Shown here in pieces: positions 1-64,000 of a stretch of DNA of 64,000 bases; the first letter of the stretch is position 1, and each line of letters opens with the position of its first letter. The position numbers were made by a program, and so were the translations under genes. The DNA is from Spirochaetota bacterium (GTDB lineage: Bacteria > Spirochaetota > Spirochaetia > Treponematales > UBA12059): assembly GCA_018262985.1 (NCBI GenBank), contig JADFDI010000005.1:159286-223285 (forward strand), given 5' to 3'. The notes beneath the pieces are model-generated. The model was not told where the DNA came from. It did not search any database and saw nothing but the letters and a program-made list of their open reading frames with translations.

Positions 1-579
<579 letters not shown>

Positions 580-1269
580 TCAGGGAATCCGGACGGTCTC
601 CACCATGTAGCGCACCGAATCGCCGCCTTTGGCAGCGAGCTTCTTTTCCACGATGAACACGAGGGTGCGGCCGTCGGGGGCGAGCAGGATGCGCCGGATG
701 ACGTAGCCCCGGACCCCGTTCCGGATGAAGGTCGGATTGCCGGCGGTGAAGGCTTTCTCGACCCCGGCCTTGGTCGTCAATTTGATGTCGATCGAGAAGG
801 AGCTCGAGGCTTCGTCGCCTTTTTCGACCACGACCGGGCGAAGGATGGCGGTCCAACGGTCTCCGGTGGCGAGGTCCCGGAAAGAGATCGGGTCGATGGG
901 GTTCTCGCCGTCCACCAGCAGGTAGAGTATGCGCCCCTGCGCGAGGTGGTCTATCCGGAATTTCGAGACGAGGGCCATCCTGTCGCGATACAGCCCGAAC
1001 AGGGCTCCGACCGGATCCTGGCCCGCCTCGAGCGGGGACTTGGCCGTGAAGCGCGCGACGCCGTCCTTTACGAAGTCGTTCCGCTTCGCGTCGACCAGGT
1101 AGAGCTCGGCGTAGGGGAACCCGCTCGAAGCGTCCAATCCGTACTGGCCGAACAGGAAGTACGCCGAATCCGGCGAGAATCCGAGGTTGACCAGCGTGGG
1201 CACGTCGCCCGCGAAGATCGGCGCGACCGCGAGAGTTGCTGCGATAATAATCGCGAGGATCCGTTTCAT
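580..1269 (-). CDS. DUF2259-type predicted secreted protein
   Basis: A 229-aa protein with a signal peptide (MKRILAIIIAATLAVAPIFA, cleavage near AGD). The mature part begins VNLGFSPDSAYFLFGQYGLD and ends in a beta-rich domain (GYVIRRILLAPDGRTLVFIV). This matches the DUF2259 family of predicted secreted proteins found mainly in treponemes, whose function is unknown. The phrases about facing data (LAPDGRTLVF) recall beta-propeller-like blades, but this is only an impression. The start is supported by GGAG eight bases upstream. It is monocistronic, with its own terminator at 484-517. Confidence 0.75.
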   Translation of the reverse strand: MKRILAIIIAATLAVAPIFAGDVPTLVNLGFSPDSAYFLFGQYGLDASSGFPYAELYLVDAKRNDFVKDGVARFTAKSPLEAGQDPVGALFGLYRDRMALVSKFRIDHLAQGRILYLLVDGENPIDPISFRDLATGDRWTAILRPVVVEKGDEASSSFSIDIKLTTKAGVEKAFTAGNPTFIRNGVRGYVIRRILLAPDGRTLVFIVEKKLAAKGGDSVRYMVETVRIP

Positions 1270-1388
1270 CGGGCGAACTCCTGCATGTAGTATCGGCTCG
1301 TCGCGCCGCCGGGCTTAGCGCGGAATCTCGGACGCTTCGACGACTTGTCCCGGGGGCGCGCCGGGGCTATGCTCAGGCGGGAGGGGCG

Positions 1389-2189
1389 ATGACCGCGACC
1401 GGCCGCGTCCGATGGTACAGGATTTCCTTCTTCCTTTCGACCTTGGTTCTCGCGGCCGGCGTCGTCGCCGCCGTCTACCCGGGCCTCGACGGGTATCGCG
1501 AACTCGACGCCCGTTCCGTGGCGGGACTGCCCGCCACCGCGGCGTGGGGCGCGGCGAGCGCCTTGTTCGCCGGGCTTTCCTCCGTTTCCTTCATGGCTCT
1601 CGTCGCCTTCAGGGCGAGTTCCAGCGTATCGCAGGAGCTCTTCTTCCTGAGCTTCTTCTTCTTCTCGTTGATCGCCGAGACCGTGCGGCTCGCGCTCGGC
1701 GTGGCGACGCTCGGCGGAGCGACGATGGAGACCCGCGACCTGCTGGTGCGCTCCGTCGTGTTCGCGAGGACCTTCGGGACGCTCGCGGTGTTCTCCGCGG
1801 GTCTCCACGCCTCGGGTTACCGCGACGACAAACCTTGGAGCGCCGTCTGGGTGATGGCGTTCGCTTCGCTCGGCGTGACGGTCGCGCTTCCGGTGAATTC
1901 CGGCGATATATCCGACGGACTCATGCCTCCGCGCGGCTTCGCATCCTTGTCGACTCTCTTCGAGGTGGTGGTGGTCGGCGCGGCGGTGCTCAACTTCCTT
2001 CTGGCGGCGCGCAATCGCTCCTCCAGGGTGTTTTTGGCCGCGGCGGCCGGATCCGCGGCGGCCCTTCTCGGAGCGGTCCTGCTGCGGGAGGCCTCGGGGC
2101 CCTGGGGTTTCGCGTTCGGAGCTCTCGCGCTCTGGACGGGCGCGATGGCTTCTTTCATTCCGCTGCGTCGGCATTACCTCTGGCAATAG
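1389..2189 (+). CDS. Polytopic membrane protein of unknown function
   Basis: A 266-aa protein with about seven hydrophobic segments (for example FFLSTLVLAAGVVAAVYPG, ELFFLSFFFFSLIAETV, VVVVGAAVLNFLLAA). I do not recognise the family and see no catalytic motif. The start is ATG 1389 with a strong GGGAGGGG just upstream. It converges on the polyprenol-kinase-like gene, and the two genes end in arms of the same inverted repeat. A role near the polyprenol/lipid carrier enzyme is only a guess from position. Confidence 0.7.
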   Translation: MTATGRVRWYRISFFLSTLVLAAGVVAAVYPGLDGYRELDARSVAGLPATAAWGAASALFAGLSSVSFMALVAFRASSSVSQELFFLSFFFFSLIAETVRLALGVATLGGATMETRDLLVRSVVFARTFGTLAVFSAGLHASGYRDDKPWSAVWVMAFASLGVTVALPVNSGDISDGLMPPRGFASLSTLFEVVVVGAAVLNFLLAARNRSSRVFLAAAAGSAAALLGAVLLREASGPWGFAFGALALWTGAMASFIPLRRHYLWQ

Positions 2190-2275
2190 CGCGAACGGCG
2201 CGAAGCGCCGTTCGCGGCGACGAGTCGGCGCTCGTCGATCAACCGTGCGGGGGACGCCTCGCGCCGTTCGCGCTA
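2187..2275. repeat. 17-bp inverted repeat that holds both convergent stop codons
   Basis: TAGCGCGAACGGCGCGA at 2187-2203 is repeated exactly in inverted form at 2259-2275. The TAG of the left copy is the stop of the plus-strand gene, and the complementary CTA of the right copy is the stop of the minus-strand gene. A third half-copy, CGCCGTTCGC at 2206-2215, pairs with 2191-2200 to form a perfect 10-bp local hairpin. This probably acts as a bidirectional transcription stop without a U-tract. Confidence 0.7.
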
Positions 2276-2896
2276 GAACAGGAAATGCGCGAAAGCGCCG
2301 ACCGCGACGGGAAGGAGCAGATTGTCCAGATCCTTGCTCGGCACGGCTTCCACCACGGTGGCGAAGGCGGCGACCGCCACCGACATGAGCGGGCGGCGGG
2401 TCACGGACCACGAGGCCAGCAGGACCGCGGTGAAGCACGCCAGGCTGCCCTCCAGCGACTTCCCTCCGGTGAAGGGTATGCGTATCGATCCGAAGAGCCT
2501 TCCGGCAAGGCTGGAAATGCCGTCGCCGAAGGCCAGCGCGTAGATGGCCAGGCTGGCGGCGGGCTCGGGGAAGAGGAGCAACGCGAGCAGGGCGCCGAAT
2601 CCGAGCGTAACGGGGCCGAGCACGAAACGCCCCGCGTCCCGCCGCCTGGCCGCGGCCGAGGTGACGCGGCTGATCAAGGGAATCTCGTAGCCGTCCAGGC
2701 GGAGCAGCTCGCAGTACGCGTAGAAGGCGATGCCCCCGGCCAGGAGGGCGAGGGTCGCCCCTCGGTTCCAGGCCGAGAGCGTCGGGACTATCCCGATAAC
2801 GATGTGGATGGATTTTCTGACCACTTCTGTTCGAATCTCGCGGCCGAGCAGCGCCGCGCCTCTTCGACCTGTCTGCAATGCCTGGATGTCAGCCAT
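2273..2896 (-). CDS. Polyprenol/dolichol kinase-like or CTP-transferase family membrane enzyme
   Basis: About 207 aa with 6-7 hydrophobic helices. Family signatures are RKSIHIVIGI near the N-terminus, AFGDGISSLAGRLFG and FTGGKSLEGSLACF. These place it with the SEC59/VTE5/phosphatidate cytidylyltransferase superfamily, members of which phosphorylate isoprenoid or diacylglycerol alcohols at the membrane using CTP. The substrate cannot be read from sequence. The ORF extends to 2938, but ATG 2896 has GGAGAAGGG just upstream and starts MADIQALQTG, so I prefer it. Confidence 0.75.
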   Translation of the reverse strand: MADIQALQTGRRGAALLGREIRTEVVRKSIHIVIGIVPTLSAWNRGATLALLAGGIAFYAYCELLRLDGYEIPLISRVTSAAARRRDAGRFVLGPVTLGFGALLALLLFPEPAASLAIYALAFGDGISSLAGRLFGSIRIPFTGGKSLEGSLACFTAVLLASWSVTRRPLMSVAVAAFATVVEAVPSKDLDNLLLPVAVGAFAHFLF

Positions 2897-3216
2897 GGGT
2901 TCCCTTCTCCGGTTTCTTAGATAACTTGCAAAATACATGCCAAGAATCGAGTTTCGTTCAGGTCATGCAGAAAGACAACGGGGTAACGAAATACGCATCG
3001 CCAGATTTCTGATGGGCGCAGGAAGGTATGAAAAATCAGACGCTTCGCGAACCGAAAAGCATCGGTTCCGGCATGCGCCGCCATGGGCAGGCCAGTCCTC
3101 GGCGATGGATCTCGGCGCTGGAGGATGGGACCTTTCGGGGTATCCGCGCCGGGACGCGGTACCCGTTGACAGGTCGCGCGCGTCCCGGTAGACTCCGCCT
3201 CAAGAGAGCGGTCCCC
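2897..3216. other. Intergenic region upstream of tRNA-Val
   Basis: A 320-bp region between the divergent kinase-like gene and the tRNA. Apart from the tRNA promoter at 3166-3194 I see no gene, terminator with a T-run or repeat. The first 80 bp are somewhat AT-richer than the flanks and could hold the promoter of the minus-strand gene. Confidence 0.5.
3166..3194 (+). promoter_or_regulatory. Sigma-70 promoter of tRNA-Val
   Basis: TTGACA (3166-3171) is separated by exactly 17 bp from TAGACT (3189-3194). The expected start of transcription is near 3201, about 16 nt before the tRNA. A perfect -35 in 68%-GC DNA makes this one of the clearest promoters in the window. Confidence 0.8.
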
Positions 3217-3288
3217 GGACGATTAACTCAGCGGGAGAGTGCCACCTTCACACGGTGGAAGTCGTTGGTTCAAATCCAACATCGTCCA
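3217..3288 (+). tRNA. tRNA-Val (anticodon CAC)
   Basis: A full cloverleaf can be drawn. The acceptor arms GGACGAT and ATCGTCC pair over 7 bp, and the anticodon stem CCACC/GGTGG encloses TTCACAC with CAC at 3249-3251. The T arm is GTTGG-TTCAAAT-CCAAC. The discriminator is A and the 3' CCA is not encoded, so it must be added by tRNA nucleotidyltransferase. It reads GUG codons. A hairpin CCGCGC-GATG-GCGCGG follows at 3308-3323 and may act as its terminator, although no T-run is present. Confidence 0.95.
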
Positions 3289-3384
3289 GAGGCCGCTCTT
3301 CCCATGTCCGCGCGATGGCGCGGCAGTCCGCGTGGCGATGCGCCGCCGGCGTCGAGGCCGAAGTCCGGAGCCGCCGCCCTCGTC

Positions 3385-6300
3385 TCAGCGACCGAGTTCC
3401 CGCGGCGCCTCCGGGTAGATCTCCAGATCGATGCCCCGTTGCGGCCGCAGCACGAAATCCATGTTCAGGAATGCCAGGTTCTTGACGGCCGGCTTGACCA
3501 TGGTGGCCTGGTCGCGCTCGAGCGCGTCGAAAAGGCGCATCGATTCGGCGAAAGCCGCCATGGCCTTGCCGCGGAGCGAGGCGTCGCCGGCCCGCGCGGC
3601 GAGCCTCCACCAGGCCACTCCCAGGTTGTTCGTCGCCCTCATCAGCAGTTCCACCAACTCGCCTTGAGCGGGCCGTTCTTGCGGCAGCAGCACGGGCAGG
3701 CGCTCAAGCTCGAAATGAAGCCGGTTCGAAAGACGCTCGAACGTCGATTGGGCCGCGAACCAATCCTCGCGCCGAGCCAGGATGTTCCCCGTGAGCAGGA
3801 GCAAGGCCGGCGTCTCGTCGACGTCGAGCGAGGCCCGGTGGGCCTGCACCAGCGCTTCCTCGAAGCGGGCCAGGCGATAGAGGGCCGCGGCCCGGCGGTA
3901 GCGCGTTTCGTTGGTGACGTAGCCGGCCTTCTCGGCGCGATCGTAGAGCGAAATCGAGCCCGGATCGTCGCCGGCCTCGAGGTAGAGCACGTCCGCGAGC
4001 CTTGCGTAGTTCACGCCGAAACGACCGTCGAGTCCGAGCCGCCTGCCGGCCAACGCCTCCTCGTAACGAGCGATCGCCAGTTCGTACTGCTCGCGGGCGG
4101 TCACGAACTCGCCCGCGGCCTGGTAGTGGAGCCCCGTCCAGCCGAGCGCGTCGATGAGCATCCCGAGCCGGTAGGTCCTGAGCAGGGGCAGGTTCTCGAG
4201 GGCGGGCACGAGCTTGCGCAAGGCGAGGAATTCCTGGCCGGAATCGCCGGCGCGCCTGAAGTATCGGGCCATGTGGTAGTGGGTGTCGGGGATGGAGGGA
4301 TCGAGCTCGTCGGCCAGGAGCAGGGCGCGCCGCGCGCCGTCCAGATCGTCCCGGTCCAGGAAGTAGCCTCCCAGCTCGGCGAGCGCGAGGGCGGAAGCCT
4401 TCATCCGACCATCCAGGAAATCCCGCCCCAGGCGCTCGATCTCCGGGAGCATGTCCCGGCCGTCCGCCTTCTCGACCCGGATGAAATACCGGAGCATCCG
4501 CTCCAGGTAGGGATCTTTCCAGCCGCGACGGCCGAGCAGCCGGGCGTAGCGGAGCCGCGCCTGTTCGTAGAGCCACGAGGCCGAGCCCTTGGTCGCCTGG
4601 TCGGGAAGGGGCAGGGGAGGGCGCGCGACGGTCGTCCAATCGCCGCGGATTTCGTCGCCCCATTCGAGATAGACATCGCCGAGCATGAGCAGGGCGTCGG
4701 GGTCGACTCGATCCCTGCTCAGGACGTTCAGCTCCAGGATCTGCGCCGCCTTCTCGTAATTGAGCAACACGCCGCGCTCGAGCTCCGCGTAGTCGAGCGC
4801 CGCCCGTTTCTCCCCGGGCCAGGCTTTGAGCAGGGCTTCGTACTTGAGTTCGGCCTTGGCGTATTGTTGCCGTTCTACGTAGGCCTCGGCGTAGAGGTAG
4901 TACCATTTCTTCATCCGCCAGAGCGCGTCGCCGCGCGCGAAGGAGCGCTCGGCGTCGACGTATCGATCGACGCGGATGCTCTCGTAACCCGAGCGGTAGG
5001 CCGAGGATGCGGCTATGGGCGTGTAGACGAATTTCCAGCCGAGCCAGGCGAGTCCGCCGGCGACGACGAGGGCGGCTGCCACGCCCAGGATGACCGGCAT
5101 CACGCGATTGACGAGGATCCAGGCCAGCGAGCCCTTTTCGGCCTCGAAGGCCGCGCCCGTTCGCTTCTCGAAAGCCCTCGGAACCTCGATGCGCTTGTGG
5201 AGCGCCGCGCCGGCGAGCTCCGCGGCCTTTTTCGGAGGCGCGCCTTCCACGAGCGCCCAGACCAGGTCGGCGCGCTGGGCCTCGGTGCCCCGCTCGTTCG
5301 CGAGCGCGTCCTCGATGGCGACGCGCAGGTTGAGGGGATACGAGAGCAAGGTGTCCTGGAGCCGATCCACCTGGATCTCGGAAAGCGATACTTCCCTGGG
5401 GGCCTCTTCCTTGCGTGCCGCCGACGCGGCGCCGCGTCCGGCGGCCGGAGCGGCGCGGGGCTTCGCCTCCGGCTTAGGTTCCTCGAACCCCGGTATGCGG
5501 AAATCCTGTCCCCAGCCCGACTCGAGGTTGAACGTGTCCGATGGCGTCAGGTCTCCGCCGAGTTCCTGGAACTCGCCTTCCGGGGTGAGTTCCGCGGCCG
5601 CTTGGTCGAGGTCGAATCCGCCGAGCCCGTCGGACCCGGACGCGTCGGCCTCGATGCCCAGCTTGCTGGTGAACGCGTCGAAATCGTCGCCTCCGGCGCT
5701 CGGTCGCCTGGCGGGCGGCGCTTCCTCGAAACCGATCTCGAAGCCTTCCCCCTCGGCCTCCACGCCGGCCAGCGGCGCGGGTTCTTCGTCCGCCGACGGA
5801 AGCTCCGCCGATTCTTCGAACTCCGGGATCGAAAAATCGGAATCCAAGCCTTCCGGAGCCCCGGCAGCGACGCCCGCTTCTTCAGCGCCCGGTTCGTCCG
5901 CAGGCTCCGCGGGCGCGTAAGCGGCATCGAAACCGCCGGAATCGGCGTCGGCCGCTTCGAAGTCCGGCAAGGAGAACTCATCCGATGAGGATCCGGGCGT
6001 CTGGTCCTGGGCGGAGGCGATCGTTTCATCCAGCGTCCGCGCGGACGGCTCGTCGGCCCCGCTCGGAGCGCTTTCGCCGGCGGCGGGTAGCCCGAAGTCG
6101 TCCTCGAATGAAGGAAGCTCGAAACTATCCGCGTCGAAGGGGGCTTCCTGGATCGACTCCGGTTCGCCCGGGGCGCCTTCGAAGGGGGTCTCGGAGGAGG
6201 CTTCCTCCGTCGCGGCGCCTGCTTCGAAGGAGAGGTCGGCGAGGTCTCCGAAGTCGGCCGCGATCCCTGTCTCCGCGCCCGCGTCGTCCGTGGAAGGGAA

Positions 6301-6744
6301 CTCGTCCCCGGCCTCGGGCGACGGCGCGTCGGTGGCGGCCAGGTCCTCGCCGAGCCCGGCGAGCAGGTCCGCCGGGAATCCCGAGTCGTCTACTTCCGTC
6401 GGTCCGGCGGGAGGCGCTTCGACCGCGTCGGAGGGGGCGGTCGTATCGGCCGGAGCGGACTCGAGCGAGAGGCTGTCGAGGAAGGACGAGAAATCCACGT
6501 CCGAGGGCGCCTCGCCCGCCGAGGGGGAACCGATGTCGGCGAGGGGCGTTTCCGCGTCGGCGCTATCGGCATCCGTGCCCGAAAGATCGAGCAGCTCGCC
6601 GAGGTCCTCGATGGGGGATGCGGGGGAGCCCTCGGGCCGGGGGACGTCGACGGGCTGCTCGCCCCAGGAGGCGAGCAGCTCGGTTTCCCGACCGAGCTTG
6701 CGGATATCGTTCTGGAAGCGCTTGAGATCCTCTGGTCGCGGCAT
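3385..6744 (-). CDS. flcA: Large TPR membrane protein, probable periplasmic flagellar collar protein FlcA
   Basis: 1119 aa in three parts. Residues 1-45 form a conserved-looking helical start (PEDLKRFQNDIRKLGRETEL). Residues about 50-430 are an extremely acidic, Ala/Asp/Glu/Ser-rich low-complexity region with recurring FEE/PDFE/LPSF clusters. A helical domain is followed by one membrane helix near 545-572 (VMPVILGVAAALVVAGGLAW), then about 500 residues of TPR-like helical repeats. This layout of cytoplasmic acidic tail, single membrane span and periplasmic TPR array matches spirochaetal FlcA (BB0326 in Borrelia), which builds the flagellar motor collar and recruits the stator. Identity is by layout and recall, not alignment. 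It appears monocistronic. Confidence 0.55.
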   Translation of the reverse strand: MPRPEDLKRFQNDIRKLGRETELLASWGEQPVDVPRPEGSPASPIEDLGELLDLSGTDADSADAETPLADIGSPSAGEAPSDVDFSSFLDSLSLESAPADTTAPSDAVEAPPAGPTEVDDSGFPADLLAGLGEDLAATDAPSPEAGDEFPSTDDAGAETGIAADFGDLADLSFEAGAATEEASSETPFEGAPGEPESIQEAPFDADSFELPSFEDDFGLPAAGESAPSGADEPSARTLDETIASAQDQTPGSSSDEFSLPDFEAADADSGGFDAAYAPAEPADEPGAEEAGVAAGAPEGLDSDFSIPEFEESAELPSADEEPAPLAGVEAEGEGFEIGFEEAPPARRPSAGGDDFDAFTSKLGIEADASGSDGLGGFDLDQAAAELTPEGEFQELGGDLTPSDTFNLESGWGQDFRIPGFEEPKPEAKPRAAPAAGRGAASAARKEEAPREVSLSEIQVDRLQDTLLSYPLNLRVAIEDALANERGTEAQRADLVWALVEGAPPKKAAELAGAALHKRIEVPRAFEKRTGAAFEAEKGSLAWILVNRVMPVILGVAAALVVAGGLAWLGWKFVYTPIAASSAYRSGYESIRVDRYVDAERSFARGDALWRMKKWYYLYAEAYVERQQYAKAELKYEALLKAWPGEKRAALDYAELERGVLLNYEKAAQILELNVLSRDRVDPDALLMLGDVYLEWGDEIRGDWTTVARPPLPLPDQATKGSASWLYEQARLRYARLLGRRGWKDPYLERMLRYFIRVEKADGRDMLPEIERLGRDFLDGRMKASALALAELGGYFLDRDDLDGARRALLLADELDPSIPDTHYHMARYFRRAGDSGQEFLALRKLVPALENLPLLRTYRLGMLIDALGWTGLHYQAAGEFVTAREQYELAIARYEEALAGRRLGLDGRFGVNYARLADVLYLEAGDDPGSISLYDRAEKAGYVTNETRYRRAAALYRLARFEEALVQAHRASLDVDETPALLLLTGNILARREDWFAAQSTFERLSNRLHFELERLPVLLPQERPAQGELVELLMRATNNLGVAWWRLAARAGDASLRGKAMAAFAESMRLFDALERDQATMVKPAVKNLAFLNMDFVLRPQRGIDLEIYPEAPRELGR

Positions 6745-6764
6745 GGAGCGCTCGAATCCCCCTC

Positions 6765-6780
6765 TCCGTATAGTTACGGA
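6765..6780. promoter_or_regulatory. Inverted repeat between divergent genes
   Basis: TCCGTA-TAGT-TACGGA is a perfect 6-bp inverted repeat about 20 bp upstream of the FlcA-like start and about 80 bp upstream of the divergent E-set gene. It could be an operator or an mRNA hairpin near the flcA ribosome-binding region. No regulator is identifiable. Confidence 0.3.
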
Positions 6781-6857
6781 AGATGCCGCGCCCAGTATAG
6801 CCGAAAACGCTTGAGGGCGCTCCGCTTTCCGGCCGATACCGGAAGGTAGGCAACCCG

Positions 6858-7580
6858 ATGAAACTCAGTACGCCGATAGCTCTGTCCGTCATCCTCCTCG
6901 TCGCGACGACCCCGGCGGCCGCCTTCGAGGTGGAATCGCTGCCTCTGCACCTGTATCTGGCCTCGTTCGAATCGGGCGCGGCTCCGGGAGTATACGAGGA
7001 CCATCTGGTATTCGCCGTTTCGGGCGCCTACCGCTTCGTCGGAGTCTCCTTCGCGCACGAAGGCTGGAGATCGGTCCACATGTTCGAACGGAACCGGCAG
7101 GGAACCTTCGTGTTCGCGTACCCGCTGCCCGTGCTCGCGCGCGGGACGCCCGGGGGACCGCTCGGATACCGCCTGGTGGTGGACGGCGCCTGGATTCCGG
7201 ATCCGTCCAATCCGGTCCGGGTCCGTGACGCGACGAGCGGCGTCATGCTGAGCCTCGTGGACGTGCCCTGGCGCCCCGCCGACAGGCTCGGATCCTGGGA
7301 TCTCCTGGATTCCGACGGTCGTACCGCGCATTTCCGCTTCTCGGGCGAGCCGGGCTACCGCGTGACGGTGGCGGGAACCTTCAACGGCTGGGATCCTTTC
7401 GTCCACGAGCTGGTCGAGACGAGCGCGGGCGTCTACGAGCTCGACCTCGTCCTGCCGCCGGGACAGCACCGCTACGTGTTCTGGTACCGGGGCGAGCGGG
7501 TGCCCGACGACCTCAATCCCGCGAGGCTCTACGACGGGGAGGGAAATCCGGTCTCCATCCTTGAGGTCGCTCGCAAGTGA
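6858..7580 (+). CDS. Secreted protein with CBM48/AMPK-type glycogen-binding E-set domain
   Basis: 240 aa with a signal peptide (MKLSTPIALSVILLVATTPAAA). The C-terminal third (YRVTVAGTFNGWDPFVHELV, GVYELDLVLPPGQHRYVFWY) is a typical isoamylase-N/AMPK-beta glycogen-binding fold with the NGW, PPG and YxF landmarks. An earlier segment (FVGVSFAHEGWRSVHMFERN) looks like a degenerate second copy. There is no catalytic glycosidase domain, so it is a binding or structural protein in the periplasm or outer envelope. Similar small E-set proteins are common in treponemes, with unknown ligands. Confidence 0.75.
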   Translation: MKLSTPIALSVILLVATTPAAAFEVESLPLHLYLASFESGAAPGVYEDHLVFAVSGAYRFVGVSFAHEGWRSVHMFERNRQGTFVFAYPLPVLARGTPGGPLGYRLVVDGAWIPDPSNPVRVRDATSGVMLSLVDVPWRPADRLGSWDLLDSDGRTAHFRFSGEPGYRVTVAGTFNGWDPFVHELVETSAGVYELDLVLPPGQHRYVFWYRGERVPDDLNPARLYDGEGNPVSILEVARK

Positions 7581-7583
7581 CGC

Positions 7584-8552
7584 TCAGGACAGGCTCCGGA
7601 GCACGAGCTCGGCGGCGCGCTTCCTGAGTTCCAGCGCCGAGCCGTCGGAATACCAGGCGGCGTGGTCGGTCAGGATCACGTCGTCCCGGCGGCGGAACGG
7701 GCTGTCCGGCGGAAGCGGTTCGACCGCGTGGACGTCGAGAGCGGCGCCCGCCAGCTTGCCGGAACGCAGCGCGGAGAGCAGCGCTTCCTCATCGATCAAG
7801 GCGCCGCGGGCCACGTTGACGACGCGGGCGCCTTCCTTCATCAAGGCGATTTCTCGCGTCCCCAGCAGGCGCTTCGTCTCCGGAACCAAGGCGAGGTGCA
7901 GCGATACGACGTCGCTGGCGGCCAGGAGCTCCCGGAAGGAGGTCGCGACGATCCGGCACGGGCCCTCGTCCCGTCGGTCTCCGAGCGTCCGGTCGACCCT
8001 CGCCTGATCCAGGCTCGGGCTCCAGGCCAGTATCCGGGCGAAGCCGATTCCGGCCGCCATCCGGGCGAGGGCGGCGCCCGTTCCCCCGAATCCGAGTATG
8101 CCGAGAGTAATCGTGGACAGCCGGGGCGTCGGCAGCCGGATGTTCCACGCGCCCGCGCGTATCGCCCTGTCGCGTCGCGTGGTCGAGCGGACCAGGTCGA
8201 GCGCGAGGGCCAGGGCGTGGGCGGCGACCTCCTCGTCGCAGTAGCCCGGCACGTTGAGGACGGCGATGCCCCTCGAACGGGCGGCCTCGAGGTCGACGTT
8301 GTCCAGCCCCACGCCGTAGCGGACTATCGCCTTGCAGCGCCCGAGACCCGCTATCGCCGCCGGGCCCATCGGCGCGAGGTTGACCAGGACGGCGTCCGCG
8401 TCCGCGCAAGCCTCGGCCACGTCACGCTCCGTCGAACAGGACGCTTCGCGGAGCCCGATGCCGGCCGGCTCGAGGACGCCGCGCTCCACGTCGAGCTCGC
8501 CGAAGCGGTTGTCGGTGACGACGACCTGCAGTTTTCGCTTTCCGGAGGCCAT
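7584..8552 (-). CDS. D-isomer-specific 2-hydroxyacid dehydrogenase (CtBP/SerA-like)
   Basis: 322 aa from ATG 8552, which has GAGGTGG upstream; the longer ORF start at 8900 is rejected. It is an NAD(P)-dependent oxidoreductase that converts 2-keto acids to D-2-hydroxy acids. The Rossmann motif is GILGFGGTGAALARM. The catalytic Arg lies in NVARGALIDEEALL, the Glu in ALDVHAVEPLP and the His in ILTDHAAWYS. The RYGVGLDNVDLEAARSRGI region supports assignment near the C-terminal-binding-protein/phosphoglycerate-dehydrogenase branch. It lacks the ACT domain of long SerA. The substrate is not predictable. Confidence 0.85.
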   Translation of the reverse strand: MASGKRKLQVVVTDNRFGELDVERGVLEPAGIGLREASCSTERDVAEACADADAVLVNLAPMGPAAIAGLGRCKAIVRYGVGLDNVDLEAARSRGIAVLNVPGYCDEEVAAHALALALDLVRSTTRRDRAIRAGAWNIRLPTPRLSTITLGILGFGGTGAALARMAAGIGFARILAWSPSLDQARVDRTLGDRRDEGPCRIVATSFRELLAASDVVSLHLALVPETKRLLGTREIALMKEGARVVNVARGALIDEEALLSALRSGKLAGAALDVHAVEPLPPDSPFRRRDDVILTDHAAWYSDGSALELRKRAAELVLRSLS

Positions 8553-8698
8553 GCGACCACCTCGAGGAGACGATTGCGCCGGGACGACGCCGGCGAGGCA
8601 GCGAGCTGAGTATAGCCTCCGGGCTGGCGAGCCTCCAGCGCTTTTCGGGTGGTCGTCGCGCGTTGCGCGTCCACGGGATTTCCGTAGTATGATGGCGC

Positions 8699-9658
8699 AT
8701 GAGCTCTGTCCCCGATGACGCCGCGGAATCCGGAAGCAAGCCGTCGGCACAGTCGACGCCCGCAATCGTCTGGCCCGGCGCCCGGATCCTGTCCTGGCCC
8801 GAGGCCGCACCCTTCGGCCCCGGCCTCGACCGTCCGCTTCCGGCGGTCGAGGCGCCCGGAGAGGACCTGATCCTGTGCCTCCACGGCTTCCCCTCGACAC
8901 CGCTGTGCTACCGCTTGGTCGAAGGGGCGGCCCGGTCGCGGGGCTTCGATCTCGCGGCGCCGCTCATGCCCGGCTGCGGGACCGTTCCGGGGGATATCCT
9001 CGAGTTCAGCTATCAGGATTGGGTGGCATTCGGAACGGACCTGTGGCGACGGCTCCGACCCCGCTGGAAGCGAGCGTGGCTCGTCGGAACCTCGGTAGGA
9101 GGTTCGGCGGCGCTCGAGATCGCCGCGGCCTTCGCCGCGAACGACGCGCTCTCCCCGAGCGGGATCGCGACCATCGGTTCTCCGGTCGTCCTCAACGCCC
9201 CCCTCCGCCGCGGCATGATGAAGTCGGCGCTCCTCTACTTCGCGGGGGCTCTGTCCCCGTTCGTTCCCGCCATGGGCGCGGCCATGCCCGATGCGGCGCG
9301 CGAGGGCGAGGACGGCGACGAACGCTGGCGGGGCTACCTCGGAACCTACGCGGCCTTCTCGCATTCGCTCCAGAAGGGGCTCCGCTCGCTCGAGCGGCGG
9401 CTCGGCTCGGTGAGGGCGCCCGCGCTCGCTTTGCACGAGGTCCGAGACCGGATGATCGATCCGCGCAACGCCCGCATCATCGCGGACGAGACGGGCGGCG
9501 GAGGGGAGGCGCGCTACTTCGACATGGGCGACGCGGGCCACATGCGCCATGATCTTCTGCTCTACGACTCGACGCGCGACCGGGCCTGGTCCGCGATACT
9601 GGACCACTTCGACGCGATACGCGAAGCCGGGGACGGACCCCGCGGGAGGATGTACTGA
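8699..9658 (+). CDS. Alpha/beta hydrolase (carboxylesterase/lipase-like)
   Basis: 319 aa. The nucleophile elbow is VGTSVGGSAA, the oxyanion region LCLHGFPSTP, the acid lies in HEVRDRMIDPRN and the catalytic His in MGDAGHMRHD. These features resemble the EstA/monoacylglycerol-lipase-like group. No signal peptide is present. The first 11 codons (MSSVPDDAAES) coincide with a copy of the dispersed GAGCTCYGTCCCCG motif, so the true N-terminus is uncertain. There is no SD; TATGAT ends five bases before the ATG. The stop overlaps the start of the next gene (TGATG), which implies translational coupling with the DUF819 transporter. Confidence 0.8.
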   Translation: MSSVPDDAAESGSKPSAQSTPAIVWPGARILSWPEAAPFGPGLDRPLPAVEAPGEDLILCLHGFPSTPLCYRLVEGAARSRGFDLAAPLMPGCGTVPGDILEFSYQDWVAFGTDLWRRLRPRWKRAWLVGTSVGGSAALEIAAAFAANDALSPSGIATIGSPVVLNAPLRRGMMKSALLYFAGALSPFVPAMGAAMPDAAREGEDGDERWRGYLGTYAAFSHSLQKGLRSLERRLGSVRAPALALHEVRDRMIDPRNARIIADETGGGGEARYFDMGDAGHMRHDLLLYDSTRDRAWSAILDHFDAIREAGDGPRGRMY

Positions 9659-10818
9659 TGGTCGTCGCAGCGCTCTGCTTCCTGGTGCCCGTGGCGCTCC
9701 TGTTCGTCAAGGAGAAGGTTCCGCTCGCCTCGCGCTGGAGCCCCCTCGTGGCCAGCTACGCGGCGGGCCTTGTGCTGGGTAACCTCGGCATCCTGCCCGA
9801 AGGAGCGGCGGCGTCGCTCGACCTGGCTTCCTCGATCGCGGTGATCGTCGCCATCCCCCTCCTCCTGCTCTCCACCGACCTTCAGGCGATGCGGCGGCTC
9901 GGAGGGAAGGCCGGCCTTTCGTTCGCCCTGGCGGCCTTCGCCGCCGCGCTCATGGCGTCGGTCGGGCACGCCGTCCTCCGGGGCGTCGTACCCGAGTCCT
10001 GGAAGGTGGCCGGCATGCTGGTCGGCGTCTACACAGGCGGCACCCCGAACCTCGCCGCGATCCGGACCGCGCTCGAGGTGGACCGCACGACCTACCTCGG
10101 CGTCCACACCGCGGACCTGGCCTTGGGCGCCCTCTACATCCTGGCCGCCATCACCTTCCTGCCGAAGGCGCTCCGCAGGCTCCTTCCGGTCCGGGGCGTC
10201 GCAGCGGCGGACGGTCCTCGGGACCGCGACGGAGGCGCCGAGGGACGCACGATCGAGGAAGAGTCCTTCACGGTCCTGTTCGAGAAGGGGACGCCGCCGC
10301 GCCTGGCTCTGGCCCTGGGCTTCACGGTCCTCGCGGTCGGGGCGGCGATGGGCATCTCGATGCTGGTGCCGAAGGACTGGGAGACCATGACGGTCATCCT
10401 CGCGGTGACCACCTTCAGCCTGCTCGGCAGCCTGGCGCCGCGCCTCCGGAGCATCCCGAGGACCTTCAAGCTCGGCGAGTACTTTCTGCTGGTGTTCTGC
10501 GTGGCCGTCGGAGCCATGGCGGACCTCTCGCTGCTCGCGGGAGCCGCGGCCATCTCGCTCGTCTACGTCGCCATCGCCATGTTCGGGGCCTTCCTGGTGC
10601 ACGCGGCGCTGGCCGCCGTTTTCCGGATCGACGCCGACACCATGCTGGTCACCTCGGTCAGCGCGATCTGCTCGCCGCCCTTCGTCGGGCTCGTGGCGAC
10701 CTCGATGAAGCGGCGCGACCTGATCCTGCCGGGCATCACGACGGGCATACTCGGTTACGCCATCGGGAACTACCTCGGAATCGCGCTAGCGCAGGCGCTA
10801 CGCGTGATCCTCCCTTGA
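9658..10818 (+). CDS. DUF819 family membrane transporter-like protein
   Basis: 386 aa and highly hydrophobic, with about ten helices. The VGVYTGGTPNLAAI, TADLALGALYI and SAICSPPFVGLVA segments and the duplicated five-helix layout fit the DUF819 (YjcL-like) family, a distant relative of anion/organic-acid carriers. A charged loop around residues 175-215 separates the two halves. It is translationally coupled to the preceding hydrolase, so the pair may take up and cleave, or produce and export, one compound; this is inference. It converges with the MFS gene and overlaps it by 21 bp. Confidence 0.8.
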   Translation: MVVAALCFLVPVALLFVKEKVPLASRWSPLVASYAAGLVLGNLGILPEGAAASLDLASSIAVIVAIPLLLLSTDLQAMRRLGGKAGLSFALAAFAAALMASVGHAVLRGVVPESWKVAGMLVGVYTGGTPNLAAIRTALEVDRTTYLGVHTADLALGALYILAAITFLPKALRRLLPVRGVAAADGPRDRDGGAEGRTIEEESFTVLFEKGTPPRLALALGFTVLAVGAAMGISMLVPKDWETMTVILAVTTFSLLGSLAPRLRSIPRTFKLGEYFLLVFCVAVGAMADLSLLAGAAAISLVYVAIAMFGAFLVHAALAAVFRIDADTMLVTSVSAICSPPFVGLVATSMKRRDLILPGITTGILGYAIGNYLGIALAQALRVILP

Positions 10819-12087
10819 CGCGCCCGGCATGACCGTACCGGCGTCGCGGGCGCGCGCCGCGGCCCGGCGCTCGGCGCCGGCGAGCAGGTAGAGGCCGGCA
10901 GAGGCGCCGAGGGCCAGGGCCGCGGACAGGATCCACATCGCCGGGGGGCCGGAAGCTTCCAGCACGCGACCGCCCACCGGGCCGGAGGCGCTGTAGCCGA
11001 GGCTGCCGACTATGGGCAGGATGGCGGCGAAGCGGCCGCGGTGCGACATGGGGGTGTGGTTTGCGACGTAGGCCGGCTCGTTCGTGGCGTTGACGATTTC
11101 TCCGATCGTCCAGAGCGCGGTCGAGGCGAAGAAAAGCCAGGGCGAGCGGACGAAGGCCAGCATCCCGAAGCCGAGGGCGTAGAGCACGCCCGCGAAGGCG
11201 ACGTTCGCCACGGGCTTGAAGCGCTTCAGCGCGGCGACGATCGGCGCGTTGAGCGCGATGACCATGAGGGCGTTGAGCGTCATGAGCGAGCCGTAGAGCG
11301 CCGCGCCTTTGTCGCCGAAGAGCTCGCCCGCCTGCAGGGGCAGCGCGAAGCGGTGCTGGGCGTAGACGAAGCCGTACCAGGTGGTCAGCAGGGTGAAGAC
11401 CACCAGGAAGCCTCGCGAGCGCAGGGCTGAGAACAGGTTGCCTTCGTGCGCCTTCTCGGACGAATCGCTCCGGAGGCTCCGCTCGATGGCGGCCCGGTCC
11501 GGCTTCGTCTCCGGGACCAGCGCGACGACGAGGGTCGAGGCCGCGAGCGCGGCGATGCCGTTTCCCCAGAAAAGCCAGGATGGCGCCTTCTCGAACAGGA
11601 AGCCCGCGATCAGGGGGCCGCCCGCGAAGCCGAGGTTGTGCCCGAGGTAGAGCAGGCTGTACGAGGCCTGGCGGTTCTCCGGCGTCGTCACGTCGGTCGT
11701 CATGGCCGAGCGCGCCGGGTCGGTGACGCCGTCGCAGGCAAGGTAGAGCAGCACGAATACGGGAAGGAAGGCGGAGAGCCTGAACGAGCCGGCGAGGGCC
11801 AGGAAGGCTCCGGCGCCGAGCTGGCTGGCCAGCATGACCTTCCGGCGGCCGATCCGGTCGGCGAGCTTGCCGCCGAGCATGGAGCCCGGCAGGTAGGCGA
11901 GGCTCGCCGCGAAGAGCCAGTCGCCGGCCTCGCGTTGCGACATCCCGAGGATGCGCGTCAGGTAGAGGGTCAGGAAGGGAAAGACGAAGATGCCGAGGCC
12001 GTTCAGCACCTCGGCCGCGAAGAGGGCGTAGACCGGTCGCGGGAGACCGCGGTAGATGGAAAAACTGGCGGCGAATCGGCGGAGCAT
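10798..12087 (-). CDS. MFS transporter
   Basis: About 429 aa with 12 predicted membrane helices. The signature loop between helices 2 and 3 is GGKLADRIGRRKVMLAS, the classic major-facilitator motif. The region VTTPENRQASYSLLYLGHNLGFAGGP resembles the drug:proton antiporter/YajR-like group. The ORF extends upstream to 13314 because of GC-rich shadow coding over galU. I choose ATG 12087 (MLRRFAASFSIYRGLPRP), which places the first helix at the N-terminus, although no good SD is visible. The 3' end overlaps the convergent DUF819 gene by 21 bp. Confidence 0.85.
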   Translation of the reverse strand: MLRRFAASFSIYRGLPRPVYALFAAEVLNGLGIFVFPFLTLYLTRILGMSQREAGDWLFAASLAYLPGSMLGGKLADRIGRRKVMLASQLGAGAFLALAGSFRLSAFLPVFVLLYLACDGVTDPARSAMTTDVTTPENRQASYSLLYLGHNLGFAGGPLIAGFLFEKAPSWLFWGNGIAALAASTLVVALVPETKPDRAAIERSLRSDSSEKAHEGNLFSALRSRGFLVVFTLLTTWYGFVYAQHRFALPLQAGELFGDKGAALYGSLMTLNALMVIALNAPIVAALKRFKPVANVAFAGVLYALGFGMLAFVRSPWLFFASTALWTIGEIVNATNEPAYVANHTPMSHRGRFAAILPIVGSLGYSASGPVGGRVLEASGPPAMWILSAALALGASAGLYLLAGAERRAAARARDAGTVMPGASREDHA

Positions 12088-12146
12088 CGTTGGAGGATGA
12101 CAGGGAGCCCCCCCGCGCGTCCAGAGAGCGGAGACGGAAAAGGAAC

Positions 12147-12202
12147 AAGCTCTGTCCCCGATTTGCGCGAACTCGGTCCGCTCCGCCCGAGCTCCGTCCC
12201 CG
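12147..12202 (+). repeat. Two copies of the dispersed AGCTCYGTCCCCG motif
   Basis: AAGCTCTGTCCCCG at 12147-12160 and GAGCTCCGTCCCCG at 12189-12202 lie in the short divergent region between the MFS gene and galU. Further copies are at 8701-8714 and, inverted, at 21073-21086. A weaker version is at 16895-16908. All lie in, or at the edge of, short intergenic regions near gene starts. REP-like behaviour is possible, but no REP-associated transposase is in the window. Confidence 0.5.
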
Positions 12203-12211
12203 CGGCGGCGC

Positions 12212-12240
12212 TTGCCGACGCTTCCCCGCGGCGCTACAGT
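12212..12240 (+). promoter_or_regulatory. galU promoter, apparently leaderless
   Basis: TTGCCG (12212-12217), a 17-bp spacer and TACAGT (12235-12240). The ATG at 12247 lies six bases after the -10, where transcription should begin. No SD sequence precedes galU, which fits a leaderless mRNA. Confidence 0.5.
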
Positions 12241-12246
12241 GGCGGC

Positions 12247-13086
12247 ATGAAGGGAATCATCATCGCCGCGGGCTACGGGACCCGCTTCCTCCCGGTCACC
12301 AAGACCATCCCGAAGGAAATGCTGCCCATCCTGACCCGGCCGTCGATCGCCTACGTGCTGGACGAATTCGTGGCCTCGGGCATCGAGGACGTGGTCGTGG
12401 TCACGAGCCGCCGCAAGAAGGTACTGGACGACTATTTCGACCGCGAGGTCGAGCTCGAGGAGATATTCCGGCGCGAGGGCCGGGCGGACAAGCTCGCGCT
12501 GATCGCTCCCCCGAAGCTCAAGGTCGCCTTCGTCAGGCAGGCGGAGATGCGCGGCACGGGCCATGCCCTGCTCATGGCCGCTCCCCTGCTCGGCGGCGAG
12601 CCGGCCGTCGTCGCGTATCCCGACGACCTCCACGTCGGGAATCCGCCGCTCGCCCGCCAGCTGATCGAAACCTGGGAGCGTACCGGCTGTTCGGTGCTTT
12701 CGACGATGCACGAGAGCGGCGACGTGAGCCGTTACGGCGTGGTCGACCCGGCGCCGGACGGCGTTCACCTGAAAGGTTTCGTGGAAAAGCCCGGCAAGGG
12801 AACGGAGCCCAGCCACGACATCTCGCTCGGCCGCTACCTCTACACGCCCGAGTTCTTCGACTACCTCGCGGAGGGCTGGAAGTCCCACGGCGCGGGCGAG
12901 TATTACCACACCGGCGCGCTCGACCGCTTGATCGCGGAAGGCAAGGTCGCGTATCGCCGGGTCGAGGGAACGAGGCTCGATACGGGAGAACCTTCGGGCT
13001 ACCTGGAAGCGATCCTGGGCGCCGCCTGGGACGACCCTTCGCTGCGCCCGGTGGTCGAGCGCTTTGTCGCGTCCCGAAAGGCCTGA
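12247..13086 (+). CDS. galU: UTP--glucose-1-phosphate uridylyltransferase
   Basis: 279 aa, the usual length. It makes UDP-glucose from UTP and glucose-1-phosphate for glycan and envelope synthesis. The nucleotide-binding N-terminus IIAAGYGTRFLPVTKTIPKE is diagnostic of GalU. Also conserved are VRQAEMRGTGHALL, AYPDDLH (metal/sugar contact) and SRYGVVDP with FVEKP. The start MKGIIIAAGYG is fixed by the family N-terminus; the ORF-track start 800 bp upstream is a shadow. It is followed ten bases later by the cyclase gene and may be co-transcribed with it. Confidence 0.95.
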   Translation: MKGIIIAAGYGTRFLPVTKTIPKEMLPILTRPSIAYVLDEFVASGIEDVVVVTSRRKKVLDDYFDREVELEEIFRREGRADKLALIAPPKLKVAFVRQAEMRGTGHALLMAAPLLGGEPAVVAYPDDLHVGNPPLARQLIETWERTGCSVLSTMHESGDVSRYGVVDPAPDGVHLKGFVEKPGKGTEPSHDISLGRYLYTPEFFDYLAEGWKSHGAGEYYHTGALDRLIAEGKVAYRRVEGTRLDTGEPSGYLEAILGAAWDDPSLRPVVERFVASRKA

Positions 13087-13096
13087 GGAGGGCGTC

Positions 13097-14137
13097 GTGC
13101 CCGACACCCGGCTCGCGGCGATCGCCTTCGTCGACCTCGACGACTTCGCCGACCTCGTCGCCTCTGACGAGAGGACCGCGCTCGCGCTGCTCAAGCGCTT
13201 CCGCGATCTGGCCGATCCCCTGGTCGCCGAACATGGGGGCGAGCTCGTCGACGCGACGAACGACGAGCTCATGGTCCTGTTCGACAGCGCCCTTTCGGCC
13301 CTGCAGTTCGCCATGCACCTGCGCCTGGCGACGCGCGTCGGACCGGAGCCGTTGCGCGTCCGCGCCGGCGTCCACCTCGGCGAGATCTGGCGCGACGGCG
13401 CCCGCGTCTACGGCAACGGGGTGAACGTCGCCGCCCGCGTCAAGCAGGAAGCCCGCGGCGGAGACATCCTGGTTTCGGAGGACGTCTGGCGTCAGGTTTC
13501 CAACAAGCTGGAGCTCCGGGCCCGCGAGATCAAGGGTTCCGGCCTCAAGAACATCGAGCGGGACTTGGTCCTCTGGCGCCTGGAGGACGAAGGAAGCGCG
13601 GCGAGCGAGGACCAGGCTCCCTCGGCGGAGCCGCGGGCCGGCGCTTCGGAACCGGACGGTGACGAGGCCTCGAGGCCCGCCGCGCGGGACGGGTCGGACT
13701 CATCCGGCAAACGCGTCCGAGAAGCCCTCGAGGCCGCCCTCCTGCGCGGAGCCGAGGCCCGCAGGCGCGACGAGGGGGCGTCAGAGCGGTTCGCGGATCT
13801 CGGCGCCCTCGAGAAGCTCGGCCTCGAGGTCGACGTAGCCGCGGACGAGAATGGTTCCGCCCGGATGACCTTGCGCCCGAGGGGCGAAACCGGGGCGGCC
13901 CGTCGCGAGCGCCTGTACGCTCTCCGTGAGAAGGCTGTTTCGCGAATGGTGCGCGGCGCGCTGGCCGGCCTCGCCTTCGGCTTCTTCGCGTGGCAGGTCA
14001 ACAGCCTCTGGCTTTGGGGCACCGCCATCCTGCTCGGCTTCATTCCGGCCGTTTCGGGGCTCGGGCGGCTGGTGGAGGCGAACGGTCAGATCAAAGCGGC
14101 CGAAAAAGGCGATTCCGGCGGGAACCTTCCAGGTTGA
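13097..14137 (+). CDS. Class III adenylate/guanylate cyclase-homology protein with C-terminal 2TM domain
   Basis: 346 aa from GTG 13097, preceded by GAGGAG at good spacing. A cyclase homology domain spans residues about 5-165. AFVDLDDFADL carries the first metal Asp, TNDELMVLF the second, and GNGVNVAARVKQEA is the conserved VNxAAR region with the transition-state Asn/Arg. A disordered acidic linker follows, then a C-terminal pair of membrane helices (GALAGLAFGFFAWQVNSLWL) like the 2TM domain. The substrate-choice residues are not the textbook Lys/Asp pair as far as I can see, so cAMP production is unproven. It probably shares an mRNA with galU. Confidence 0.75.
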   Translation: MPDTRLAAIAFVDLDDFADLVASDERTALALLKRFRDLADPLVAEHGGELVDATNDELMVLFDSALSALQFAMHLRLATRVGPEPLRVRAGVHLGEIWRDGARVYGNGVNVAARVKQEARGGDILVSEDVWRQVSNKLELRAREIKGSGLKNIERDLVLWRLEDEGSAASEDQAPSAEPRAGASEPDGDEASRPAARDGSDSSGKRVREALEAALLRGAEARRRDEGASERFADLGALEKLGLEVDVAADENGSARMTLRPRGETGAARRERLYALREKAVSRMVRGALAGLAFGFFAWQVNSLWLWGTAILLGFIPAVSGLGRLVEANGQIKAAEKGDSGGNLPG

Positions 14138-14177
14138 GGCCGCGCCGGGGTTCCCGCGATCCGAAACCCGAGGCTCC

Positions 14178-14822
14178 CTACATTCCCACCGGGAAGAGGC
14201 TGCCCTGCTTGTCGCGGAGCCGGTCTTCGATGGCGTGCACGATGTTCCGGAGCGCCCGGCTTTCGGCGACGAAGTCCAGCCTGTCCCCGGGCACGACGAG
14301 GACGGGCGCCAGCTCGAAGTTGTCGATCCATTCCTCGTAGAGGCGGTTAAGCCCGGCGAGGTACTCGTCGGGAATGGCCGCTTCCATCTCGCGGCCGCGC
14401 TTCGCGATGCGCTTCCGGAGGGTGGGGACGGAGCAGCGCAGGTAGACCACGAGGTCCGGCGGCGGCAGCAGTTCCGCCACGGTCCGGTATAGCTCCGAAT
14501 AGGTTCCCCAGTCCTGGTCGCTCATGTTGCCCTGCTCGTGCAGGTTCCTCGCGAAAACCAGGGCGTCCTCGTACAAGGATCTGTCCTGCACGACGGACCA
14601 CGGGTCGTCCATGAGGGCCCGGTGCGAACGGGTGCGGTGCGTCAGGAAGAAGACCTGGGAGTTGAAGGCCCAGCGCTTCATGTCGCCGTAGAAGTCGGCC
14701 AGGTAGGGATTTTCCGCGACCGGCTCGTAATAAGGGCGGAAGCCCAGCCGCTCGGCCAGCAGGCCGACCAGGGTCGACTTGCCGGCGCCGATGTTGCCCG
14801 CCAGGACCACGTATTTTTTCAT
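14178..14822 (-). CDS. Deoxynucleoside kinase (dGK/dAK-dCK family)
   Basis: 214 aa from ATG 14822 (GGAAG upstream); the ORF start at 14909 is too long. The P-loop is LAGNIGAGKSTLVG. Other family features are EPVAENPYLADFY, the DRSLYEDALVFARN motif containing the catalytic DRS and Glu, and LRCSVPTLRKRIAKRGREME with the LID arginines. The family phosphorylates deoxynucleosides in salvage. The gene converges on the cyclase gene with a 40-bp gap. Confidence 0.88.
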   Translation of the reverse strand: MKKYVVLAGNIGAGKSTLVGLLAERLGFRPYYEPVAENPYLADFYGDMKRWAFNSQVFFLTHRTRSHRALMDDPWSVVQDRSLYEDALVFARNLHEQGNMSDQDWGTYSELYRTVAELLPPPDLVVYLRCSVPTLRKRIAKRGREMEAAIPDEYLAGLNRLYEEWIDNFELAPVLVVPGDRLDFVAESRALRNIVHAIEDRLRDKQGSLFPVGM

Positions 14823-14993
14823 GCCTTCCGCTCGCTCCGCCGCGCACCTGAGTGGGTCCGTCCCCGTTCCATGGGCCAGAGGATAGACGGAGCGGGGCTC
14901 CGTCGGCAAGGCCGGGCGGCCGCGACGGGCGTTATCCTGCCCGAAGGACTATACTGTCATCGAGGACGCGCCCCGGGCGCGGAAGGAGGGGCC

Positions 14994-15299
14994 GTGCACG
15001 CCCTGCTCGTAAGGATCAAGGTCAAGGCCGAGCGGCTCGAAGAGTTCGTGGAGGCGACCATGGACAACGCCAAAGCCTCGAGCCTGGAGCCTGGAGTCCT
15101 GCGCTTCGACCTGCTCAGGTCGTCGGACGATCCGACGCGCTTCCTCCTGTACGAGGTATACCGCGACGCGGAGGCTCCCGCCCGGCACAAGGAAACCGCG
15201 CACTACCTGGCCTGGCGGGACGCCTGCGAGCCGATGCTGGACGGTCCGAGGATCCGCGAGACCTTCGCGGGGGTCTTCGTGTCGGATCCGCGCGGCTAG
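14994..15299 (+). CDS. YgiN-like antibiotic biosynthesis monooxygenase domain protein
   Basis: 101 aa from GTG 14994 with a strong GGAAGGAGG before it. It is a small ferredoxin-like ABM fold: KVKAERLEEFVEAT, the EPGVLRFDLLRSSDDP turn, FLLYEVYRDAEA and HKETAHYLAW with the conserved helix His. Family members are dimeric quinol monooxygenases or unrelated small-molecule oxygenases without a cofactor. The substrate here is unknown. A TATACT element near 14950 could be its -10 box, but no -35 is clear. Confidence 0.8.
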   Translation: MHALLVRIKVKAERLEEFVEATMDNAKASSLEPGVLRFDLLRSSDDPTRFLLYEVYRDAEAPARHKETAHYLAWRDACEPMLDGPRIRETFAGVFVSDPRG

Positions 15300-15375
15300 G
15301 CGCGGATCCGTTCCGGGCCGGGCGCGCCCTTGCCCGGCGCGCCCGAATCGGGCTACATAAACGTCGGAGGTGATT

Positions 15376-15861
<486 letters not shown>

Positions 15862-15911
15862 CGTTCGGGCGCTGACGCTCTGGCGCGCGAAAGTCATTGC
15901 GGGAGGTTGCT

Positions 15912-16334
15912 ATGGTAAAGTCGATCGTGGCCCTCGCGGTAGCCCTCGTTCTGGCGACCGCGGTTCCGGCGCAGACGATCACGTTCGGCATGGGCGATCC
16001 CAAGCTCGACGCTTCGCTCAACGAGCTGAACGTCAGCGCGAAGCTCGACCTGCCCCGATTCTGGGGCGAGGTTTCGCTGACCTGGGGCGTGCCGGCGAAG
16101 CAGGTCGCCGCTCTGGCCGCCGAGTTCCAGCCCGCGGAAATCTATCTCGCGGCCGGCCTGGCCAAGCTCTCGAAGAAGCCGCTGGACACGGTGCTGGCCC
16201 AATACCGCAAGGCGAAGGCCAAAGGCTGGGGCGCCCTGGCCAGGTCGCTCGGCATCAAACCCGGCTCCAAGGGTTTCAAGGACCTGATGGCCAAGGTCGA
16301 AACATCCAAGGGAAAGCTCAAGGGGAAGAAGTAG
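15912..16334 (+). CDS. Small secreted protein of unknown function
   Basis: 140 aa. ATG 15912 has GGGAGG five bases upstream and begins the signal peptide MVKSIVALAVALVLATAVPA (cleavage near AQT). The mature protein is helical and Lys-rich at the C-terminus (SKGKLKGKK), with SLTWGVPAKQVAALAAEF in the middle. I do not recognise the family. The 3' end overlaps the convergent tag gene by 17 bp. Confidence 0.65.
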   Translation: MVKSIVALAVALVLATAVPAQTITFGMGDPKLDASLNELNVSAKLDLPRFWGEVSLTWGVPAKQVAALAAEFQPAEIYLAAGLAKLSKKPLDTVLAQYRKAKAKGWGALARSLGIKPGSKGFKDLMAKVETSKGKLKGKK

Positions 16335-16896
16335 CGCGGGCCCAGGCGGCGCCCGCCCGGACGGCTCGCTCGCGGACCGGGCAAGCCGGGACGTGCGCGC
16401 CGTCTAGGTAGCCGGAGCTCATCAGGAACTCGCCCGTGATCTCTCCGCCGGTGAAGACGAAGGTCCGCTTGAAGAGCTTCACCCACTCCTCCTTGGGGCG
16501 CGGATGGTGCGCGTCCAGCCAGGCGCCGAAGGACGGGTAGGACGGGCGGAGCGCGACAAGGCGGCGGGCGTTCTCGATGGCCGCCCCGATCTTCAGCCGG
16601 TTGCGGATGATGCCGGGGTCGGCCAGGAGCCGCTCAAGGTCGGCGGGGCCGTAGGAGGCGATGCGCTCCACCTCGAAGCCCTCGTAGGCGCGGTCGAAGG
16701 CGGCGCGCTTTTTCAGGATCGTCGACCACGAGAGCCCCGCCTGGTTGATCTCGAGGACGAGCAGGCGGAAGAGCCCGCGCTCGTCCCCGATCGGAAATCC
16801 GTATTCGCGGTCGTGGTAGTCCCGGTTCGGATCGCCGATCGGGCGCGCGGCGACCCAGCCGCAGTAGCCGGGCAGCGGTTCGGTCGACTCGCTCAA
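16318..16896 (-). CDS. tag: DNA-3-methyladenine glycosylase I
   Basis: 192 aa. It removes 3-methyladenine from alkylated DNA (base-excision repair). Tag landmarks are YCGW near the N-terminus, DYHDREYGFP, LLVLEINQAGLSWSTILKKR and the C-terminal HVPAC. The Cys/His residues at both ends form the structural zinc site of this family. The start appears to be TTG 16896 with GGAGG eight bases upstream. That start falls inside a degenerate copy of the dispersed GAGCTCYGTCCCCG motif. It is last in a same-strand run with the binding-protein and chemoreceptor genes, 61 bp downstream. Confidence 0.92.
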   Translation of the reverse strand: MSESTEPLPGYCGWVAARPIGDPNRDYHDREYGFPIGDERGLFRLLVLEINQAGLSWSTILKKRAAFDRAYEGFEVERIASYGPADLERLLADPGIIRNRLKIGAAIENARRLVALRPSYPSFGAWLDAHHPRPKEEWVKLFKRTFVFTGGEITGEFLMSSGYLDGAHVPACPVRERAVRAGAAWARATSSP

Positions 16897-16957
16897 GCTC
16901 CGTCCCTCCTCGACCGCGCGCCGCCCGCCCGGGCCTGCTGCCTCGGAGCGGGAAGCG

Positions 16958-18115
16958 TCATTTCCGGGGCGGATCGACGGTCGCGAACCATTCGAACCTT
17001 CCGTTCCGTATGATGATGACCGCGGCCGATTTGACCGGATTCCGCGCGGCGTCGAAGGCGAAGCGACCGGTCGGAAGGACGAGCTCCGTCGCGGCGATGG
17101 CGTCGCGGAGCGCCGGACCCGACACGGTGCCGGCGCTCCGGAGGCCCTCGATGATCACCCGCGCCGACTCGTAGCCGCACACGTCGATCAGGTCCGGATT
17201 TTCGCCGTATCGGAAGCGGTACGCGTCGGCGAAGCGCAGGCTCTCGGGCGACGCCGCTTCGGTATGCCAGTGGTTGATGAAGAACGAGCCTTCGAGCGCG
17301 TTCCCGGCCATTCGCACGAGCTCCGGGGAGTCCCAGCCGTCGATGCCGACGAAGCGGCCGCGGTAGCCGAGCTCCCGGGCCTGCGCCGCGACCGACGCCG
17401 CGTCGTTGTAGTAATCGGCGATGAAGATGAGGTCCGGGGCGGTTTCGATGATCGGGACCAGGATATCCTCGAAATCGTAGGCGCCCATCTCGTGCGACTC
17501 GAAGGCCGCGATCGCCCCGCCGCCCTCCGTGAAGGCGGCCCGGAAGGTTTCGGCGACGCCCTCCGCATAATCGTTGCCGCGCGCGAACACGCAGGCCGCG
17601 GTCCGGGCGCCGAGCGTCCCGAGGGCGAAGGTCGCGGCCATGGTTCCCTGGAAGGGATCGATGAACGCCGTCCGGAAGATGTAATCCCCGACCTCCGTCA
17701 CGCGCGGGTTCGTGGAGGTCGGCGAGACCATCGGGACGCCGCGCGCCTGGCAGATCGGCGCGCCCGCGAGCGAGATCTTCGACATGACGGCCCCGGCGAT
17801 CGCGATGGCGCCGTCGATCTCGATGGACGCCCGGTAGGCCGTGGCGCCTTCGGTCGCGTCGCCCTTGTCGTCGCGGGCGCGGAGCTCGAGCGGACGGCCG
17901 AGCGCCCCGCCCGCGGCGTTCGCCTCGTCGACGGCCAGGCGCATGCCGTTGAGCGCCGACGCGCCGAAAACTGCGCCGTAGCCCGTTAGCGGCAGGACGG
18001 CCCCGATCACGATAGGGGCGCCACCCGTCGTAGCCGGGGCGACCTGTCCGCTCGCGCAGGCGACCGACAGCAGCGTCGCGACGACGACCGGGAGCGGCGC
18101 GCTTCCTTTAATCAT
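16958..18115 (-). CDS. Branched-chain amino acid-type ABC substrate-binding lipoprotein
   Basis: 385 aa. The N-terminus MIKGSAPLPVVVATLLSVAC ends in a lipobox, so the protein is a lipoprotein anchored by Cys20. The mature part is a type I periplasmic binding fold of the LivJ group: IVIGAVLPLTGYGAVFGAS, MRLAVDEANAAGGALGRPLE, GAVMSKISLAGAPIC, YDFEDILVPI. No LivH/M/G/F permease or ATPase genes are adjacent. The upstream neighbour, 31 bp away, is a chemoreceptor-like protein, so the pair may sense rather than import an amino acid-like ligand. Confidence 0.87.
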   Translation of the reverse strand: MIKGSAPLPVVVATLLSVACASGQVAPATTGGAPIVIGAVLPLTGYGAVFGASALNGMRLAVDEANAAGGALGRPLELRARDDKGDATEGATAYRASIEIDGAIAIAGAVMSKISLAGAPICQARGVPMVSPTSTNPRVTEVGDYIFRTAFIDPFQGTMAATFALGTLGARTAACVFARGNDYAEGVAETFRAAFTEGGGAIAAFESHEMGAYDFEDILVPIIETAPDLIFIADYYNDAASVAAQARELGYRGRFVGIDGWDSPELVRMAGNALEGSFFINHWHTEAASPESLRFADAYRFRYGENPDLIDVCGYESARVIIEGLRSAGTVSGPALRDAIAATELVLPTGRFAFDAARNPVKSAAVIIIRNGRFEWFATVDPPRK

Positions 18116-18146
18116 GCTGATACTCCATTGTCCGGCGGCCTGGCTT

Positions 18147-19784
18147 TCAATGATCTCCGCGCGCCGAGAGGCGAGCGTTCAGGTCTTCCATGCGTTTCAG
18201 GTTCTCCGCGCCGAGGGCTTCGAGCGAGGCGGCCCCCTCCATGATGGTTTCGCAGGCGGTCCGGACCTTGGCGGCCCCGTCGCGGAGCCCGGCCGCGACC
18301 ATCCTCGAGTCGGCCGATCTGGCGGCCGAATCCTTGAGGGCGGCGCCCGTGTCCTCGGTCGCCTTTCCCGAGCTTTCGGCGAGGGCTCCGAAGCCGTCGA
18401 CGGCCTCGCGGATGCCGGTAGTGCCCGCGGAGACTTCGGCGAGCCTGACGAGGATGCCGCCGAGCGCCTCCGAGACGTTCTGTATCTCCTCCGACATCCG
18501 GCCGAAAAACACGCGCGCCTCGTCGTTCGCGCCCGTGGCGTTCTCGACCGCGGTCTGGATGTCGGCAAGCAGCGTGGAGATGCCGCGGGATCCTTCGCCG
18601 GCTTCCTCGGACAAGGCGCGGATCTCCTCCGCGACCACCGCGAAGCCTTTCCCGGCGTCGCCGGCGTGCGCCGCCTCGATGGACGCGTTCATGCCGAGCA
18701 GGTTGGTCCGGCCGGAGACGTCGCCGATGAGGGTGTTGATCTCGTCCATGCGCTCGACCGCCTTGACGATGCCCTCGATGGCGGCGGCCAGCTCCTCGAT
18801 CCGCTCCTCGCCGCCGCGCGCCAGGTTGGCCAGGTCGTCGATGCCGCCCTTCCGTTTCGAGGAGGTCTCGTTTACCTCCTCGATGGCGTGGAGCATCTGC
18901 CCGATGGCCGCGGTGGCCTCGAGCACCCGGTTAGAGAAAGTCGAGAGCGAGGTCCGCACCCGCGCTTGCGCCTCCGCGGCCGAGCTCTCGTGCTCCGCCG
19001 CCGTCCCGAGCGTGTTGTCGAGCTCGTCGATGGCCGCGACTTCCCGCGACGCGACTTCGAGGAGGACCCGTGCGGAATCCGACAGGCCGGCGGCTGCGTT
19101 CGCGAGCCTCGTGCCGACCGCGATCGCCGATTCCCGGGCCTCCGCGGCCGCGACCATCATCGAATCGTACTGGCGCCGCGCGACCAGGGCGGAGCGCTCG
19201 CTCTCGTCCACCAGCGAGGCTTGCATGCCGATCGAGACGGCGGTGAAAGCGCCTCCGGTGACGACGAGCAGGGCGGAAGTGGCGAGCGACTGGATGGCGA
19301 GCTCGGTGACGGCGCCGTCGGCGGGAAGCGCGTCGAGCAGGTAGAGCGCGACGATGGCGGCGAGGTCGAGCGCGGCGATCGTCCAGGCTTGCCGGCGTTT
19401 CACCGCGAGCAAGCCGGTCAGGACGAGCAAGAAGGAACCGAGCGTGCCGAAGACGTAGCATTCATAGACGTCGCGGTATTCGTCGAATTTGATGGCGGCG
19501 AACATGACGCCGAAGAGGCCGTACAGGAACAGCGAAGAGGCGAGGCGGTATCGTCCCTTCGCCATGAGAAGGAGCGCGAGGCCGCAGAAGACGCAGAGCA
19601 GGAGCAGGAAGGCTCCGACGACGAACGCACCCGTGGCGAACATTAGGGAGCCGAGCGCGACGCCGAGAAGTCCGACGACCAGGGTGCTCGGGGCCAGCAG
19701 GCGGGCTTTCTTCCGGGTCCGGACGTCCGAATCGTCGTAGGGCGCCGTGAAAACGCGCATCAGGGCCGAAAGAGGGTTCGCCAT
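18147..19784 (-). CDS. Methyl-accepting chemotaxis-like protein with polytopic N-terminus
   Basis: 545 aa. Residues about 25-215 hold about six hydrophobic helices and no large extracytoplasmic loop or HAMP signature. The rest is a long coiled coil with the MCP hairpin tip region TNLLGMNASIEAAHAGDAGKGFAVVAEEIRAL. The tip contacts CheA/CheW in the cytoplasm. The C-terminus lacks a CheR-docking pentapeptide. It precedes the LivJ-like binding lipoprotein in the same orientation. The membrane part may sense the loaded binding protein or an intramembrane cue. Confidence 0.85.
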   Translation of the reverse strand: MANPLSALMRVFTAPYDDSDVRTRKKARLLAPSTLVVGLLGVALGSLMFATGAFVVGAFLLLLCVFCGLALLLMAKGRYRLASSLFLYGLFGVMFAAIKFDEYRDVYECYVFGTLGSFLLVLTGLLAVKRRQAWTIAALDLAAIVALYLLDALPADGAVTELAIQSLATSALLVVTGGAFTAVSIGMQASLVDESERSALVARRQYDSMMVAAAEARESAIAVGTRLANAAAGLSDSARVLLEVASREVAAIDELDNTLGTAAEHESSAAEAQARVRTSLSTFSNRVLEATAAIGQMLHAIEEVNETSSKRKGGIDDLANLARGGEERIEELAAAIEGIVKAVERMDEINTLIGDVSGRTNLLGMNASIEAAHAGDAGKGFAVVAEEIRALSEEAGEGSRGISTLLADIQTAVENATGANDEARVFFGRMSEEIQNVSEALGGILVRLAEVSAGTTGIREAVDGFGALAESSGKATEDTGAALKDSAARSADSRMVAAGLRDGAAKVRTACETIMEGAASLEALGAENLKRMEDLNARLSARGDH

Positions 19785-19922
19785 GGTGCCTCCGGGTTAT
19801 TTCGTCGCCGCCAAGTATCCGCCATCGCGGGCGGCGAGGCAAGCGCGACCGGAGTCCCCGTCCCGAAGGGGTGACGGCCCCGCCGGAACCGGACTTGGCG
19901 GGGGAAGCTCGGCCGGAGCGGC

Positions 19923-20978
19923 TTACTTCCCCTCGCGCTTCTTCCTCGCGTCCTCGGCCTTGCGCGAGATGCGGTTCCATACCGCCGACATGCCCATCGC
20001 CTTCCGGACGGCGTTCAGCGTGGTCCGGGCTTCCTCGCGCATGCGCATGGTGCCCTCGTAGACGACCTCGTCCGCGAGTCCCGACTGGCTTTCGTATTTG
20101 GCCCGACGCTCGCGGATGGGATCGAGGAAGGCGTTGATGGAGCGGGCCAGCTTCTGCTTCACCTCGACGTCGCCGACCTTGCCTTCACGATAGCGCGACT
20201 TGAGGTCCTCGACCTCGGCCTTGTCCGGGTTGAAAGCGTCGTGGTAGTCGAACACCGGATTCCCTTCGACGGTGCCGGGGATGTCGGCGCTGACGCGCTT
20301 GGGGTCGGTGTACATGGACATGACGCGCTTCTCGACGGTCTTCGCGTCGTCCGAGAGGAAGATGGCGTTGTTGAGGCTCTTCGACATCTTCGCGTTGCCG
20401 TCGGTTCCGACGAGCGATCCGTACTCGGAGACGAGCACGTCGGGGACGGGGAAGGTCTCGCCGTAGAGGTTGTTGAAGCGGCGGGCGATCTCGCGCGTGA
20501 TCTCGACGTGCGCGACGTTGTCCTTGCCCACCGGCACCAGGTGGGCGCGCGGCAGGAGGATGTCGGCGGCCTGGAGCACGGGATAGCCCAGGAGGCCGAA
20601 GGGCATTTCCTCGATGCCGGCGCCCTGGGCCATTTCCTTGAGGCTCGGGATGCGCGAAAGGCGCGGCACGGTCACCAGGTTCTGGAAGTAGAGCGAAAGC
20701 TCGATTACCTCGGGGACGGCGCTCTGGAGGTAGATGACCGAGCGGGCCGGGTCTATGCCGACCGAGAGGTAGTCGAGCGCGGCGGAGCGGACGTTGTCCG
20801 GCAGGGCCTCGATGTGTTCCTTCTCGGGCTTGGTGGTCAGGGTATGGAGGTCGGCGATGATGAAGAAACAATCGTAGTCGTCCTGGAGGCGGACGCGGTT
20901 CTGCAGGCTGCCGACGTAGTGGCCCAGATGAAGCTTGCCGGTGGGTCTGTCCCCGGTGAGTATGCGCTTGCGTTCCAT
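19923..20978 (-). CDS. trpS: Tryptophanyl-tRNA synthetase
   Basis: 351 aa, a class Ic synthetase that charges tRNA-Trp. The signature pair is HLGH near residue 17 ([14 protein letters not shown]) and KMSKS near residue 200 ([13 protein letters not shown]). Also typical are [22 protein letters not shown] and the C-terminal helical anticodon domain. ATG 20978 is preceded by GGGAG within a perfect palindrome at 20987-21000, which could fold over the SD and affect initiation. Confidence 0.95.
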
Positions 20979-20986
20979 GTCATGGT

Positions 20987-21000
20987 TCTCCCGCGGGAGA
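20987..21000. promoter_or_regulatory. Perfect 14-bp palindrome over the trpS ribosome-binding site
   Basis: TCTCCCGCGGGAGA is fully self-complementary. It contains the GGGAG that would serve as SD for trpS. It may be a protein-binding site or simply fortuitous. Confidence 0.35.
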
Positions 21001-21247
21001 GTCTAGCCTGAAGGGAGCGCCTGGCTCAAGCTCGGCCGGATCGGCGCCGGGGACGATGCTCGCGAAGCGGAGCGGGGACGGAGCTCGCCGCCCCGCCGCA
21101 TCGGTTCGGGGTACGGAGCTTCATCGGACGCCCCGTTGTCCACGCAAGTCGTTCCGTGGTAGAAGTCGGAGCATCCACTACAGTTCGCAAACGCGCCGGC
21201 GGGTTCGGCGCTCGCGCCCTACTCATTACCGCGGGAGAAGCATCGCG
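21001..21247. other. Divergent intergenic region trpS / YD-repeat lipoprotein
   Basis: About 250 bp with one inverted copy of the dispersed motif (CGGGGACGGAGCTC, 21073-21086) and a degenerate second copy (CGGGGACGATGCTC) about 23 bp upstream. A weak promoter-like pair is TTGTCC-17-GTAGAA at about 21136. No ORF or RNA gene is seen. Confidence 0.45.
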
Positions 21248-22117
21248 ATGAAGGAACGAGCCCTCTGTCTCATCCCTGCGGCGGCCGCCGCCCTCTTGGT
21301 TTCCGCGTGCGCTTCCGCTCCCTTGGAGGGCGTCGGTGCCGGGTCGGAATCGCCTGTCGCCGCGGAGCGCGCCGAAACTGTCCGCGTTCCGGTGCTCGTC
21401 GAAGAGAAGGCCTATCTGGCCGACGGCACCCTCGACCGGACCACCGCCTGGGCATACGACCCGGAGTACCGCGAGGCGCTGAAGCGAATCGTCGTCGAGG
21501 CCGGCCGGGCCGACCCCGTCGAGATCCTGACGCGCGAATTTGCCCCGGGGAGCGTCGTGGAGGCGCTCTTCGACTCCGAGGGCCGGCTCGTTTCCCGCAA
21601 GACCATCCGGCTCGACGCGGAAGGCCGGAAGATCCGGGAGACTGTCGAAGGATCCATCCAGGAGCGCGGCACTGTTTCGGAATGGAGCTACGGTCCCAAC
21701 GGCCGGTTGGCCGAATGGCGCGTCTCGGACGCGGCCGGCTTGCCGCTCGCCGTCACGAAATACGCCTATTCCGGCGGACGCCTGGCCACGGCGAAGATGT
21801 ACGATCCTTCGGGAACGTTCGAAGGCCGGCTCGACTACAAGTACGACTCATCCGGTCGCCTTTCGGTCCGAACGCTCTCCGACGCGGCGGGCAAGCTCGA
21901 GCGGCGCGAGGAGTTCAAGTGGCGCGACGGCATCCTGGTCGAGGAAGCGAGCTACGGCAGGGCCGGCGCCCTCGAGCGCCGGGAGGTCCACGAAATCGGT
22001 CCTGACGGCGAGCGCGTCGCCACGACGGTCTACGACCAGGCCGGGCGCGTCCGGCGGAAGCTCGAGTTCTCCTACGTCTGGCGCGAGGAAACCCGCGCCG
22101 TCACCCATTCCGACTGA
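21248..22117 (+). CDS. YD-repeat-like lipoprotein
   Basis: 289 aa from ATG 21248 with GGGAGAAG upstream. The signal peptide ends in ALLVSAC, a lipobox, so it is a lipoprotein. From residue about 100 it has repeated two-stranded units of the form YgpnGRLaewrvsDaaG (YGPNGRLAEWRVSDAAGLPL, YDSSGRLSVRTLSDAAGKLE, YDQAGRVRRKLEFSY), like RHS/YD or MORN-style beta repeats. Function is unknown; carbohydrate or surface contact is possible. The next gene starts 20 bp later, so the pair is an operon. Confidence 0.7.
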   Translation: MKERALCLIPAAAAALLVSACASAPLEGVGAGSESPVAAERAETVRVPVLVEEKAYLADGTLDRTTAWAYDPEYREALKRIVVEAGRADPVEILTREFAPGSVVEALFDSEGRLVSRKTIRLDAEGRKIRETVEGSIQERGTVSEWSYGPNGRLAEWRVSDAAGLPLAVTKYAYSGGRLATAKMYDPSGTFEGRLDYKYDSSGRLSVRTLSDAAGKLERREEFKWRDGILVEEASYGRAGALERREVHEIGPDGERVATTVYDQAGRVRRKLEFSYVWREETRAVTHSD

Positions 22118-22137
22118 TCCGCAACGGAGGAATCCCG

Positions 22138-23319
22138 ATGACCCGCATCCCTCGCGCGGCGGCCCTGGCGGCGCTCGCGCTTTTCCTGGCGAGCGTCCCG
22201 CCGGCCGCCGCCGACGAGTCCATCTTCGTCTACCGCCGCGTCTATCGCTACGCCGTGACGCTCCAGCAGAAATACGCCTCGATCGCGACGATCGGCGCGT
22301 CCGAGGACGAGCAGGCGGCCCCGGTGCTCGCCGAGGCGATCGAGGACCTTCTATCCATTCAGGCGAATTACTCGAAGCCGTCCGACAAGGAGCTGCTCGC
22401 CCGCGCGGTCCGCGAAGCCCTGGCCAGGCTCGGCGCCTGGCGCTACGCCGAAGCCGCCCCGACGGCCTGGTCCGTGGTCGAGCAGGTCGCGGAGCCGCTG
22501 GCCCGCGCCGAGGCGATGATGGCGATCGGTTCGATGCGCGCCGTCGAGTACGCGCCGAAGATCGCCACCTTGCTCCGCAACCTCAACATGGGACCGGGCG
22601 GCGACCCCGAAGGGGACGGACGCCTCGCGTACGGAGCCGTCCTGGCCCTGGAAAAGCTGCGCGATCCGGTCGGTTTCGCGCCGGTGTTCTTCGCCAGCGA
22701 AGGATGGTATACGAAGCGCGTCCGCGACGTCGCCGCCCGGGCCCTTCCGAACATCGCGGCGGATCCCACGGATCCCGTGCTGGAAATCGTCCGGCTCGAA
22801 AGCCTGGATCGGAAGATCAAGGCGCTCAACCTGGAACTCGGTTCCGGGGCGTCCCGCGAGAGGAAACTCTCGGTCGTGGCTGCGGCCCTGTCCGTCTCGG
22901 TCGATCACGTCGCGCGCGACCGCCTGGAGCAGGCGAAGAGGACCGAGCTCCGCCGCCTCGCCCTCCGCGGCTTCGCGGCGCTCGAAGGCGACGGCGGCGC
23001 GCTGGTTCCGCTTTTCATGACCGTGCACCGCGAGGCGGCCGAGGTCGAGGACAAGGTGCTGGCCATGCAGGCGCTCGGCGTCGACGGCTCCGACGCCGCG
23101 GCCGTGGCCCTGCGCGACATCCTGCTCGAGCTCGACGCGCAGCAGCGCAGGGGCGTGAGCGACGAGCGCCGCGAACAGCTGGTGAAGGCCGGCATCCAGT
23201 ACGCCCGCATGACGGCTTCGGCCGCGGTCTCGACCGCCCTCGTCGCCGTCAGCACCAACGACGGCTGGTCGAACTCGGTCATCGCGCTCGCGAAAGAGGC
23301 GCTCGCCGCGCTCAAATAG
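22138..23319 (+). CDS. Secreted HEAT-repeat-like protein
   Basis: 393 aa. The start has GGAGG at ideal spacing, and the signal peptide ends PPAAADES. The mature protein is all-helical with Ala-rich pairs of helices (RAEAMMAIGSMRAVEYAPKIATLLRNL, RLAYGAVLALEKLRDPVGFAPV, VRDVAARALPNIAAD, RLALRGFAALEGDGGALVPL), which read as HEAT/Armadillo repeats. Such secreted scaffold proteins are frequent in treponemes without assigned function. It is co-transcribed with the upstream lipoprotein and ends before a hairpin at 23403-23437. Confidence 0.7.
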   Translation: MTRIPRAAALAALALFLASVPPAAADESIFVYRRVYRYAVTLQQKYASIATIGASEDEQAAPVLAEAIEDLLSIQANYSKPSDKELLARAVREALARLGAWRYAEAAPTAWSVVEQVAEPLARAEAMMAIGSMRAVEYAPKIATLLRNLNMGPGGDPEGDGRLAYGAVLALEKLRDPVGFAPVFFASEGWYTKRVRDVAARALPNIAADPTDPVLEIVRLESLDRKIKALNLELGSGASRERKLSVVAAALSVSVDHVARDRLEQAKRTELRRLALRGFAALEGDGGALVPLFMTVHREAAEVEDKVLAMQALGVDGSDAAAVALRDILLELDAQQRRGVSDERREQLVKAGIQYARMTASAAVSTALVAVSTNDGWSNSVIALAKEALAALK

Positions 23320-23402
23320 CGCTGCATGCTCCGGGAGGCGTATTTTCGCCGTTCGCCCGACCCGGGGAATCTGCCCTTTCCTTACGCTTCCCACGGATTC
23401 GG

Positions 23403-23437
23403 CCGCCCGGTGTATACTCGGGCGGTCGATTTCTTTT
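23403..23437 (+). terminator. Hairpin terminator with a TATACT box in its loop
   Basis: CCGCCCG (23403-23409) pairs with CGGGCGG (23419-23425), followed by TCGATTTCTTTT. The 9-nt loop contains TATACT, which could also serve as the -10 box for the peptidase gene starting at 23451. Confidence 0.6.
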
Positions 23438-23450
23438 ACGGGAGAGACGA

Positions 23451-24569
23451 ATGGACAAGTACGCCGAACGCCGCGCCAAGGTCGCCGCGTGGCTCGAGAA
23501 CAAGGGTATCGCCGCCGCGATGTTCGAGGATACCGAGGGGAGGCGCGATCCGTCGATTCGCTACCTTTCGGGACAACCGGGCGATTCGCTCCTGTTCGTG
23601 ACGGCCAAGGGCCGGTCCGTGCTCGTGCCGTGGGACGCCAACATGGCCGCCCGCTACGCCAGCGTCGAACGCGTAGTGCCGTACGGCGAGTACGGACGCC
23701 AGGCCGCGAAGGCCCTCGCGGCGCTCGCCGCGGACGAAGGCCTTCCACATGGGGCGCTCGTGGAGTTGCCCGCCGCCACGCCTTATCCGGTCTATGTGGA
23801 TTACGCGGCGGAGGTCGAGAGCCTCGACTTCACCTGCCGCGCCGACGGCGTCGACGAGTTCGTACTCGGCCTGCGCGCCGTCAAGGATGAGGCCGAAATC
23901 GATCTTTACCGCCGCGCCGCCGCGATCACCGACGAGGTGGCGGACGAGATCGAGCGCATGGTGCGCGAGGGCCGTGCGAAGACCGAGGCCGACGTCGCGC
24001 TCTTCATCGAACGCGCCTGCCGCGAACGCGGCTGCGAGGGCACCGGCTTCGACACGCTCGCCGCGGGACCCGGGCGCTCGTTCGGCATCCACGCGTTCCC
24101 GAACTACACGGCCGCTCCCTTCGCCGCCGAGGGACTGTCGATCCTGGACTTCGGCCTCAAGCTCGACGGCTACACCACCGACGTCACCATGACCTTCGCG
24201 CGCGGCAAGCTCGACGCGAAGCGCGAGCGCATGGTCGCTCTGGTGGAGCGCGCCTATGCCGAAGCGGTGGCCATGTGCCGGCCGGGAACCGCCACCCGCG
24301 ACATCGCGCTCCGGGTCGAGGCGATCTTCGACGAGGCCGGCATGAAGATGCCGCACGCCCTCGGGCACGGCGTCGGCCTCGAGGCGCACGAGGCGCCCTG
24401 GGTCCGCACCCGCGAGGACAACCTCTGGAAGCTGGCGCCCGGCCACGTCGTCACCATGGAGCCGGGGCTCTACGATCCGGAGGCCGGCGGCGTCAGGCTC
24501 GAGAACGACGTGCTGGTGACGGAGACCGGTTTCGAGGTGCTCACGAAGTCGCGGATCGTTCGGCTGTAG
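23451..24569 (+). CDS. M24 family metallopeptidase (Xaa-Pro aminopeptidase/prolidase-like)
   Basis: 372 aa from ATG 23451 with GGGAGAG upstream. The creatinase-like N-terminal domain (about 1-135) precedes the pita-bread catalytic domain. The five metal ligands are visible in order: Asp in ILDFGLKLDG, Asp in YTTDVTM, His in ALGHGVGLEAHE, Glu in VTMEPGLYD and Glu in VRLENDVLV. It cleaves N-terminal X-Pro or dipeptide bonds in the cytoplasm. There is no signal peptide. It probably has its own promoter within the upstream hairpin. Confidence 0.9.
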   Translation: MDKYAERRAKVAAWLENKGIAAAMFEDTEGRRDPSIRYLSGQPGDSLLFVTAKGRSVLVPWDANMAARYASVERVVPYGEYGRQAAKALAALAADEGLPHGALVELPAATPYPVYVDYAAEVESLDFTCRADGVDEFVLGLRAVKDEAEIDLYRRAAAITDEVADEIERMVREGRAKTEADVALFIERACRERGCEGTGFDTLAAGPGRSFGIHAFPNYTAAPFAAEGLSILDFGLKLDGYTTDVTMTFARGKLDAKRERMVALVERAYAEAVAMCRPGTATRDIALRVEAIFDEAGMKMPHALGHGVGLEAHEAPWVRTREDNLWKLAPGHVVTMEPGLYDPEAGGVRLENDVLVTETGFEVLTKSRIVRL

Positions 24570-24590
24570 TTTCGGGGAACCCGCCCGGGG

Positions 24591-25592
24591 CTACGCGCTC
24601 CGGGCGGCTTTCCAGCGCAGGGTCCTTCCGGCGGCCAGGGGACGGACTCCGTCGACGGCTTCCGGTACGGTCCAGTCCTCCCGCCAGAGCCGGACCGAGC
24701 CGCGGTTCGGCTCGAGGCCGTGGAACGCGGCGCCGTGCACCGCGATGAAGCCTTCGAGGCCGTCGAGCGCGCCTTCCTCCTCGAAGCAGCCGGCCAACAA
24801 GGCCAGCGCCACCGGCGCGGCGTAGACCCCGGCGGCTCCCGCCGCCTTCCGCGCCGGCTCGTGGGGCGCCGAATCCGAGCCGAAAAAGAATTTCCGGCTT
24901 CCCGAGCAGGCCGCGCGGCGCAGTTCCGCCCGGTCGGCGCCCGACTTCGGCAGGGGTTTGCAGTACAGGGCCGTGTCGAGCGATTCCCCTAAAAGGTCTT
25001 CGAGGGTGAAGCACAGGTGGTGGGCCGTGATCGTCGCGCCGACCGTTTCCGGCGCTTCCTCGACCCAGCGGACGGCCGCCGCGCCGGACAGGTGTTCGAC
25101 CGAGAGGCGGAGTCCCGGGTGTGCCCGGACGATGCGGTCGAGGACCGGCAGGAAGGCCGTTTCGCGTTCGAGGACCGGGGCGGAAGGTTCCTCCGCGTGC
25201 ACGGCCAAGGCCAGGCCGAGATCCCGCATGGCGCCGAGGGCCTCGTCCGCCTCCGCCGGATCGCGGATGCCGTCGCCCGAATTGGTGGTGGAGCCGGCGG
25301 GATAGTACTTGCCGATCCTGGCGCCGGCCTCCGCTAGCGCCCGCACGTCGTTTTCGTCCATTCCGGGTATCAGCTTGAAAACGGGAATCACGGCCAGCCC
25401 GGGGGCCGCGCGTTCGATGGACGCTACATAGTCCACGAGCGCCGCGGGGGTGGCGAGGGGGGGCAGGGTGTTCGGCATCGGCGCGACCCGCGCGAAGCCC
25501 GCGGCGTGGCGGCGGGCGAAGGCCGCGAGCGGCGCTCCTTGCCTGAGGTGGGCATGGAAATCGTCGGGAGCCCGAATTTCAATTCCAGGCAT
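24591..25592 (-). CDS. pyrC: Dihydroorotase, type II
   Basis: 333 aa. It closes carbamoyl-aspartate to dihydroorotate in pyrimidine synthesis. The metal and active-site landmarks of the short type II enzyme are all present: DFHAHLR, the carbamylated-Lys segment GKYYPAGSTTNS, SVEHL, TAHHL and GSDSAPHEP. No other pyr gene is nearby. The SD is weak. It converges with the M24 peptidase gene 21 bp away. Confidence 0.95.
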   Translation of the reverse strand: MPGIEIRAPDDFHAHLRQGAPLAAFARRHAAGFARVAPMPNTLPPLATPAALVDYVASIERAAPGLAVIPVFKLIPGMDENDVRALAEAGARIGKYYPAGSTTNSGDGIRDPAEADEALGAMRDLGLALAVHAEEPSAPVLERETAFLPVLDRIVRAHPGLRLSVEHLSGAAAVRWVEEAPETVGATITAHHLCFTLEDLLGESLDTALYCKPLPKSGADRAELRRAACSGSRKFFFGSDSAPHEPARKAAGAAGVYAAPVALALLAGCFEEEGALDGLEGFIAVHGAAFHGLEPNRGSVRLWREDWTVPEAVDGVRPLAAGRTLRWKAARSA

Positions 25593-25671
25593 CTTTGGGC
25601 GAGCCTCCCCCCGGGCGGCGGAATCGTTGCTTCGCGGCCCGCGGGCCGCGCTCCGCGCCAGCCCTTCGGGC

Positions 25672-25806
25672 TCAGGACTTCTCGGCGTTGGCCTCGGCGT
25701 AGGCGCGGAATTCCTCGATGGTCATCCTGTCGGAGTACATGGGATAGAGGGCTTCGACCAGTTCTTCCAGCGTGGGGAACTTCGCCCCGTCAAGCTTGTA
25801 TGCCAT
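25672..25806 (-). CDS. 44-aa conserved-looking small protein
   Basis: MAYKLDGAKFPTLEELVEAL begins a 44-residue acidic helical protein ending AEANAEKS. ATG 25806 has GAGGCG at good spacing. The ORF track hides it as the tail of a 321-aa shadow ORF. The amphipathic sequence with TLEELVEALYPMYSDRMTIE is not what random GC-rich DNA encodes (only two Gly/Pro, balanced acids). It may be an operon partner of pyrC, 79 bp upstream. Function unknown. Confidence 0.6.
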   Translation of the reverse strand: MAYKLDGAKFPTLEELVEALYPMYSDRMTIEEFRAYAEANAEKS

Positions 25807-25970
25807 CTTGCGCCTCGATAACGCGGAAACCGGATGCCCGCGTGCCGCGGGATCGATCGGGGAAGCTTGCCCGGGGGATCCGGCTTCCCGCGAATCCGGC
25901 ACGGGCATGATACGGAATTCGGGGTTCCTGCGCAAGCTCGATCCAGGGTCGAAGGTCTCGAAAGGCCCGA

Positions 25971-25999
25971 TTGACGAGGGCGTCCGACGCGGGTAGGCT
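25971..25999 (+). promoter_or_regulatory. murA promoter, apparently leaderless
   Basis: TTGACG (25971-25976), 17-bp spacer, TAGGCT (25994-25999). The ATG at 26006 coincides with the expected transcription start, and there is no SD. Confidence 0.55.
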
Positions 26000-26005
26000 C
26001 GGCCC

Positions 26006-27289
26006 ATGTACAAGTATCGCATCGAAGGCGGCTTCCCTATCAAGGGACGCATCCGCGCCAGCGGCAACAAGAACGCCGCGCTTCCCTGCATCGCCGCGAC
26101 CCTGCTCGCGGACGACGTGGTCACCCTGCGGAACATTCCCGAGATCGAGGACGTGCAGGTCATGCTGGACATCCTCCGCCATCTCGGGTCGACCGTGGAA
26201 TCCATCGGACCGAACGAATGGCGCATCGACCCGCGGACGGCCGCGCGGACCGACGTGGCCGTCGAGCTGTCCCGGAAGATCCGCGCGAGCATCCTTTTCG
26301 CCGGCCCCATGCTCGCGCGTTTCGGCCGACTTACCCTTCCGCCGCCGGGCGGCGACGTCATCGGCCGACGTCGGGTCGATACGCACTTGCTCGCGCTCGA
26401 GGAGCTCGGGGCGCGCATCGAGATCGACGGCGTGTTCGCCTTCACCGCGAACAAGCTGGTCGGCTCCGACATCTTCCTCGACGAGGCTTCCGTTACCGCG
26501 ACCGAGAACGCGGTCATGGCGGCGGTCAGGGCGGAAGGGCGCACGGTCCTCCGCAACGTGGCCAGCGAGCCGCACGTGCAGGACCTCTGCCGCATGCTCG
26601 TCTCGATGGGCGCGCGGATCTCGGGGATCGGTTCCAATATCCTCGAGATCGAGGGAGTGGAGCGGCTCGGCGGCTGCGACTATTCGATCGGTCCCGATTT
26701 CATGGAGATCGGCTCGTTCATCGGGCTGGCGGCGGTGACGCGAGGCGAGATCGAGATCGAAGGCGTCAACCCGGACGACCTGCGGATGATGAAGATAGGC
26801 TTCGGCCGCCTCGGCATCCGCTGGAGCGTCGAGGGCGACGTCCTGACCATGCCCGCCGGGCAGTCCATGCGCGTCGTGCCCGACCTCGGGGGACAGACCC
26901 CGAAGATCGACGACGCGCCGTGGCCGGGCTTCCCGCCTGACCTGACCTCCATCATGACGGTCGTCGCGACCCAGGTGGATGGGATGGTGCTGATCCACGA
27001 GAAGATGTTCGAATCGCGCATGTTCTTCGTGGACAAGCTGATCGGGATGGGAGCGCGCATCGTGCTCTGCGACCCGCATAGGGCGGTCGTTTCGGGGCCG
27101 GCGCGTCTCTCCGGCTCCGAGCTGGTCAGCCCCGACGTCCGCGCGGGCATGGCCATGGTCATTGCCGCCCTCTGCGCCGAAGGCGTCTCCACCATCAAGA
27201 ACGTGTATCAGATCGAACGAGGCTACGAACGGCTGACCGAGCGGCTCAGGTCGCTCGGCGCCCGGATCGAGCGACTCCAGGATTGCTGA
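26006..27289 (+). CDS. murA: UDP-N-acetylglucosamine 1-carboxyvinyltransferase, Asp-type
   Basis: 427 aa. The first committed step of peptidoglycan synthesis, adding enolpyruvate to UDP-GlcNAc. The N-terminal SGNKNAALP contains the essential Lys, and [15 protein letters not shown] precedes the active-site loop. That loop reads [16 protein letters not shown]: the usual catalytic/fosfomycin-target Cys (E. coli 115) is Asp117 here. Cys-to-Asp variants (Mycobacterium, Chlamydia, Borrelia) are known to be fosfomycin-resistant, so resistance is predicted. The C-terminus overlaps the convergent J-domain gene by 44 bp. Confidence 0.95.
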
Positions 27290-27671
27290 GGAGCGTCTCG
27301 TAGGCTTTCCGCGCGGCCATGAAGCGCTCGGGGTCCGGCGTCGGACCGTCCGGGTGGCTCTCCTTGGAGATCGCGCGGAAAGCCCGTTTGATCGCGGAGG
27401 CAGGCGCGTCGACCGGCACCCCGAGCAGGGCCGCCGATTCATCGCGTTCCGGAGCCGTGGCGTCCCGGGCTCCCGTTCCGGAACCTCCGTCCGCGTCCTG
27501 GGCTCGTCGACGCTTTCGGGCTCCGTCCAGCATGGCCCCGAGCGCGAGGCCCACCAAGGCTCCGTACCACGAACCTCCGATCGCGCCGATCGTCAAGCCG
27601 GCCAGCTTGCCGGCCGACGCGACGAGCGCCGGCCGGCTCCGCTCGAGCGCGCTGAGGACGGACTCAATCAC
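27246..27671 (-). CDS. Membrane-associated J-domain protein
   Basis: 141 aa from GTG 27671; the ORF-track start at 27977 lies inside the upstream gene. An N-terminal Gly-rich hydrophobic segment ([22 protein letters not shown]) resembles a DjlA/TerB-like membrane anchor. Then comes a C-terminal J domain ([20 protein letters not shown]) with the HPD motif in [12 protein letters not shown] that stimulates Hsp70 ATPase. The GTG start overlaps the upstream stop (GTGATTGA), so translation is coupled. It is the third gene of a minus-strand operon and partners DnaK at the membrane by inference. Confidence 0.8.
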
Positions 27672-29343
27672 GCGAGAGATATCGGGCCGCAACCGCGATG
27701 CCTGCCAGTATGATCGCCGCGAGCGAAGCACCCCAGGCGAGCCATACGCCAGTTCCGGGAAGGATCGCCCGGAAGGCGGCGAGCAGGCGCTCGCCGGACG
27801 AAGCGAGCGCCGCGATGACCGGCGAGGAGGTCGCGGCGATGAGGGCCAGGCCGGAAAGCGAAACCAAGGCCCCGGGCCGCCGCGGAGACCTGAGCCGGAC
27901 GCCGAGGCCGGCGCCGACGAGCGCCAGCGCGAGCGTTCCCGCGATAGCTCCCGCGCGTAGCGCCAGTTCCGCGGCATACGGCGAGGAATCGAGCCCGAAG
28001 CGCGACGAGGTGCGGGCCGCCTCCAACAGGGATCCTGGCACGAGCGTCGAAGGATGCGCGCCGAGGCTCGCGAAGAGCCTCGCGTCCTTCGGATCCATCG
28101 GCGCCGGCAGCGAGCCAGGGGCTTCCCAGGGAATCGCTCCGCGGTAGGTCACGGGTTCGAGCGTGGAGGGCTCCGAGTCTTTCCCGCCGACGCCGCGCAG
28201 GAGCAGCGCGTCGGACTGGAGAAGCCCGTAAGGCGCGCCGACTTGCCAGAGGACCTCGTCTCCCGCGACCGCGGTCAGTTCGGGAGCGCGGAGCCAGGTG
28301 GACGATCCGGCCGCCGCGCTCGCGGTCGCGCTGAAGATGATCATGGTGCCGGATGATTCGAGCCTGGCCAGGATAGGTCCGGATGGGTGGTCGCCGAGGG
28401 CGGCGCGGGCTTCATCGGCGAAATAGGCGAGGTGGCGCAAGGCTTCCTCGCTTTCCGCCAGGTACCGGGTCACGTCGGGGTCGCGCGGTGACTCCGCGGC
28501 CAGTCGCGAGAATTCCCGCCATGCGCGGAGCGCGTCCCCTTCCCGGAGCGAACCGTAGGCGGCCAGCTTCCGGGAGAAGAAGTCGGCTTTCCCGGCGAGC
28601 TCGGGATCCTCCGACAGGTCGCGGATCCGTTCCCACGCTCGCGACTGGAGCAACCTCGCCTCGGCCATTCTCGGGTCGAGGACGAGAGCCTCGCCGGCCT
28701 CGTAGTGGGCCGTGTACCAATCGCCTCGCGCCTCCGCCTCGAGCGCGATGCGCAGGAAATCCGCGGCGGAAAGCTCGAGCCGTTCAGGCGGCCGGGGCGC
28801 GGCTTCCTCCCTGGAAGGCAGGGCGATAAGCCGATTCGACTCCGCGAGCGCCTTGTCGCGGAGCAGCCTCGAAGCGGACTCCGTCGGATCGATCGATACC
28901 GCGAGCGAGGCAAAGTCCAGCGCGGTGGCGAAATCCTTGTCCTGCAGGGCTTTCTCGGCGCTCTCGCGGGATTTCAGGAACAAAGCGCTACGGGTTTCGT
29001 AGGAGCGCTGTCGCTCGGCGGCGACGGGCGCGAGGAATACGAGGGCGGCTCCCGCGGCCAGGGCCAGCGCGGCGGCCCCGCCGGCGATGGACGCTGCTTT
29101 CCTCCGGTCCCTGCCTTCCCGCGCCACCAGGTTCGCGCCGACCGCGCAGGCGGAGAACACCAGGGCCGGAATCCACGAAAGGAAGCGCGATCCAGTCCTC
29201 GCGAGCTCCCAGGAGAGGGCGAAGCGGCCTATGACCTTCGCGGAGGTCGCGTACTCGACGAGGGAAGCGAGGAAACCCGCGCCCCAGGCGAGGGCGAGCA
29301 GGGCGAACGCGGTCCAGAAGAACGAAACCTTCCGTTCAGGCAT
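27664..29343 (-). CDS. Membrane protein with periplasmic TPR-like and C-terminal helical part
   Basis: 559 aa from ATG 29343 (MPERKVSFFWTAFALLALAW); the longer ORF start is rejected. Three to four hydrophobic helices lie in the first 150 residues. A helical, TPR-like region (DKDFATALDFASLAVSIDPTESA, GDWYTAHYEAGEALVLDPRMAEA) follows to about 330, then a beta-rich stretch and three C-terminal membrane helices. The family is unknown to me. Its start overlaps the upstream stop by 8 bp and its stop overlaps the J-protein start, so three genes form one tight operon. Confidence 0.7.
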   Translation of the reverse strand: MPERKVSFFWTAFALLALAWGAGFLASLVEYATSAKVIGRFALSWELARTGSRFLSWIPALVFSACAVGANLVAREGRDRRKAASIAGGAAALALAAGAALVFLAPVAAERQRSYETRSALFLKSRESAEKALQDKDFATALDFASLAVSIDPTESASRLLRDKALAESNRLIALPSREEAAPRPPERLELSAADFLRIALEAEARGDWYTAHYEAGEALVLDPRMAEARLLQSRAWERIRDLSEDPELAGKADFFSRKLAAYGSLREGDALRAWREFSRLAAESPRDPDVTRYLAESEEALRHLAYFADEARAALGDHPSGPILARLESSGTMIIFSATASAAAGSSTWLRAPELTAVAGDEVLWQVGAPYGLLQSDALLLRGVGGKDSEPSTLEPVTYRGAIPWEAPGSLPAPMDPKDARLFASLGAHPSTLVPGSLLEAARTSSRFGLDSSPYAAELALRAGAIAGTLALALVGAGLGVRLRSPRRPGALVSLSGLALIAATSSPVIAALASSGERLLAAFRAILPGTGVWLAWGASLAAIILAGIAVAARYLSRD

Positions 29344-30253
29344 CGGCGCGCCCCCGGATCTCGTCGGCCGGCCTGAAAAGTAGATCCGCGCCGAGCAAGA
29401 GAAGACCGATCGCGGTGGCGAGGATGGCCGCGCGAATCTCGGGCTCGAGCGAAATGCCCACCAGCTCAAGCGCCCCGGTGATGGATGCGGAGCCGAGGAC
29501 CCCGTACAGCCCGGGGACGGTCCAGGCGAAGAGGAGGCCTAGCATCGCCCCGGGCATGGGCCACGAGAACATCCGCGCGGGGAAACGGACGCCGGACGCG
29601 AGCGCGGCGAAGGAAAGCGCCATGAGGAGCAGCGGGATGGATTTCCCCGCATCGGAAATCCAGTCCGAAGGCTTGCCTCCGGCGCGAACCAAGGGCGCGG
29701 CGCGCGTCGACGCCGGTCCGAGGGCGTCGAGGGCGAGTCGATAGGATACTCCGCCCGCCCGGACCAAGCCCTCCGACGGAGACCAGGCGGCTTCGGGGTA
29801 CCAGGCCATCCGCGGGACGGCGGCCGGGTCGACGACGAGCACTCCGCGCGCCATGGGTGCATCCCACTCCTCCGCGGAGAGCGTCAGCTCTCCGGACGCG
29901 AGGAAGCGACGGGGAAGGGGGATCGGAGGAGCGCCGGTCGCCGCCGGCGCGGCTACCAGCGGGGCGAGGGACAAGCCGAGGGACATGAACAGGAAGGAGA
30001 TCGAGAATACGAGCGCGTGGCTCGCCAGCCGGGATTTTATGCGACGGGCGGAAACGATGGCGAGGTACCAGGCGCTGAGCGAGACGGCCCAGGGAAGGGA
30101 GTCGGTCATGCCGGCCGCGAGGGCGCCTGGATTGAAGGCGTTCGCCAATCCGCTCGCCGGGATCGCCGTAACGGCTCCGAGCAGGGCACCGGCGATCAGT
30201 ACGACCCCCATGGCCAAAGGCGCGCGAAGCAGTACGGCCAGCGTCCTTCTCAT
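29336..30253 (-). CDS. Polytopic membrane protein of unknown function
   Basis: About 305 aa from ATG 30253 (MRRTLAVLLRAPLAMGVVLI). Other candidate starts are ATG 30277 and GTG 30328, the latter lying inside a DnaA box and rejected. Three or four N-terminal helices and three C-terminal helices enclose a soluble part of about 110 residues (SGELTLSAEEWDAP, VLVVDPAAVPRMAWYPEAAW). This helices-soluble-helices layout is reminiscent of LptF/LptG permeases, but the helix count and signatures do not confirm that. First gene of the operon with the TPR protein and the J-domain protein. Confidence 0.65.
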   Translation of the reverse strand: MRRTLAVLLRAPLAMGVVLIAGALLGAVTAIPASGLANAFNPGALAAGMTDSLPWAVSLSAWYLAIVSARRIKSRLASHALVFSISFLFMSLGLSLAPLVAAPAATGAPPIPLPRRFLASGELTLSAEEWDAPMARGVLVVDPAAVPRMAWYPEAAWSPSEGLVRAGGVSYRLALDALGPASTRAAPLVRAGGKPSDWISDAGKSIPLLLMALSFAALASGVRFPARMFSWPMPGAMLGLLFAWTVPGLYGVLGSASITGALELVGISLEPEIRAAILATAIGLLLLGADLLFRPADEIRGRADA

Positions 30254-30289
30254 TGCGTCGACTCTAGCACGGTGCATATCGCTTGGCAA

Positions 30290-30600
30290 GAAAGGCTCTA
30301 CGGACAAGGATTTCCACAAGTTATCCACAGCTTTTTAGGCAGCGTTTCTCTACATATCCGTTTCCCGAATCCGCGATAGCTTGCTTTTTATGGAGTAGTC
30401 GTTGTCGATAAAAGAATACACAGCTTGATAATTACATGTATTGAATAGAAATATCGCCGAAACTCCAGTAACTTTTACAAAATATCTCCAAATATTCCAA
30501 GCCTGTCTTGCATCGGAAAATACAGGGTGCGCCGCACAGGAATTATACCCACATGTTCATGCACAAGTTATCCACAGGTTTTTCATATCGACCTGAGGGC
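30290..30600. other. AT-rich DnaA-box region, candidate replication origin or DnaA-regulated site
   Basis: A gene-free island of markedly lower GC than everything around it. Two perfect DnaA boxes TTATCCACA lie at 30321-30329 and 30568-30576 in the same orientation, each inside the shared context CAAGTTATCCACAG. Near-boxes are TTTCCACA just left of the first, TGTCGATAA at 30403-30411 (inverted) and TTATACCCA at 30543-30551. The central 200 bp is rich in A/T runs. dnaA, dnaN and gyrB are not adjacent; mnmE-mnmG lies 26 kb away. Confidence 0.5.
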
Positions 30601-30602
30601 CG

Positions 30603-30628
30603 AAAAAAACCGCCCCCGTAGGGGCGGT
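30603..30628 (-). terminator. Rho-independent terminator of the pspA operon
   Basis: On the minus strand ACCGCCCC-TACG-GGGGCGGT is followed by seven T residues (plus strand A-run 30603-30609). The 8-bp stem, tetraloop and T-run are textbook. It sits 20 bp beyond the pspA stop and insulates the AT-rich DnaA-box island. Confidence 0.9.
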
Positions 30629-30647
30629 CGTAGGCTGGCCCTTGCTG

Positions 30648-31364
30648 TCACGTAGCTCCGCCGGCTCCCTGGGCGCCCTGTTTGCCGTCCCCGAGCATCT
30701 TGCGCTTGAGATCCTCGAGCATGATGTCTGCGCTCGCCCCGGAGCTCTCGAGCTGCGCGAACTGCTTCTCGAGGCTCGTATCCTTGGACAGATCCTCGAG
30801 TTCGCGGGCCGCGTCGGCGCGGGCTTCGATCTCGTCCACTTTCTTGGCCATGCGGTCGAAAGTCTCGAAGGCGCTCTTGTTGCCCGCGAGCGTTCCGAGC
30901 GTCTTCTGTATCTTTTCCTGGGCCTCGGCCCGTTTGGCCCGGGCGATCAGGATGTTCTTCTTCCTCGAAGCCTCGTCGATCTTGTTCTGCAGCTGCCGGA
31001 GCGCGTCCTTGAGCTTGTCGACCGATGCCTTCTGGCCTTCCCACTGGGGCCTGAGCTGGCCGACGTACCCGGCGAACTCCTGCTGGCGGAGCAGGGCTTC
31101 CTTGGCGAGGTCGTCGCGGCCTGCGCGGACCGCGATCATCGCCTTCTTCTCCCACTCCTGCGCCTGGCGCTCCTGTTCCAGCAGCTCGCGCTCGATCTTC
31201 TTCTCGTCGGCGATGGCCATGGCCACCGCCTTCTTGCTCTCGATCATCTGCTGGTTCATGTCGATCAGGAGCTGGTTCAGCATCTTCTCGGGGTTCTCGG
31301 CCTTGGAGATCAGGTCGTTGATGTTCGAGGAGACGACGGTCTTGAACCGGTCGAAGATTCCCAT
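30648..31364 (-). CDS. pspA: PspA/IM30 family envelope-stress protein
   Basis: 238 aa, nearly all coiled coil. The N-terminal amphipathic helix MGIFDRFKTVVSSNINDLIS and the PEKMLNQLLIDMNQQM segment are classic PspA/Vipp1. The protein oligomerises on the inner face of the membrane and stabilises it under stress (ESCRT-III superfamily). GGAGG precedes the start. It is the last gene of an operon with a YbjN/CesT-like gene and a STAS protein rather than with pspBC/pspF, so regulation is probably different from enterobacteria. Confidence 0.92.
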   Translation of the reverse strand: MGIFDRFKTVVSSNINDLISKAENPEKMLNQLLIDMNQQMIESKKAVAMAIADEKKIERELLEQERQAQEWEKKAMIAVRAGRDDLAKEALLRQQEFAGYVGQLRPQWEGQKASVDKLKDALRQLQNKIDEASRKKNILIARAKRAEAQEKIQKTLGTLAGNKSAFETFDRMAKKVDEIEARADAARELEDLSKDTSLEKQFAQLESSGASADIMLEDLKRKMLGDGKQGAQGAGGAT

Positions 31365-31381
31365 GGATGCCTCCTGTACGG

Positions 31382-31765
31382 TCAGTCCCGGAACTTGCCG
31401 AGGACGGGGTAATGCTGGGAGAGGGCCACGCCGATGGCGTCGAGCACGGCTTCGAACTCCGACTTGTCCATGCTGGCGTGCTCGAGGGTGTCGGTGATCA
31501 CGACGTCCTCGTCATCGAGCCCGTAGGCGCCGTGAACCAGGTCGGCCGCGTTGAGTCGGAGGAGGGTCTCGAAGAATTCGAGGCGCTTCTGCTTCGGCGC
31601 GTCCATTATCTTTGCCCGGAAGAAGACGATCTCGTCGGTTACCGTGATCGCCAGACGGGCTATGCCCCGCGTCGGGTCGTCGACCACCCAGGTGCGCTCG
31701 CCGATCTCCTGATACGAGACGCCGAGGTCGATAAGGTTTTGTTCAACCTTCTCGAGTCCGTTCAT
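31382..31765 (-). CDS. YbjN/CesT-like small protein
   Basis: 127 aa. The alpha-beta pattern (VEQNLIDLGVSYQEIGERTW, VDDPTRGIARLAITVTDEIV, RLEFFETLLRLNAADLVHGA) fits the YbjN/type III secretion chaperone-like superfamily, small dimeric proteins that bind client proteins. No secretion genes are nearby. It lies 17 bp upstream of pspA and 48 bp downstream of the STAS gene. A role as adaptor for PspA or the STAS protein is inference from position. Confidence 0.7.
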   Translation of the reverse strand: MNGLEKVEQNLIDLGVSYQEIGERTWVVDDPTRGIARLAITVTDEIVFFRAKIMDAPKQKRLEFFETLLRLNAADLVHGAYGLDDEDVVITDTLEHASMDKSEFEAVLDAIGVALSQHYPVLGKFRD

Positions 31766-31813
31766 GCGTGCCTCCGATGGTTGTATGGATCGGGACGCCG
31801 CCCTTGACGGGCG

Positions 31814-32365
31814 TCAGCCGAGGAAGACCTGACCGGAATTGTCGATGGCGAGGATGGTCTTGCACTCCGAGCAGCGGAAGCGACCGGGGCGGGCCGCGCG
31901 GAGCTTCTTGTTGCAGATGGGGCAGGCGAAGACCTTGGGGAAGACCGACTGGGCGGCGCCCCGCTCGCCCTGCTGGAAGAAGCCGATGGCTTCCTCGAGG
32001 TTGTCCTTGATATTGAAGAACTGCGAGAAACCGAGCAGCTGGAAGACCTCGTAGACCTTGGGCTGGATTTCGAGCAGCACGATGTCTCCGCCTCGGGGAC
32101 GGACCGCCTTGAGGAAGGCCGTGAACGAACCGATGCCGGTCGACGAGACGTAGTTGAGGCCGCCGCAGTTGAAGATCAGGCGCACGTTGCCGGCCTCGAT
32201 GGCCTTGCCGACGCGCTTCTGGAAGAAGTTGGAGTTGTAGGTATCTATATAACCCGTCAGGTAGAGCGCCAGGCAGTTGTCGGCCTGGTCGATCTTCTGG
32301 AGGCGGATCTTGAGACTATCGTCCTTCTCGTCGTCAAAGCCCGGAACGATGTCGTTATTATTCAT
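31814..32365 (-). CDS. STAS-domain (anti-sigma antagonist-like) protein with C-terminal zinc ribbon
   Basis: 183 aa. A STAS domain spans about 15-125: LALYLTGYIDTYNSNFFQKR, the phosphoacceptor loop NYVSSTGIGSFTAF with Ser/Thr at the usual position, and GDIVLLEIQPKVYEVFQLLG. Residues about 147-172 form a CxxC...CxxC zinc ribbon (CPICNKKL, FRCSECKTIL). STAS antagonists are switched by an anti-sigma kinase and a PP2C phosphatase, but neither gene is in this window. It has its own promoter at 32408-32436 and GGAG before ATG, and heads the operon with YbjN-like and pspA. Confidence 0.8.
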   Translation of the reverse strand: MNNNDIVPGFDDEKDDSLKIRLQKIDQADNCLALYLTGYIDTYNSNFFQKRVGKAIEAGNVRLIFNCGGLNYVSSTGIGSFTAFLKAVRPRGGDIVLLEIQPKVYEVFQLLGFSQFFNIKDNLEEAIGFFQQGERGAAQSVFPKVFACPICNKKLRAARPGRFRCSECKTILAIDNSGQVFLG

Positions 32366-32407
32366 GGTGCTCCTCTTCGACTATGATAGTCCGAGCGTCC
32401 GAATCGT

Positions 32408-32436
32408 AATGTAGAACCATCCTAGTGGCTCGTCAA
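32408..32436 (-). promoter_or_regulatory. Promoter of the STAS-YbjN-pspA operon
   Basis: Minus strand TTGACG (32436-32431), 17-bp spacer, TACATT (32413-32408); the start is expected near 32401, about 35 nt before the ATG. A second overlapping set, TTGACA (32447-32442) with TAGGAT 17 bp on, lies 11 bp upstream. The remainder of the 176-bp gap to 32541 holds nothing else clear. Confidence 0.65.
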
Positions 32437-32541
32437 GCGTCTGTCAAATCCTGTCCCGACCTGAAGACGCGGCCCGACCATTCCATTTTCGGCCTGACGG
32501 CCCGGTAAATCCAGCGGATTTGGTTGAAAGCGTCGACGCGG

Positions 32542-33288
32542 TCAGTAGCCCGGAAGGCCTTCGTCGAGCGTCAGGACCGCGCCGTTCCAGAGGGGTGGCT
32601 CGTCGGCGAGCAGCCTGGCCAGCCACGCGCCGAGCGCGGGCGCGGGCGTGAGCCGGCCTCGCGGCGCCTTGGCCGCGTAGGCGGACCTGAACGCGGGACT
32701 CAGGTATTCGGTGTCGACAAAACCGGGGCATGCGAGGAGGCAGGCCACGCCGTCCCCGGCGTACTCCGCCGCGACGGATCGCGCGAGGCTCGAGAGTCCG
32801 GTTTTGCAGGCGGCGTAGGCTGCGTTGGTCTTGAACGCCCGGGGAAGCTCCGTCCGGGTTCCGCCGAAGAGCAGGACGCGGCCCCAGCCGCGCGCGCGCA
32901 TGCCGGGGAGCGCGGCGGAGACCAGGGCTCCGGGCAGGGCGAGGTCCATCGCGGCGAGGCGTTCCCAATCCGCGGCCGTGGTTTCGTGGAGCGGCGCCTG
33001 GAGGAAGGGTCCATGGGCCACCACGAGGATGTCCGCCCCGGCGATCCGCTCGAAAACCGGACCCGCGTCCGCGAAGGTATCGAGCCGGGCGAGGAAGCCG
33101 CTCGCGACGGCTCCCGACTCGCGGATCCTGTCGAGCGTGGCCTCCAGGCGCTCTTCGGATGAACCGCCGTGTACCACCAGGTCCGCGCCGAGGGCGGCGA
33201 GGGCGACCGCCGTCTCCGCGCCGATGCCCCCCGAGCCGCCGACCACGAAGGCCCGGCGGCCTTCGAGCGGCTTCTCGCGGGCGCTCAG
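32542..33288 (-). CDS. Short-chain dehydrogenase/reductase with probable CTG start
   Basis: About 248 aa, Rossmann-fold NAD(P)-dependent oxidoreductase. The cofactor motif AFVVGGSGGIGAETAVAL is at the N-terminus, NAAYAACKTGLSSL holds the YxxxK catalytic pair (Tyr, Lys), and CPGFVDTEYL the post-active-site PG motif. No ATG, GTG or TTG lies between the upstream gene's stop and the cofactor motif in frame. CTG 33288 is in frame, has GGAGG six bases upstream and forms a CTGA overlap with the preceding stop. That makes it the best start. The substrate is unknown. Confidence 0.8.
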   Translation of the reverse strand: MSAREKPLEGRRAFVVGGSGGIGAETAVALAALGADLVVHGGSSEERLEATLDRIRESGAVASGFLARLDTFADAGPVFERIAGADILVVAHGPFLQAPLHETTAADWERLAAMDLALPGALVSAALPGMRARGWGRVLLFGGTRTELPRAFKTNAAYAACKTGLSSLARSVAAEYAGDGVACLLACPGFVDTEYLSPAFRSAYAAKAPRGRLTPAPALGAWLARLLADEPPLWNGAVLTLDEGLPGY

Positions 33289-34436
33289 GACCTTCCTCCG
33301 ATGTCGCGCCGCGAAAGGGAGTGGAAGCGCAGGTCGGTCGCTTCGATCGAATCGCGGGAACCCGACGCGACGACAGCCCGGTACACGACGTTCCGGAGCT
33401 CGCGGACGTTGCCCGGCCACGGGTGCCCGTCGAGGACTTCGAGGGCGGCGTCGGAGAGGCTCTTGTCGCGGCCGGACTCCGCCAGGAAGCGCGCCGCGAG
33501 CCAGGGAATGTCCTCGCGGCGCTCCCGCAGCGGCGGCATCTCGAGCACCAGGATCTCGAGGCGGGCGAGCAGGTCCAGTCGCATTCGGCTCGACGAAAGG
33601 TCGGCGTTCGTCGCCGTCATGACCCGGGCGGCGAAATCGCGGGGCTTCCCGCCGCCGATCCGGACGGTCTCGCGTTCCTCGAGCGCGCGCAGCAACAGGG
33701 CCTGGACCGGGGGACGCATCTCGCCGAGTTCGTCGAGGAAAAGCGTTCCCTCCCCGGCTTCCTCGAGGGCGCCGCGCCGGTCGATCGCGCCGGTGAAGGC
33801 GCCCCGCTCGGTGCCGAAGAGCTGGCTGGCCGCGAGCTCGTCCCCGAGCGCGGCGCAGTTCAGCGCCACGAAGGGCTCGCCCGACCTCCTCGAAAGCCGG
33901 TGGATCCGCTTGGCGGCGAGCTCCTTGCCGGTGCCCGACTCGCCGAGGATCATGACGGGAAAGTCGAAGGCGGCGAAGCGGGCGATCTCCTCGCGCGCGC
34001 GCGCGATGGCCGGGCTCGGCCCGTCCAGGCCGTCGCCCGCGCCCGGCGCCCCTGTCCATTCGGCGGGGCGATACGCTGCCGGTCCTTCCCGGGTCGTGTC
34101 GCAGCGCCGGGAGGCGGAAAGCGCGAGCATCGCCTCCCTGATCGTCGTAACGGAAAAAGGTTTGTCGATGAAAACGGCGCCGGCGCCGGCGAGCGCGCGG
34201 TTCGGTTCGCCGGCGAGGATCATCGGCACGGCGACCCTTCCCGAGCGCGATAGTTCGAGAAGCGTGGCGGTGGGGTAGGCGTCGGAATCGGCCAGTAGGA
34301 CCCTGTCTCCGCGGTCGAGGTGCCTCGCGGCCTCGCGCGGATCGCCGCAGGCATGGACTTCGTGCTCCACGGCGATCGCGGCGGCGAGGGCGGGACGCCT
34401 CGTCGGATCGGGGTCGAGAAGGACGACGCTCGACAT
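33285..34436 (-). CDS. Sigma-54 activator (bEBP) with receiver-like N-terminus but no DNA-binding domain
   Basis: 383 aa. Residues 1-110 are receiver-like (VVLLDPDPTRR, VLLADSDAYP, conserved Lys in FIDKPFSV). The AAA+ core has Walker A ILGESGTGKE, the sigma-54-contacting loop ERGAFTGAIDR, Walker B GTLFLDELGE and the sensor region HPWPGNVRELRN. The protein stops about 30 residues later (SLSRRDIGGRS) with no Fis helix-turn-helix. Family knowledge: a few activators such as Helicobacter FlgR lack this domain and act from solution. It needs RpoN, which is not in this window. Translationally coupled to the SDR. Confidence 0.85.
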   Translation of the reverse strand: MSSVVLLDPDPTRRPALAAAIAVEHEVHACGDPREAARHLDRGDRVLLADSDAYPTATLLELSRSGRVAVPMILAGEPNRALAGAGAVFIDKPFSVTTIREAMLALSASRRCDTTREGPAAYRPAEWTGAPGAGDGLDGPSPAIARAREEIARFAAFDFPVMILGESGTGKELAAKRIHRLSRRSGEPFVALNCAALGDELAASQLFGTERGAFTGAIDRRGALEEAGEGTLFLDELGEMRPPVQALLLRALEERETVRIGGGKPRDFAARVMTATNADLSSSRMRLDLLARLEILVLEMPPLRERREDIPWLAARFLAESGRDKSLSDAALEVLDGHPWPGNVRELRNVVYRAVVASGSRDSIEATDLRFHSLSRRDIGGRS

Positions 34437-34533
34437 GGGCGGGAATTTACCCTAACTCCAGCCCGAGCGCAATACATAGATGATGCTGCATGTAGAATAA
34501 TCAGGATGGCGGCCTCGATCCGATCCTTCCCCG

Positions 34534-35280
34534 TCAGAGCCCCCGGATCCGGTACCAGAGCAGGAGGAAACGGAATCGGAGGAAGCCCGGGAAGCCGAAG
34601 ATCCTCCAGGGCGAGCGGAGCAGGTGGTGGAACCACTCGGTCCCGCGCTCGATCGAACGCCTGGACGGCTTGGAGCGACGCTCGGCGTAGACGTCGAACA
34701 GGTCGCCGCTCCAGATGAAGATGCCCGACCGGAAGCGGCCCATGTTCCGCGGAATCCATCGCTCGCCGCCATGGACGCCTCTGCCCGCCATGAGCAGCGT
34801 CGGCGTGCTCTTGCGGATGGCGACGGCGATGTCCTCGTCGAAGCTCCGCTTCCAGCGGCCCGTATGCCGTCCCACGACGCGCAAGCCCGGGAAGGTGGCC
34901 TTGATGTTGCGCTCCGCGAGCTCGAGGCTCTTCCTGCCCGCCCCGAGCAGGTAGACGGACTTTCCCCAGCGTTCGAGCACCCCGAGCAGCCTGATGGAGA
35001 AATCGAAAGGGGAGCGGCGGATCGGCTCGCGCCGCTTGATGAAGCGGGCTCCGCGTACGATCGCGGCCGAGGAGGGGATCACCAGGGAGGCGTTCTGGAG
35101 CATCGCCCTGAATTCCTGGTTCCTGCGGGCGCGCAGCAGCATCGGAACGTCGAGCAGGATGATCTGGTGGCGGTGGCCGTCGTCGAACATCGACTTGAGG
35201 ACGTCGTCCAGGTCCTCGTCCGCGACCACGTCGACGGGTACCTTGAGCACGGAAATGCGTTCTACTCGCTGGCTGTCCAT
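34534..35280 (-). CDS. WecG/TagA/CpsF family glycosyltransferase
   Basis: 248 aa. Family features are ISVLKVPVDVV at the N-terminus, IPSSAAIVRGARFI (where the family usually has a DG..V segment), YLLGAGRKSLELAERNIKATFPGLRVVGRHTG and PTLLMAGRGVHGGERWI. Members transfer N-acetylmannosaminuronic acid or ManNAc from UDP-sugar to a lipid-linked acceptor at the inner membrane face. The C-terminal basic/aromatic tail (WYRIRGL) may bind membrane. The gene overlaps rsmE by 19 bp at its start. Confidence 0.85.
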   Translation of the reverse strand: MDSQRVERISVLKVPVDVVADEDLDDVLKSMFDDGHRHQIILLDVPMLLRARRNQEFRAMLQNASLVIPSSAAIVRGARFIKRREPIRRSPFDFSIRLLGVLERWGKSVYLLGAGRKSLELAERNIKATFPGLRVVGRHTGRWKRSFDEDIAVAIRKSTPTLLMAGRGVHGGERWIPRNMGRFRSGIFIWSGDLFDVYAERRSKPSRRSIERGTEWFHHLLRSPWRIFGFPGFLRFRFLLLWYRIRGL

Positions 35281-36074
35281 GATTCCCGCTCCAGGATGAC
35301 GATCTCGGCGGCGGCGAGGGCGAAGATGGCGGCGGTCTCGGCCCTGAGGATGTTCGGACCGAGGCCCACCGGCCCGAAGCCGATCGACTCGAGGAAGGTC
35401 GCTTCCCGCGCGGAGAAGCCGCCTTCGGGACCGACGCAGACGACGAGCTCGTCGATCCGCTCGCCAAGATAGCGATGGAAAGAAGCCCTTGCAAGGGGAG
35501 CCTCGTGGCAGAAAATCCCGCGACGGACGCCCCGGACCGGGCCGAGGCCTTCGGCGAGGGCGGCGAGGGGACGGACCTCGCCGATCGAGGTCGGCACCGG
35601 TGAACCGCTCTGCTGCAGGGCTTCGCGCGCGATCCTGCGCCAGCGTTCGACCCGACCCTTGTCCGGATCGGGGACCGATCTCTCCGCGAGGACCGGGAGC
35701 ACGAGGGCTACGCCCGCTTCGGCGGCGTGCCGCACGATGCGGTCCATGGCGGGGCCTTTCGTGACCGCCTGGGCAAGGACGATGCGGGGCAGGAGGGGCC
35801 CTGCCCGTTCCGCGGAGCGTTCCGGGGCCGGAGCTCCCGAACGGACGTCCGGGAGCATGGAATTCCGTTCGCCGGCTTGCGTCGCGGAAAGCAGGACTCC
35901 ACCGGTTCCGATCTCGACCACGGCCAGATCCCAGGCGCGACCCGCGGAATCGACGCCGGGGAAGCGGTCGCCGGGCTGGAGCCTGAGGACGCCGGAGAGG
36001 TACCGGGATCGCTTTCCGGTCACGCGGAGGGGCGAGGCGCCGTCCCAGTCCTCCGGCAGGACGAACTGGCGCAC
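35262..36074 (-). CDS. rsmE: 16S rRNA (uracil-1498-N3)-methyltransferase
   Basis: 270 aa. N-terminal PUA-like domain (MRQFVLPEDW, HRVLRLQPGD-type segment YLSGVLRLQPGDRF) and C-terminal SPOUT methylase. The trefoil-knot motifs are VVCVGPEGGFSAREATFL and LGPNILRAETAAIFAL, and QAVTKGPAMDRIVRHAAEAG is the family core. It methylates U1498 of 16S rRNA with S-adenosylmethionine. A loop of about 20 residues after position 80 (RNSMLPDVRSGAPAPERSAE) seems an insertion. It lies four bases downstream of the Ctp gene, so both share an mRNA. Confidence 0.93.
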   Translation of the reverse strand: MRQFVLPEDWDGASPLRVTGKRSRYLSGVLRLQPGDRFPGVDSAGRAWDLAVVEIGTGGVLLSATQAGERNSMLPDVRSGAPAPERSAERAGPLLPRIVLAQAVTKGPAMDRIVRHAAEAGVALVLPVLAERSVPDPDKGRVERWRRIAREALQQSGSPVPTSIGEVRPLAALAEGLGPVRGVRRGIFCHEAPLARASFHRYLGERIDELVVCVGPEGGFSAREATFLESIGFGPVGLGPNILRAETAAIFALAAAEIVILERESWTASE

Positions 36075-36078
36075 GGAT

Positions 36079-37590
36079 CTACTGGTTCGAGGGCGGTTTC
36101 GGCAGCGGCAGGGTTTCCGCCGCCACCGCCGCCGCTCCCTGGAGCTCCCGCACGGAGCGCGTCGCGGCGAGCAAGGCGGCGAAATTGCCGCTCTTGAAGG
36201 CCTCGAGGGCGGCCTGGAGCTGGATGTCGAATTCGAGGTCGTAGACCGGCGCTATGCTGGTGCGACCGATCTCGTCGCGCACCAGCCGGCGCAGCAGGTC
36301 CTCCCTGACCTTGAACCCGGAACCGAGCAGCTTCCGGACGAAGGCGTCCTGCGTCGCGCGCGAGGCTTCGGGGTTTTCCCTGGCGAAGGCCTCGAGCAGG
36401 CGTTCGTCGAAGATGCGCGTCAGCGCCTCCTCCTCCTCGGGCGTCAGGTCGGGTTCGCGGACCTCGAGGTCCGGGGCGATGCCGAGCTTGTCGATGTTGG
36501 CGTCGCTCGGCGTGTAGTAGCGGCTCATGGTCAGCTTGAAGCCGCCGTCGCCTATCGGGTAGATCTGCTGCACCGAACCCTTGCCGTAGCTGGTCTCGCC
36601 GATCAGGTAGGCTTTGCGGTGGTCCTTGAGGGCGCCGGCGAGGATCTCGGACGCGCTCGCGGAGCCCTTGTTGATCAGGACGACGATGGGAAGGCCCGCG
36701 GGCACGGCCACTCCCCGCTCGGCCCGGTATACCAGGTTCTCGTGGGCCAGCCGGCTCTTGGTCGAGACGATGACGCCGGAGTCGAGGAAGAGGTCGGCCA
36801 CCTGGACCGCGGCCTGCAGCAAGCCACCCGGATTGTTCCTGAGGTCGATCACGAGGTTCCGGTAGCCGTTGGCCGCGAAGTAATCGAGCGCTTCCTTGAC
36901 CCGGGTCGAAGTCTGCGGGGTGAATTCGATGATGCGGAGGTAACCGGTGCCGCCGGGGATCATCTCGCGCTTGATGTTGGGAATCTCGATGCGGGCGCGT
37001 TCCAGCGTGAGCTCGAAGGTGAGGGATTCTCCGCGGAGGATGGTGATGACGATCGGCGTTCCGGGCTTGCCGCGGATCTTGAGGAGCACCTCGTCCATAG
37101 AGAGGCTGTCGGTCGGCTCGCCGTCGATGGTCTTGATCCAGTCCCCGGGCCGGATCCCGGCCTTCCAGGCGGGCGTGTCCTCGATCGGGGACACGATCTC
37201 CACCCAGGGCTTGTCGCCGGGCTTGAGCGCGTCGGGCGGAATCTTGGAAATGTACGTGCCGATGCCGCCGTATTCCCCGGTGGTGGTGTCGGTCATGTCG
37301 GACATCATGGCCGCGTCGAGATAGACCGAGTGCGGATCGCCGAGGGCGTCGAACATGCCCTTCATGGCCCCCTCGTAGAGGAGGGCGGGATCCACTTCCT
37401 CGACGTAGTTCTCGAGGACGAAGTCGAAGACGTTCTGGAGTATCGACGCGTAGCGCCGGGCATCGTACGAACTCGATTCGGCCGCGGCGGGAACCGCGGA
37501 GACGCCGAGGAAGGAAACTCCGACGAGAAGGGCGCCGAGCAGGGGCCAGAGAGCCCGCCCGCGACGCCCGATGACCGGCTTGTCGCTCAT
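36079..37590 (-). CDS. C-terminal processing peptidase (S41 family)
   Basis: 503 aa from ATG 37590; the TTG start at 37626 is actually the TTGACA -35 box. One N-terminal membrane helix or signal (RALWPLLGALLVGVSFLG). A PDZ domain lies at about 110-190 (GGIGTYISKIPPDA, PAWKAGIRPGDWIKTIDGEP). The S41 catalytic region has Ser in INKGSASASEILAGAL and Lys in GETSYGKGSVQQIYP. It degrades or matures periplasmic proteins by C-terminal recognition. The C-terminal 120 residues are helical, as in CtpA. It is first in an operon with rsmE and probably the WecG gene. Confidence 0.93.
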   Translation of the reverse strand: MSDKPVIGRRGRALWPLLGALLVGVSFLGVSAVPAAAESSSYDARRYASILQNVFDFVLENYVEEVDPALLYEGAMKGMFDALGDPHSVYLDAAMMSDMTDTTTGEYGGIGTYISKIPPDALKPGDKPWVEIVSPIEDTPAWKAGIRPGDWIKTIDGEPTDSLSMDEVLLKIRGKPGTPIVITILRGESLTFELTLERARIEIPNIKREMIPGGTGYLRIIEFTPQTSTRVKEALDYFAANGYRNLVIDLRNNPGGLLQAAVQVADLFLDSGVIVSTKSRLAHENLVYRAERGVAVPAGLPIVVLINKGSASASEILAGALKDHRKAYLIGETSYGKGSVQQIYPIGDGGFKLTMSRYYTPSDANIDKLGIAPDLEVREPDLTPEEEEALTRIFDERLLEAFARENPEASRATQDAFVRKLLGSGFKVREDLLRRLVRDEIGRTSIAPVYDLEFDIQLQAALEAFKSGNFAALLAATRSVRELQGAAAVAAETLPLPKPPSNQ

Positions 37591-37597
37591 AGCTTGA

Positions 37598-37659
37598 ATT
37601 TGCCCGCGCGCGCCATGGACTGTCAACTCCTTGACGGTGCCATCCTTAGAAAGTAGAGT
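37598..37659. promoter_or_regulatory. Back-to-back divergent promoters for ctp and the FlhG-FapA operon
   Basis: Plus strand: TTGACG (37631-37636), 17 bp, TAGAGT (37654-37659), with ATG ten bases later. Minus strand: TTGACA (37626-37621), 17 bp, weak GCAAAT (37603-37598), with ATG seven bases later. The two -35 boxes are only 4 bp apart, so polymerases probably compete. Confidence 0.6.
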
Positions 37660-37669
37660 TTACCGCGAT

Positions 37670-38155
37670 ATGCGGCGCTCCAGGCTCTACTTCATCGGCG
37701 CGGTCATCGAGGCCGCTCGTTATTTCGTCTTCGTACGCCTCGCCTCGGAGCTGCTCGGGATCGAGCCAGGCGCCTCGCGGGGACTCCTCCACGTCGTAGC
37801 CCCCCAGTTGCTGGTCGCGTGCGGACTGGCGGCCCTCTCGCACGATCCGGTCCGCTACGACCCGCTCAGGCCCTTCCTCGCCGTCGCGAAGGCGCTGTCG
37901 ACCGCCACCGCGCTCATCATGATGCCCGGGGTGGCTTCCCTCCCCGCCGTCTCGCCGGGGGGCCTCGGACCGGCGGCGCTGCTCGCTGGTTTCGGAACCA
38001 TCGCCGCCTGGGATCTCGCGGTCGGCTCGTTCCTCGCCTTTGCCCGGCCCTCGTCCGCCGCGCCGGACGGACGACCCGGCACCGCGCCAAAAGCAATGGA
38101 AGATTTCGAGACCGTCGCGATGGACGACGCCGGGACCGGCGGGGGGAGCGACTAG
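37670..38155 (+). CDS. Small polytopic membrane protein upstream of the MinD-like gene
   Basis: 161 aa from ATG 37670 (MRRSRLYFIGAVIEAARYFV); the ORF-track start at 37631 is the -35 box. Four hydrophobic segments (YFIGAVIEAARYFVFVRLA, LLHVVAPQLLVACGLAAL, ATALIMMPGVASLPAV, LLAGFGTIAAWDLAVGSFLAF), then an acidic cytoplasmic tail. The family is not recognised. Its TAG stop is followed directly by the ATG of the MinD/FlhG-like ATPase, so the two are translated together and the protein may anchor or cooperate with that ATPase. Confidence 0.65.
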   Translation: MRRSRLYFIGAVIEAARYFVFVRLASELLGIEPGASRGLLHVVAPQLLVACGLAALSHDPVRYDPLRPFLAVAKALSTATALIMMPGVASLPAVSPGGLGPAALLAGFGTIAAWDLAVGSFLAFARPSSAAPDGRPGTAPKAMEDFETVAMDDAGTGGGSD

Positions 38156-39298
38156 ATGCGCGTGGTTCCGATCGCCTCGGGCAAAGGCGGAGTGGGGAAA
38201 TCCCTGCTCGCGGCCAACATGGCCATCGCCCTCGCCGAATCGGGACGGCGCGTCGTGCTCGCGGACCTCGACCTGGGGGCTTCGAACCTGCACGTCATCC
38301 TGGGACAGACCGGGGCGCGCCGGGGCATCGGCACCTGGCTCTCGGTCAGCGGGATGGACTTCTCCGAGATCCTGCTCGACACCGACGTGGCGAACCTGCG
38401 CTTCGTGCCCGGCGACGCTGAAATCCCCGGGCTGGCCAACATCAGCTCCCTGCAGAAGAACCGCCTCGTGAAGAGCCTCCTTTCCATCGACGCCGACTAC
38501 CTCGTGCTGGATCTCGGCGCCGGCACCAGCTCGAACATCCTGGACTTCTTCCTCATGGGTCCGACGGGAATCGTCGTCACCGCGCCCGCGCTGACCGCCA
38601 CGCTGAACGCCTATCTCTTCCTCAAGAACGCCATGTTCCGCCTGATGTGGACCACCTTCAAGCGCGGCTCCAAGGCCTGGTCCGCGCTCGAAGCCCTGCG
38701 GAAGGACGGTTCTTCGCTCCAGAAAGCCTATATCCCGGCCATTCTTGACGAGATAGCGCTGGCGGATCCGGAGAGCGCGGCCGCCTTCGCCGATCGGGCC
38801 GCCCGCTTCCGGCCCCGTTTGGTCATGAACATGCTCGAGGATCCGAAGGACGCCGAGAAGGCGCAGAAGATCCGCAGGTCCTGCAAGGAATACCTCAACC
38901 TCGACCTCGAGCACCTCGGCGTCATCTATCGCGACGACCTCCAGGACATCGCGCTCGGATCCCGGATTCCCATCATCCGCTACAAGCCGCAATCGGTGCT
39001 CTCCCAGGCCGTGTACCGCATCGCGGACAAGATCGTCTCGACCGAGGGAGAGGACGATTCCCCGCTCGAGACGGCCTACCTCGACGAGAGCTTCCAGTCC
39101 GCCGAGATGGAGGCGGAGATCGACTTCGAGGCCAAGGTGGCGTACGTGGAGGACCTCCTGCACGCGGGAGCGCTAAGCCACGGCGACCTGGTGGAGACCG
39201 TGAAGATCCAGGCCCTTGAGATAGGCCAACTCCGCAAGGAGAACCGCCTGCTCAAGCACAAGCTCGCCAAGGCGATCGGCCAAGGTTTCAAGCCCTAA
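38156..39298 (+). CDS. MinD/ParA-superfamily ATPase, FlhG/FleN-like
   Basis: 380 aa. The deviant Walker A is VPIASGKGGVGKSLLAANMA and switch II DYLVLDLGAGTSSNILDFFL. LADLDLGASNLHVILG matches the MRP/FlhG subgroup that sets flagellar number or placement. A C-terminal extension of about 110 residues contains acidic and coiled-coil segments (EAEIDFEAKVAYVEDLLHAG, LRKENRLLKHKLAKAIGQG) not present in the core. Lying next to a FapA-family gene supports a flagellar link. FlhF is not in the window. The substrate partner is unproven. Confidence 0.8.
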   Translation: MRVVPIASGKGGVGKSLLAANMAIALAESGRRVVLADLDLGASNLHVILGQTGARRGIGTWLSVSGMDFSEILLDTDVANLRFVPGDAEIPGLANISSLQKNRLVKSLLSIDADYLVLDLGAGTSSNILDFFLMGPTGIVVTAPALTATLNAYLFLKNAMFRLMWTTFKRGSKAWSALEALRKDGSSLQKAYIPAILDEIALADPESAAAFADRAARFRPRLVMNMLEDPKDAEKAQKIRRSCKEYLNLDLEHLGVIYRDDLQDIALGSRIPIIRYKPQSVLSQAVYRIADKIVSTEGEDDSPLETAYLDESFQSAEMEAEIDFEAKVAYVEDLLHAGALSHGDLVETVKIQALEIGQLRKENRLLKHKLAKAIGQGFKP

Positions 39299-39310
39299 GG
39301 CGGCGCGACC

Positions 39311-42265
39311 ATGCCTCCGCTCTCGGTGCGCGGCCGGCTCAGCCTCTCCGTCGACGAGGAGGAGCTCTCCGCGGTGCTCACCTTCAAGCCCGACCCCGAC
39401 GGGGCCGAATGGACCGCCGGCGCCATAGCGCGGCACCTGCTCGACGCGGGCCTGTCCGCCGGCGCTTCGAAGCGCGCCGAGGAACTCGTCAAGTCGTTCT
39501 CGCGCGCGGGCAGGGAAGGCGTGACCGAGTGGGCGGCGCGCGGAATTCCGCCGGAACCGGTGGTTCCCGAGTACGTCGAGTGGGAGGCGCTGGCCGTCCC
39601 GCCCGAGCTCGAGCCGCACCGGGACGAGGTCGTGTTCGCCGCGCGCGCTCCCGAGATCTTCAGGGTGCGGATCGAAAAGGAGCGGATCGAGCGGGAGGTG
39701 AGGAAGCCAGCCGCCTTTCCCTTCCTGCCGCCCAAGCGCGAGATCGTCGTCGAGGAGCGCAAGCGCGAAGTCCGCGAACCCATCGCCGTCGACACCACCG
39801 TCCTGCGCGTGGGCTGGGCCGAGGAAGGCCAACGTCTCGGGTCCGCCAGCCCCTCGAAACCCGGAAAGCCCGGGAAGACCATACACGGCAAGCCGATCCC
39901 CATCCCCTCGGGCGATGACCCGGCGGTGCATGCCGGCCGCGGAGTCAAGCGCGAGCGAAACCAGTTCGCCGCGACGGTGACGGGTTTCGTCCGCATGGGC
40001 GAGCGCTGGGTGGACGTCGTGCCGTTCGACCGGCATCGCGCGGAGGTCCGGCGGGGGGAGATCGAAGGATCCTGCCTGCTCGATTTCAAGCCCGGATCGA
40101 AGCGCTTGCCGCCCCCGTCGGCCGCCTCGGTGATCGAAGCCGCGTTGGCGCTCGGTTTCGAGAAGGATCATCTGATCGGCGAGCACGAGGTCGACCGCAT
40201 CCTGCGGGAGTCTGTCGCCGGAGGCGTCGCGATTTCCGGCCGCAACCTGACCACCGACCAGGATTCGGAGATCCGGGTCGACGTGTCCCCCGACGGCCTT
40301 CGCGCCACGCTCTACCTTCGCAAGGCGCGGGGGGGCGGCAGGCCGCTCGAGCTTCCGGCGGTAAGCGCGGCGATCGGAGCCGCGCGACTCAAGGGCCTGC
40401 AATCCGAACGGATCAAGAAGGACATACTCGATTTCTACCGATCGCCCGCGTCCGAGCTGGCCGATTGCCTGCTCGCGGAAGGTCGGGCGCCGACGCGGGG
40501 GGCGGACCGGGAATTCGTCATGTCCGTCACCTTGCAGCCGCCGGCGAGGACTGGGGAGCTCCTGGAGTCGGCCCTGTCCCATCCGCGCCTGAGGGAGCTC
40601 GCTCCCGACTTCGCGGAGTCCGCCCCCGGGCCGGGCGCGCGCTCGGCTTTCGTCGAGGCCGGACAGGAACTGGGCCGCCTCGGCGCGGCGGCGCCCGGAC
40701 AGGCTGGCTCGGACGTGCGCGGCAACGCGTTGCCGGCGCTTCCCGGATCCACCCCCAGGCTCGTCGCGGGGCAGGGTCTCAAGCTCGCCAAGGACGCCCT
40801 TGTCTCCGAACGACCCGGGCTCCTGGTCTTCGAGGCGCTCGGCGAAGGCCCGGAGGCCGAACTCCGATTCCGTTTGCTGCCATGGCGCGAGCGGATCATC
40901 GAAATCGTGGTGGATGACGACGGCATGGAGGCCCGGGCGAACCTGGAGGAAGGGGACGGTTTCGGATCCCGGCTCGACGCCGAGTCCGTGACGCGGGCCC
41001 TCGCGGCCGCGGGGGTCAAGCAGGGCATCGACCACGCCGCGATCGCCGAGGCGGTGGCGGCATCCCGCATGGACGGGCGCGTCTCCGGGGCGATCCTCGC
41101 GCGCGGGACTCCGGCCGTGCCTTCCGGCGGCTCCAAGACGACCTGGCTCGTGAGGCTCGCCACCGGCAAGGGCGTCACCATCCGCGAGGACGGGCGCGCC
41201 GATTTCAGGGAACAGGACCGGTTCACGGGCGTCTCGGAGGGCCAGCCGATCCTGGAGCTCGAGCGCTCCAAACAGGCGGGTTCCGAAGGCGTGGACGTTT
41301 TCGGTTCCAGGAAGCCGGTGCCCGCGGAACGCGACGCGGGAGGCGAATGGACCTGGGACGCCTCCTTCCGGGAGGACCGGATCGACGAGTCGAAGACCCG
41401 CTTGGTGGCCCTGCGGAGCGGCGAGCTGCGGGTCGACGGGAAGCGCCTTTCCATAACCCGCTCCCACTCGATCAAGGGCGACGTCGGTCCGGCCAGCGGC
41501 AACATCCGGTTCTCGGGGTCGGTCCAGGTTTCGGGCGCGGTGCTCTCGGGTTACCAGGTCGTCGCCACGGAGGACGTCGCCGTCTCGGGCGGCGTGGAGG
41601 CGGCCTTGGTCTCGAGCGACGGCGCCGTCCGCGTCGGCGAGGGTATAAAGGGTCACCGTCGCGGCACGGTACGCGCCAAGAAAACCATCGACATCTCCTT
41701 CGCCGAGCAGGCCACCTTGCTCGCCGTAGAGGACGTCCGGGTGAAGAGCGCCTGCCTGCTCTGCATCGTGAAGACCAACGGCAAGGTCTTGCTCGCGGGA
41801 GAGCGGGGCGCGCTGATCGGAGGCAGGGTCAAGGCTCGGCTGGGCCTCGAGGTGCAGCAGCTCGGTTCGGAGAACGGCATCAAGACCGAAATCTCCTTCG
41901 GGCAGGATTACCTCGTGGCCGACCAGATCGAGGCCGAGGACCAGGCGATCGAGAAGCTGAAGCTCGCCATCGTGGAGGTCGACCGTCGGCTGCGCGAATC
42001 GGAGCTCGCCGGAACGTCGCCCGAGGCGGCGCGCAGGGAAAAGCTCTCCCTCATGAAGCTGATGGAGAAACGGAGCCTCCGGGCCTTCGACCTCCGCGAG
42101 CGCTTCGAATCCAATTTCCCCGCCGAGGTGCGCGTGCGCGGCACCGTGTTCCCCGGAGTCGTCCTCGAAAGTCACGGCCGAATCTTCGAGGTGAGGCAGA
42201 AGCGAACCAAGGTCGTCTACGTCTTCGACCCGGAGCTCGGACGGGTGACGGAAAAGCCGTTCTGA
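39311..42265 (+). CDS. FapA/DUF342 family protein, long form
   Basis: 984 aa. Two separate DUF342 entry modules are visible, around residue 190 (KPGKPGKTIHGKPIP) and around residue 660 (GSEGVDVFGSRKPVPAER). The second is followed by the right-handed beta-helix core at about 710-880 (SHSIKGDVGPASGNIRFSGS, GAVLSGYQVVATEDVAVSGG, ERGALIGGRVKARLGLEVQQ) and a C-terminal coiled coil. FapA-type proteins are cytoplasmic assembly or polarity factors for flagella in some bacteria. This protein is about half as long again as usual members because of the extra N-terminal module. It starts 12 bp after the MinD-like gene. Confidence 0.82.
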   Translation: MPPLSVRGRLSLSVDEEELSAVLTFKPDPDGAEWTAGAIARHLLDAGLSAGASKRAEELVKSFSRAGREGVTEWAARGIPPEPVVPEYVEWEALAVPPELEPHRDEVVFAARAPEIFRVRIEKERIEREVRKPAAFPFLPPKREIVVEERKREVREPIAVDTTVLRVGWAEEGQRLGSASPSKPGKPGKTIHGKPIPIPSGDDPAVHAGRGVKRERNQFAATVTGFVRMGERWVDVVPFDRHRAEVRRGEIEGSCLLDFKPGSKRLPPPSAASVIEAALALGFEKDHLIGEHEVDRILRESVAGGVAISGRNLTTDQDSEIRVDVSPDGLRATLYLRKARGGGRPLELPAVSAAIGAARLKGLQSERIKKDILDFYRSPASELADCLLAEGRAPTRGADREFVMSVTLQPPARTGELLESALSHPRLRELAPDFAESAPGPGARSAFVEAGQELGRLGAAAPGQAGSDVRGNALPALPGSTPRLVAGQGLKLAKDALVSERPGLLVFEALGEGPEAELRFRLLPWRERIIEIVVDDDGMEARANLEEGDGFGSRLDAESVTRALAAAGVKQGIDHAAIAEAVAASRMDGRVSGAILARGTPAVPSGGSKTTWLVRLATGKGVTIREDGRADFREQDRFTGVSEGQPILELERSKQAGSEGVDVFGSRKPVPAERDAGGEWTWDASFREDRIDESKTRLVALRSGELRVDGKRLSITRSHSIKGDVGPASGNIRFSGSVQVSGAVLSGYQVVATEDVAVSGGVEAALVSSDGAVRVGEGIKGHRRGTVRAKKTIDISFAEQATLLAVEDVRVKSACLLCIVKTNGKVLLAGERGALIGGRVKARLGLEVQQLGSENGIKTEISFGQDYLVADQIEAEDQAIEKLKLAIVEVDRRLRESELAGTSPEAARREKLSLMKLMEKRSLRAFDLRERFESNFPAEVRVRGTVFPGVVLESHGRIFEVRQKRTKVVYVFDPELGRVTEKPF

Positions 42266-42273
42266 GGTTCGCG

Positions 42274-42305
42274 AGCCGGGCATTCCCGACCGGCCGGCTT
42301 TCTGC
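42274..42305 (+). terminator. Weak hairpin terminator after the FapA-family gene
   Basis: AGCCGG (42274-42279) pairs with CCGGCT (42294-42299), followed by TTTCT. A second hairpin, CCGCCCG/CGGGCGG (42320-42349), lies between it and lgt, which has a clear SD (GAGGAG) before its ATG. Confidence 0.4.
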
Positions 42306-42365
42306 TATACCTGAGCGGACCGCCCGTCTTCAGGAATATCCGCGGGCGGCGTCGAGGAGCCCGCG

Positions 42366-43382
42366 ATGAGTCCCGCTTACGTCCGCTTCCCTTCCTGGAT
42401 CACCCCCGAGATCTTCCCCGGCGTCGAGTGGTTGCCGATCAGGTGGTACGGCCTCATGTACGTCGTCGCCTTCGCGGTCGCCTACGGCCTGTTCATGCTG
42501 CAGGTCCGGCGTCGCAAGCTTCCCCTCGATCCCGACGACATCGCGGGCTTCTTCTTCTCCGCCATCCTCGGGCTGCTGCTCGGCGCGCGCGTTTTCCACG
42601 CGCTCGTCTACGACCCCTCCGGCTACTACTGGACGCATCCCTGGCTGATCTTCTGGCCCTTCCAGGGCGGGCGGCTCGTGGGCCTCCAGGGCATGAGCTA
42701 CCACGGCGGGGCGATCGGCGCGTTGATCGGCGTTATGCTGTACACACGCAAGCACAAGCTCGACCTGCTCGCCTGGGGCGACATGCTCGCCGTCGCCATC
42801 CCGCTCGGCTACACCTTCGGACGGCTCGGCAACTTCATCAACGGGGAGCTGTGGGGCAAGGTCACCTCGTCGCCGATCGGCATGGTCTTCCCGCACGCCG
42901 CCCGCTTCGATACGACCTTGCCGTGGGTCCGCGAGGTCGCGGAAAAGGCCGGAATGAGCCTCGAGGGCCTCTCCCGCGTCAACCTGCCGCGGCATCCGAG
43001 CCAGCTCTACGAGGCCCTGTTCGAGGGCGTGGTCCTCTGGGCCCTGCTCTGGCTCCTGGCCCGGCCGCCGCGATTCTGGAAGGGCTTCCAGATCGGAGCC
43101 TACTTCGCCGGCTACGGCGCCATCCGCTTCGTCATCGAGTATTTCCGCGAACCGGACGAGCAGCTCGGCTACATCCTCGAGCTCGGCGGGCGGGGCGCGT
43201 CGACGCACCTGTTCGAGTCGCCGTGGAATTTCTCGATGGGCCAGCTGCTCTGCCTCTTGATGATCGCCGGCGGAGGCGCCTTCATGGCCTGGTCCAAGGC
43301 GCGCGCGAAGCGCGAGGCCGCGCTCGCCGCGGAAGCCGGCGCCAAGCCGTCGACCCGCAAGCTCAAGAAGAAGCTGAAGTAG
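42366..43382 (+). CDS. lgt: Prolipoprotein diacylglyceryl transferase
   Basis: 338 aa with about seven membrane helices. It moves diacylglyceryl from phosphatidylglycerol to the lipobox Cys of prolipoproteins, the first step for the many lipoproteins in this window. Signatures: WYGLMYVVAF, MSYHGGAIGALIG with the essential His, the family motif GYTFGRLGNFINGELWG, and RHPSQLYEALFEG. An insertion of about 25 residues in a periplasmic loop (DTTLPWVREVAEKAGMSLEG) and a basic C-terminal tail are additions often seen in spirochaetal Lgt. Confidence 0.95.
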   Translation: MSPAYVRFPSWITPEIFPGVEWLPIRWYGLMYVVAFAVAYGLFMLQVRRRKLPLDPDDIAGFFFSAILGLLLGARVFHALVYDPSGYYWTHPWLIFWPFQGGRLVGLQGMSYHGGAIGALIGVMLYTRKHKLDLLAWGDMLAVAIPLGYTFGRLGNFINGELWGKVTSSPIGMVFPHAARFDTTLPWVREVAEKAGMSLEGLSRVNLPRHPSQLYEALFEGVVLWALLWLLARPPRFWKGFQIGAYFAGYGAIRFVIEYFREPDEQLGYILELGGRGASTHLFESPWNFSMGQLLCLLMIAGGGAFMAWSKARAKREAALAAEAGAKPSTRKLKKKLK

Positions 43383-43413
43383 ATTGGCTCGGAAGCGGTC
43401 GGCGGGGGCGGGC

Positions 43414-44505
43414 TCAGTCCCCGAACCCCACGCCGACCAGCCGCGCGGTGCTGAGCGTGGGATTGCCCGGCGGCACCTTGCGCGTCCGGTCCGCGACCTC
43501 CGATAGCGGCACCGGCACGATTTCGCCGTTCCGCATCGCCACCATTTTCCCGAACTCGCCCGCGGCTATCATCCGGGCGGCCTGGGCGCCGAAGCCCGTG
43601 GCGAGCAGCCTGTCGTAGGGACTGGGCGTCCCGCCCCGCTGGAGGTAGCCGAGGACGGTGACCCGCGTCTCCATGCCGGTATCCCCGGCGATCTCCGCGC
43701 CGATCCGGTAGCCGATCGAAGGCCAGCTCATGGCGGCGCGACGCTTCCTGCGCTCCTTCTTGTCGAGCGCGGCTTCCTCGGCCGAAAGCGCGCCCTCGGC
43801 CACCACGACGATCGAGAACGGCTTGCCTGCGCGCTCCCTCGCGCGCAGGGTTTCCGCCACCGATTCCCTCCGGTAGGGGAGTTCGGGGATCAGGATCACG
43901 TCCCCTCCGCCAGCGACGCCAGCGAAGAGCGCGAGCCAGCCGGCCTTGTGGCCCATCAGCTCGATGACCATGACGCGGTTGTGGGAGTGGGCGGTGGAAT
44001 GGAGGCGGTCGATGGCTTCGGTCGCGATGTCCACCGCGGAATGGAAGCCGAAGGTGACGTCCGTGCCCGCGATGTCGTTATCGATGGTCTTCGGGAGACC
44101 CACCACGTTCAGGCCGGCGAGCGAAAGCAGGTGCGCCGTGCTTTGGGTGCCGTTGCCTCCGATCGCCACCAGGCAGTCGAGGCCGAGCCGGCGGTAGTTC
44201 TCGATTATGAGTTCCGGTTTCGACTGGCCGAGCTCGGCGTCGGTCTGGTCGCCCTCGTCATGGAAGGGTTTCTCGCGGGAGGAGCCGAGTATCGTTCCGC
44301 CGCGCGTCAGGATGCCGGAAAAGTCCGCGGCCTCGAGGACGCGGGCCTCGCCCTCTATGAGGCCGCGGTAGCCGTTGGCGATGCCGATGACGCGCATGCC
44401 GTACTCGCCCGAGGCGGCCTTGGCGACGCCTCTGATGGCCGCGTTGAGTCCGGGGCAGTCGCCGCCCGAGGTCAGGATGCCGATGCTCATCCGCCCGCGC
44501 TCCAT
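43414..44505 (-). CDS. 6-phosphofructokinase, Gly104/Lys124 subgroup
   Basis: 363 aa. It phosphorylates fructose-6-phosphate in glycolysis. ILTSGGDCPGLNAAIR binds the nucleotide, AIGGNGTQSTA is the Mg/phosphate loop, LPKTIDNDIAGTD holds the catalytic Asp, and ELMGHKAGWLALFA contacts the sugar phosphate. By E. coli numbering, Gly is at 104 (predicting ATP rather than pyrophosphate) but Lys at 124, the mixed pattern of group III enzymes; Asp103 is Asn. I use ATG 44505 with GGAGGGGG upstream; ATG 44490 is possible. It follows a degenerate SDR gene by 17 bp. Confidence 0.92.
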   Translation of the reverse strand: MERGRMSIGILTSGGDCPGLNAAIRGVAKAASGEYGMRVIGIANGYRGLIEGEARVLEAADFSGILTRGGTILGSSREKPFHDEGDQTDAELGQSKPELIIENYRRLGLDCLVAIGGNGTQSTAHLLSLAGLNVVGLPKTIDNDIAGTDVTFGFHSAVDIATEAIDRLHSTAHSHNRVMVIELMGHKAGWLALFAGVAGGGDVILIPELPYRRESVAETLRARERAGKPFSIVVVAEGALSAEEAALDKKERRKRRAAMSWPSIGYRIGAEIAGDTGMETRVTVLGYLQRGGTPSPYDRLLATGFGAQAARMIAAGEFGKMVAMRNGEIVPVPLSEVADRTRKVPPGNPTLSTARLVGVGFGD

Positions 44506-44522
44506 GACGCCGCCCCCTCCGC

Positions 44523-45155
44523 TCAGGCCTGGAACGCGCCGAAAAGACCCGGTCGGCCGCCGACGCGGTGCCAGCGCCCGGCCAGGCGCGTCGCGTCGCC
44601 CTCGAGGAGCTTGCGGACCGCCTGCAGCGCTTGGTCCTCATCGCCGCCGCGGAGCTCGGCGGCGAGCAGATACCAGGGCTTCCCGTCGAGCGTGGCGAAG
44701 AGCGCCTTGATCCAGGCGCGCAGCGCCCCGTCGACGAGCAGGGTCAACGGGTCGGACGAGGCTTCGTCCGGCACGCGGACGGCCAGGACGAGCCGGCCCG
44801 ACCCGATCCGTTCGAATTCGGCCATAAGCTCCCTGACCAGGTGGACGGCGCCCTTGAGCCGCGCGTCTACGACGCGCTCGACCTCGCGGGGGCCGTCGGC
44901 CGCGCCCTTCTCGTCGGTATCCGGGGCGCGCGGGTCGAGCACGAGCAGGGCCGCGTCGATGCGGCCGAGGCGGTTGGTCGCGGCCATGACCGCGGCGCGG
45001 GCGGCCGCGAAGCTACCGGATCCGAGCGGCGCGGCGTCTTCCCCGCCCGCTCCGCGGGCGAGCGCGAACACTTCGCGGCCCGCGCGGGCGGATTCGTCGA
45101 GGATCGAGCGGGCGATCGGATCTTCGAGCGGGATGGCGAGCGTTGTCTTTTTCAC
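44523..45155 (-). CDS. Degenerate SDR-fold protein
   Basis: 210 aa. It begins KKTTLAIPLEDPIARSILDE, where a TGxxxGxG cofactor motif would be expected but is missing. The middle (AAVMAATNRLGRIDAALLVLDP, RLKGAVHLVRELMAEFERIG, GRLVLAVRVP, GALRAWIKALFATLDGKPWY) follows the beta4-alpha5-beta5 pattern of short-chain dehydrogenases but has no YxxxK. It is probably catalytically inactive and may be structural or regulatory. Immediately upstream of PFK on the same strand, and divergent from nadE. Confidence 0.55.
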   Translation of the reverse strand: MKKTTLAIPLEDPIARSILDESARAGREVFALARGAGGEDAAPLGSGSFAAARAAVMAATNRLGRIDAALLVLDPRAPDTDEKGAADGPREVERVVDARLKGAVHLVRELMAEFERIGSGRLVLAVRVPDEASSDPLTLLVDGALRAWIKALFATLDGKPWYLLAAELRGGDEDQALQAVRKLLEGDATRLAGRWHRVGGRPGLFGAFQA

Positions 45156-45233
45156 GGGCGGAGTGTACTATCGGCGGGCCCCCTTCGCAAGCGCGCCCGC
45201 GGGTCCCGCCACGAGGCGGGGCGCGGAGGATCG

Positions 45234-46904
45234 ATGCGTTTAGCCCTCGCGCAGATCGACGCGGTGATCGGGGATTTCGACGGCAACCGCCGCCTGATCG
45301 TCGAACGGGTTCGCGAAGCCCTTTCGCGGACTCCCCGTCCGGACCTGGTCGTCTTTCCGGAAATGGCCATTTGCGGCTACCCTCCCCTGGACCTGCTCGA
45401 TCAGGATTCCTTCGTGGAACGAAACCTCGAGAGCCTCCGCAAGCTGCAGGCCGAGCTGCCGGACGGCATCGCGGTCGCGGTGGGCTTGGTCGACCGCAAC
45501 CGCTCCGGCTCGGGCAAGTCCCTGGTCAACGCAGTCGCCGTCCTCAGGGACGGGGCCGTCGTCTTCCGGCAGGAGAAGACCCTGCTTCCGACCTACGACG
45601 TCTTCGACGAAGCCCGCTACTTCGAGCCGGCCCGCGAACGCGCCGTGCTCGAACTGGCCGGCATCCGCGTCGGCTTCGCCATCTGCGAGGACATCTGGTG
45701 GGAAGAACCGCCCGTCCCCGCGATGCGTTATCCGGTCGATCCGGTCCGCGACCTGCTAGACCGCGGCGCGGAGCTGGTCGTGGTGCCTTCAGCGTCGCCC
45801 TTCGTCGCCGGCAAGCTCGCGACCCGGCTTCGCCTCGCCGGGGACCTGGCCCGCGAGGGCTCCGTCCCCGTGGTCTACGTGAACATGGCGGGCGCCGCCG
45901 ACTCCCTGGTCTTCGACGGTCGCTCCTTCGCCGTCGACCGCGAGGGCCGGCCCGTGGCCATGGCGGGCTGGGGAACCGAAACCCTGTCGTTCGACACCGA
46001 CCATCCCGGTGCGCCGATCGAGGTCGTCGACGACCGCCTGGCGGAAATCGAGGAAGCGCTCGTGGAAGGCATACGCGGTTACATGCGCCGCTGCGGTTTC
46101 ACGAAGGCCCATCTCGGCGTCTCGGGCGGCATCGATTCCGCCCTGGTCGCCTACCTGGCGGTTCGCGCCGTCGGGGCGGAGAACGTGGTCGGCATCGCGA
46201 TGCCGAGCCGCTTTTCCAGCGAAGGTTCGATCACCGATTCCGTCGAGCTCTGCCGCCGGCTCGGCATGCGGATGGAGACCATACCCATCGAGGGACCCTT
46301 CAAGGCCTTGCTCGACGCCCTCGCTCCCGGCTTCGGGGACAGACCCTTCGACCTGACGGAGGAAAACCTCCAGGCGCGCGTCCGGGGCACCCTGCTCATG
46401 GCCTGGTCCAACAAATTCGGCTCGATGCTATTCACGACCGGCAACAAGAGCGAGCTCGCGTGCGGTTATTGCACGCTGTACGGCGACATGGCCGGCGCGA
46501 TCGCGCCCATCGGCGACCTGCTCAAGACCGAGGTGTTCGCCCTCTGCGAGTCGATCGACGCGCGCGCGGAACGCCAGGGGAGGGAAGCGCCGATACCGCG
46601 CGCCATCATCGACAAGCCCCCCTCGGCGGAGCTCCGCCCCGACCAGAAGGACGAGGATTCCCTCCCGCCCTACGCCGTCCTCGACGCCATACTCTCGAGC
46701 TACATCGTCGGCAACCGATCCGCCTCGGAGATCGTGGAGTCGGGATACGAGGAAGCGACCGTGAAGCGCGTCGTCCGGCTGGTAGCCCTATCGGAGTACA
46801 AGCGAAGGCAGGCCGCCCCGGTCATCAAGGTATCCCCGCGGGCGTTCGGCATGGGGCGTCGCATCCCGATAGCGCGCGCGTTCCACGAGGCGTCGATCCG
46901 ATGA
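45234..46904 (+). CDS. nadE: Glutamine-dependent NAD+ synthetase
   Basis: 556 aa from ATG 45234, with CGGAGGA upstream. An N-terminal nitrilase-type glutaminase domain (about 1-265) carries the Glu-Lys-Cys triad: Glu in VVFPEMAICGYP, Lys in FRQEKTLLPTYDVFDE, Cys in FAICEDIWWEE. The C-terminal synthetase has the PP-loop LGVSGGIDSALVAYLA and TTGNKSELACGYCTLYGDMA. It makes NAD from deamido-NAD using ammonia channelled from glutamine. The stop overlaps the next start (ATGA), coupling it to the CapA-like gene. Confidence 0.95.
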   Translation: MRLALAQIDAVIGDFDGNRRLIVERVREALSRTPRPDLVVFPEMAICGYPPLDLLDQDSFVERNLESLRKLQAELPDGIAVAVGLVDRNRSGSGKSLVNAVAVLRDGAVVFRQEKTLLPTYDVFDEARYFEPARERAVLELAGIRVGFAICEDIWWEEPPVPAMRYPVDPVRDLLDRGAELVVVPSASPFVAGKLATRLRLAGDLAREGSVPVVYVNMAGAADSLVFDGRSFAVDREGRPVAMAGWGTETLSFDTDHPGAPIEVVDDRLAEIEEALVEGIRGYMRRCGFTKAHLGVSGGIDSALVAYLAVRAVGAENVVGIAMPSRFSSEGSITDSVELCRRLGMRMETIPIEGPFKALLDALAPGFGDRPFDLTEENLQARVRGTLLMAWSNKFGSMLFTTGNKSELACGYCTLYGDMAGAIAPIGDLLKTEVFALCESIDARAERQGREAPIPRAIIDKPPSAELRPDQKDEDSLPPYAVLDAILSSYIVGNRSASEIVESGYEEATVKRVVRLVALSEYKRRQAAPVIKVSPRAFGMGRRIPIARAFHEASIR

Positions 46905-48016
46905 GGCGGGCGTTCGCGGTCGGAGCGGTCGCGGCGGCGATCCTCGTCCTCCCGCTCACGTCCTGTTCCGCGGCCGCGGAGCCCGGGAACGACATCGCGA
47001 ACGCGTCGGCGTCCCTGCCGATGGAGCTCGCCATACCGACGCTTCCCGATCCGGAACCCGCCGCGGTCCGGTTCCTCGCCGTCGGGGACATCCTGCTCGA
47101 CCGCCTTCCCGGGGCGCGGATCGCGCGCGAGGGCTGGAAGGCTCCGTTCGCGTCGGTGAAGCCGCTCGTCGAGGGCGCGGACCTCGCCTTCGCGAACCTG
47201 GAATGCCCGGCCAGCTACCCCGGCGTCCCCTATCCGGGCAAGCCCGAGAACGTCACCTTCAACGCCGATCCGGGCGCCCTCCTGGGAATCGCCTGGGCGG
47301 GCTTCGACGTCGTGTCGCTCGCGAACAACCACATGAACGACCACGGTCCGAAGGCGGTCGCGGAGACCCTCGCGGCGCTCGACCTGATCGGCGTGGCGCG
47401 GAGCGGCGCGGGGACGGACCTCGCGGAAGCGCGCGCGCCGGCATGGCTCGAGGCGGGCGGCGCCAGGGTCGCCGTGCTTTCCTACGCCGAGGCGTGGTGG
47501 TCCGTGACCGGCGCGGGCGAGGCGACTCCGGGCGTCGCCCACGCCGTAACGGACCATATGGTCGCGGACGTCGGCGCCGCGCTCGCGGACGGTGCCGACT
47601 ACGTGCTCGTATCCGTACATTGGGGCGAGGAGCACGCCCGTTCGCCCACCGCGTTCCAGCGCTCGTTCGGGCAAGCAGCCATCGACGCGGGCGCCGCCGC
47701 GGTCCTCGGTCACCACCCCCACGTCCTGCAGGGCGTGGAGCGTCACGGCAGAGGCGTAATCCTCTATTCGATGGGGAACTTCGTCTTCGACATGGCCGCC
47801 GATACCACCTACGACTCCGCCGCGTTCGTTCTCACGCTCTCGGGTGGCGGGGTCGAGGCCCTCGAAATCCGCCCCTTGAGGATCGATCGCGGGCTCTGGG
47901 CGCCGCGGGCGGCCACGGGGTCGGACGGCGAGCGCATCCTCGGAACGCTGCGGGCGATGAGCGCGAAACTGGGGACGGAGCTGGCCGTGGAGGCCGAGGC
48001 GGCTTATCTCCATTGA
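46901..48016 (+). CDS. CapA-family metallophosphatase-like lipoprotein
   Basis: 371 aa. The signal sequence MRRAFAVGAVAAAILVLPLT ends at a lipobox Cys (LTSC). CapA/PgsA poly-gamma-glutamate-type landmarks: FLAVGDILLDR, FANLECPASY, SLANNHMNDHGPKAV, VSVHWGEEHARSP, LGHHPHVLQGVE and LYSMGNFVFDM, i.e. the metal-ligand order of the calcineurin-like fold. In other bacteria CapA proteins help export polyglutamate capsules, but no capB/capC is nearby, so the role is open. Translationally coupled to nadE. Confidence 0.85.
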   Translation: MRRAFAVGAVAAAILVLPLTSCSAAAEPGNDIANASASLPMELAIPTLPDPEPAAVRFLAVGDILLDRLPGARIAREGWKAPFASVKPLVEGADLAFANLECPASYPGVPYPGKPENVTFNADPGALLGIAWAGFDVVSLANNHMNDHGPKAVAETLAALDLIGVARSGAGTDLAEARAPAWLEAGGARVAVLSYAEAWWSVTGAGEATPGVAHAVTDHMVADVGAALADGADYVLVSVHWGEEHARSPTAFQRSFGQAAIDAGAAAVLGHHPHVLQGVERHGRGVILYSMGNFVFDMAADTTYDSAAFVLTLSGGGVEALEIRPLRIDRGLWAPRAATGSDGERILGTLRAMSAKLGTELAVEAEAAYLH

Positions 48017-48066
48017 TCCGATTCGGACGAGGGCGCCGCGCGCGATCGGCTACCGGCGACCACGGC

Positions 48067-48094
48067 TTGGAAGTTCGCGGATAAGCGTTATAAT
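48067..48094 (+). promoter_or_regulatory. Promoter of the first lipoprotein gene
   Basis: TTGGAA (48067-48072), 16 bp, perfect TATAAT (48089-48094), ATG at 48107. The surrounding AGCGTTATAAT is repeated at the promoter of the next gene (50045-50056). Confidence 0.7.
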
Positions 48095-48106
48095 GGAATA
48101 GAAGGC

Positions 48107-50008
48107 ATGGCCAAGTTCCCTCTCATGGCCCGAAGGGGCTTTTCAAGGACCATCCGCGCTTCCATCCTCGCGGGCGCGGTCGCGACGGGCTTGCTCGCCT
48201 GCGCCGATTCGTCGTATTTCCTGTCCGATTCGGAGCGCGACGAGTTGTACGGCCTCGAGTTGCTCATCGGCAATCTCGAGATGCCGGACGGCGCCTTGCT
48301 CGTGCCCGGAACCGCCATCAAGCCCAGGATTTCGCTCGCCGACGGCGTTGCGGCCCCCGCCGGCCTGTCGCTCGAGCTGGTCGCGGTAGGAGGGGCGAGC
48401 GTGCTGCGCTCGACCCTGTCCATGGGGACGCCCGATCCCGAACCCGGCGATGCGTCCCCGCAACTCGGGCGGAACCTGGCCGTGGAGTCCATGCTCGACA
48501 AGCTTCCGTCCTTCGCGCTGCCGTCGGGACTCGAACCGGGCGCCTACTACCTCGAGCTCCGCGCCGTGGGGCGGGACGGAACGGAGCGCGCGGCGATCTC
48601 CCGAGCCGTCTTCGTGGCGACGCGCGAACCGGCGGCCGCCTCGATAGCCGTGTATCCCGGCGTCGTCCGACCGGGCGGGATGCTCCTTCTCGTGGCCGAC
48701 GCGGACGCCGACGGTTTCGACCCTTGGGTTCGCTGGAGCGCCCAAGGCGTGGTCCTGTCCGAGGGTTACGCTTCGAAAGGCTACGCCCGCCTGCTCTGGC
48801 GGGCGCCGACCGAGGCGGTCGCGAGCACCCTCGCGTTCGAGTGGTTCCCGTCCGTTCCCCACAGGTCCGGGCTCGGCGGCGTCCTCAAGGAGAAGGTCTC
48901 GATCCTGGTGCCCGCGAAGGCGGCCCCCGTGGGTGACGAATTCGCCGACGCCGCGAGCTTCGAACGCCTTTTCCGCCTCGAGGGCGATTTCCTCGAAGCG
49001 AAGGGAAGCGTCGAGGCGGAGATCTCCGGAAGCCCCCTGCCCGACGCATGGTCGGGCGGAATTGGCTTCAGGTTCGACCAAGGCGAAGGCTTTTCGACTC
49101 CGCTCGACGCGTTCGCGGGGAACCTCGCCTTCTCGTTGGTCGCGAGGCTCGCGATCGATAGAGCAGCCAGCGGCCCGGTCATCGGCGTCGGCAACGGCGA
49201 GGGCGCCGTCGTCGTGAGCGTCCGGGACGGACGACTGTACCTCGAGCTGCCGGGCCGCGCCGGCGACCTCGCGTTGCCGGGCCCGGCGCTGCCCGCCCGC
49301 GTCTTCACGCTCTCCGCGAGCGTCGTGCCCGTCGCGAAGCGCTTGGCGATCTCCTGGCATATCGACGGCTCGCCGTCGCAATCCGCGCTTTTCGACATCG
49401 ACGCCGGGGAGTGGGCTCCGTTCGACCGATTCACGGTCGGCGGCGCCGCGGGATTGTACGACGAAGCCGGAGTCTGGCGTTCACCCGAGCCGCGAGCCGC
49501 GTATCCCGCGTGGGCGCGCAACCAGGCGGCCAAGTACGGCGCAGCCCTGCTCGCCGCGGAAGGCTTCGAATCGCCCTCCGTGCCGGATTCCGTCACGCGG
49601 TCGTCCGGCGTACAGGCGACTTCGGAGGGACTCGCTCTCGACCCCGGCGCGAGCGCCTGGTTGGTCCGGACCTTCCCGGTTTCCGCTCCGCTCCGCGTTC
49701 GCTTCGACGGCGACGCCGTCCTGGCCCTGGCGCTTCCCGGAGGATCCGTCCTCGCCACGATATCCCCCGACGGGATCGTCCGCCTGCCCGACGGCCGCAT
49801 GCCCGCGAGCCTCGATCCGACGGGGGGGCTGGTCATTTCGGTCGACCGGGGAACCCTGAACGTCTCGAGCGACCGGAGCGCCGCGCGCGCCGTCGCGTCC
49901 TTCGCCGGCGAGGAGCTCGCGCTCGGCTTCATCGCTCCGGATGTCCGATCCTTCGTGCGTCATGTTTCGGTCCTTTCGGAGACGCCCGTCGATTCCGACG
50001 GGAAATGA
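48107..50008 (+). CDS. Large lipoprotein of unknown function
   Basis: 633 aa. The N-terminus is basic, then ILAGAVATGLLAC forms a lipobox. Residues about 45-260 look like beta-sandwich repeats (GLEPGAYYLELRAVGRDGTE, SIAVYPGVVRPGGMLLLVAD). The remainder has concanavalin-like jelly-roll features (FSLVARLAIDRAASGPVIGV, ISWHIDGSPSQSALFDID), typical of LamG-type domains that bind glycans or protein. I do not recognise the family. First of four consecutive lipoprotein genes on the plus strand, with its own strong promoter. Confidence 0.7.
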   Translation: MAKFPLMARRGFSRTIRASILAGAVATGLLACADSSYFLSDSERDELYGLELLIGNLEMPDGALLVPGTAIKPRISLADGVAAPAGLSLELVAVGGASVLRSTLSMGTPDPEPGDASPQLGRNLAVESMLDKLPSFALPSGLEPGAYYLELRAVGRDGTERAAISRAVFVATREPAAASIAVYPGVVRPGGMLLLVADADADGFDPWVRWSAQGVVLSEGYASKGYARLLWRAPTEAVASTLAFEWFPSVPHRSGLGGVLKEKVSILVPAKAAPVGDEFADAASFERLFRLEGDFLEAKGSVEAEISGSPLPDAWSGGIGFRFDQGEGFSTPLDAFAGNLAFSLVARLAIDRAASGPVIGVGNGEGAVVVSVRDGRLYLELPGRAGDLALPGPALPARVFTLSASVVPVAKRLAISWHIDGSPSQSALFDIDAGEWAPFDRFTVGGAAGLYDEAGVWRSPEPRAAYPAWARNQAAKYGAALLAAEGFESPSVPDSVTRSSGVQATSEGLALDPGASAWLVRTFPVSAPLRVRFDGDAVLALALPGGSVLATISPDGIVRLPDGRMPASLDPTGGLVISVDRGTLNVSSDRSAARAVASFAGEELALGFIAPDVRSFVRHVSVLSETPVDSDGK

Positions 50009-50027
50009 CGATCGGAGGCCCGTCCGG

Positions 50028-50056
50028 CTGGAAACGCCCGAAGCGAGCGTTATAAT
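50028..50056 (+). promoter_or_regulatory. Promoter of the LpoB/FlgT-like lipoprotein gene
   Basis: CTGGAA (50028-50033), 17 bp, perfect TATAAT (50051-50056). GCGTTATAATCGAA closely matches GCGTTATAATGGAA at 48085-48098, so the two genes may share regulation. A good SD (AAGGAG) precedes the ATG at 50086. Confidence 0.7.
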
Positions 50057-50085
50057 CGAACGAGTGTCAACCTAAGGAGAGCCGC

Positions 50086-51180
50086 ATGAAGTCCGCCGGG
50101 TCCTTCGCCGTCTTGATCCTCGCGCTCGCCGTCATGGTTTCCTGCGCCGGCGCGCCATCGGCCGTTCCCTCCGCCGACGCGGACGCCGGGACCGTTTCGG
50201 ACTCCGCCGCGGCCAAGGCCCGCGCGAAGGAACTCGTGACCGGAATTCCGTCCACCGGCACGACAACCGGGACGACCACGGGTACGACCACCGGGACCCC
50301 GCCCGCCGGGGCGACGACTCCTCCTCCGGTCGATACGGCTACTCCGACTCCCGTGGTGGCGGACGACGTTCCTCCTCCCGCCCCCGGGGTGCTGACCGAC
50401 GAGGAACGGGCCTTCCTCGAGCGTTACCTGGCCGGGCTCGATTACCTCGTCTACATCGACGAGGCCGCCGGCATGGATCCGGCGCTCGCCAAGATGGCGG
50501 TCACCCAGGCCAATCGCTACCTGATCGAGAAAATGGGCCGCACGGTCATCGATTTCGACCAGGTGCAACGCAACAAGAAGGATCAGCAGGCCGCCTACAT
50601 GGCAGAGACCGGCGGTTCCATCGGCATCATGCAATACCTGGCGCAGAAGTTCGACGCGGACGTCTATGTCGAGATTTCCATGCGCGCCGCGGGATCCGAG
50701 CGGGCCGGCCGCTTCTATGCTTCCGCGCAGGGCGTGATGAAGCTGTTCGATACTTCCACCTCGCAGCTGCTCGGCTCGCTTTCCTTCGTAAGCCCGGAGG
50801 TGATGAGTCCCACCAGCCTCGACGGGGCGCTCTCGAACGCGGTCCAGGCCTCCATTTTCACGGCGATGCCGAAAATGACCGACCAGGCCAAGTCCCTCAT
50901 CGAGGCCAGCCTGGCGAACGGCATACGCTTCGAGCTGGTGATCCAGAAAACTCCGGACGCCCGCGCCATCTCCAATCTCCGGAGGGCCTTGGCCCGGTCG
51001 TTCCGGCTGGTCGAGCAGGTTTCCTACTCGCCCGACGAGACCCGCCTGCTCGTGTATACCTTCAAGAGCGCGACCGCCGTGGAGGACGCCGTCTACGTCG
51101 CGGCGGAACGCGCGGGCATGCCGGACATCTACCTTGTTTTCAGCCGCGGGAAGGCGCTCACCTTCAACAGCGGATTGTAG
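50086..51180 (+). CDS. Lipoprotein with LpoB/FlgT/CsgG-like fold
   Basis: 364 aa. The lipobox is LAVMVSC. A Thr/Gly/Pro-rich linker (about 55-100) is built from four 12-bp DNA repeats. The rest (LAKMAVTQANRYLIEKMGRT, VIDFDQVQRNKKDQQAAYMA, LAQKFDADVYVEISMRA, GSLSFVSPEVMSPTSLDGAL) follows the ABATE-like alpha-beta pattern of LpoB, FlgT-M and CsgG outer-membrane assembly proteins. This assignment is by pattern only. In other bacteria such proteins activate penicillin-binding proteins or shape flagellar outer rings. Second gene of the lipoprotein array. Confidence 0.65.
   Translation: MKSAGSFAVLILALAVMVSCAGAPSAVPSADADAGTVSDSAAAKARAKELVTGIPSTGTTTGTTTGTTTGTPPAGATTPPPVDTATPTPVVADDVPPPAPGVLTDEERAFLERYLAGLDYLVYIDEAAGMDPALAKMAVTQANRYLIEKMGRTVIDFDQVQRNKKDQQAAYMAETGGSIGIMQYLAQKFDADVYVEISMRAAGSERAGRFYASAQGVMKLFDTSTSQLLGSLSFVSPEVMSPTSLDGALSNAVQASIFTAMPKMTDQAKSLIEASLANGIRFELVIQKTPDARAISNLRRALARSFRLVEQVSYSPDETRLLVYTFKSATAVEDAVYVAAERAGMPDIYLVFSRGKALTFNSGL
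50254..50301 (+). repeat. Four 12-bp in-frame tandem repeats
   Basis: Units ACCGGCACGACA, ACCGGGACGACC, ACGGGTACGACC and ACCGGGACCCCG encode TGTT repeats in the lipoprotein linker. Copy number could vary between strains by slippage without a frame change. Confidence 0.8.
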
Positions 51181-51259
51181 GCTTTGGCGACGGGCGTCGG
51201 ACGCCCGCGTATCGAACCGGGCGTCGCCCGGCCGTCCCGAATTACCCGAGGAGGTCATC

Positions 51260-51928
51260 GTGAAACGATTCCTGTCCATCATGACGCTGGTCGCGCTCGT
51301 CCTGGCGCTCGGCGCCTGCGCGAGCAAGCCCGAGCCGCCGCCCCCCGGCCCCGCCATCGAGTCCAAGGCGACGTTCGAGGTGTTGCAGCACGCCGGCACC
51401 GTGCTCGGCGTCACCAACGCGCCCGGCTGGACCGTGGCCAGCCTCGAGGGTCCCAAGGCCATCGAGCGGCTCGAGGGCTTCTCCGGCAAGTACGTGGTGG
51501 TGGTCGACACGACCGGCGCCAACCTCGAGGGAACCAAGCTCGCCGCGTCGCGCCTGACGGCGGACACCGAGATCGCGCGCTTCCTTTCGATCCGCGTCCA
51601 GGACACCTTCGCGGGCGCCCAGGTCGGAGACAAGGACACGCTCGAGACCTACTTCGAGCGCGTCGTGAAGAGCGTATCCGACGCCCGCTTCTCCGGCTTC
51701 AGGAAGGAGAGCGAATGGTGGATCCAGCTCCGCTGGTACAAGCCCGACGCCAAGAAGACCTGGGACCGCGACGAGTACCGCGTGATGCAGCTCTGGACCA
51801 TCGACAAGGCCGTCCTCGACGAGCAGCTCCGGAAGATCCTCGACCGCGCGGGCGAGGAGGAGCCGAAGACCGAGGAGAAGGCCCGGGCCATCGAGCTCGC
51901 CAAGGATGCCTTCAGCAAGGATTTCTGA
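51260..51928 (+). CDS. Lipoprotein with LPP20-like domain
   Basis: 222 aa from GTG 51260 with GAGGAGG at ideal spacing. The signal peptide ends LALGAC. The mature domain resembles that of the next gene: FSGKYVVVVDTTGANLEGTK, AASRLTADTEIARFLSIRVQ, then TLETYFERVVKSVSDARFSG corresponds to TLESYEAAVVQTVKSESAGR downstream. This fits the LPP20 superfamily of small outer-membrane lipoproteins, which includes FlgP. The helical C-terminus ends LAKDAFSKDF. Third gene in the array. Confidence 0.68.
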   Translation: MKRFLSIMTLVALVLALGACASKPEPPPPGPAIESKATFEVLQHAGTVLGVTNAPGWTVASLEGPKAIERLEGFSGKYVVVVDTTGANLEGTKLAASRLTADTEIARFLSIRVQDTFAGAQVGDKDTLETYFERVVKSVSDARFSGFRKESEWWIQLRWYKPDAKKTWDRDEYRVMQLWTIDKAVLDEQLRKILDRAGEEEPKTEEKARAIELAKDAFSKDF

Positions 51929-52179
51929 TCCTGTTCCCGGCGCCCGCGGATTGAGGTCGGTACGGACCCGGATTCCGGTTCTCGACCGCGCCTCGATTCG
52001 GGCTAGCCCTGGAAAGGCGTAAGCCTGTCAGGGTTTCCGCGGCAGCCGCCTGAGCCGAGAGGCGCGGGCCAGCCGCCGGGCGCCTTCCATCGGGCATCCT
52101 CCGCCTCCGCGGGCGCGGGGGTGCCCTTTCTTCGTATTCGGGGTGGATCCGTACGCGGCGCCCCGGCAAGGAGCGAATG
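51929..52179. other. Structured intergenic region between two LPP20-like genes
   Basis: 251 bp without an ORF of interest. It contains a compact nested hairpin at 52007-52033 (CCCTG, inner GGC-GTAA-GCC with a GNRA loop, CAGGG), then GCGG-CAG-CCGC at 52039-52049 and further GC-rich inverted repeats. It does not match any riboswitch I can recall. It may be an attenuator or a small RNA, or simply GC-rich filler. Confidence 0.3.
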
Positions 52180-53658
52180 ATGAACACGCGGCGGGCATTC
52201 GGTATTGTCGCTGCCTCGATACTCCTTCTCGCCGCTTGCGCGACCGCGCAGGGCGGGACGAAGGTACCTGATTGGGTGCTTTCGGTTCCCTCGCCCGATG
52301 CCGCGAACACCTGGTTCGTCGGAAGCGCCTCGGACGCGTCCGGCGACGTCGCCTTGGCATCCGAGGACGCGACCGCGAACCTGGTCGCATCCATCATGAA
52401 CTACATGGGAGCCCGCGTCACCGTCGATTCCAGCGCGGAGGCGCGCGGAACCTTGGAGAGCTACGAGGCCGCGGTCGTCCAGACCGTCAAGTCCGAATCC
52501 GCCGGTCGGCTGTCCGGTTTCGCCGTCAAGGAGCGCTACGTTTCGCGCGACGACGGCAAGGTCACGGTCTACATCCTGGCCTCCTATCAGACCAAGGAGC
52601 TCGAAAAGGAGAAGGCGCGAATCGCGGCCGTCTTCAAGGAGATCGATGACGCGGTGGCGAAGCCCGAGGCCGCCGGAAAAGCCTACCTGTCGGAGGGGCG
52701 ATACGTCGACGCCGTCAGATCCTTCATCGAGGCGGCCGTCGCGGCCACCGGCAAGGACATCGTGAACGGCGACATCAAGGTCGAGCGGAACGTGAACCAA
52801 GCGCGCGCTGCCATCGCCAAGCTGCGGCTCGAGCGCGTTTCCTCCCCCGAGTCCGTCAGCGCGGGCGTGGCCTTTCCCGCTCCCTTCGTCATCCGCGTGC
52901 TGGCGGGGGAAGGGGATTCCGCGCCGGGCGTGGTCGGCGCCTCGGTGTTCGTGACCTATCCGCGCCGCCAGGCCTCGGGAAGGGCGATCACCAAGACCGA
53001 GCGCCTGCTTTCGGACAAGAACGGTATCGTCTCGTTCCTGCCTCCGCCGCCGGATCTGGTGGGCAAGGCCAAAGTAAGCTTCCGCCTCGACCTGGACGCG
53101 AACCTCGATCTGGTGGACGGCCTGCCTGCGCGCTTCGACGCGCTCAAGGACGCGCTGGTCGCTGATCTGAGGGGCCGTTCGATCGAGTTCGATTACAACG
53201 CGGCGTCGATGGCCCGCACCGTGCCGACCGGCCTCGCGATCGTCGAGGTCGGCGACGACGGCAAGCCGCTGCCGACGAATACGGCGCAGAACGGCGTGTT
53301 GACCGCGCTGTCCACCGAACGCTTCCGGGTCGGGAACGCGCCGGTCGCGCCCGAGCTGCTGCTCGTCTACGACGACGCGGCCATCATCGCCGCGGCGCGG
53401 AAGGCGTACGGCTCGAGCATCCAGCGCCTGATCTACGGCGTCGTGCGCATCGAGAGCGCGCGGAAGGACGGAACCAGCTGGCTCGCGAACGCGCGCGGCG
53501 AGCTGCGTTGCGTCGACCTGGTCAGCGGAGTCGTGCTGTACGCCGCGGACAAGACTTCGATAGCGGTCGGGACTGACGAGGCCGCGGCGCGCCGATCGGC
53601 GTTCTCCGCCCTCGGAAAGGACGTTTTCGGGAAGGATCTGGTTTCAAGCCTTCCCTGA
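52180..53658 (+). CDS. LPP20-family lipoprotein, long form
   Basis: 492 aa; ATG 52180 is preferred over the adjacent ATG 52177 because AAGGAG lies six bases upstream. The lipobox is SILLLAAC. LPP20 domain at about 25-160: KVPDWVLSVPS, NTWFVGSASDASGDVALASE, ANLVASIMNYMGARVTVDSS, SGFAVKERYVSRDDGKVTVY. Then a helical stretch and two beta-sandwich-like parts (PFVIRVLAGEGDSAPGVVGA with SDKNGIVSFLPPPP). LPP20/FlgP/FlgT proteins sit in the outer membrane. A terminator follows at 53733. Last gene in the array. Confidence 0.75.
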   Translation: MNTRRAFGIVAASILLLAACATAQGGTKVPDWVLSVPSPDAANTWFVGSASDASGDVALASEDATANLVASIMNYMGARVTVDSSAEARGTLESYEAAVVQTVKSESAGRLSGFAVKERYVSRDDGKVTVYILASYQTKELEKEKARIAAVFKEIDDAVAKPEAAGKAYLSEGRYVDAVRSFIEAAVAATGKDIVNGDIKVERNVNQARAAIAKLRLERVSSPESVSAGVAFPAPFVIRVLAGEGDSAPGVVGASVFVTYPRRQASGRAITKTERLLSDKNGIVSFLPPPPDLVGKAKVSFRLDLDANLDLVDGLPARFDALKDALVADLRGRSIEFDYNAASMARTVPTGLAIVEVGDDGKPLPTNTAQNGVLTALSTERFRVGNAPVAPELLLVYDDAAIIAAARKAYGSSIQRLIYGVVRIESARKDGTSWLANARGELRCVDLVSGVVLYAADKTSIAVGTDEAAARRSAFSALGKDVFGKDLVSSLP

Positions 53659-53732
53659 CGGCCGCGACCGGGGCGCGCTCGTCACCCTGGCCCGGGTCAG
53701 AATCCGGTCCGCTAACCGCCGGCGGAAAAAAA

Positions 53733-53759
53733 GGAGGGCGCCCGCGTCCGCGGGCGCCC
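53733..53759 (-). terminator. Terminator between convergent LPP20 and GDPD genes
   Basis: GGGCGCCCGC (from 53736) pairs with GCGGGCGCCC (to 53759) in a 10-bp stem. On the minus strand it is followed by TCCTTTTTTT, typical for ending the GDPD operon. On the plus strand only TTCACGTCTC follows, so termination in that direction would be weaker. Confidence 0.8.
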
Positions 53760-53790
53760 TTCACGTCTCTCCCGTCGAGCGGGCTCTTGG

Positions 53791-54582
53791 CTACGCGGAA
53801 CGATGCCCGTCGAGGTCGAGGGCGCTCGGGTCGTTCGAAACGAGTCCGACGCAACCCGCGGCGAGCAGTTCCCGGGCTTCCGCGCCATCGTCGACCACCC
53901 AGGGAACGACCGGTCTTCGCCGCCTCGAGTCCGAGAACCGTCCGCGAGCCCCGTTACCGGGACGGCGCACCAGGCGTCGGTCCGGCTTGAGGTAATCGCA
54001 GCGCGCCAGCCAGCGGCCTTCGCCGCGCCGCAGGTACCATGGCATGTCGGGTTCGTCGCACCAGATGGCCGCGGTGGGGATGCGCGGGGCGAGCGGCTTT
54101 AATCGCGCCAGGGTGACCGGATTGAAGGAGGACGCGGCGACCCTCGCCTCGAGCCGGAAATCGGCGACGAGTCGGGCGAGGGCGGCCGCGATGCCGGTGT
54201 CGGCGAGCGTCCTTCCCTTGATCTCGATGTCGTAGTAGATGGAGTCTCCGAATTCCTCGAACACCTCGGCGAGCAGGGGCACCGGCTCGCCGCTCCACGC
54301 CGATCCCTTCCACGAGCCCGCGTCGAGGGCGCGCACGTCGCCGAGCGTCGCGTCCTCGAAGCGGAGGCTCTGCCCGCAGGTGCGCATCGCGTCCGCGTCG
54401 TGCACGACGGCGAGCTCGCCCGAGGCGAGCAGGTGGATATCCAGCTCGAGGCCCGGAACGCCCCGCTCCCGAGCGAGGCGGAACGCGGCCATCGTGTTCT
54501 CGGGAGCGATCGAGGAGAGGCCGCGATGCGCGAAGAGCAGGGGGCGGGGAGCTTCGGGAAAGAGAGGCGCGCGACCCGCCAA
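53791..54582 (-). CDS. Glycerophosphodiester phosphodiesterase
   Basis: About 263 aa. It hydrolyses glycerophosphodiesters to glycerol-3-phosphate and an alcohol. The TIM-barrel active-site residues are in PLLFAHRGLSSIAPENT (His, Arg, Glu), GLELDIHLLASGELAVVHDA (Glu, Asp, His) and IYYDIEIKG. The C-terminal SNDPSALDLDGH is the usual end. There is no ATG before the barrel. TTG 54582 lies nine bases after GGAGG and is preferred over CTG 54588, which forms a CTGA overlap with the upstream stop. No signal peptide, so cytoplasmic. Confidence 0.88.
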   Translation of the reverse strand: MAGRAPLFPEAPRPLLFAHRGLSSIAPENTMAAFRLARERGVPGLELDIHLLASGELAVVHDADAMRTCGQSLRFEDATLGDVRALDAGSWKGSAWSGEPVPLLAEVFEEFGDSIYYDIEIKGRTLADTGIAAALARLVADFRLEARVAASSFNPVTLARLKPLAPRIPTAAIWCDEPDMPWYLRRGEGRWLARCDYLKPDRRLVRRPGNGARGRFSDSRRRRPVVPWVVDDGAEARELLAAGCVGLVSNDPSALDLDGHRSA

Positions 54583-54584
54583 GC

Positions 54585-55064
54585 TCAGGATCCTCCGGAC
54601 ATTTTCCGCTTCAGTTCTTCGAGCGCGGCGTCGGCTCCGGCGTTTCCGAGCTCCCTGTCCAGCTTCAGGGCGGCGGAGCTTTTCTCCTCCTCGCCGGGGA
54701 TTCCTCCGGCCGCGATCGTGAGCTCCGAGAGAAGCAGGTCGGCGTCCACGCTCCTTGAGCCCATCTTGAGCAGCGGCAGCTGTTCCTTCATGCGGGCCAC
54801 TTTCGCGGCGAGTTCGGCGCGTTCGGCGTCGAGAGCGCCGACCTTCGCCGCGCTTTCGGCCGCCTTGGCCTCCGCCGGGGCGACGAGGTCGGTCATGCCC
54901 TTTTCGAGGGCCAGGGCGGCGCGTCGCTTCCAGAGGCTTTCCTCTTCGCGGGCGGCGGCGAGCGCCTGTTCGGCCTTCTTTAGCGCGGTGGCGTATTCGA
55001 GCGCCACCGCGGCCGCGGCCTCGTACGTGAGGCCGCGGAGGTTCGTCTCGTTGTAGTCGCTCAT
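54585..55064 (-). CDS. Coiled-coil protein of unknown function
   Basis: 159 aa from ATG 55064 (MSDYNETNLRGLTYEAAAAV). Nearly all heptad-rich helix (LEYATALKKAEQALAAAREE, ALDAERAELAAKVARMKEQL), ending in KLDRELGNAGADAALEELKR. The tail resembles PspA-like C-termini, but the family is not recognised. Its start overlaps the stop of the upstream envelope protein by one base, and its stop adjoins the GDPD start, so the three genes form an operon. Confidence 0.65.
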   Translation of the reverse strand: MSDYNETNLRGLTYEAAAAVALEYATALKKAEQALAAAREEESLWKRRAALALEKGMTDLVAPAEAKAAESAAKVGALDAERAELAAKVARMKEQLPLLKMGSRSVDADLLLSELTIAAGGIPGEEEKSSAALKLDRELGNAGADAALEELKRKMSGGS

Positions 55065-56395
55065 CAGGGCTTGAAGGTGACGCCGACGCCGACCGAGGGG
55101 CCGCCATAGCTGGAGAAGCCGCCGCCGAGCGCGTCGAAAATGCCGAGCATGAAGTCGAACTGCGCCTCGGCGAAGACCTTGATGTCGCGGGTGACGAGCC
55201 AGTTGGCCGTGATGCCCGCCGTGACGCCGTAGTGCGTTATCCAGTCGTCGTCCGAGGTGGAGAGCGCCTCTTCGAGGAGCTTGGTCAGCAGGTTGGAACC
55301 GGCTCCGGCGCCTACGCGGGTGTCGATCTGGAGACGCCCGAGGTACTTGGACCACTCGATGCCCGCCATGGCGGAGAGCGGGGCGTTGAAGCCGCCCATG
55401 TCGAGGAAGTAGATCTGCGCGGATACCCAGGGTTTGGTGCCGAAGAAGCCGAGCGTCACGGGCACGCGGAGGCCGAGGGTCAGACCGGTCGTCCCGGACA
55501 GGAGCTCGCTCATGGGATGGAGGAACACCGCGAGGTCCGCCCCGAGCCGCGGCACTTCCCGGAGCTGGGTATCGGCGTCGGGCTTGATCGAGCTGTAGAG
55601 CACCTGGGCGGTGGAGACCTCGGGGCCGACGTCCTTGACCACCACGAGGCCTACTTCGCGCTCGTCGCGGAGGCCGCCGATCATGCCGCCGGAGACGATG
55701 GCGAACTCGTAGCCCTTCTTGATGCCCATGTCGGCGCCCATCTGCAGCTTTATCTCCGAGCCGGAGGCGGCGAGCACGCGGGTCGAGAGCTGGAAGGCCG
55801 GTATCAGGCGGATTTCGTACTGGAGCGACATCGGGATGCCGTCGATCGCGCCTTGGATGGACTTGAACTGGGTTTCCCTGCTCGATCCGGAGCTTTCGAC
55901 GTCGGCGATGCCGATGGTCGTCCCGGTGGAGACGTCGATGAAGGTGACAGTGGTCTTCAGTTCGGTCTGCCATTCCTTCTTGGAATCCACCCACTGGGAA
56001 TCGAAGGAGGTGATCACGGGTATGGCGACGATGAACGCGCCGAGCAGGCGGTTGAACTCCGCCTCGGTCAGGAACGCTTCGCCGAAGATGTACTTCTCCG
56101 GCATCACGAAATCGACCTCCTTGGCCTTCCGCAGGGCGGCGATGAACTCGTCGACGCTCGAGGAGCTGAAGCGCTGGGTCATCCCGCTGATGGTGAATCG
56201 GCCGAGGTCGAGGAATACCTTCTGTATCTCGATGTCGACGGTGGCCAGGGTCTCGAGGGGAATGTCCCAACCGTAGTAGCCGAGCGAGAAGATGGCGACT
56301 TCCTTCTTTTCGCTGACCTGGGGTTGCCCGAGCAGCGGAGCCGCGCAGAACGCGAGAAGGACGAGGAGCGCGAACGCTTTCCGGGACTGTTTCAT
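55064..56395 (-). CDS. Secreted protein with C-terminal beta-barrel-like domain
   Basis: 443 aa with a signal peptide (MKQSRKAFALLVLLAFCAAPLL, cleavage near GQP). Residues 25-175 resemble a TolB/CsgG-like alpha-beta domain (EVAIFSLGYYGWDIPLETLA, VFLDLGRFTISGMTQRFSSS). Residues about 300-443 alternate hydrophobic and aromatic strands (PVTLGFFGTKPWVSAQIYFL, ITANWLVTRDIKVFAEAQFD) and end VGVGVTFKP with terminal aromatic character, as in outer-membrane barrels. The family is not recognised. First gene of the operon with the coiled-coil protein and GDPD. Confidence 0.65.
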   Translation of the reverse strand: MKQSRKAFALLVLLAFCAAPLLGQPQVSEKKEVAIFSLGYYGWDIPLETLATVDIEIQKVFLDLGRFTISGMTQRFSSSSVDEFIAALRKAKEVDFVMPEKYIFGEAFLTEAEFNRLLGAFIVAIPVITSFDSQWVDSKKEWQTELKTTVTFIDVSTGTTIGIADVESSGSSRETQFKSIQGAIDGIPMSLQYEIRLIPAFQLSTRVLAASGSEIKLQMGADMGIKKGYEFAIVSGGMIGGLRDEREVGLVVVKDVGPEVSTAQVLYSSIKPDADTQLREVPRLGADLAVFLHPMSELLSGTTGLTLGLRVPVTLGFFGTKPWVSAQIYFLDMGGFNAPLSAMAGIEWSKYLGRLQIDTRVGAGAGSNLLTKLLEEALSTSDDDWITHYGVTAGITANWLVTRDIKVFAEAQFDFMLGIFDALGGGFSSYGGPSVGVGVTFKP

Positions 56396-56517
56396 TCTGG
56401 CCTCCTGGCACGAGTCGCGCAGGCGGCCCCATGGGCTCGCGAGCTCGACGCGCGACTCCTACAATCTAGCGCGGATGGGTACGGTGTCAACGCCGCGCGG
56501 ACGAACTCGAGCCCGGC

Positions 56518-56547
56518 TTGAGGAAGGGAGCGGCTCCGCGCTATCGT
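56518..56547 (+). promoter_or_regulatory. mnmE promoter, apparently leaderless
   Basis: TTGAGG (56518-56523), 18 bp, TATCGT (56542-56547), with the GTG start seven bases later and no nearby SD. Confidence 0.45.
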
Positions 56548-56554
56548 CTGCGGC

Positions 56555-57907
56555 GTGCAGCAACGATATATCGACGTCGAGGAGCTCATCGTCGCCCAGG
56601 CGACGCCGCCCGGCGCGTCCGCGCTCGCCATCGTCCGCTTGGCGGGGCCCGGGTGCGTAGATGCGGTCGCGGCCGGTTTCCAGCGCCCGGAAAGACTGCG
56701 CGAGGCCAGGGGACGCAGCCTGGTCCGGGGTACCTTCATCGACCCGCGCGACGGCAAGCCCGTTGACGACCTCGTCGCGGCGGTCTTCCGCGCGCCCGAA
56801 AGCCCGACGGGCCAGGACCAGGTTGACTTCATGACCCACGGTTCGCCGGCGGTGGTGGCGGCCCTGGTCGACGCGCTGGTCGCCCTCGGTTGTCGGAGGG
56901 CCTTGCCGGGAGAGTTCTCCTTCAGGGCTTTCGTGGCGGGCAAGGCGGACCTGGTGGAGTCCGAGGCGATCGACGAGCTTTCCCGAGCGCGCACCGCGGA
57001 GGCCCGCGCCGCTGCCCTCCGCAGGCTGGGCGGCGGGGTATCGGCGGAGATCTGGCGCATGCGCTCGGAGCTTCTCGAGATTCTCGCGGCCTGCGAGGTT
57101 CTCCTGGACTATCCGGAGGACGAGGTCGAGGGGGGGCTCGACGGGCGGCTGCCGGCCATGCGCGCGGCGCTCGACGCCCTCTCGGCGTTGTCGGCCGCCC
57201 ACGCGGGCGCCCGGCTGCGATTGGAGGGCGCCAGGGTCGCCGTCGCCGGGCGGACGAACGCCGGCAAGTCGAGCCTTTTCAACCGCTTCCTGCGCGAGGA
57301 GCGCTCCATCGTTTCCGGCGAGCACGGAACCACGCGCGACTGGATCGAGGCGTCGGTGGACCTCGAAGGCATACCGCTCGTGCTCCAGGATACCGCGGGC
57401 CTTCGCTCGACGACCGACGCGATCGAGGCCGAGGGCGTCCGACGTTCCCGCCTCCTGCTCGACGCGGCCGACCTGGTGCTCTACGTCGTGGACGGCACGG
57501 CGGGACTCGCGGACGATGACCGGGACTTCCTGGAAGCCCGGCCGGACGCGCTCCGTGTCTGGAACAAGACCGATTCAGCCGAGTGCGGACCCGTTCCCGC
57601 TGGCTTCCATCCGGTGTCGGCGCTCGACGGGATTGGCTTCCAGGACCTCGCCCTCGCCATCGTCGCGAAGTTGCCCGGCGGAGCCGGAAGCGCCGACGGC
57701 TTGGCCGGGGAACGGCAGGCGGCGCTCGTGGAGGCCGCGAGGGCTTCGCTTTCCGACGCCATCGCCTCGATCGAGGCGGGCGAGCCGCTCGACCTGGTGT
57801 CCCTCGACCTCAAGGCGGCCTCCGACAGCCTCGGGGAACTGACCGGCGAAACCGCCTCGCCCGACGTGCTCGACACCATCTTCTCCCGCTTCTGCGTCGG
57901 AAAGTAG
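56555..57907 (+). CDS. mnmE: tRNA modification GTPase MnmE
   Basis: 450 aa from GTG 56555. With MnmG it installs carboxymethylaminomethyl at U34 of tRNAs reading split codon boxes. The N-terminal folate-binding domain (LIVAQATPPGASALAIVRLA, LPGEFSFRAFVAGKADLVES) is followed by the G domain: G1 AVAGRTNAGKSSLFN, G2 GTTRDWIEA, G3 LQDTAGLR, G4 VWNKTDS. The C-terminus FCVGK is a variant of the FCIGK motif with the catalytic Cys conserved. mnmG follows after six bases. Confidence 0.96.
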   Translation: MQQRYIDVEELIVAQATPPGASALAIVRLAGPGCVDAVAAGFQRPERLREARGRSLVRGTFIDPRDGKPVDDLVAAVFRAPESPTGQDQVDFMTHGSPAVVAALVDALVALGCRRALPGEFSFRAFVAGKADLVESEAIDELSRARTAEARAAALRRLGGGVSAEIWRMRSELLEILAACEVLLDYPEDEVEGGLDGRLPAMRAALDALSALSAAHAGARLRLEGARVAVAGRTNAGKSSLFNRFLREERSIVSGEHGTTRDWIEASVDLEGIPLVLQDTAGLRSTTDAIEAEGVRRSRLLLDAADLVLYVVDGTAGLADDDRDFLEARPDALRVWNKTDSAECGPVPAGFHPVSALDGIGFQDLALAIVAKLPGGAGSADGLAGERQAALVEAARASLSDAIASIEAGEPLDLVSLDLKAASDSLGELTGETASPDVLDTIFSRFCVGK

Positions 57908-57913
57908 GCGGCC

Positions 57914-59818
57914 ATGGATTACGAAGCGATCGTGGTCGGCGGGGGGCACGCCGGCATCGAGGCCGCCCGGGCCTTGGCGCGCCTAGGTCACCGAACCCTC
58001 CTCGTCACGCAGAATCCGGACGCCATCGGCCGAATGTCCTGCAATCCCGCGATCGGCGGACTCTCCAAGGGGAACCTGGTCCGCGAGGTCGACGCGCTCG
58101 GCGGCGCCATGGGGTTCCTCGCCGACGCCGCCAGCCTTCAGTGGCGGCTACTCAACCGGTCGCGCGGGGCGGCGGTGCAGGGTCCTCGCGCCCAATGCGA
58201 CAAGGACCTGTACTCGCGCCTCGCGCGCGCGGCGCTCGAGTCCGAGGCGACGCTCGCCATCCGCGCGGACACGGTCGTGGATCTTCTCGTCTCGAAGGAC
58301 GGGCGACGGATCGAAGGCGTCGTCTGCGAGCGCGGGGCTTCCATCTCGGCGCGAGTCGTCGTGCTGACGACCGGAACCTTCATGGAAGGCCGGCTCTTCA
58401 TCGGGGAATGGACGGCTCCCGGGGGCAGGCTGGGGGAACCGGCCGCGCAGGGACTCGGTATCGCGCTCAGGTCCCGCGGTTTCTCCGTCGGTCGCATGAA
58501 GACCGGAACTCCCGCCCGCGTGCGAGCGCGCTCCCTCGACTACGACCGACTCGAACGGCAGGACGCCGATCCCGATCCGCGTCCCTTCAGCTTCGCGGTC
58601 GACCCGCCTCCGCGACCTTCGCGCCCCTGCTGGATAACCTGGACGAACCGGGCCACCGCGGAGGCCATTCAGGCCGGATTGCACCGTTCGCCGCTCTACG
58701 GCGGCAAGATCGAGGGAGTCGGCCCCCGCTATTGTCCTTCCATCGAAGACAAGGTCGTCCGCTTCCCCGGGCGGGAGCGTCACCAGGTCTTCGTCGAACC
58801 CGAGGGCGACCACACCGACGAGATGTACTTGAACGGCCTTTCGTCCTCGCTGCCGGAGGACGTGCAGGCGGCCTTCATCCGCACGGTGCCCGGACTGGAA
58901 CGGGCGGAGCTCGTCCGTCCCGGCTACGCCGTCGAGTACGACTACGTCGACCCGTCCGGCCTGCTCCCCACGCTCGAGACCAAGCGCCTGTCGGGCCTCT
59001 ATCTGGCCGGACAGACCAACGGCACGAGCGGCTACGAGGAGGCGGCGGCGCAGGGGATACTCGCGGGTATCAATGCTTCCCTCGCCCTGCGCGGAGAGCC
59101 TCCCCTCGTGCTTTCGCGCGCCGAGAGCTATATCGGCGTCCTCGTCGACGACCTCGCGACCCTCGGCGCCACGGAGCCCTACCGTATGTTCACGAGCCGC
59201 GCCGAGCGGCGTCTGTCCCTCCGGCACGACACGGCCGACGCGCGGCTCACCCCTCTCGCCATGCGGATCGGGCTCGCCGACCGGGAGCGCGTCGAGCGCT
59301 TCGAACGGAAACGTGAAGGCTTGGCGGCCGTTCGACGGATTCTCGAGGACCGGACCGTGAGCCGGGAGGACGCGGCCGAGCGCGCGGAACTCTCGTCGCA
59401 CGTCGGGGAGACTTTCGCGCGGGCCTTGCGCGACCACAAGGTGGCCGATCTGGGCCTCGAGGCGCTCCTTCCGGAAATGTCCGCGCTGCCGCGGGAGTGG
59501 ACCGACGCGGTCGCGCTGGACTTCCGCTATGAAGGGTACGTCGCGAAGGAAGCCAGGCAAGCGGCCAAGTTCGGGTGCCTCGAGTCGCGCCCGATACCGG
59601 CTGAGTTCGACTACCTCTCGATGACGGCGCTCTCGAGCGAAGGGCGGGAGAAGCTTTCGCGCGTGCGGCCGCTCACCCTCGGCCAGGCCGCCCGGATACC
59701 CGGCGTGCGCCAGGCCGACGTGGCCCTCCTGCTCGTCGCCGTCGATCGGGGAGCCCGATCCGTCCGCGACCGACGCGGAACCGCACCGGACGACTCGGGC
59801 GGCGCCGAGACCGGCTGA
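57914..59818 (+). CDS. mnmG: tRNA uridine-34 carboxymethylaminomethyl synthesis FAD enzyme MnmG (GidA)
   Basis: 634 aa, the usual length. FAD-binding motif [20 protein letters not shown], then the GidA signatures [64 protein letters not shown] and [20 protein letters not shown]. It acts as a heterotetramer with MnmE. In many bacteria this pair sits near oriC; here the DnaA-box island is 26 kb away. It converges with the next minus-strand gene, 10 bp apart. Confidence 0.96.
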
Positions 59819-59828
59819 ACCTCGAACC

Positions 59829-60455
59829 TCAGTCCGTGCCGCGGTCCTCGCGCTCGATGCCCAGGAGGGCGGCGAGATCGAGCTTGGCCTTGTCCAGAAC
59901 GCCCTGGTACTGGCTTTTCAGCATGCCGGCCTGCTGTTGGTATACTTTCACGAACTCGGGGTCCGCCATCGGATCGAGGCGGACGGCGCGCCCCGTACGG
60001 GCGGCGGCCTCCTGCTCGCGCTGCCTGAGCCGCGGCTCGAACTGCCTGCGCAGCCCCTGGTCGAGCTGGTCGGCGTCCGAAATGAAGCGTTGCATGAAGG
60101 CCTGGAGTTGTTGGAAGAGCTTTTCCACCTTGCCTTCCGCGCCGAACCCGATGGCGAGCGCGGCGAAGCCCTTGGCCGCCACGGCGAGGTCGGCGCCGCC
60201 GTCCGAATCGCGCGAAAGCGGCAGTTGGATTCGCGTCGCCAGGGTCTCGTAGGCGCCTTCCCGGAGCAAGCTCCTGTCCTCCTTCGGTTCGCCCTCGATG
60301 CGCGCCTTGAGGTCGACGGCGTCCGGATTCGCGAGATACTCGCCGGCGAGCCGTTTTCCGTCCCGGCGTCGTTCGTTGGCCTTGATGGCGGCCGAGTCCG
60401 GTTTCAGCGCGGTCGTTCGTTCCATTGCGATTTCGAGGGCGCTTTTTATCGGCAT
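59829..60455 (-). CDS. Helical cytoplasmic protein of unknown function
   Basis: 208 aa (MPIKSALEIAMERTTALKPD). Charged, mostly helical, with a Gln-rich region (KVEKLFQQLQAFMQRFISDA, QFEPRLRQREQEAAARTGRA) and no membrane segment or cofactor motif. I believe similar proteins occur in other treponemes, but no function is known to me. It is 3 bp downstream of the CDP-alcohol phosphatidyltransferase gene, so it shares its mRNA. Confidence 0.65.
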   Translation of the reverse strand: MPIKSALEIAMERTTALKPDSAAIKANERRRDGKRLAGEYLANPDAVDLKARIEGEPKEDRSLLREGAYETLATRIQLPLSRDSDGGADLAVAAKGFAALAIGFGAEGKVEKLFQQLQAFMQRFISDADQLDQGLRRQFEPRLRQREQEAAARTGRAVRLDPMADPEFVKVYQQQAGMLKSQYQGVLDKAKLDLAALLGIEREDRGTD

Positions 60456-60458
60456 CTG

Positions 60459-61301
60459 CTACTCCTTGTTCGTCTGATCGGCATCGGCGCCAGCGCCGGC
60501 TGCCTTCGTGCCGACGTCGCGGCGCGAGGCCTGGCGCGCGTGCTTGGCGAAGGCGATCACCTTGTCGACGATCGAGGCCGCGACCACGAGCCCTACCAAA
60601 CCTTCGGACCAGGTCCAGACCCACCCGTAGCCCGCGGGAACGAAGAGCCTGACGGTCTCGAGGGCGTAGAGCCCCATGGTTCCGGCCACGGTGGCCTTGC
60701 CGAGGAAGGTGGCCTTGGGGAAGAAGCTGCCGTGGATTGCCAGCAGCACGAAGGCGAATACGGTCTGCAAGGCGAGCCGAGATACTATCAGCGCGAAGAA
60801 CCAGGTCGGAATGAGGAAATAATACTGATAGACGATGGAGAGGACCACGATCAGGCTGTAATCGCTGGTCGAGTCGGCGAGCTTCCCGATCCGCGTCACT
60901 TGCTTGCGGGTGCGCGAAATCCAGCCGTCGAGGAAGTCGGTGGCGAAGACCGCGGCCACCAGGGCGACCAACGGTCCCCGGATCGGATAATCCTTCGCGG
61001 CGAGCACGAGGAACAGCACGGTGGGTAGCGACGAAAGCCGCGCGAGCGTGACTACGTTGGCCAGATTCACTCGCTCGAGCCTTTCCCCTGTATCTTCTAT
61101 AATAAAGTCGTCGCGGAAGCGGTACAGCAGTATGAGGACCACGGAGTGGAATCCGATGGTGGTAGCCGCGAACGGAACCGCGTAAGCCGAGGTGATTCCA
61201 TAGGAAAGCGCGAAGGCGAGGAAAACCACGCCCTGGAATCCCAGAAGGGATACCACGGTCATTTCGATGCTTCGGATCAGGCGATTGTTGGGGTTTTTCA
61301 T
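60459..61301 (-). CDS. CDP-alcohol phosphatidyltransferase family membrane enzyme
   Basis: 280 aa from ATG 61301; the ORF extends to 61361 but has no better start. About seven membrane helices. The motif DFLDGWISRTRKQVTRIGKLADSTSD fits D-x2-DG-x2-(A/S)R-x8-G-x3-D-x3-D (Ser in place of the usual Ala). Members swap CMP from CDP-lipid for an alcohol such as glycerol phosphate, serine or inositol phosphate. The N-terminal 80 residues carry two additional helices. It has a consensus promoter shared with the divergent gene at 61423. Confidence 0.82.
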   Translation of the reverse strand: MKNPNNRLIRSIEMTVVSLLGFQGVVFLAFALSYGITSAYAVPFAATTIGFHSVVLILLYRFRDDFIIEDTGERLERVNLANVVTLARLSSLPTVLFLVLAAKDYPIRGPLVALVAAVFATDFLDGWISRTRKQVTRIGKLADSTSDYSLIVVLSIVYQYYFLIPTWFFALIVSRLALQTVFAFVLLAIHGSFFPKATFLGKATVAGTMGLYALETVRLFVPAGYGWVWTWSEGLVGLVVAASIVDKVIAFAKHARQASRRDVGTKAAGAGADADQTNKE

Positions 61302-61375
61302 GAGCGGGGACTCCGTCCGGACGCGTGGCGGCTGTTCGTCGCGGCCGGGAAGGTCCGGCATCCCCGGCGTCGCCG

Positions 61376-61415
61376 ATGATACAACTTGACACCGGGGGTG
61401 TCAAATCCATACCCT
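61376..61415. promoter_or_regulatory. Overlapping divergent promoters on a perfect palindrome
   Basis: TTGACACC-GGG-GGTGTCAA (61386-61404) is an 8-bp perfect inverted repeat. Its arms supply the -35 box on each strand. Minus: TTGACA (61404-61399), 17 bp, TATCAT (61381-61376). Plus: TTGACA (61386-61391), 18 bp, TACCCT (61410-61415). Only one polymerase can bind at a time, and a dimeric repressor could block both. Confidence 0.75.
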
Positions 61416-61422
61416 GAGCGGC

Positions 61423-61998
61423 ATGACCACAGCAGACAAGCTCACCGCGAGCCGCATCATATTGGCTCCCGTTTTTTTCGCCGCGTTCCTCCTGTACCGT
61501 TCGGGTCTCGTTCCTCCGCTTCCCGTCCTCGTCGCCATGTGGCTCCTCTTCATCTATATGGAAGTTTCCGACCTTCTCGACGGCATGGCCGCCCGCGCGA
61601 GCTCGACGGTGAGCGATTTCGGCAAGCTGTTCGATCCCTTCGCCGACGTACTCGCGCGGCTCACGTATTTTCTTTGTTTCGCCATCGACGGCATCATGCC
61701 GCTCTGGATCCTCCTCCTCGTGTTGTACCGGGAATATTCGATCATGTTCCTTCGCATGCTCCTTACCCGCCGCGGAATTTCGATGGGGGCGCGGTCGGGC
61801 GGCAAGGCCAAGGCTGTCCTCTACATGTCGGCCGGCCTCCTGTCGCTTGCGGTGGTGACTTTGCGCGAATACACCGCCCTGCCCGGACTCGCCGCCGCCG
61901 AGACCCTGACGATGGTCGCCTATGCGCTGGCCGCGATCCTGTCGGTGGTATCCTTCATCGATTATGTCGCGCAATTCCGCAAACTGACCGCTGCCTGA
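61423..61998 (+). CDS. CDP-diacylglycerol--glycerol-3-phosphate 3-phosphatidyltransferase-like enzyme
   Basis: 191 aa with about five membrane helices, close to the usual PgsA length. The motif SDLLDGMAARASSTVSDFGK continues LFDPFAD and fits the complete CDP-alcohol motif. YREYSIMFLRMLLTRRGISM with GKAKAVLYM resembles PgsA's REx...GKxKT region. It therefore probably makes phosphatidylglycerophosphate, the precursor of phosphatidylglycerol used by Lgt. No SD; the -10 box ends seven bases before the ATG. The HAD gene follows after 10 bp. Confidence 0.8.
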   Translation: MTTADKLTASRIILAPVFFAAFLLYRSGLVPPLPVLVAMWLLFIYMEVSDLLDGMAARASSTVSDFGKLFDPFADVLARLTYFLCFAIDGIMPLWILLLVLYREYSIMFLRMLLTRRGISMGARSGGKAKAVLYMSAGLLSLAVVTLREYTALPGLAAAETLTMVAYALAAILSVVSFIDYVAQFRKLTAA

Positions 61999-62008
61999 GG
62001 ACGACGCG

Positions 62009-62803
62009 ATGCTGCCCCTCGCCGAGCTCCCGCGGGATTCCCTCGCCGGCATCCGATTCGTCCTGACGGACGTCGACGATACCCTTACCGAGCACGGCCG
62101 GCTCGAGGCTTCGACCTATTCGGCTCTCTGGCGCCTGCGCGACGCAGGCCTTCCCGTCATTCCGATCACCGGAGGCCCCGCGGGGTGGTGCGACCTCATG
62201 GTCCGGATGTGGCCCGTCGCCGCCGCCATCGCCGAGAGCGGCGCCGTCGCCTTTTGGCTCGAGGACGGGACGCTCCGATCCTGGGTCTGGCCGGACGCCG
62301 TGGCCGTGGCGGATTCCGACCGTCTTTCCCGGATCGCGGAAGCCGTGATGGCGGCCCATCCCGCGGCGCGCCTCGCCAAGAACCAGTTCTGCAGGATCTA
62401 CGATCTCGCCATCGACGTCGGAGAGGAGCCGCCGCGCTTGCCTCCCGACGAGGTAGAGGCGATCCGGTCCATCGTCGCCGGTTCGGGCGCGCGCATGGGT
62501 CGTTCCTCCATACACGTAAACGTCTGGCTCGGTTCCTACGACAAGCTCGCGATGGCGGAGCGCTTCCTCTCGATGCGCTACGGATACGACGCGGAGCGGG
62601 ACGCCTCTTCGGTCCTCTACGTCGGCGACTCCCCGAACGACGAGCCGATGTTCCGCCGTTTCCCCTTGTCCGTGGGCGTGGCGAACGTCCGGAAATATGT
62701 CGAGGATCTGGAGCATCATCCGAAATTCGTGACAAGCGCTTCGCATGGGGCCGGTTTTGCCGAACTGGCTACCGCTATCCTCGCTGCGAAAGAAAATCGA
62801 TGA
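62009..62803 (+). CDS. HAD-superfamily (Cof/SPP-type) phosphatase
   Basis: 264 aa. HAD motifs in order: I FVLTDVDDTLTEHG (nucleophile Asp and acid Asp), II VIPITGGPAGWC, III Lys in SYDKLAMAERFL and IV VLYVGDSPNDEPMFR. The cap is type C2B, as in sucrose-phosphate and mannosyl-3-phosphoglycerate phosphatases. The exact substrate, probably a sugar phosphate, cannot be read. GAGGACG precedes the ATG. Possibly in one operon with the PgsA-like gene. Confidence 0.87.
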   Translation: MLPLAELPRDSLAGIRFVLTDVDDTLTEHGRLEASTYSALWRLRDAGLPVIPITGGPAGWCDLMVRMWPVAAAIAESGAVAFWLEDGTLRSWVWPDAVAVADSDRLSRIAEAVMAAHPAARLAKNQFCRIYDLAIDVGEEPPRLPPDEVEAIRSIVAGSGARMGRSSIHVNVWLGSYDKLAMAERFLSMRYGYDAERDASSVLYVGDSPNDEPMFRRFPLSVGVANVRKYVEDLEHHPKFVTSASHGAGFAELATAILAAKENR

Positions 62804-62832
62804 AGCATTCACGGTTTTCGATGAAATCTCTA

Positions 62833-62861
62833 TTGACGATGATCTGACGCCTCGGTATAAC
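62833..62861 (+). promoter_or_regulatory. rrn promoter P1
   Basis: TTGACG (62833-62838), 17 bp, TATAAC (62856-62861): one mismatch from consensus in each box. It lies 30 bp after the HAD stop. Confidence 0.65.
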
Positions 62862-62934
62862 CATCTTCGCCCTCGGACGCCGCTTGCGACGTCCGAGCGA
62901 GCGGGTTCTTCGAAAAAAGCGCTGCGCGGGATGC

Positions 62935-62964
62935 TTGACACGCTGGCTCCACGCTCGCTACATT
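62935..62964 (+). promoter_or_regulatory. rrn promoter P2
   Basis: TTGACA (62935-62940), 18 bp, TACATT (62959-62964). About 100 bp downstream of P1. Confidence 0.65.
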
Positions 62965-63071
62965 GACAAAGCGCCTTGACGGCACGTTTCGGGCTCGCGG
63001 CCCGCGCGTACGTCGTACCGGAAGCCGAACGCGGCTCGATAAAATGGCGAAAATAAAGCGATCAGAGCTTC

Positions 63072-63101
63072 TTGACACTCCGGTGTGAAGCTGGTAATAA
63101 T
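63072..63101 (+). promoter_or_regulatory. rrn promoter P3
   Basis: TTGACA (63072-63077), 18 bp, AATAAT (63096-63101). Nearest of the three to 16S; it would give a leader of about 245 nt. Confidence 0.7.
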
Positions 63102-63279
63102 CGCGCCACCTTCCGCGAGGAAGGCGCCGAGCTGGCATGGAAGATGCTGGCAAGACGCGGTGGATCATTCACAGTGAAATAGGGATGGGGAAGAGCAGGA
63201 AGGTGACTGCTCCGCGCGACGCGCAAGCGGAGCGAGGGAGCGGCCTGGCCTGAAGAAGCCGCAAGGCTTTTGAAGGTCG

Positions 63280-63349
63280 GGCATCGAATGCCGGTGCGCG
63301 TATGCGCACGAAACACGACCCGTGATACTAGCGGTCTTCGGACCGTTAG
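63280..63349 (+). promoter_or_regulatory. Hairpin cluster in the 16S leader
   Basis: Three consecutive stems: GGCAT-CGA-ATGCC (63280-63292), GTGCGC-GTAT-GCGCAC (63294-63309) and CTAGCGGTC-TTCG-GACCGTTAG (63328-63349, with a UUCG tetraloop and one G-U pair). They end a few bases before mature 16S and probably guide RNase processing or folding. Confidence 0.6.
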
Positions 63350-63354
63350 ACTAT

Positions 63355-64000
<646 letters not shown>

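Follow-up and report, generated by a model that had tools for sequence, protein, structure and literature searches.

A non-coding module, in which two tandem DnaA sites of the same orientation flank a central AT-rich dyad, is retained at one orthologous position throughout the class Spirochaetia, ~10–400 kb from dnaA. We lean, with modest confidence, toward the view that this element is a conserved extra-origin DnaA control site, akin to datA or to DnaA-box clusters, that captures DnaA after early duplication. The copy described here lies in a stretch of 64,000 nt ("the window"; G000:C18:159286-223285) of a 3.44 Mb genome in 22 contigs.

DnaA boxes in the mem1–pspA spacer

A scan of the window identified two perfect DnaA boxes (TTATCCACA) 247 bp apart on the plus strand, each within a 22-bp repeat, CACAAGTTATCCACAG[C/G]TTTTT, whose two copies are 95% identical. 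An imperfect box is situated 11 bp upstream of each perfect box, making each site a tandem DnaA site. GC content between the boxes is 40%, compared to 68% for the whole window, and only 4 of 3188 sliding windows of 240 bp are equally AT-rich, every one of them at the element. The spacer between mem1 and pspA spans ~350 bp, and no gene fits in it. A first-pass annotation had described this region as two same-strand perfect boxes bracketing AT-rich, gene-free DNA with imperfect boxes nearby, and our analysis agrees on each point. The features are as follows.

26006–27289, plus strand: murA (TIGR01072, 9.7e-155), a marker adjoining the module even where pspA, mem1 and mem2 are absent there
27664–29415, minus strand: mem2, membrane protein; relatives weakly match LptF/LptG permeases and TPR models
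29336–30253, minus strand: mem1, membrane protein of no assigned family; left neighbor conserved in many, not all, lineages
30261–30289, minus strand: candidate mem1 promoter TTGCCA-17-TAGAGT, which matches the consensus and is kept in relatives; lies on the box-1 side, beyond the module
30310–30329, plus strand: tandem DnaA site 1 (imperfect ATTTCCACA at 30310–30318, perfect TTATCCACA at 30321–30329)
30403–30411, minus strand: single-mismatch box TTATCGACA, from the window scan
30427–30458, plus strand: central AT-rich dyad motif, core 30429–30453 (TAATT...AAATA), from motif discovery and matrix scan
30557–30576, plus strand: tandem DnaA site 2 (imperfect TCATGCACA at 30557–30565, perfect TTATCCACA at 30568–30576)
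30608–30629, minus strand: intrinsic terminator serving STAS-ybjN-pspA, immediately beyond box 2
30648–31364, minus strand: pspA (PspA/IM30 family; profile match 9.7e-53), syntenic marker
31814–32365, minus strand: STAS-domain protein, syntenic marker used to locate the locus in named genomes

The position of the single-mismatch box is not conserved among aligned relatives, and this box is probably incidental. Sequence TTGCCA-17-TAGAGT is likely the mem1 promoter, and mem1 and mem2 form a membrane-protein pair next to pspA (27664–30253).

Perfect boxes number just four in the 3.44 Mb genome: two at the element and one on each side of dnaA (C18:72697 and C18:74188). The extended form, ACANNTTNTNCACA, occurs at five sites genome-wide, four of which belong to the element and dnaA modules, and a whole-genome search with the extended pattern returned exactly two such modules. 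As the first-pass annotation had stated, the window contains no dnaA, dnaN or gyrB (all three are located 116 kb away on the same contig), and mnmE (56555–57907) and mnmG (57914–59818) are where it had placed them.

Conservation of the module and its counterpart upstream of dnaA

The gene order at the orthologous locus is STAS-(ybjN)-pspA-(X)-[module]-mem1-mem2-murA, with mem1-mem2 as the left neighbor at most STAS-linked loci. A box pair of the expected orientation was found at 46 of 75 named STAS-pspA loci, compared to one pair of the opposite orientation and none for control words. At the stringency used, 29 of the 75 STAS-linked loci lack a pair, and hence the element is either dispensable or diverged in some lineages. 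STAS-linked modules are also present in other orders (L315, L317, L318, L321, L327, L328, L331, L332), and genome G333, likewise of another order, carries one. In families f7 (L319, L320) and f12 (L333, L334), the murA side alone remains of the locus. Where both lie on one contig, the element and dnaA are separated by 52 kb (G329), 96 kb (G314), 114 kb (G333), 116 kb (the source genome, G000), 118 kb (G001), 210 kb (G034) or 260 kb (G031); the distance is 403 kb in Breznakiella homolactica (G240/G304) and ~10–17 kb in f7 and f12.

Alignment of relatives shows paired extended boxes, T.(C/A)ACA(A/G)(G/C)TTATCCACA(A/G), in the same orientation and 197–248 bp apart, and the motif T.(C/A)ACA(A/G)(G/C)TTATCCACA is conserved in 57 distinct elements. 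Among 294 genomes of the order, 78 carry exact pairs 202–231 bp apart (control, 1), and among 391 of the class, 117 carry pairs 205–235 bp apart (control, 0); the spacing limits were chosen after the first pairs had been seen, and the genomes are mostly draft MAGs. The first-pass annotation had made its proposal depend on conservation of the boxes in related genomes, and conserved they are. These data also bear on whether the element could simply be AT-rich intergenic DNA with coincidental DnaA-like words. By our estimate, 3.4 Mb of this base composition should contain ~5 perfect boxes, and a total of four is nothing out of the ordinary; it is the clustering, orientation, spacing and class-wide positional conservation of the boxes, with controls near zero, that make such a coincidence extremely improbable.

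Between the boxes lies a 25-bp dyad with the consensus TAATT..TT.T..TATAA..AATTA. It was found among the remote elements without a prior model (motif score 637, versus 389–394 for shuffled sequences), and a matrix built from other families only, leaving out that of the window, still recovered it in the window (P = 0.002). The dyad starts mostly 85, 93–97, 104–107 or 117 bp from box 1 and mostly 105–106, 116–119, 127–129 or 138–142 bp before box 2, such that box-to-dyad distances change in steps of ~11 bp. For box-to-box spacing, the best period is ~11.5–12 bp, not 10.5 bp, and the periodicity P values are overstated owing to kinship of the sequences. The layout of the module is thus an 11-bp tandem DnaA site, ~105 bp, the 25-bp dyad, ~106–142 bp, and a second tandem site. 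The dyad is a probable target of a DNA-bending or architectural protein.

The same box pair is seen upstream of dnaA in most relatives. Box 1 is usually separated from the start codon by 23–46 bp, and box 2, often tandem, follows ~202–248 bp beyond box 1. When dnaA regions were scanned with the remote-element matrix, the best match fell 104–106 bp from box 1 in 12 of 17, most of these matches having P = 0.003, the smallest attainable value. A de novo motif search of the 17 dnaA regions alone yielded nothing clearly above shuffles, and the dyad in these regions is visible only by scanning with the remote-element matrix. Because that scan places a dyad at the matching distance from box 1 upstream of dnaA, we regard the remote element and the dnaA-upstream region as architectural twins at the level of sequence. 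Boxes just upstream of dnaA are absent from G024 and G035 (which, along with G058, we take to be Treponema genomes) and from the f7 and f12 genomes tested. At f12 dnaA loci L348, L350, L352, L353, L355 and L356, there are no boxes just upstream of dnaA and several perfect boxes around the dnaA-dnaN junction, which suggests a different origin layout in this family.

Strand composition and the location of the origin

The first-pass annotation had raised the possibility that the element is an oriC separated from dnaA, and had proposed a search for the GC-skew minimum there as a check. On the contig in question, cumulative GC skew instead reaches its minimum near dnaA (73–80 kb) and is rising through the element at 189.6 kb. 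Gene-strand-corrected third-position skew (plus- minus minus-strand genes) is –0.047 immediately left of dnaA and then +0.054, +0.052, +0.063 and +0.062 from dnaA through and past the element; the value for the leftmost 36 kb of the contig, +0.029, comes from only six plus-strand genes. The closed relative G031 behaves alike, with skew of –0.03 to –0.11 left of dnaA, mostly positive values to the right, and no change in GC skew at its own element, 260 kb. Nor does skew change at the STAS-linked pair of closed genome G058, at 474 kb. Skew is an evolutionary average, not a reading of present-day initiation, and by this measure the element is not the origin in G000 or in closed relatives G031 and G058. 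The main oriC is ruled out as the identity of the element on these grounds: the skew flips at dnaA only (G000, G031), with no flip at the G058 pair. What survives of the original proposal is the origin-like architecture, the boxes being ordered as in the host's dnaA-linked region with the same geometry; what does not is the assignment as oriC of this genome, given the skew and a gyrB-dnaA-dnaN locus of ordinary type, in which boxes flank dnaA left and right.

Could the module nonetheless be a dormant, back-up or formerly main origin, able to fire now or in an ancestor, with the dnaA copy being the usual one today? The match to the dnaA-upstream region would fit, as would those lineages that keep the remote module and show no box pair just upstream of dnaA, and the G024 skew minimum near a box pair 275 kb from dnaA. 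However, that G024 pair sits at another locus and has no central motif, and a co-origin in regular use would have worn down the skew over the interval from dnaA to the element, which is not seen. Skew is unchanged at the element in all three genomes named above, boxes of its own surround dnaA-dnaN in family f12, and the module has an AT-rich center only, with no clear unwinding element identified. We therefore consider an origin of this kind unlikely. Unlikely, too, is a broader version, which treats the spirochaete origin and this complete DnaA assembly unit at the murA-pspA locus as class-wide twins of ancestral date. The module would then serve as a dormant or alternative origin, or would pair physically with the dnaA-linked copy and thereby set the timing of initiation, and its presence would have let some lineages dispense with the dnaA-linked copy.

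Two closed genomes show skew features away from dnaA. In G024 (C1 ~2.50–2.54 Mb; L081, L121, L241; family f3), which has lost the boxes upstream of dnaA, cumulative skew is minimal at ~2.52–2.54 Mb, ~275 kb from dnaA. A box pair with a spacing of 205 bp is found nearby, at 2.5076 Mb, in the interval flanked by ogt and a DciA-family gene. The origin may be separated from dnaA in the group to which G024 belongs. In G058 (C1 ~120–180 kb; L280, L281), GC skew changes sign near 140–160 kb, matching neither dnaA (1 kb) nor the STAS-linked pair (474 kb), a second hint of an origin distant from dnaA in Treponema. More generally, origin predictors that count DnaA boxes and AT-richness can choose the element over the true origin.

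Proposed DnaA control outside the origin

With its tandem sites and dyad in roughly helical register, the element could allow bound DnaA to form one folded complex. In the extra-origin control site that we favor, DnaA would fill both tandem sites, and a bending protein at the dyad would draw them together, giving a single nucleoprotein complex with the shape expected at the dnaA-upstream region. Lying near the origin, the site would be replicated soon after initiation. Its two fresh copies would take up DnaA, whose ATP hydrolysis they might also promote; free DnaA-ATP would drop, and re-initiation would be restrained. Binding of DnaA and of a bending protein, formation of the complex and a negative effect on initiation are all predictions from sequence. 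Two strong boxes per element titrate few DnaA molecules, and hence simple titration is a weak explanation without a catalytic or architectural effect.

In E. coli, datA works through DnaA boxes placed on either side of a site for a bending protein, at distances that are critical (PMC4585315; PMC10950094), and is thought to restrain re-initiation by doubling early near the origin (PMC4585315). Titration near the origin has recently received experimental support in the same organism (PMC12371093). The element resembles datA in being non-coding and origin-proximal, and its boxes lie at phased distances from a central dyad to which a bending protein is predicted to bind. Unlike datA, which has its own box set and an IHF site, the element comprises two tandem sites ~220–250 bp apart around a palindromic AT-rich dyad and has its architecture in common with the host's own dnaA-upstream region. 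The phylum also differs, and the likeness is one of layout; homology at the level of sequence is not to be expected. B. subtilis and Streptomyces contain analogous, datA-like DnaA-box clusters, thought to restrain initiation (cited in PMC10950094). The element is likewise a conserved set of DnaA boxes outside oriC, but as one structured module at an orthologous locus throughout a class, in contrast to the loose, multiple clusters of those bacteria. The upstream, dnaA-promoter part of bipartite bacterial origins offers another parallel: the element has the same box pair, dyad and spacings as its own dnaA-upstream region, yet it lies far from dnaA, without a dnaA gene and without a skew inflection.

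A module of this kind bears on how initiation is confined to one event per cycle in bacteria that do not have the DnaA regulators of E. coli. Its presence at one locus class-wide offers a single defined 350-bp target for experiments. To our knowledge, little is known about initiation control in spirochaetes (Treponema and relatives) beyond Borrelia, and we found no description of such an element in spirochaetes in the literature on Treponema or Sphaerochaeta origin elements. The experimentally studied spirochaete is Borrelia burgdorferi, for which the available part of PMC9879097 covers DnaA binding at dnaA-dnaN and other loci; it places oriC within dnaA-dnaN, with two hypothesized boxes, and describes no comparable extra-origin module.

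The sign of the effect could also be the reverse. A DARS-like site, whose complex promotes ADP-to-ATP exchange on DnaA and so stimulates initiation, strikes us as improbable. The core boxes of E. coli DARS are closely packed, unlike the two tandem sites of the element, and the origin-proximal position better suits an early-duplicated negative site. That said, sequence is compatible with either sign, and DARS are likewise non-coding DnaA-box clusters with bending-protein sites (PMC4585315).

Finally, the first-pass annotation had suggested a DnaA-controlled switch as the alternative to an origin. Immediately ahead of the candidate mem1 promoter sits box 1, from which DnaA might control transcription of a mem1-mem2 operon. 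The promoter-like sequence adjoining box 1 is conserved, in keeping with this idea, and mem1-mem2 is the usual neighbor at STAS-linked loci. But in f7 (L319, L320), murA converges on X, with the module between both 3' ends, and in f12 (L333), murA converges on an AAA-type gene in the same arrangement; mem1 is not there in either case. Retention of the module between convergent genes, where no promoter is needed, argues that operator function is not its general role, and as a general function the mem1 operator is ruled out by this persistence. Promoter position is not shared either, the promoter being outside the module here and box 1 being close to the start codon at dnaA. Such an operator is therefore quite unlikely: the DnaA architecture of the proposed switch holds, and control of neighboring genes is weakened.

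Protein X is OmpR-like and of the winged-helix type, and its receiver part is degenerate. It adjoins box 2 in many lineages and could bind near the module. The X of f7 matches that of L185 (E = 6e-14). Its genes are located as follows.

L168:7726–8370: protein X
L185:7704–8318: protein X
L319:4147–4809: protein X
L320:5242–5889: protein X
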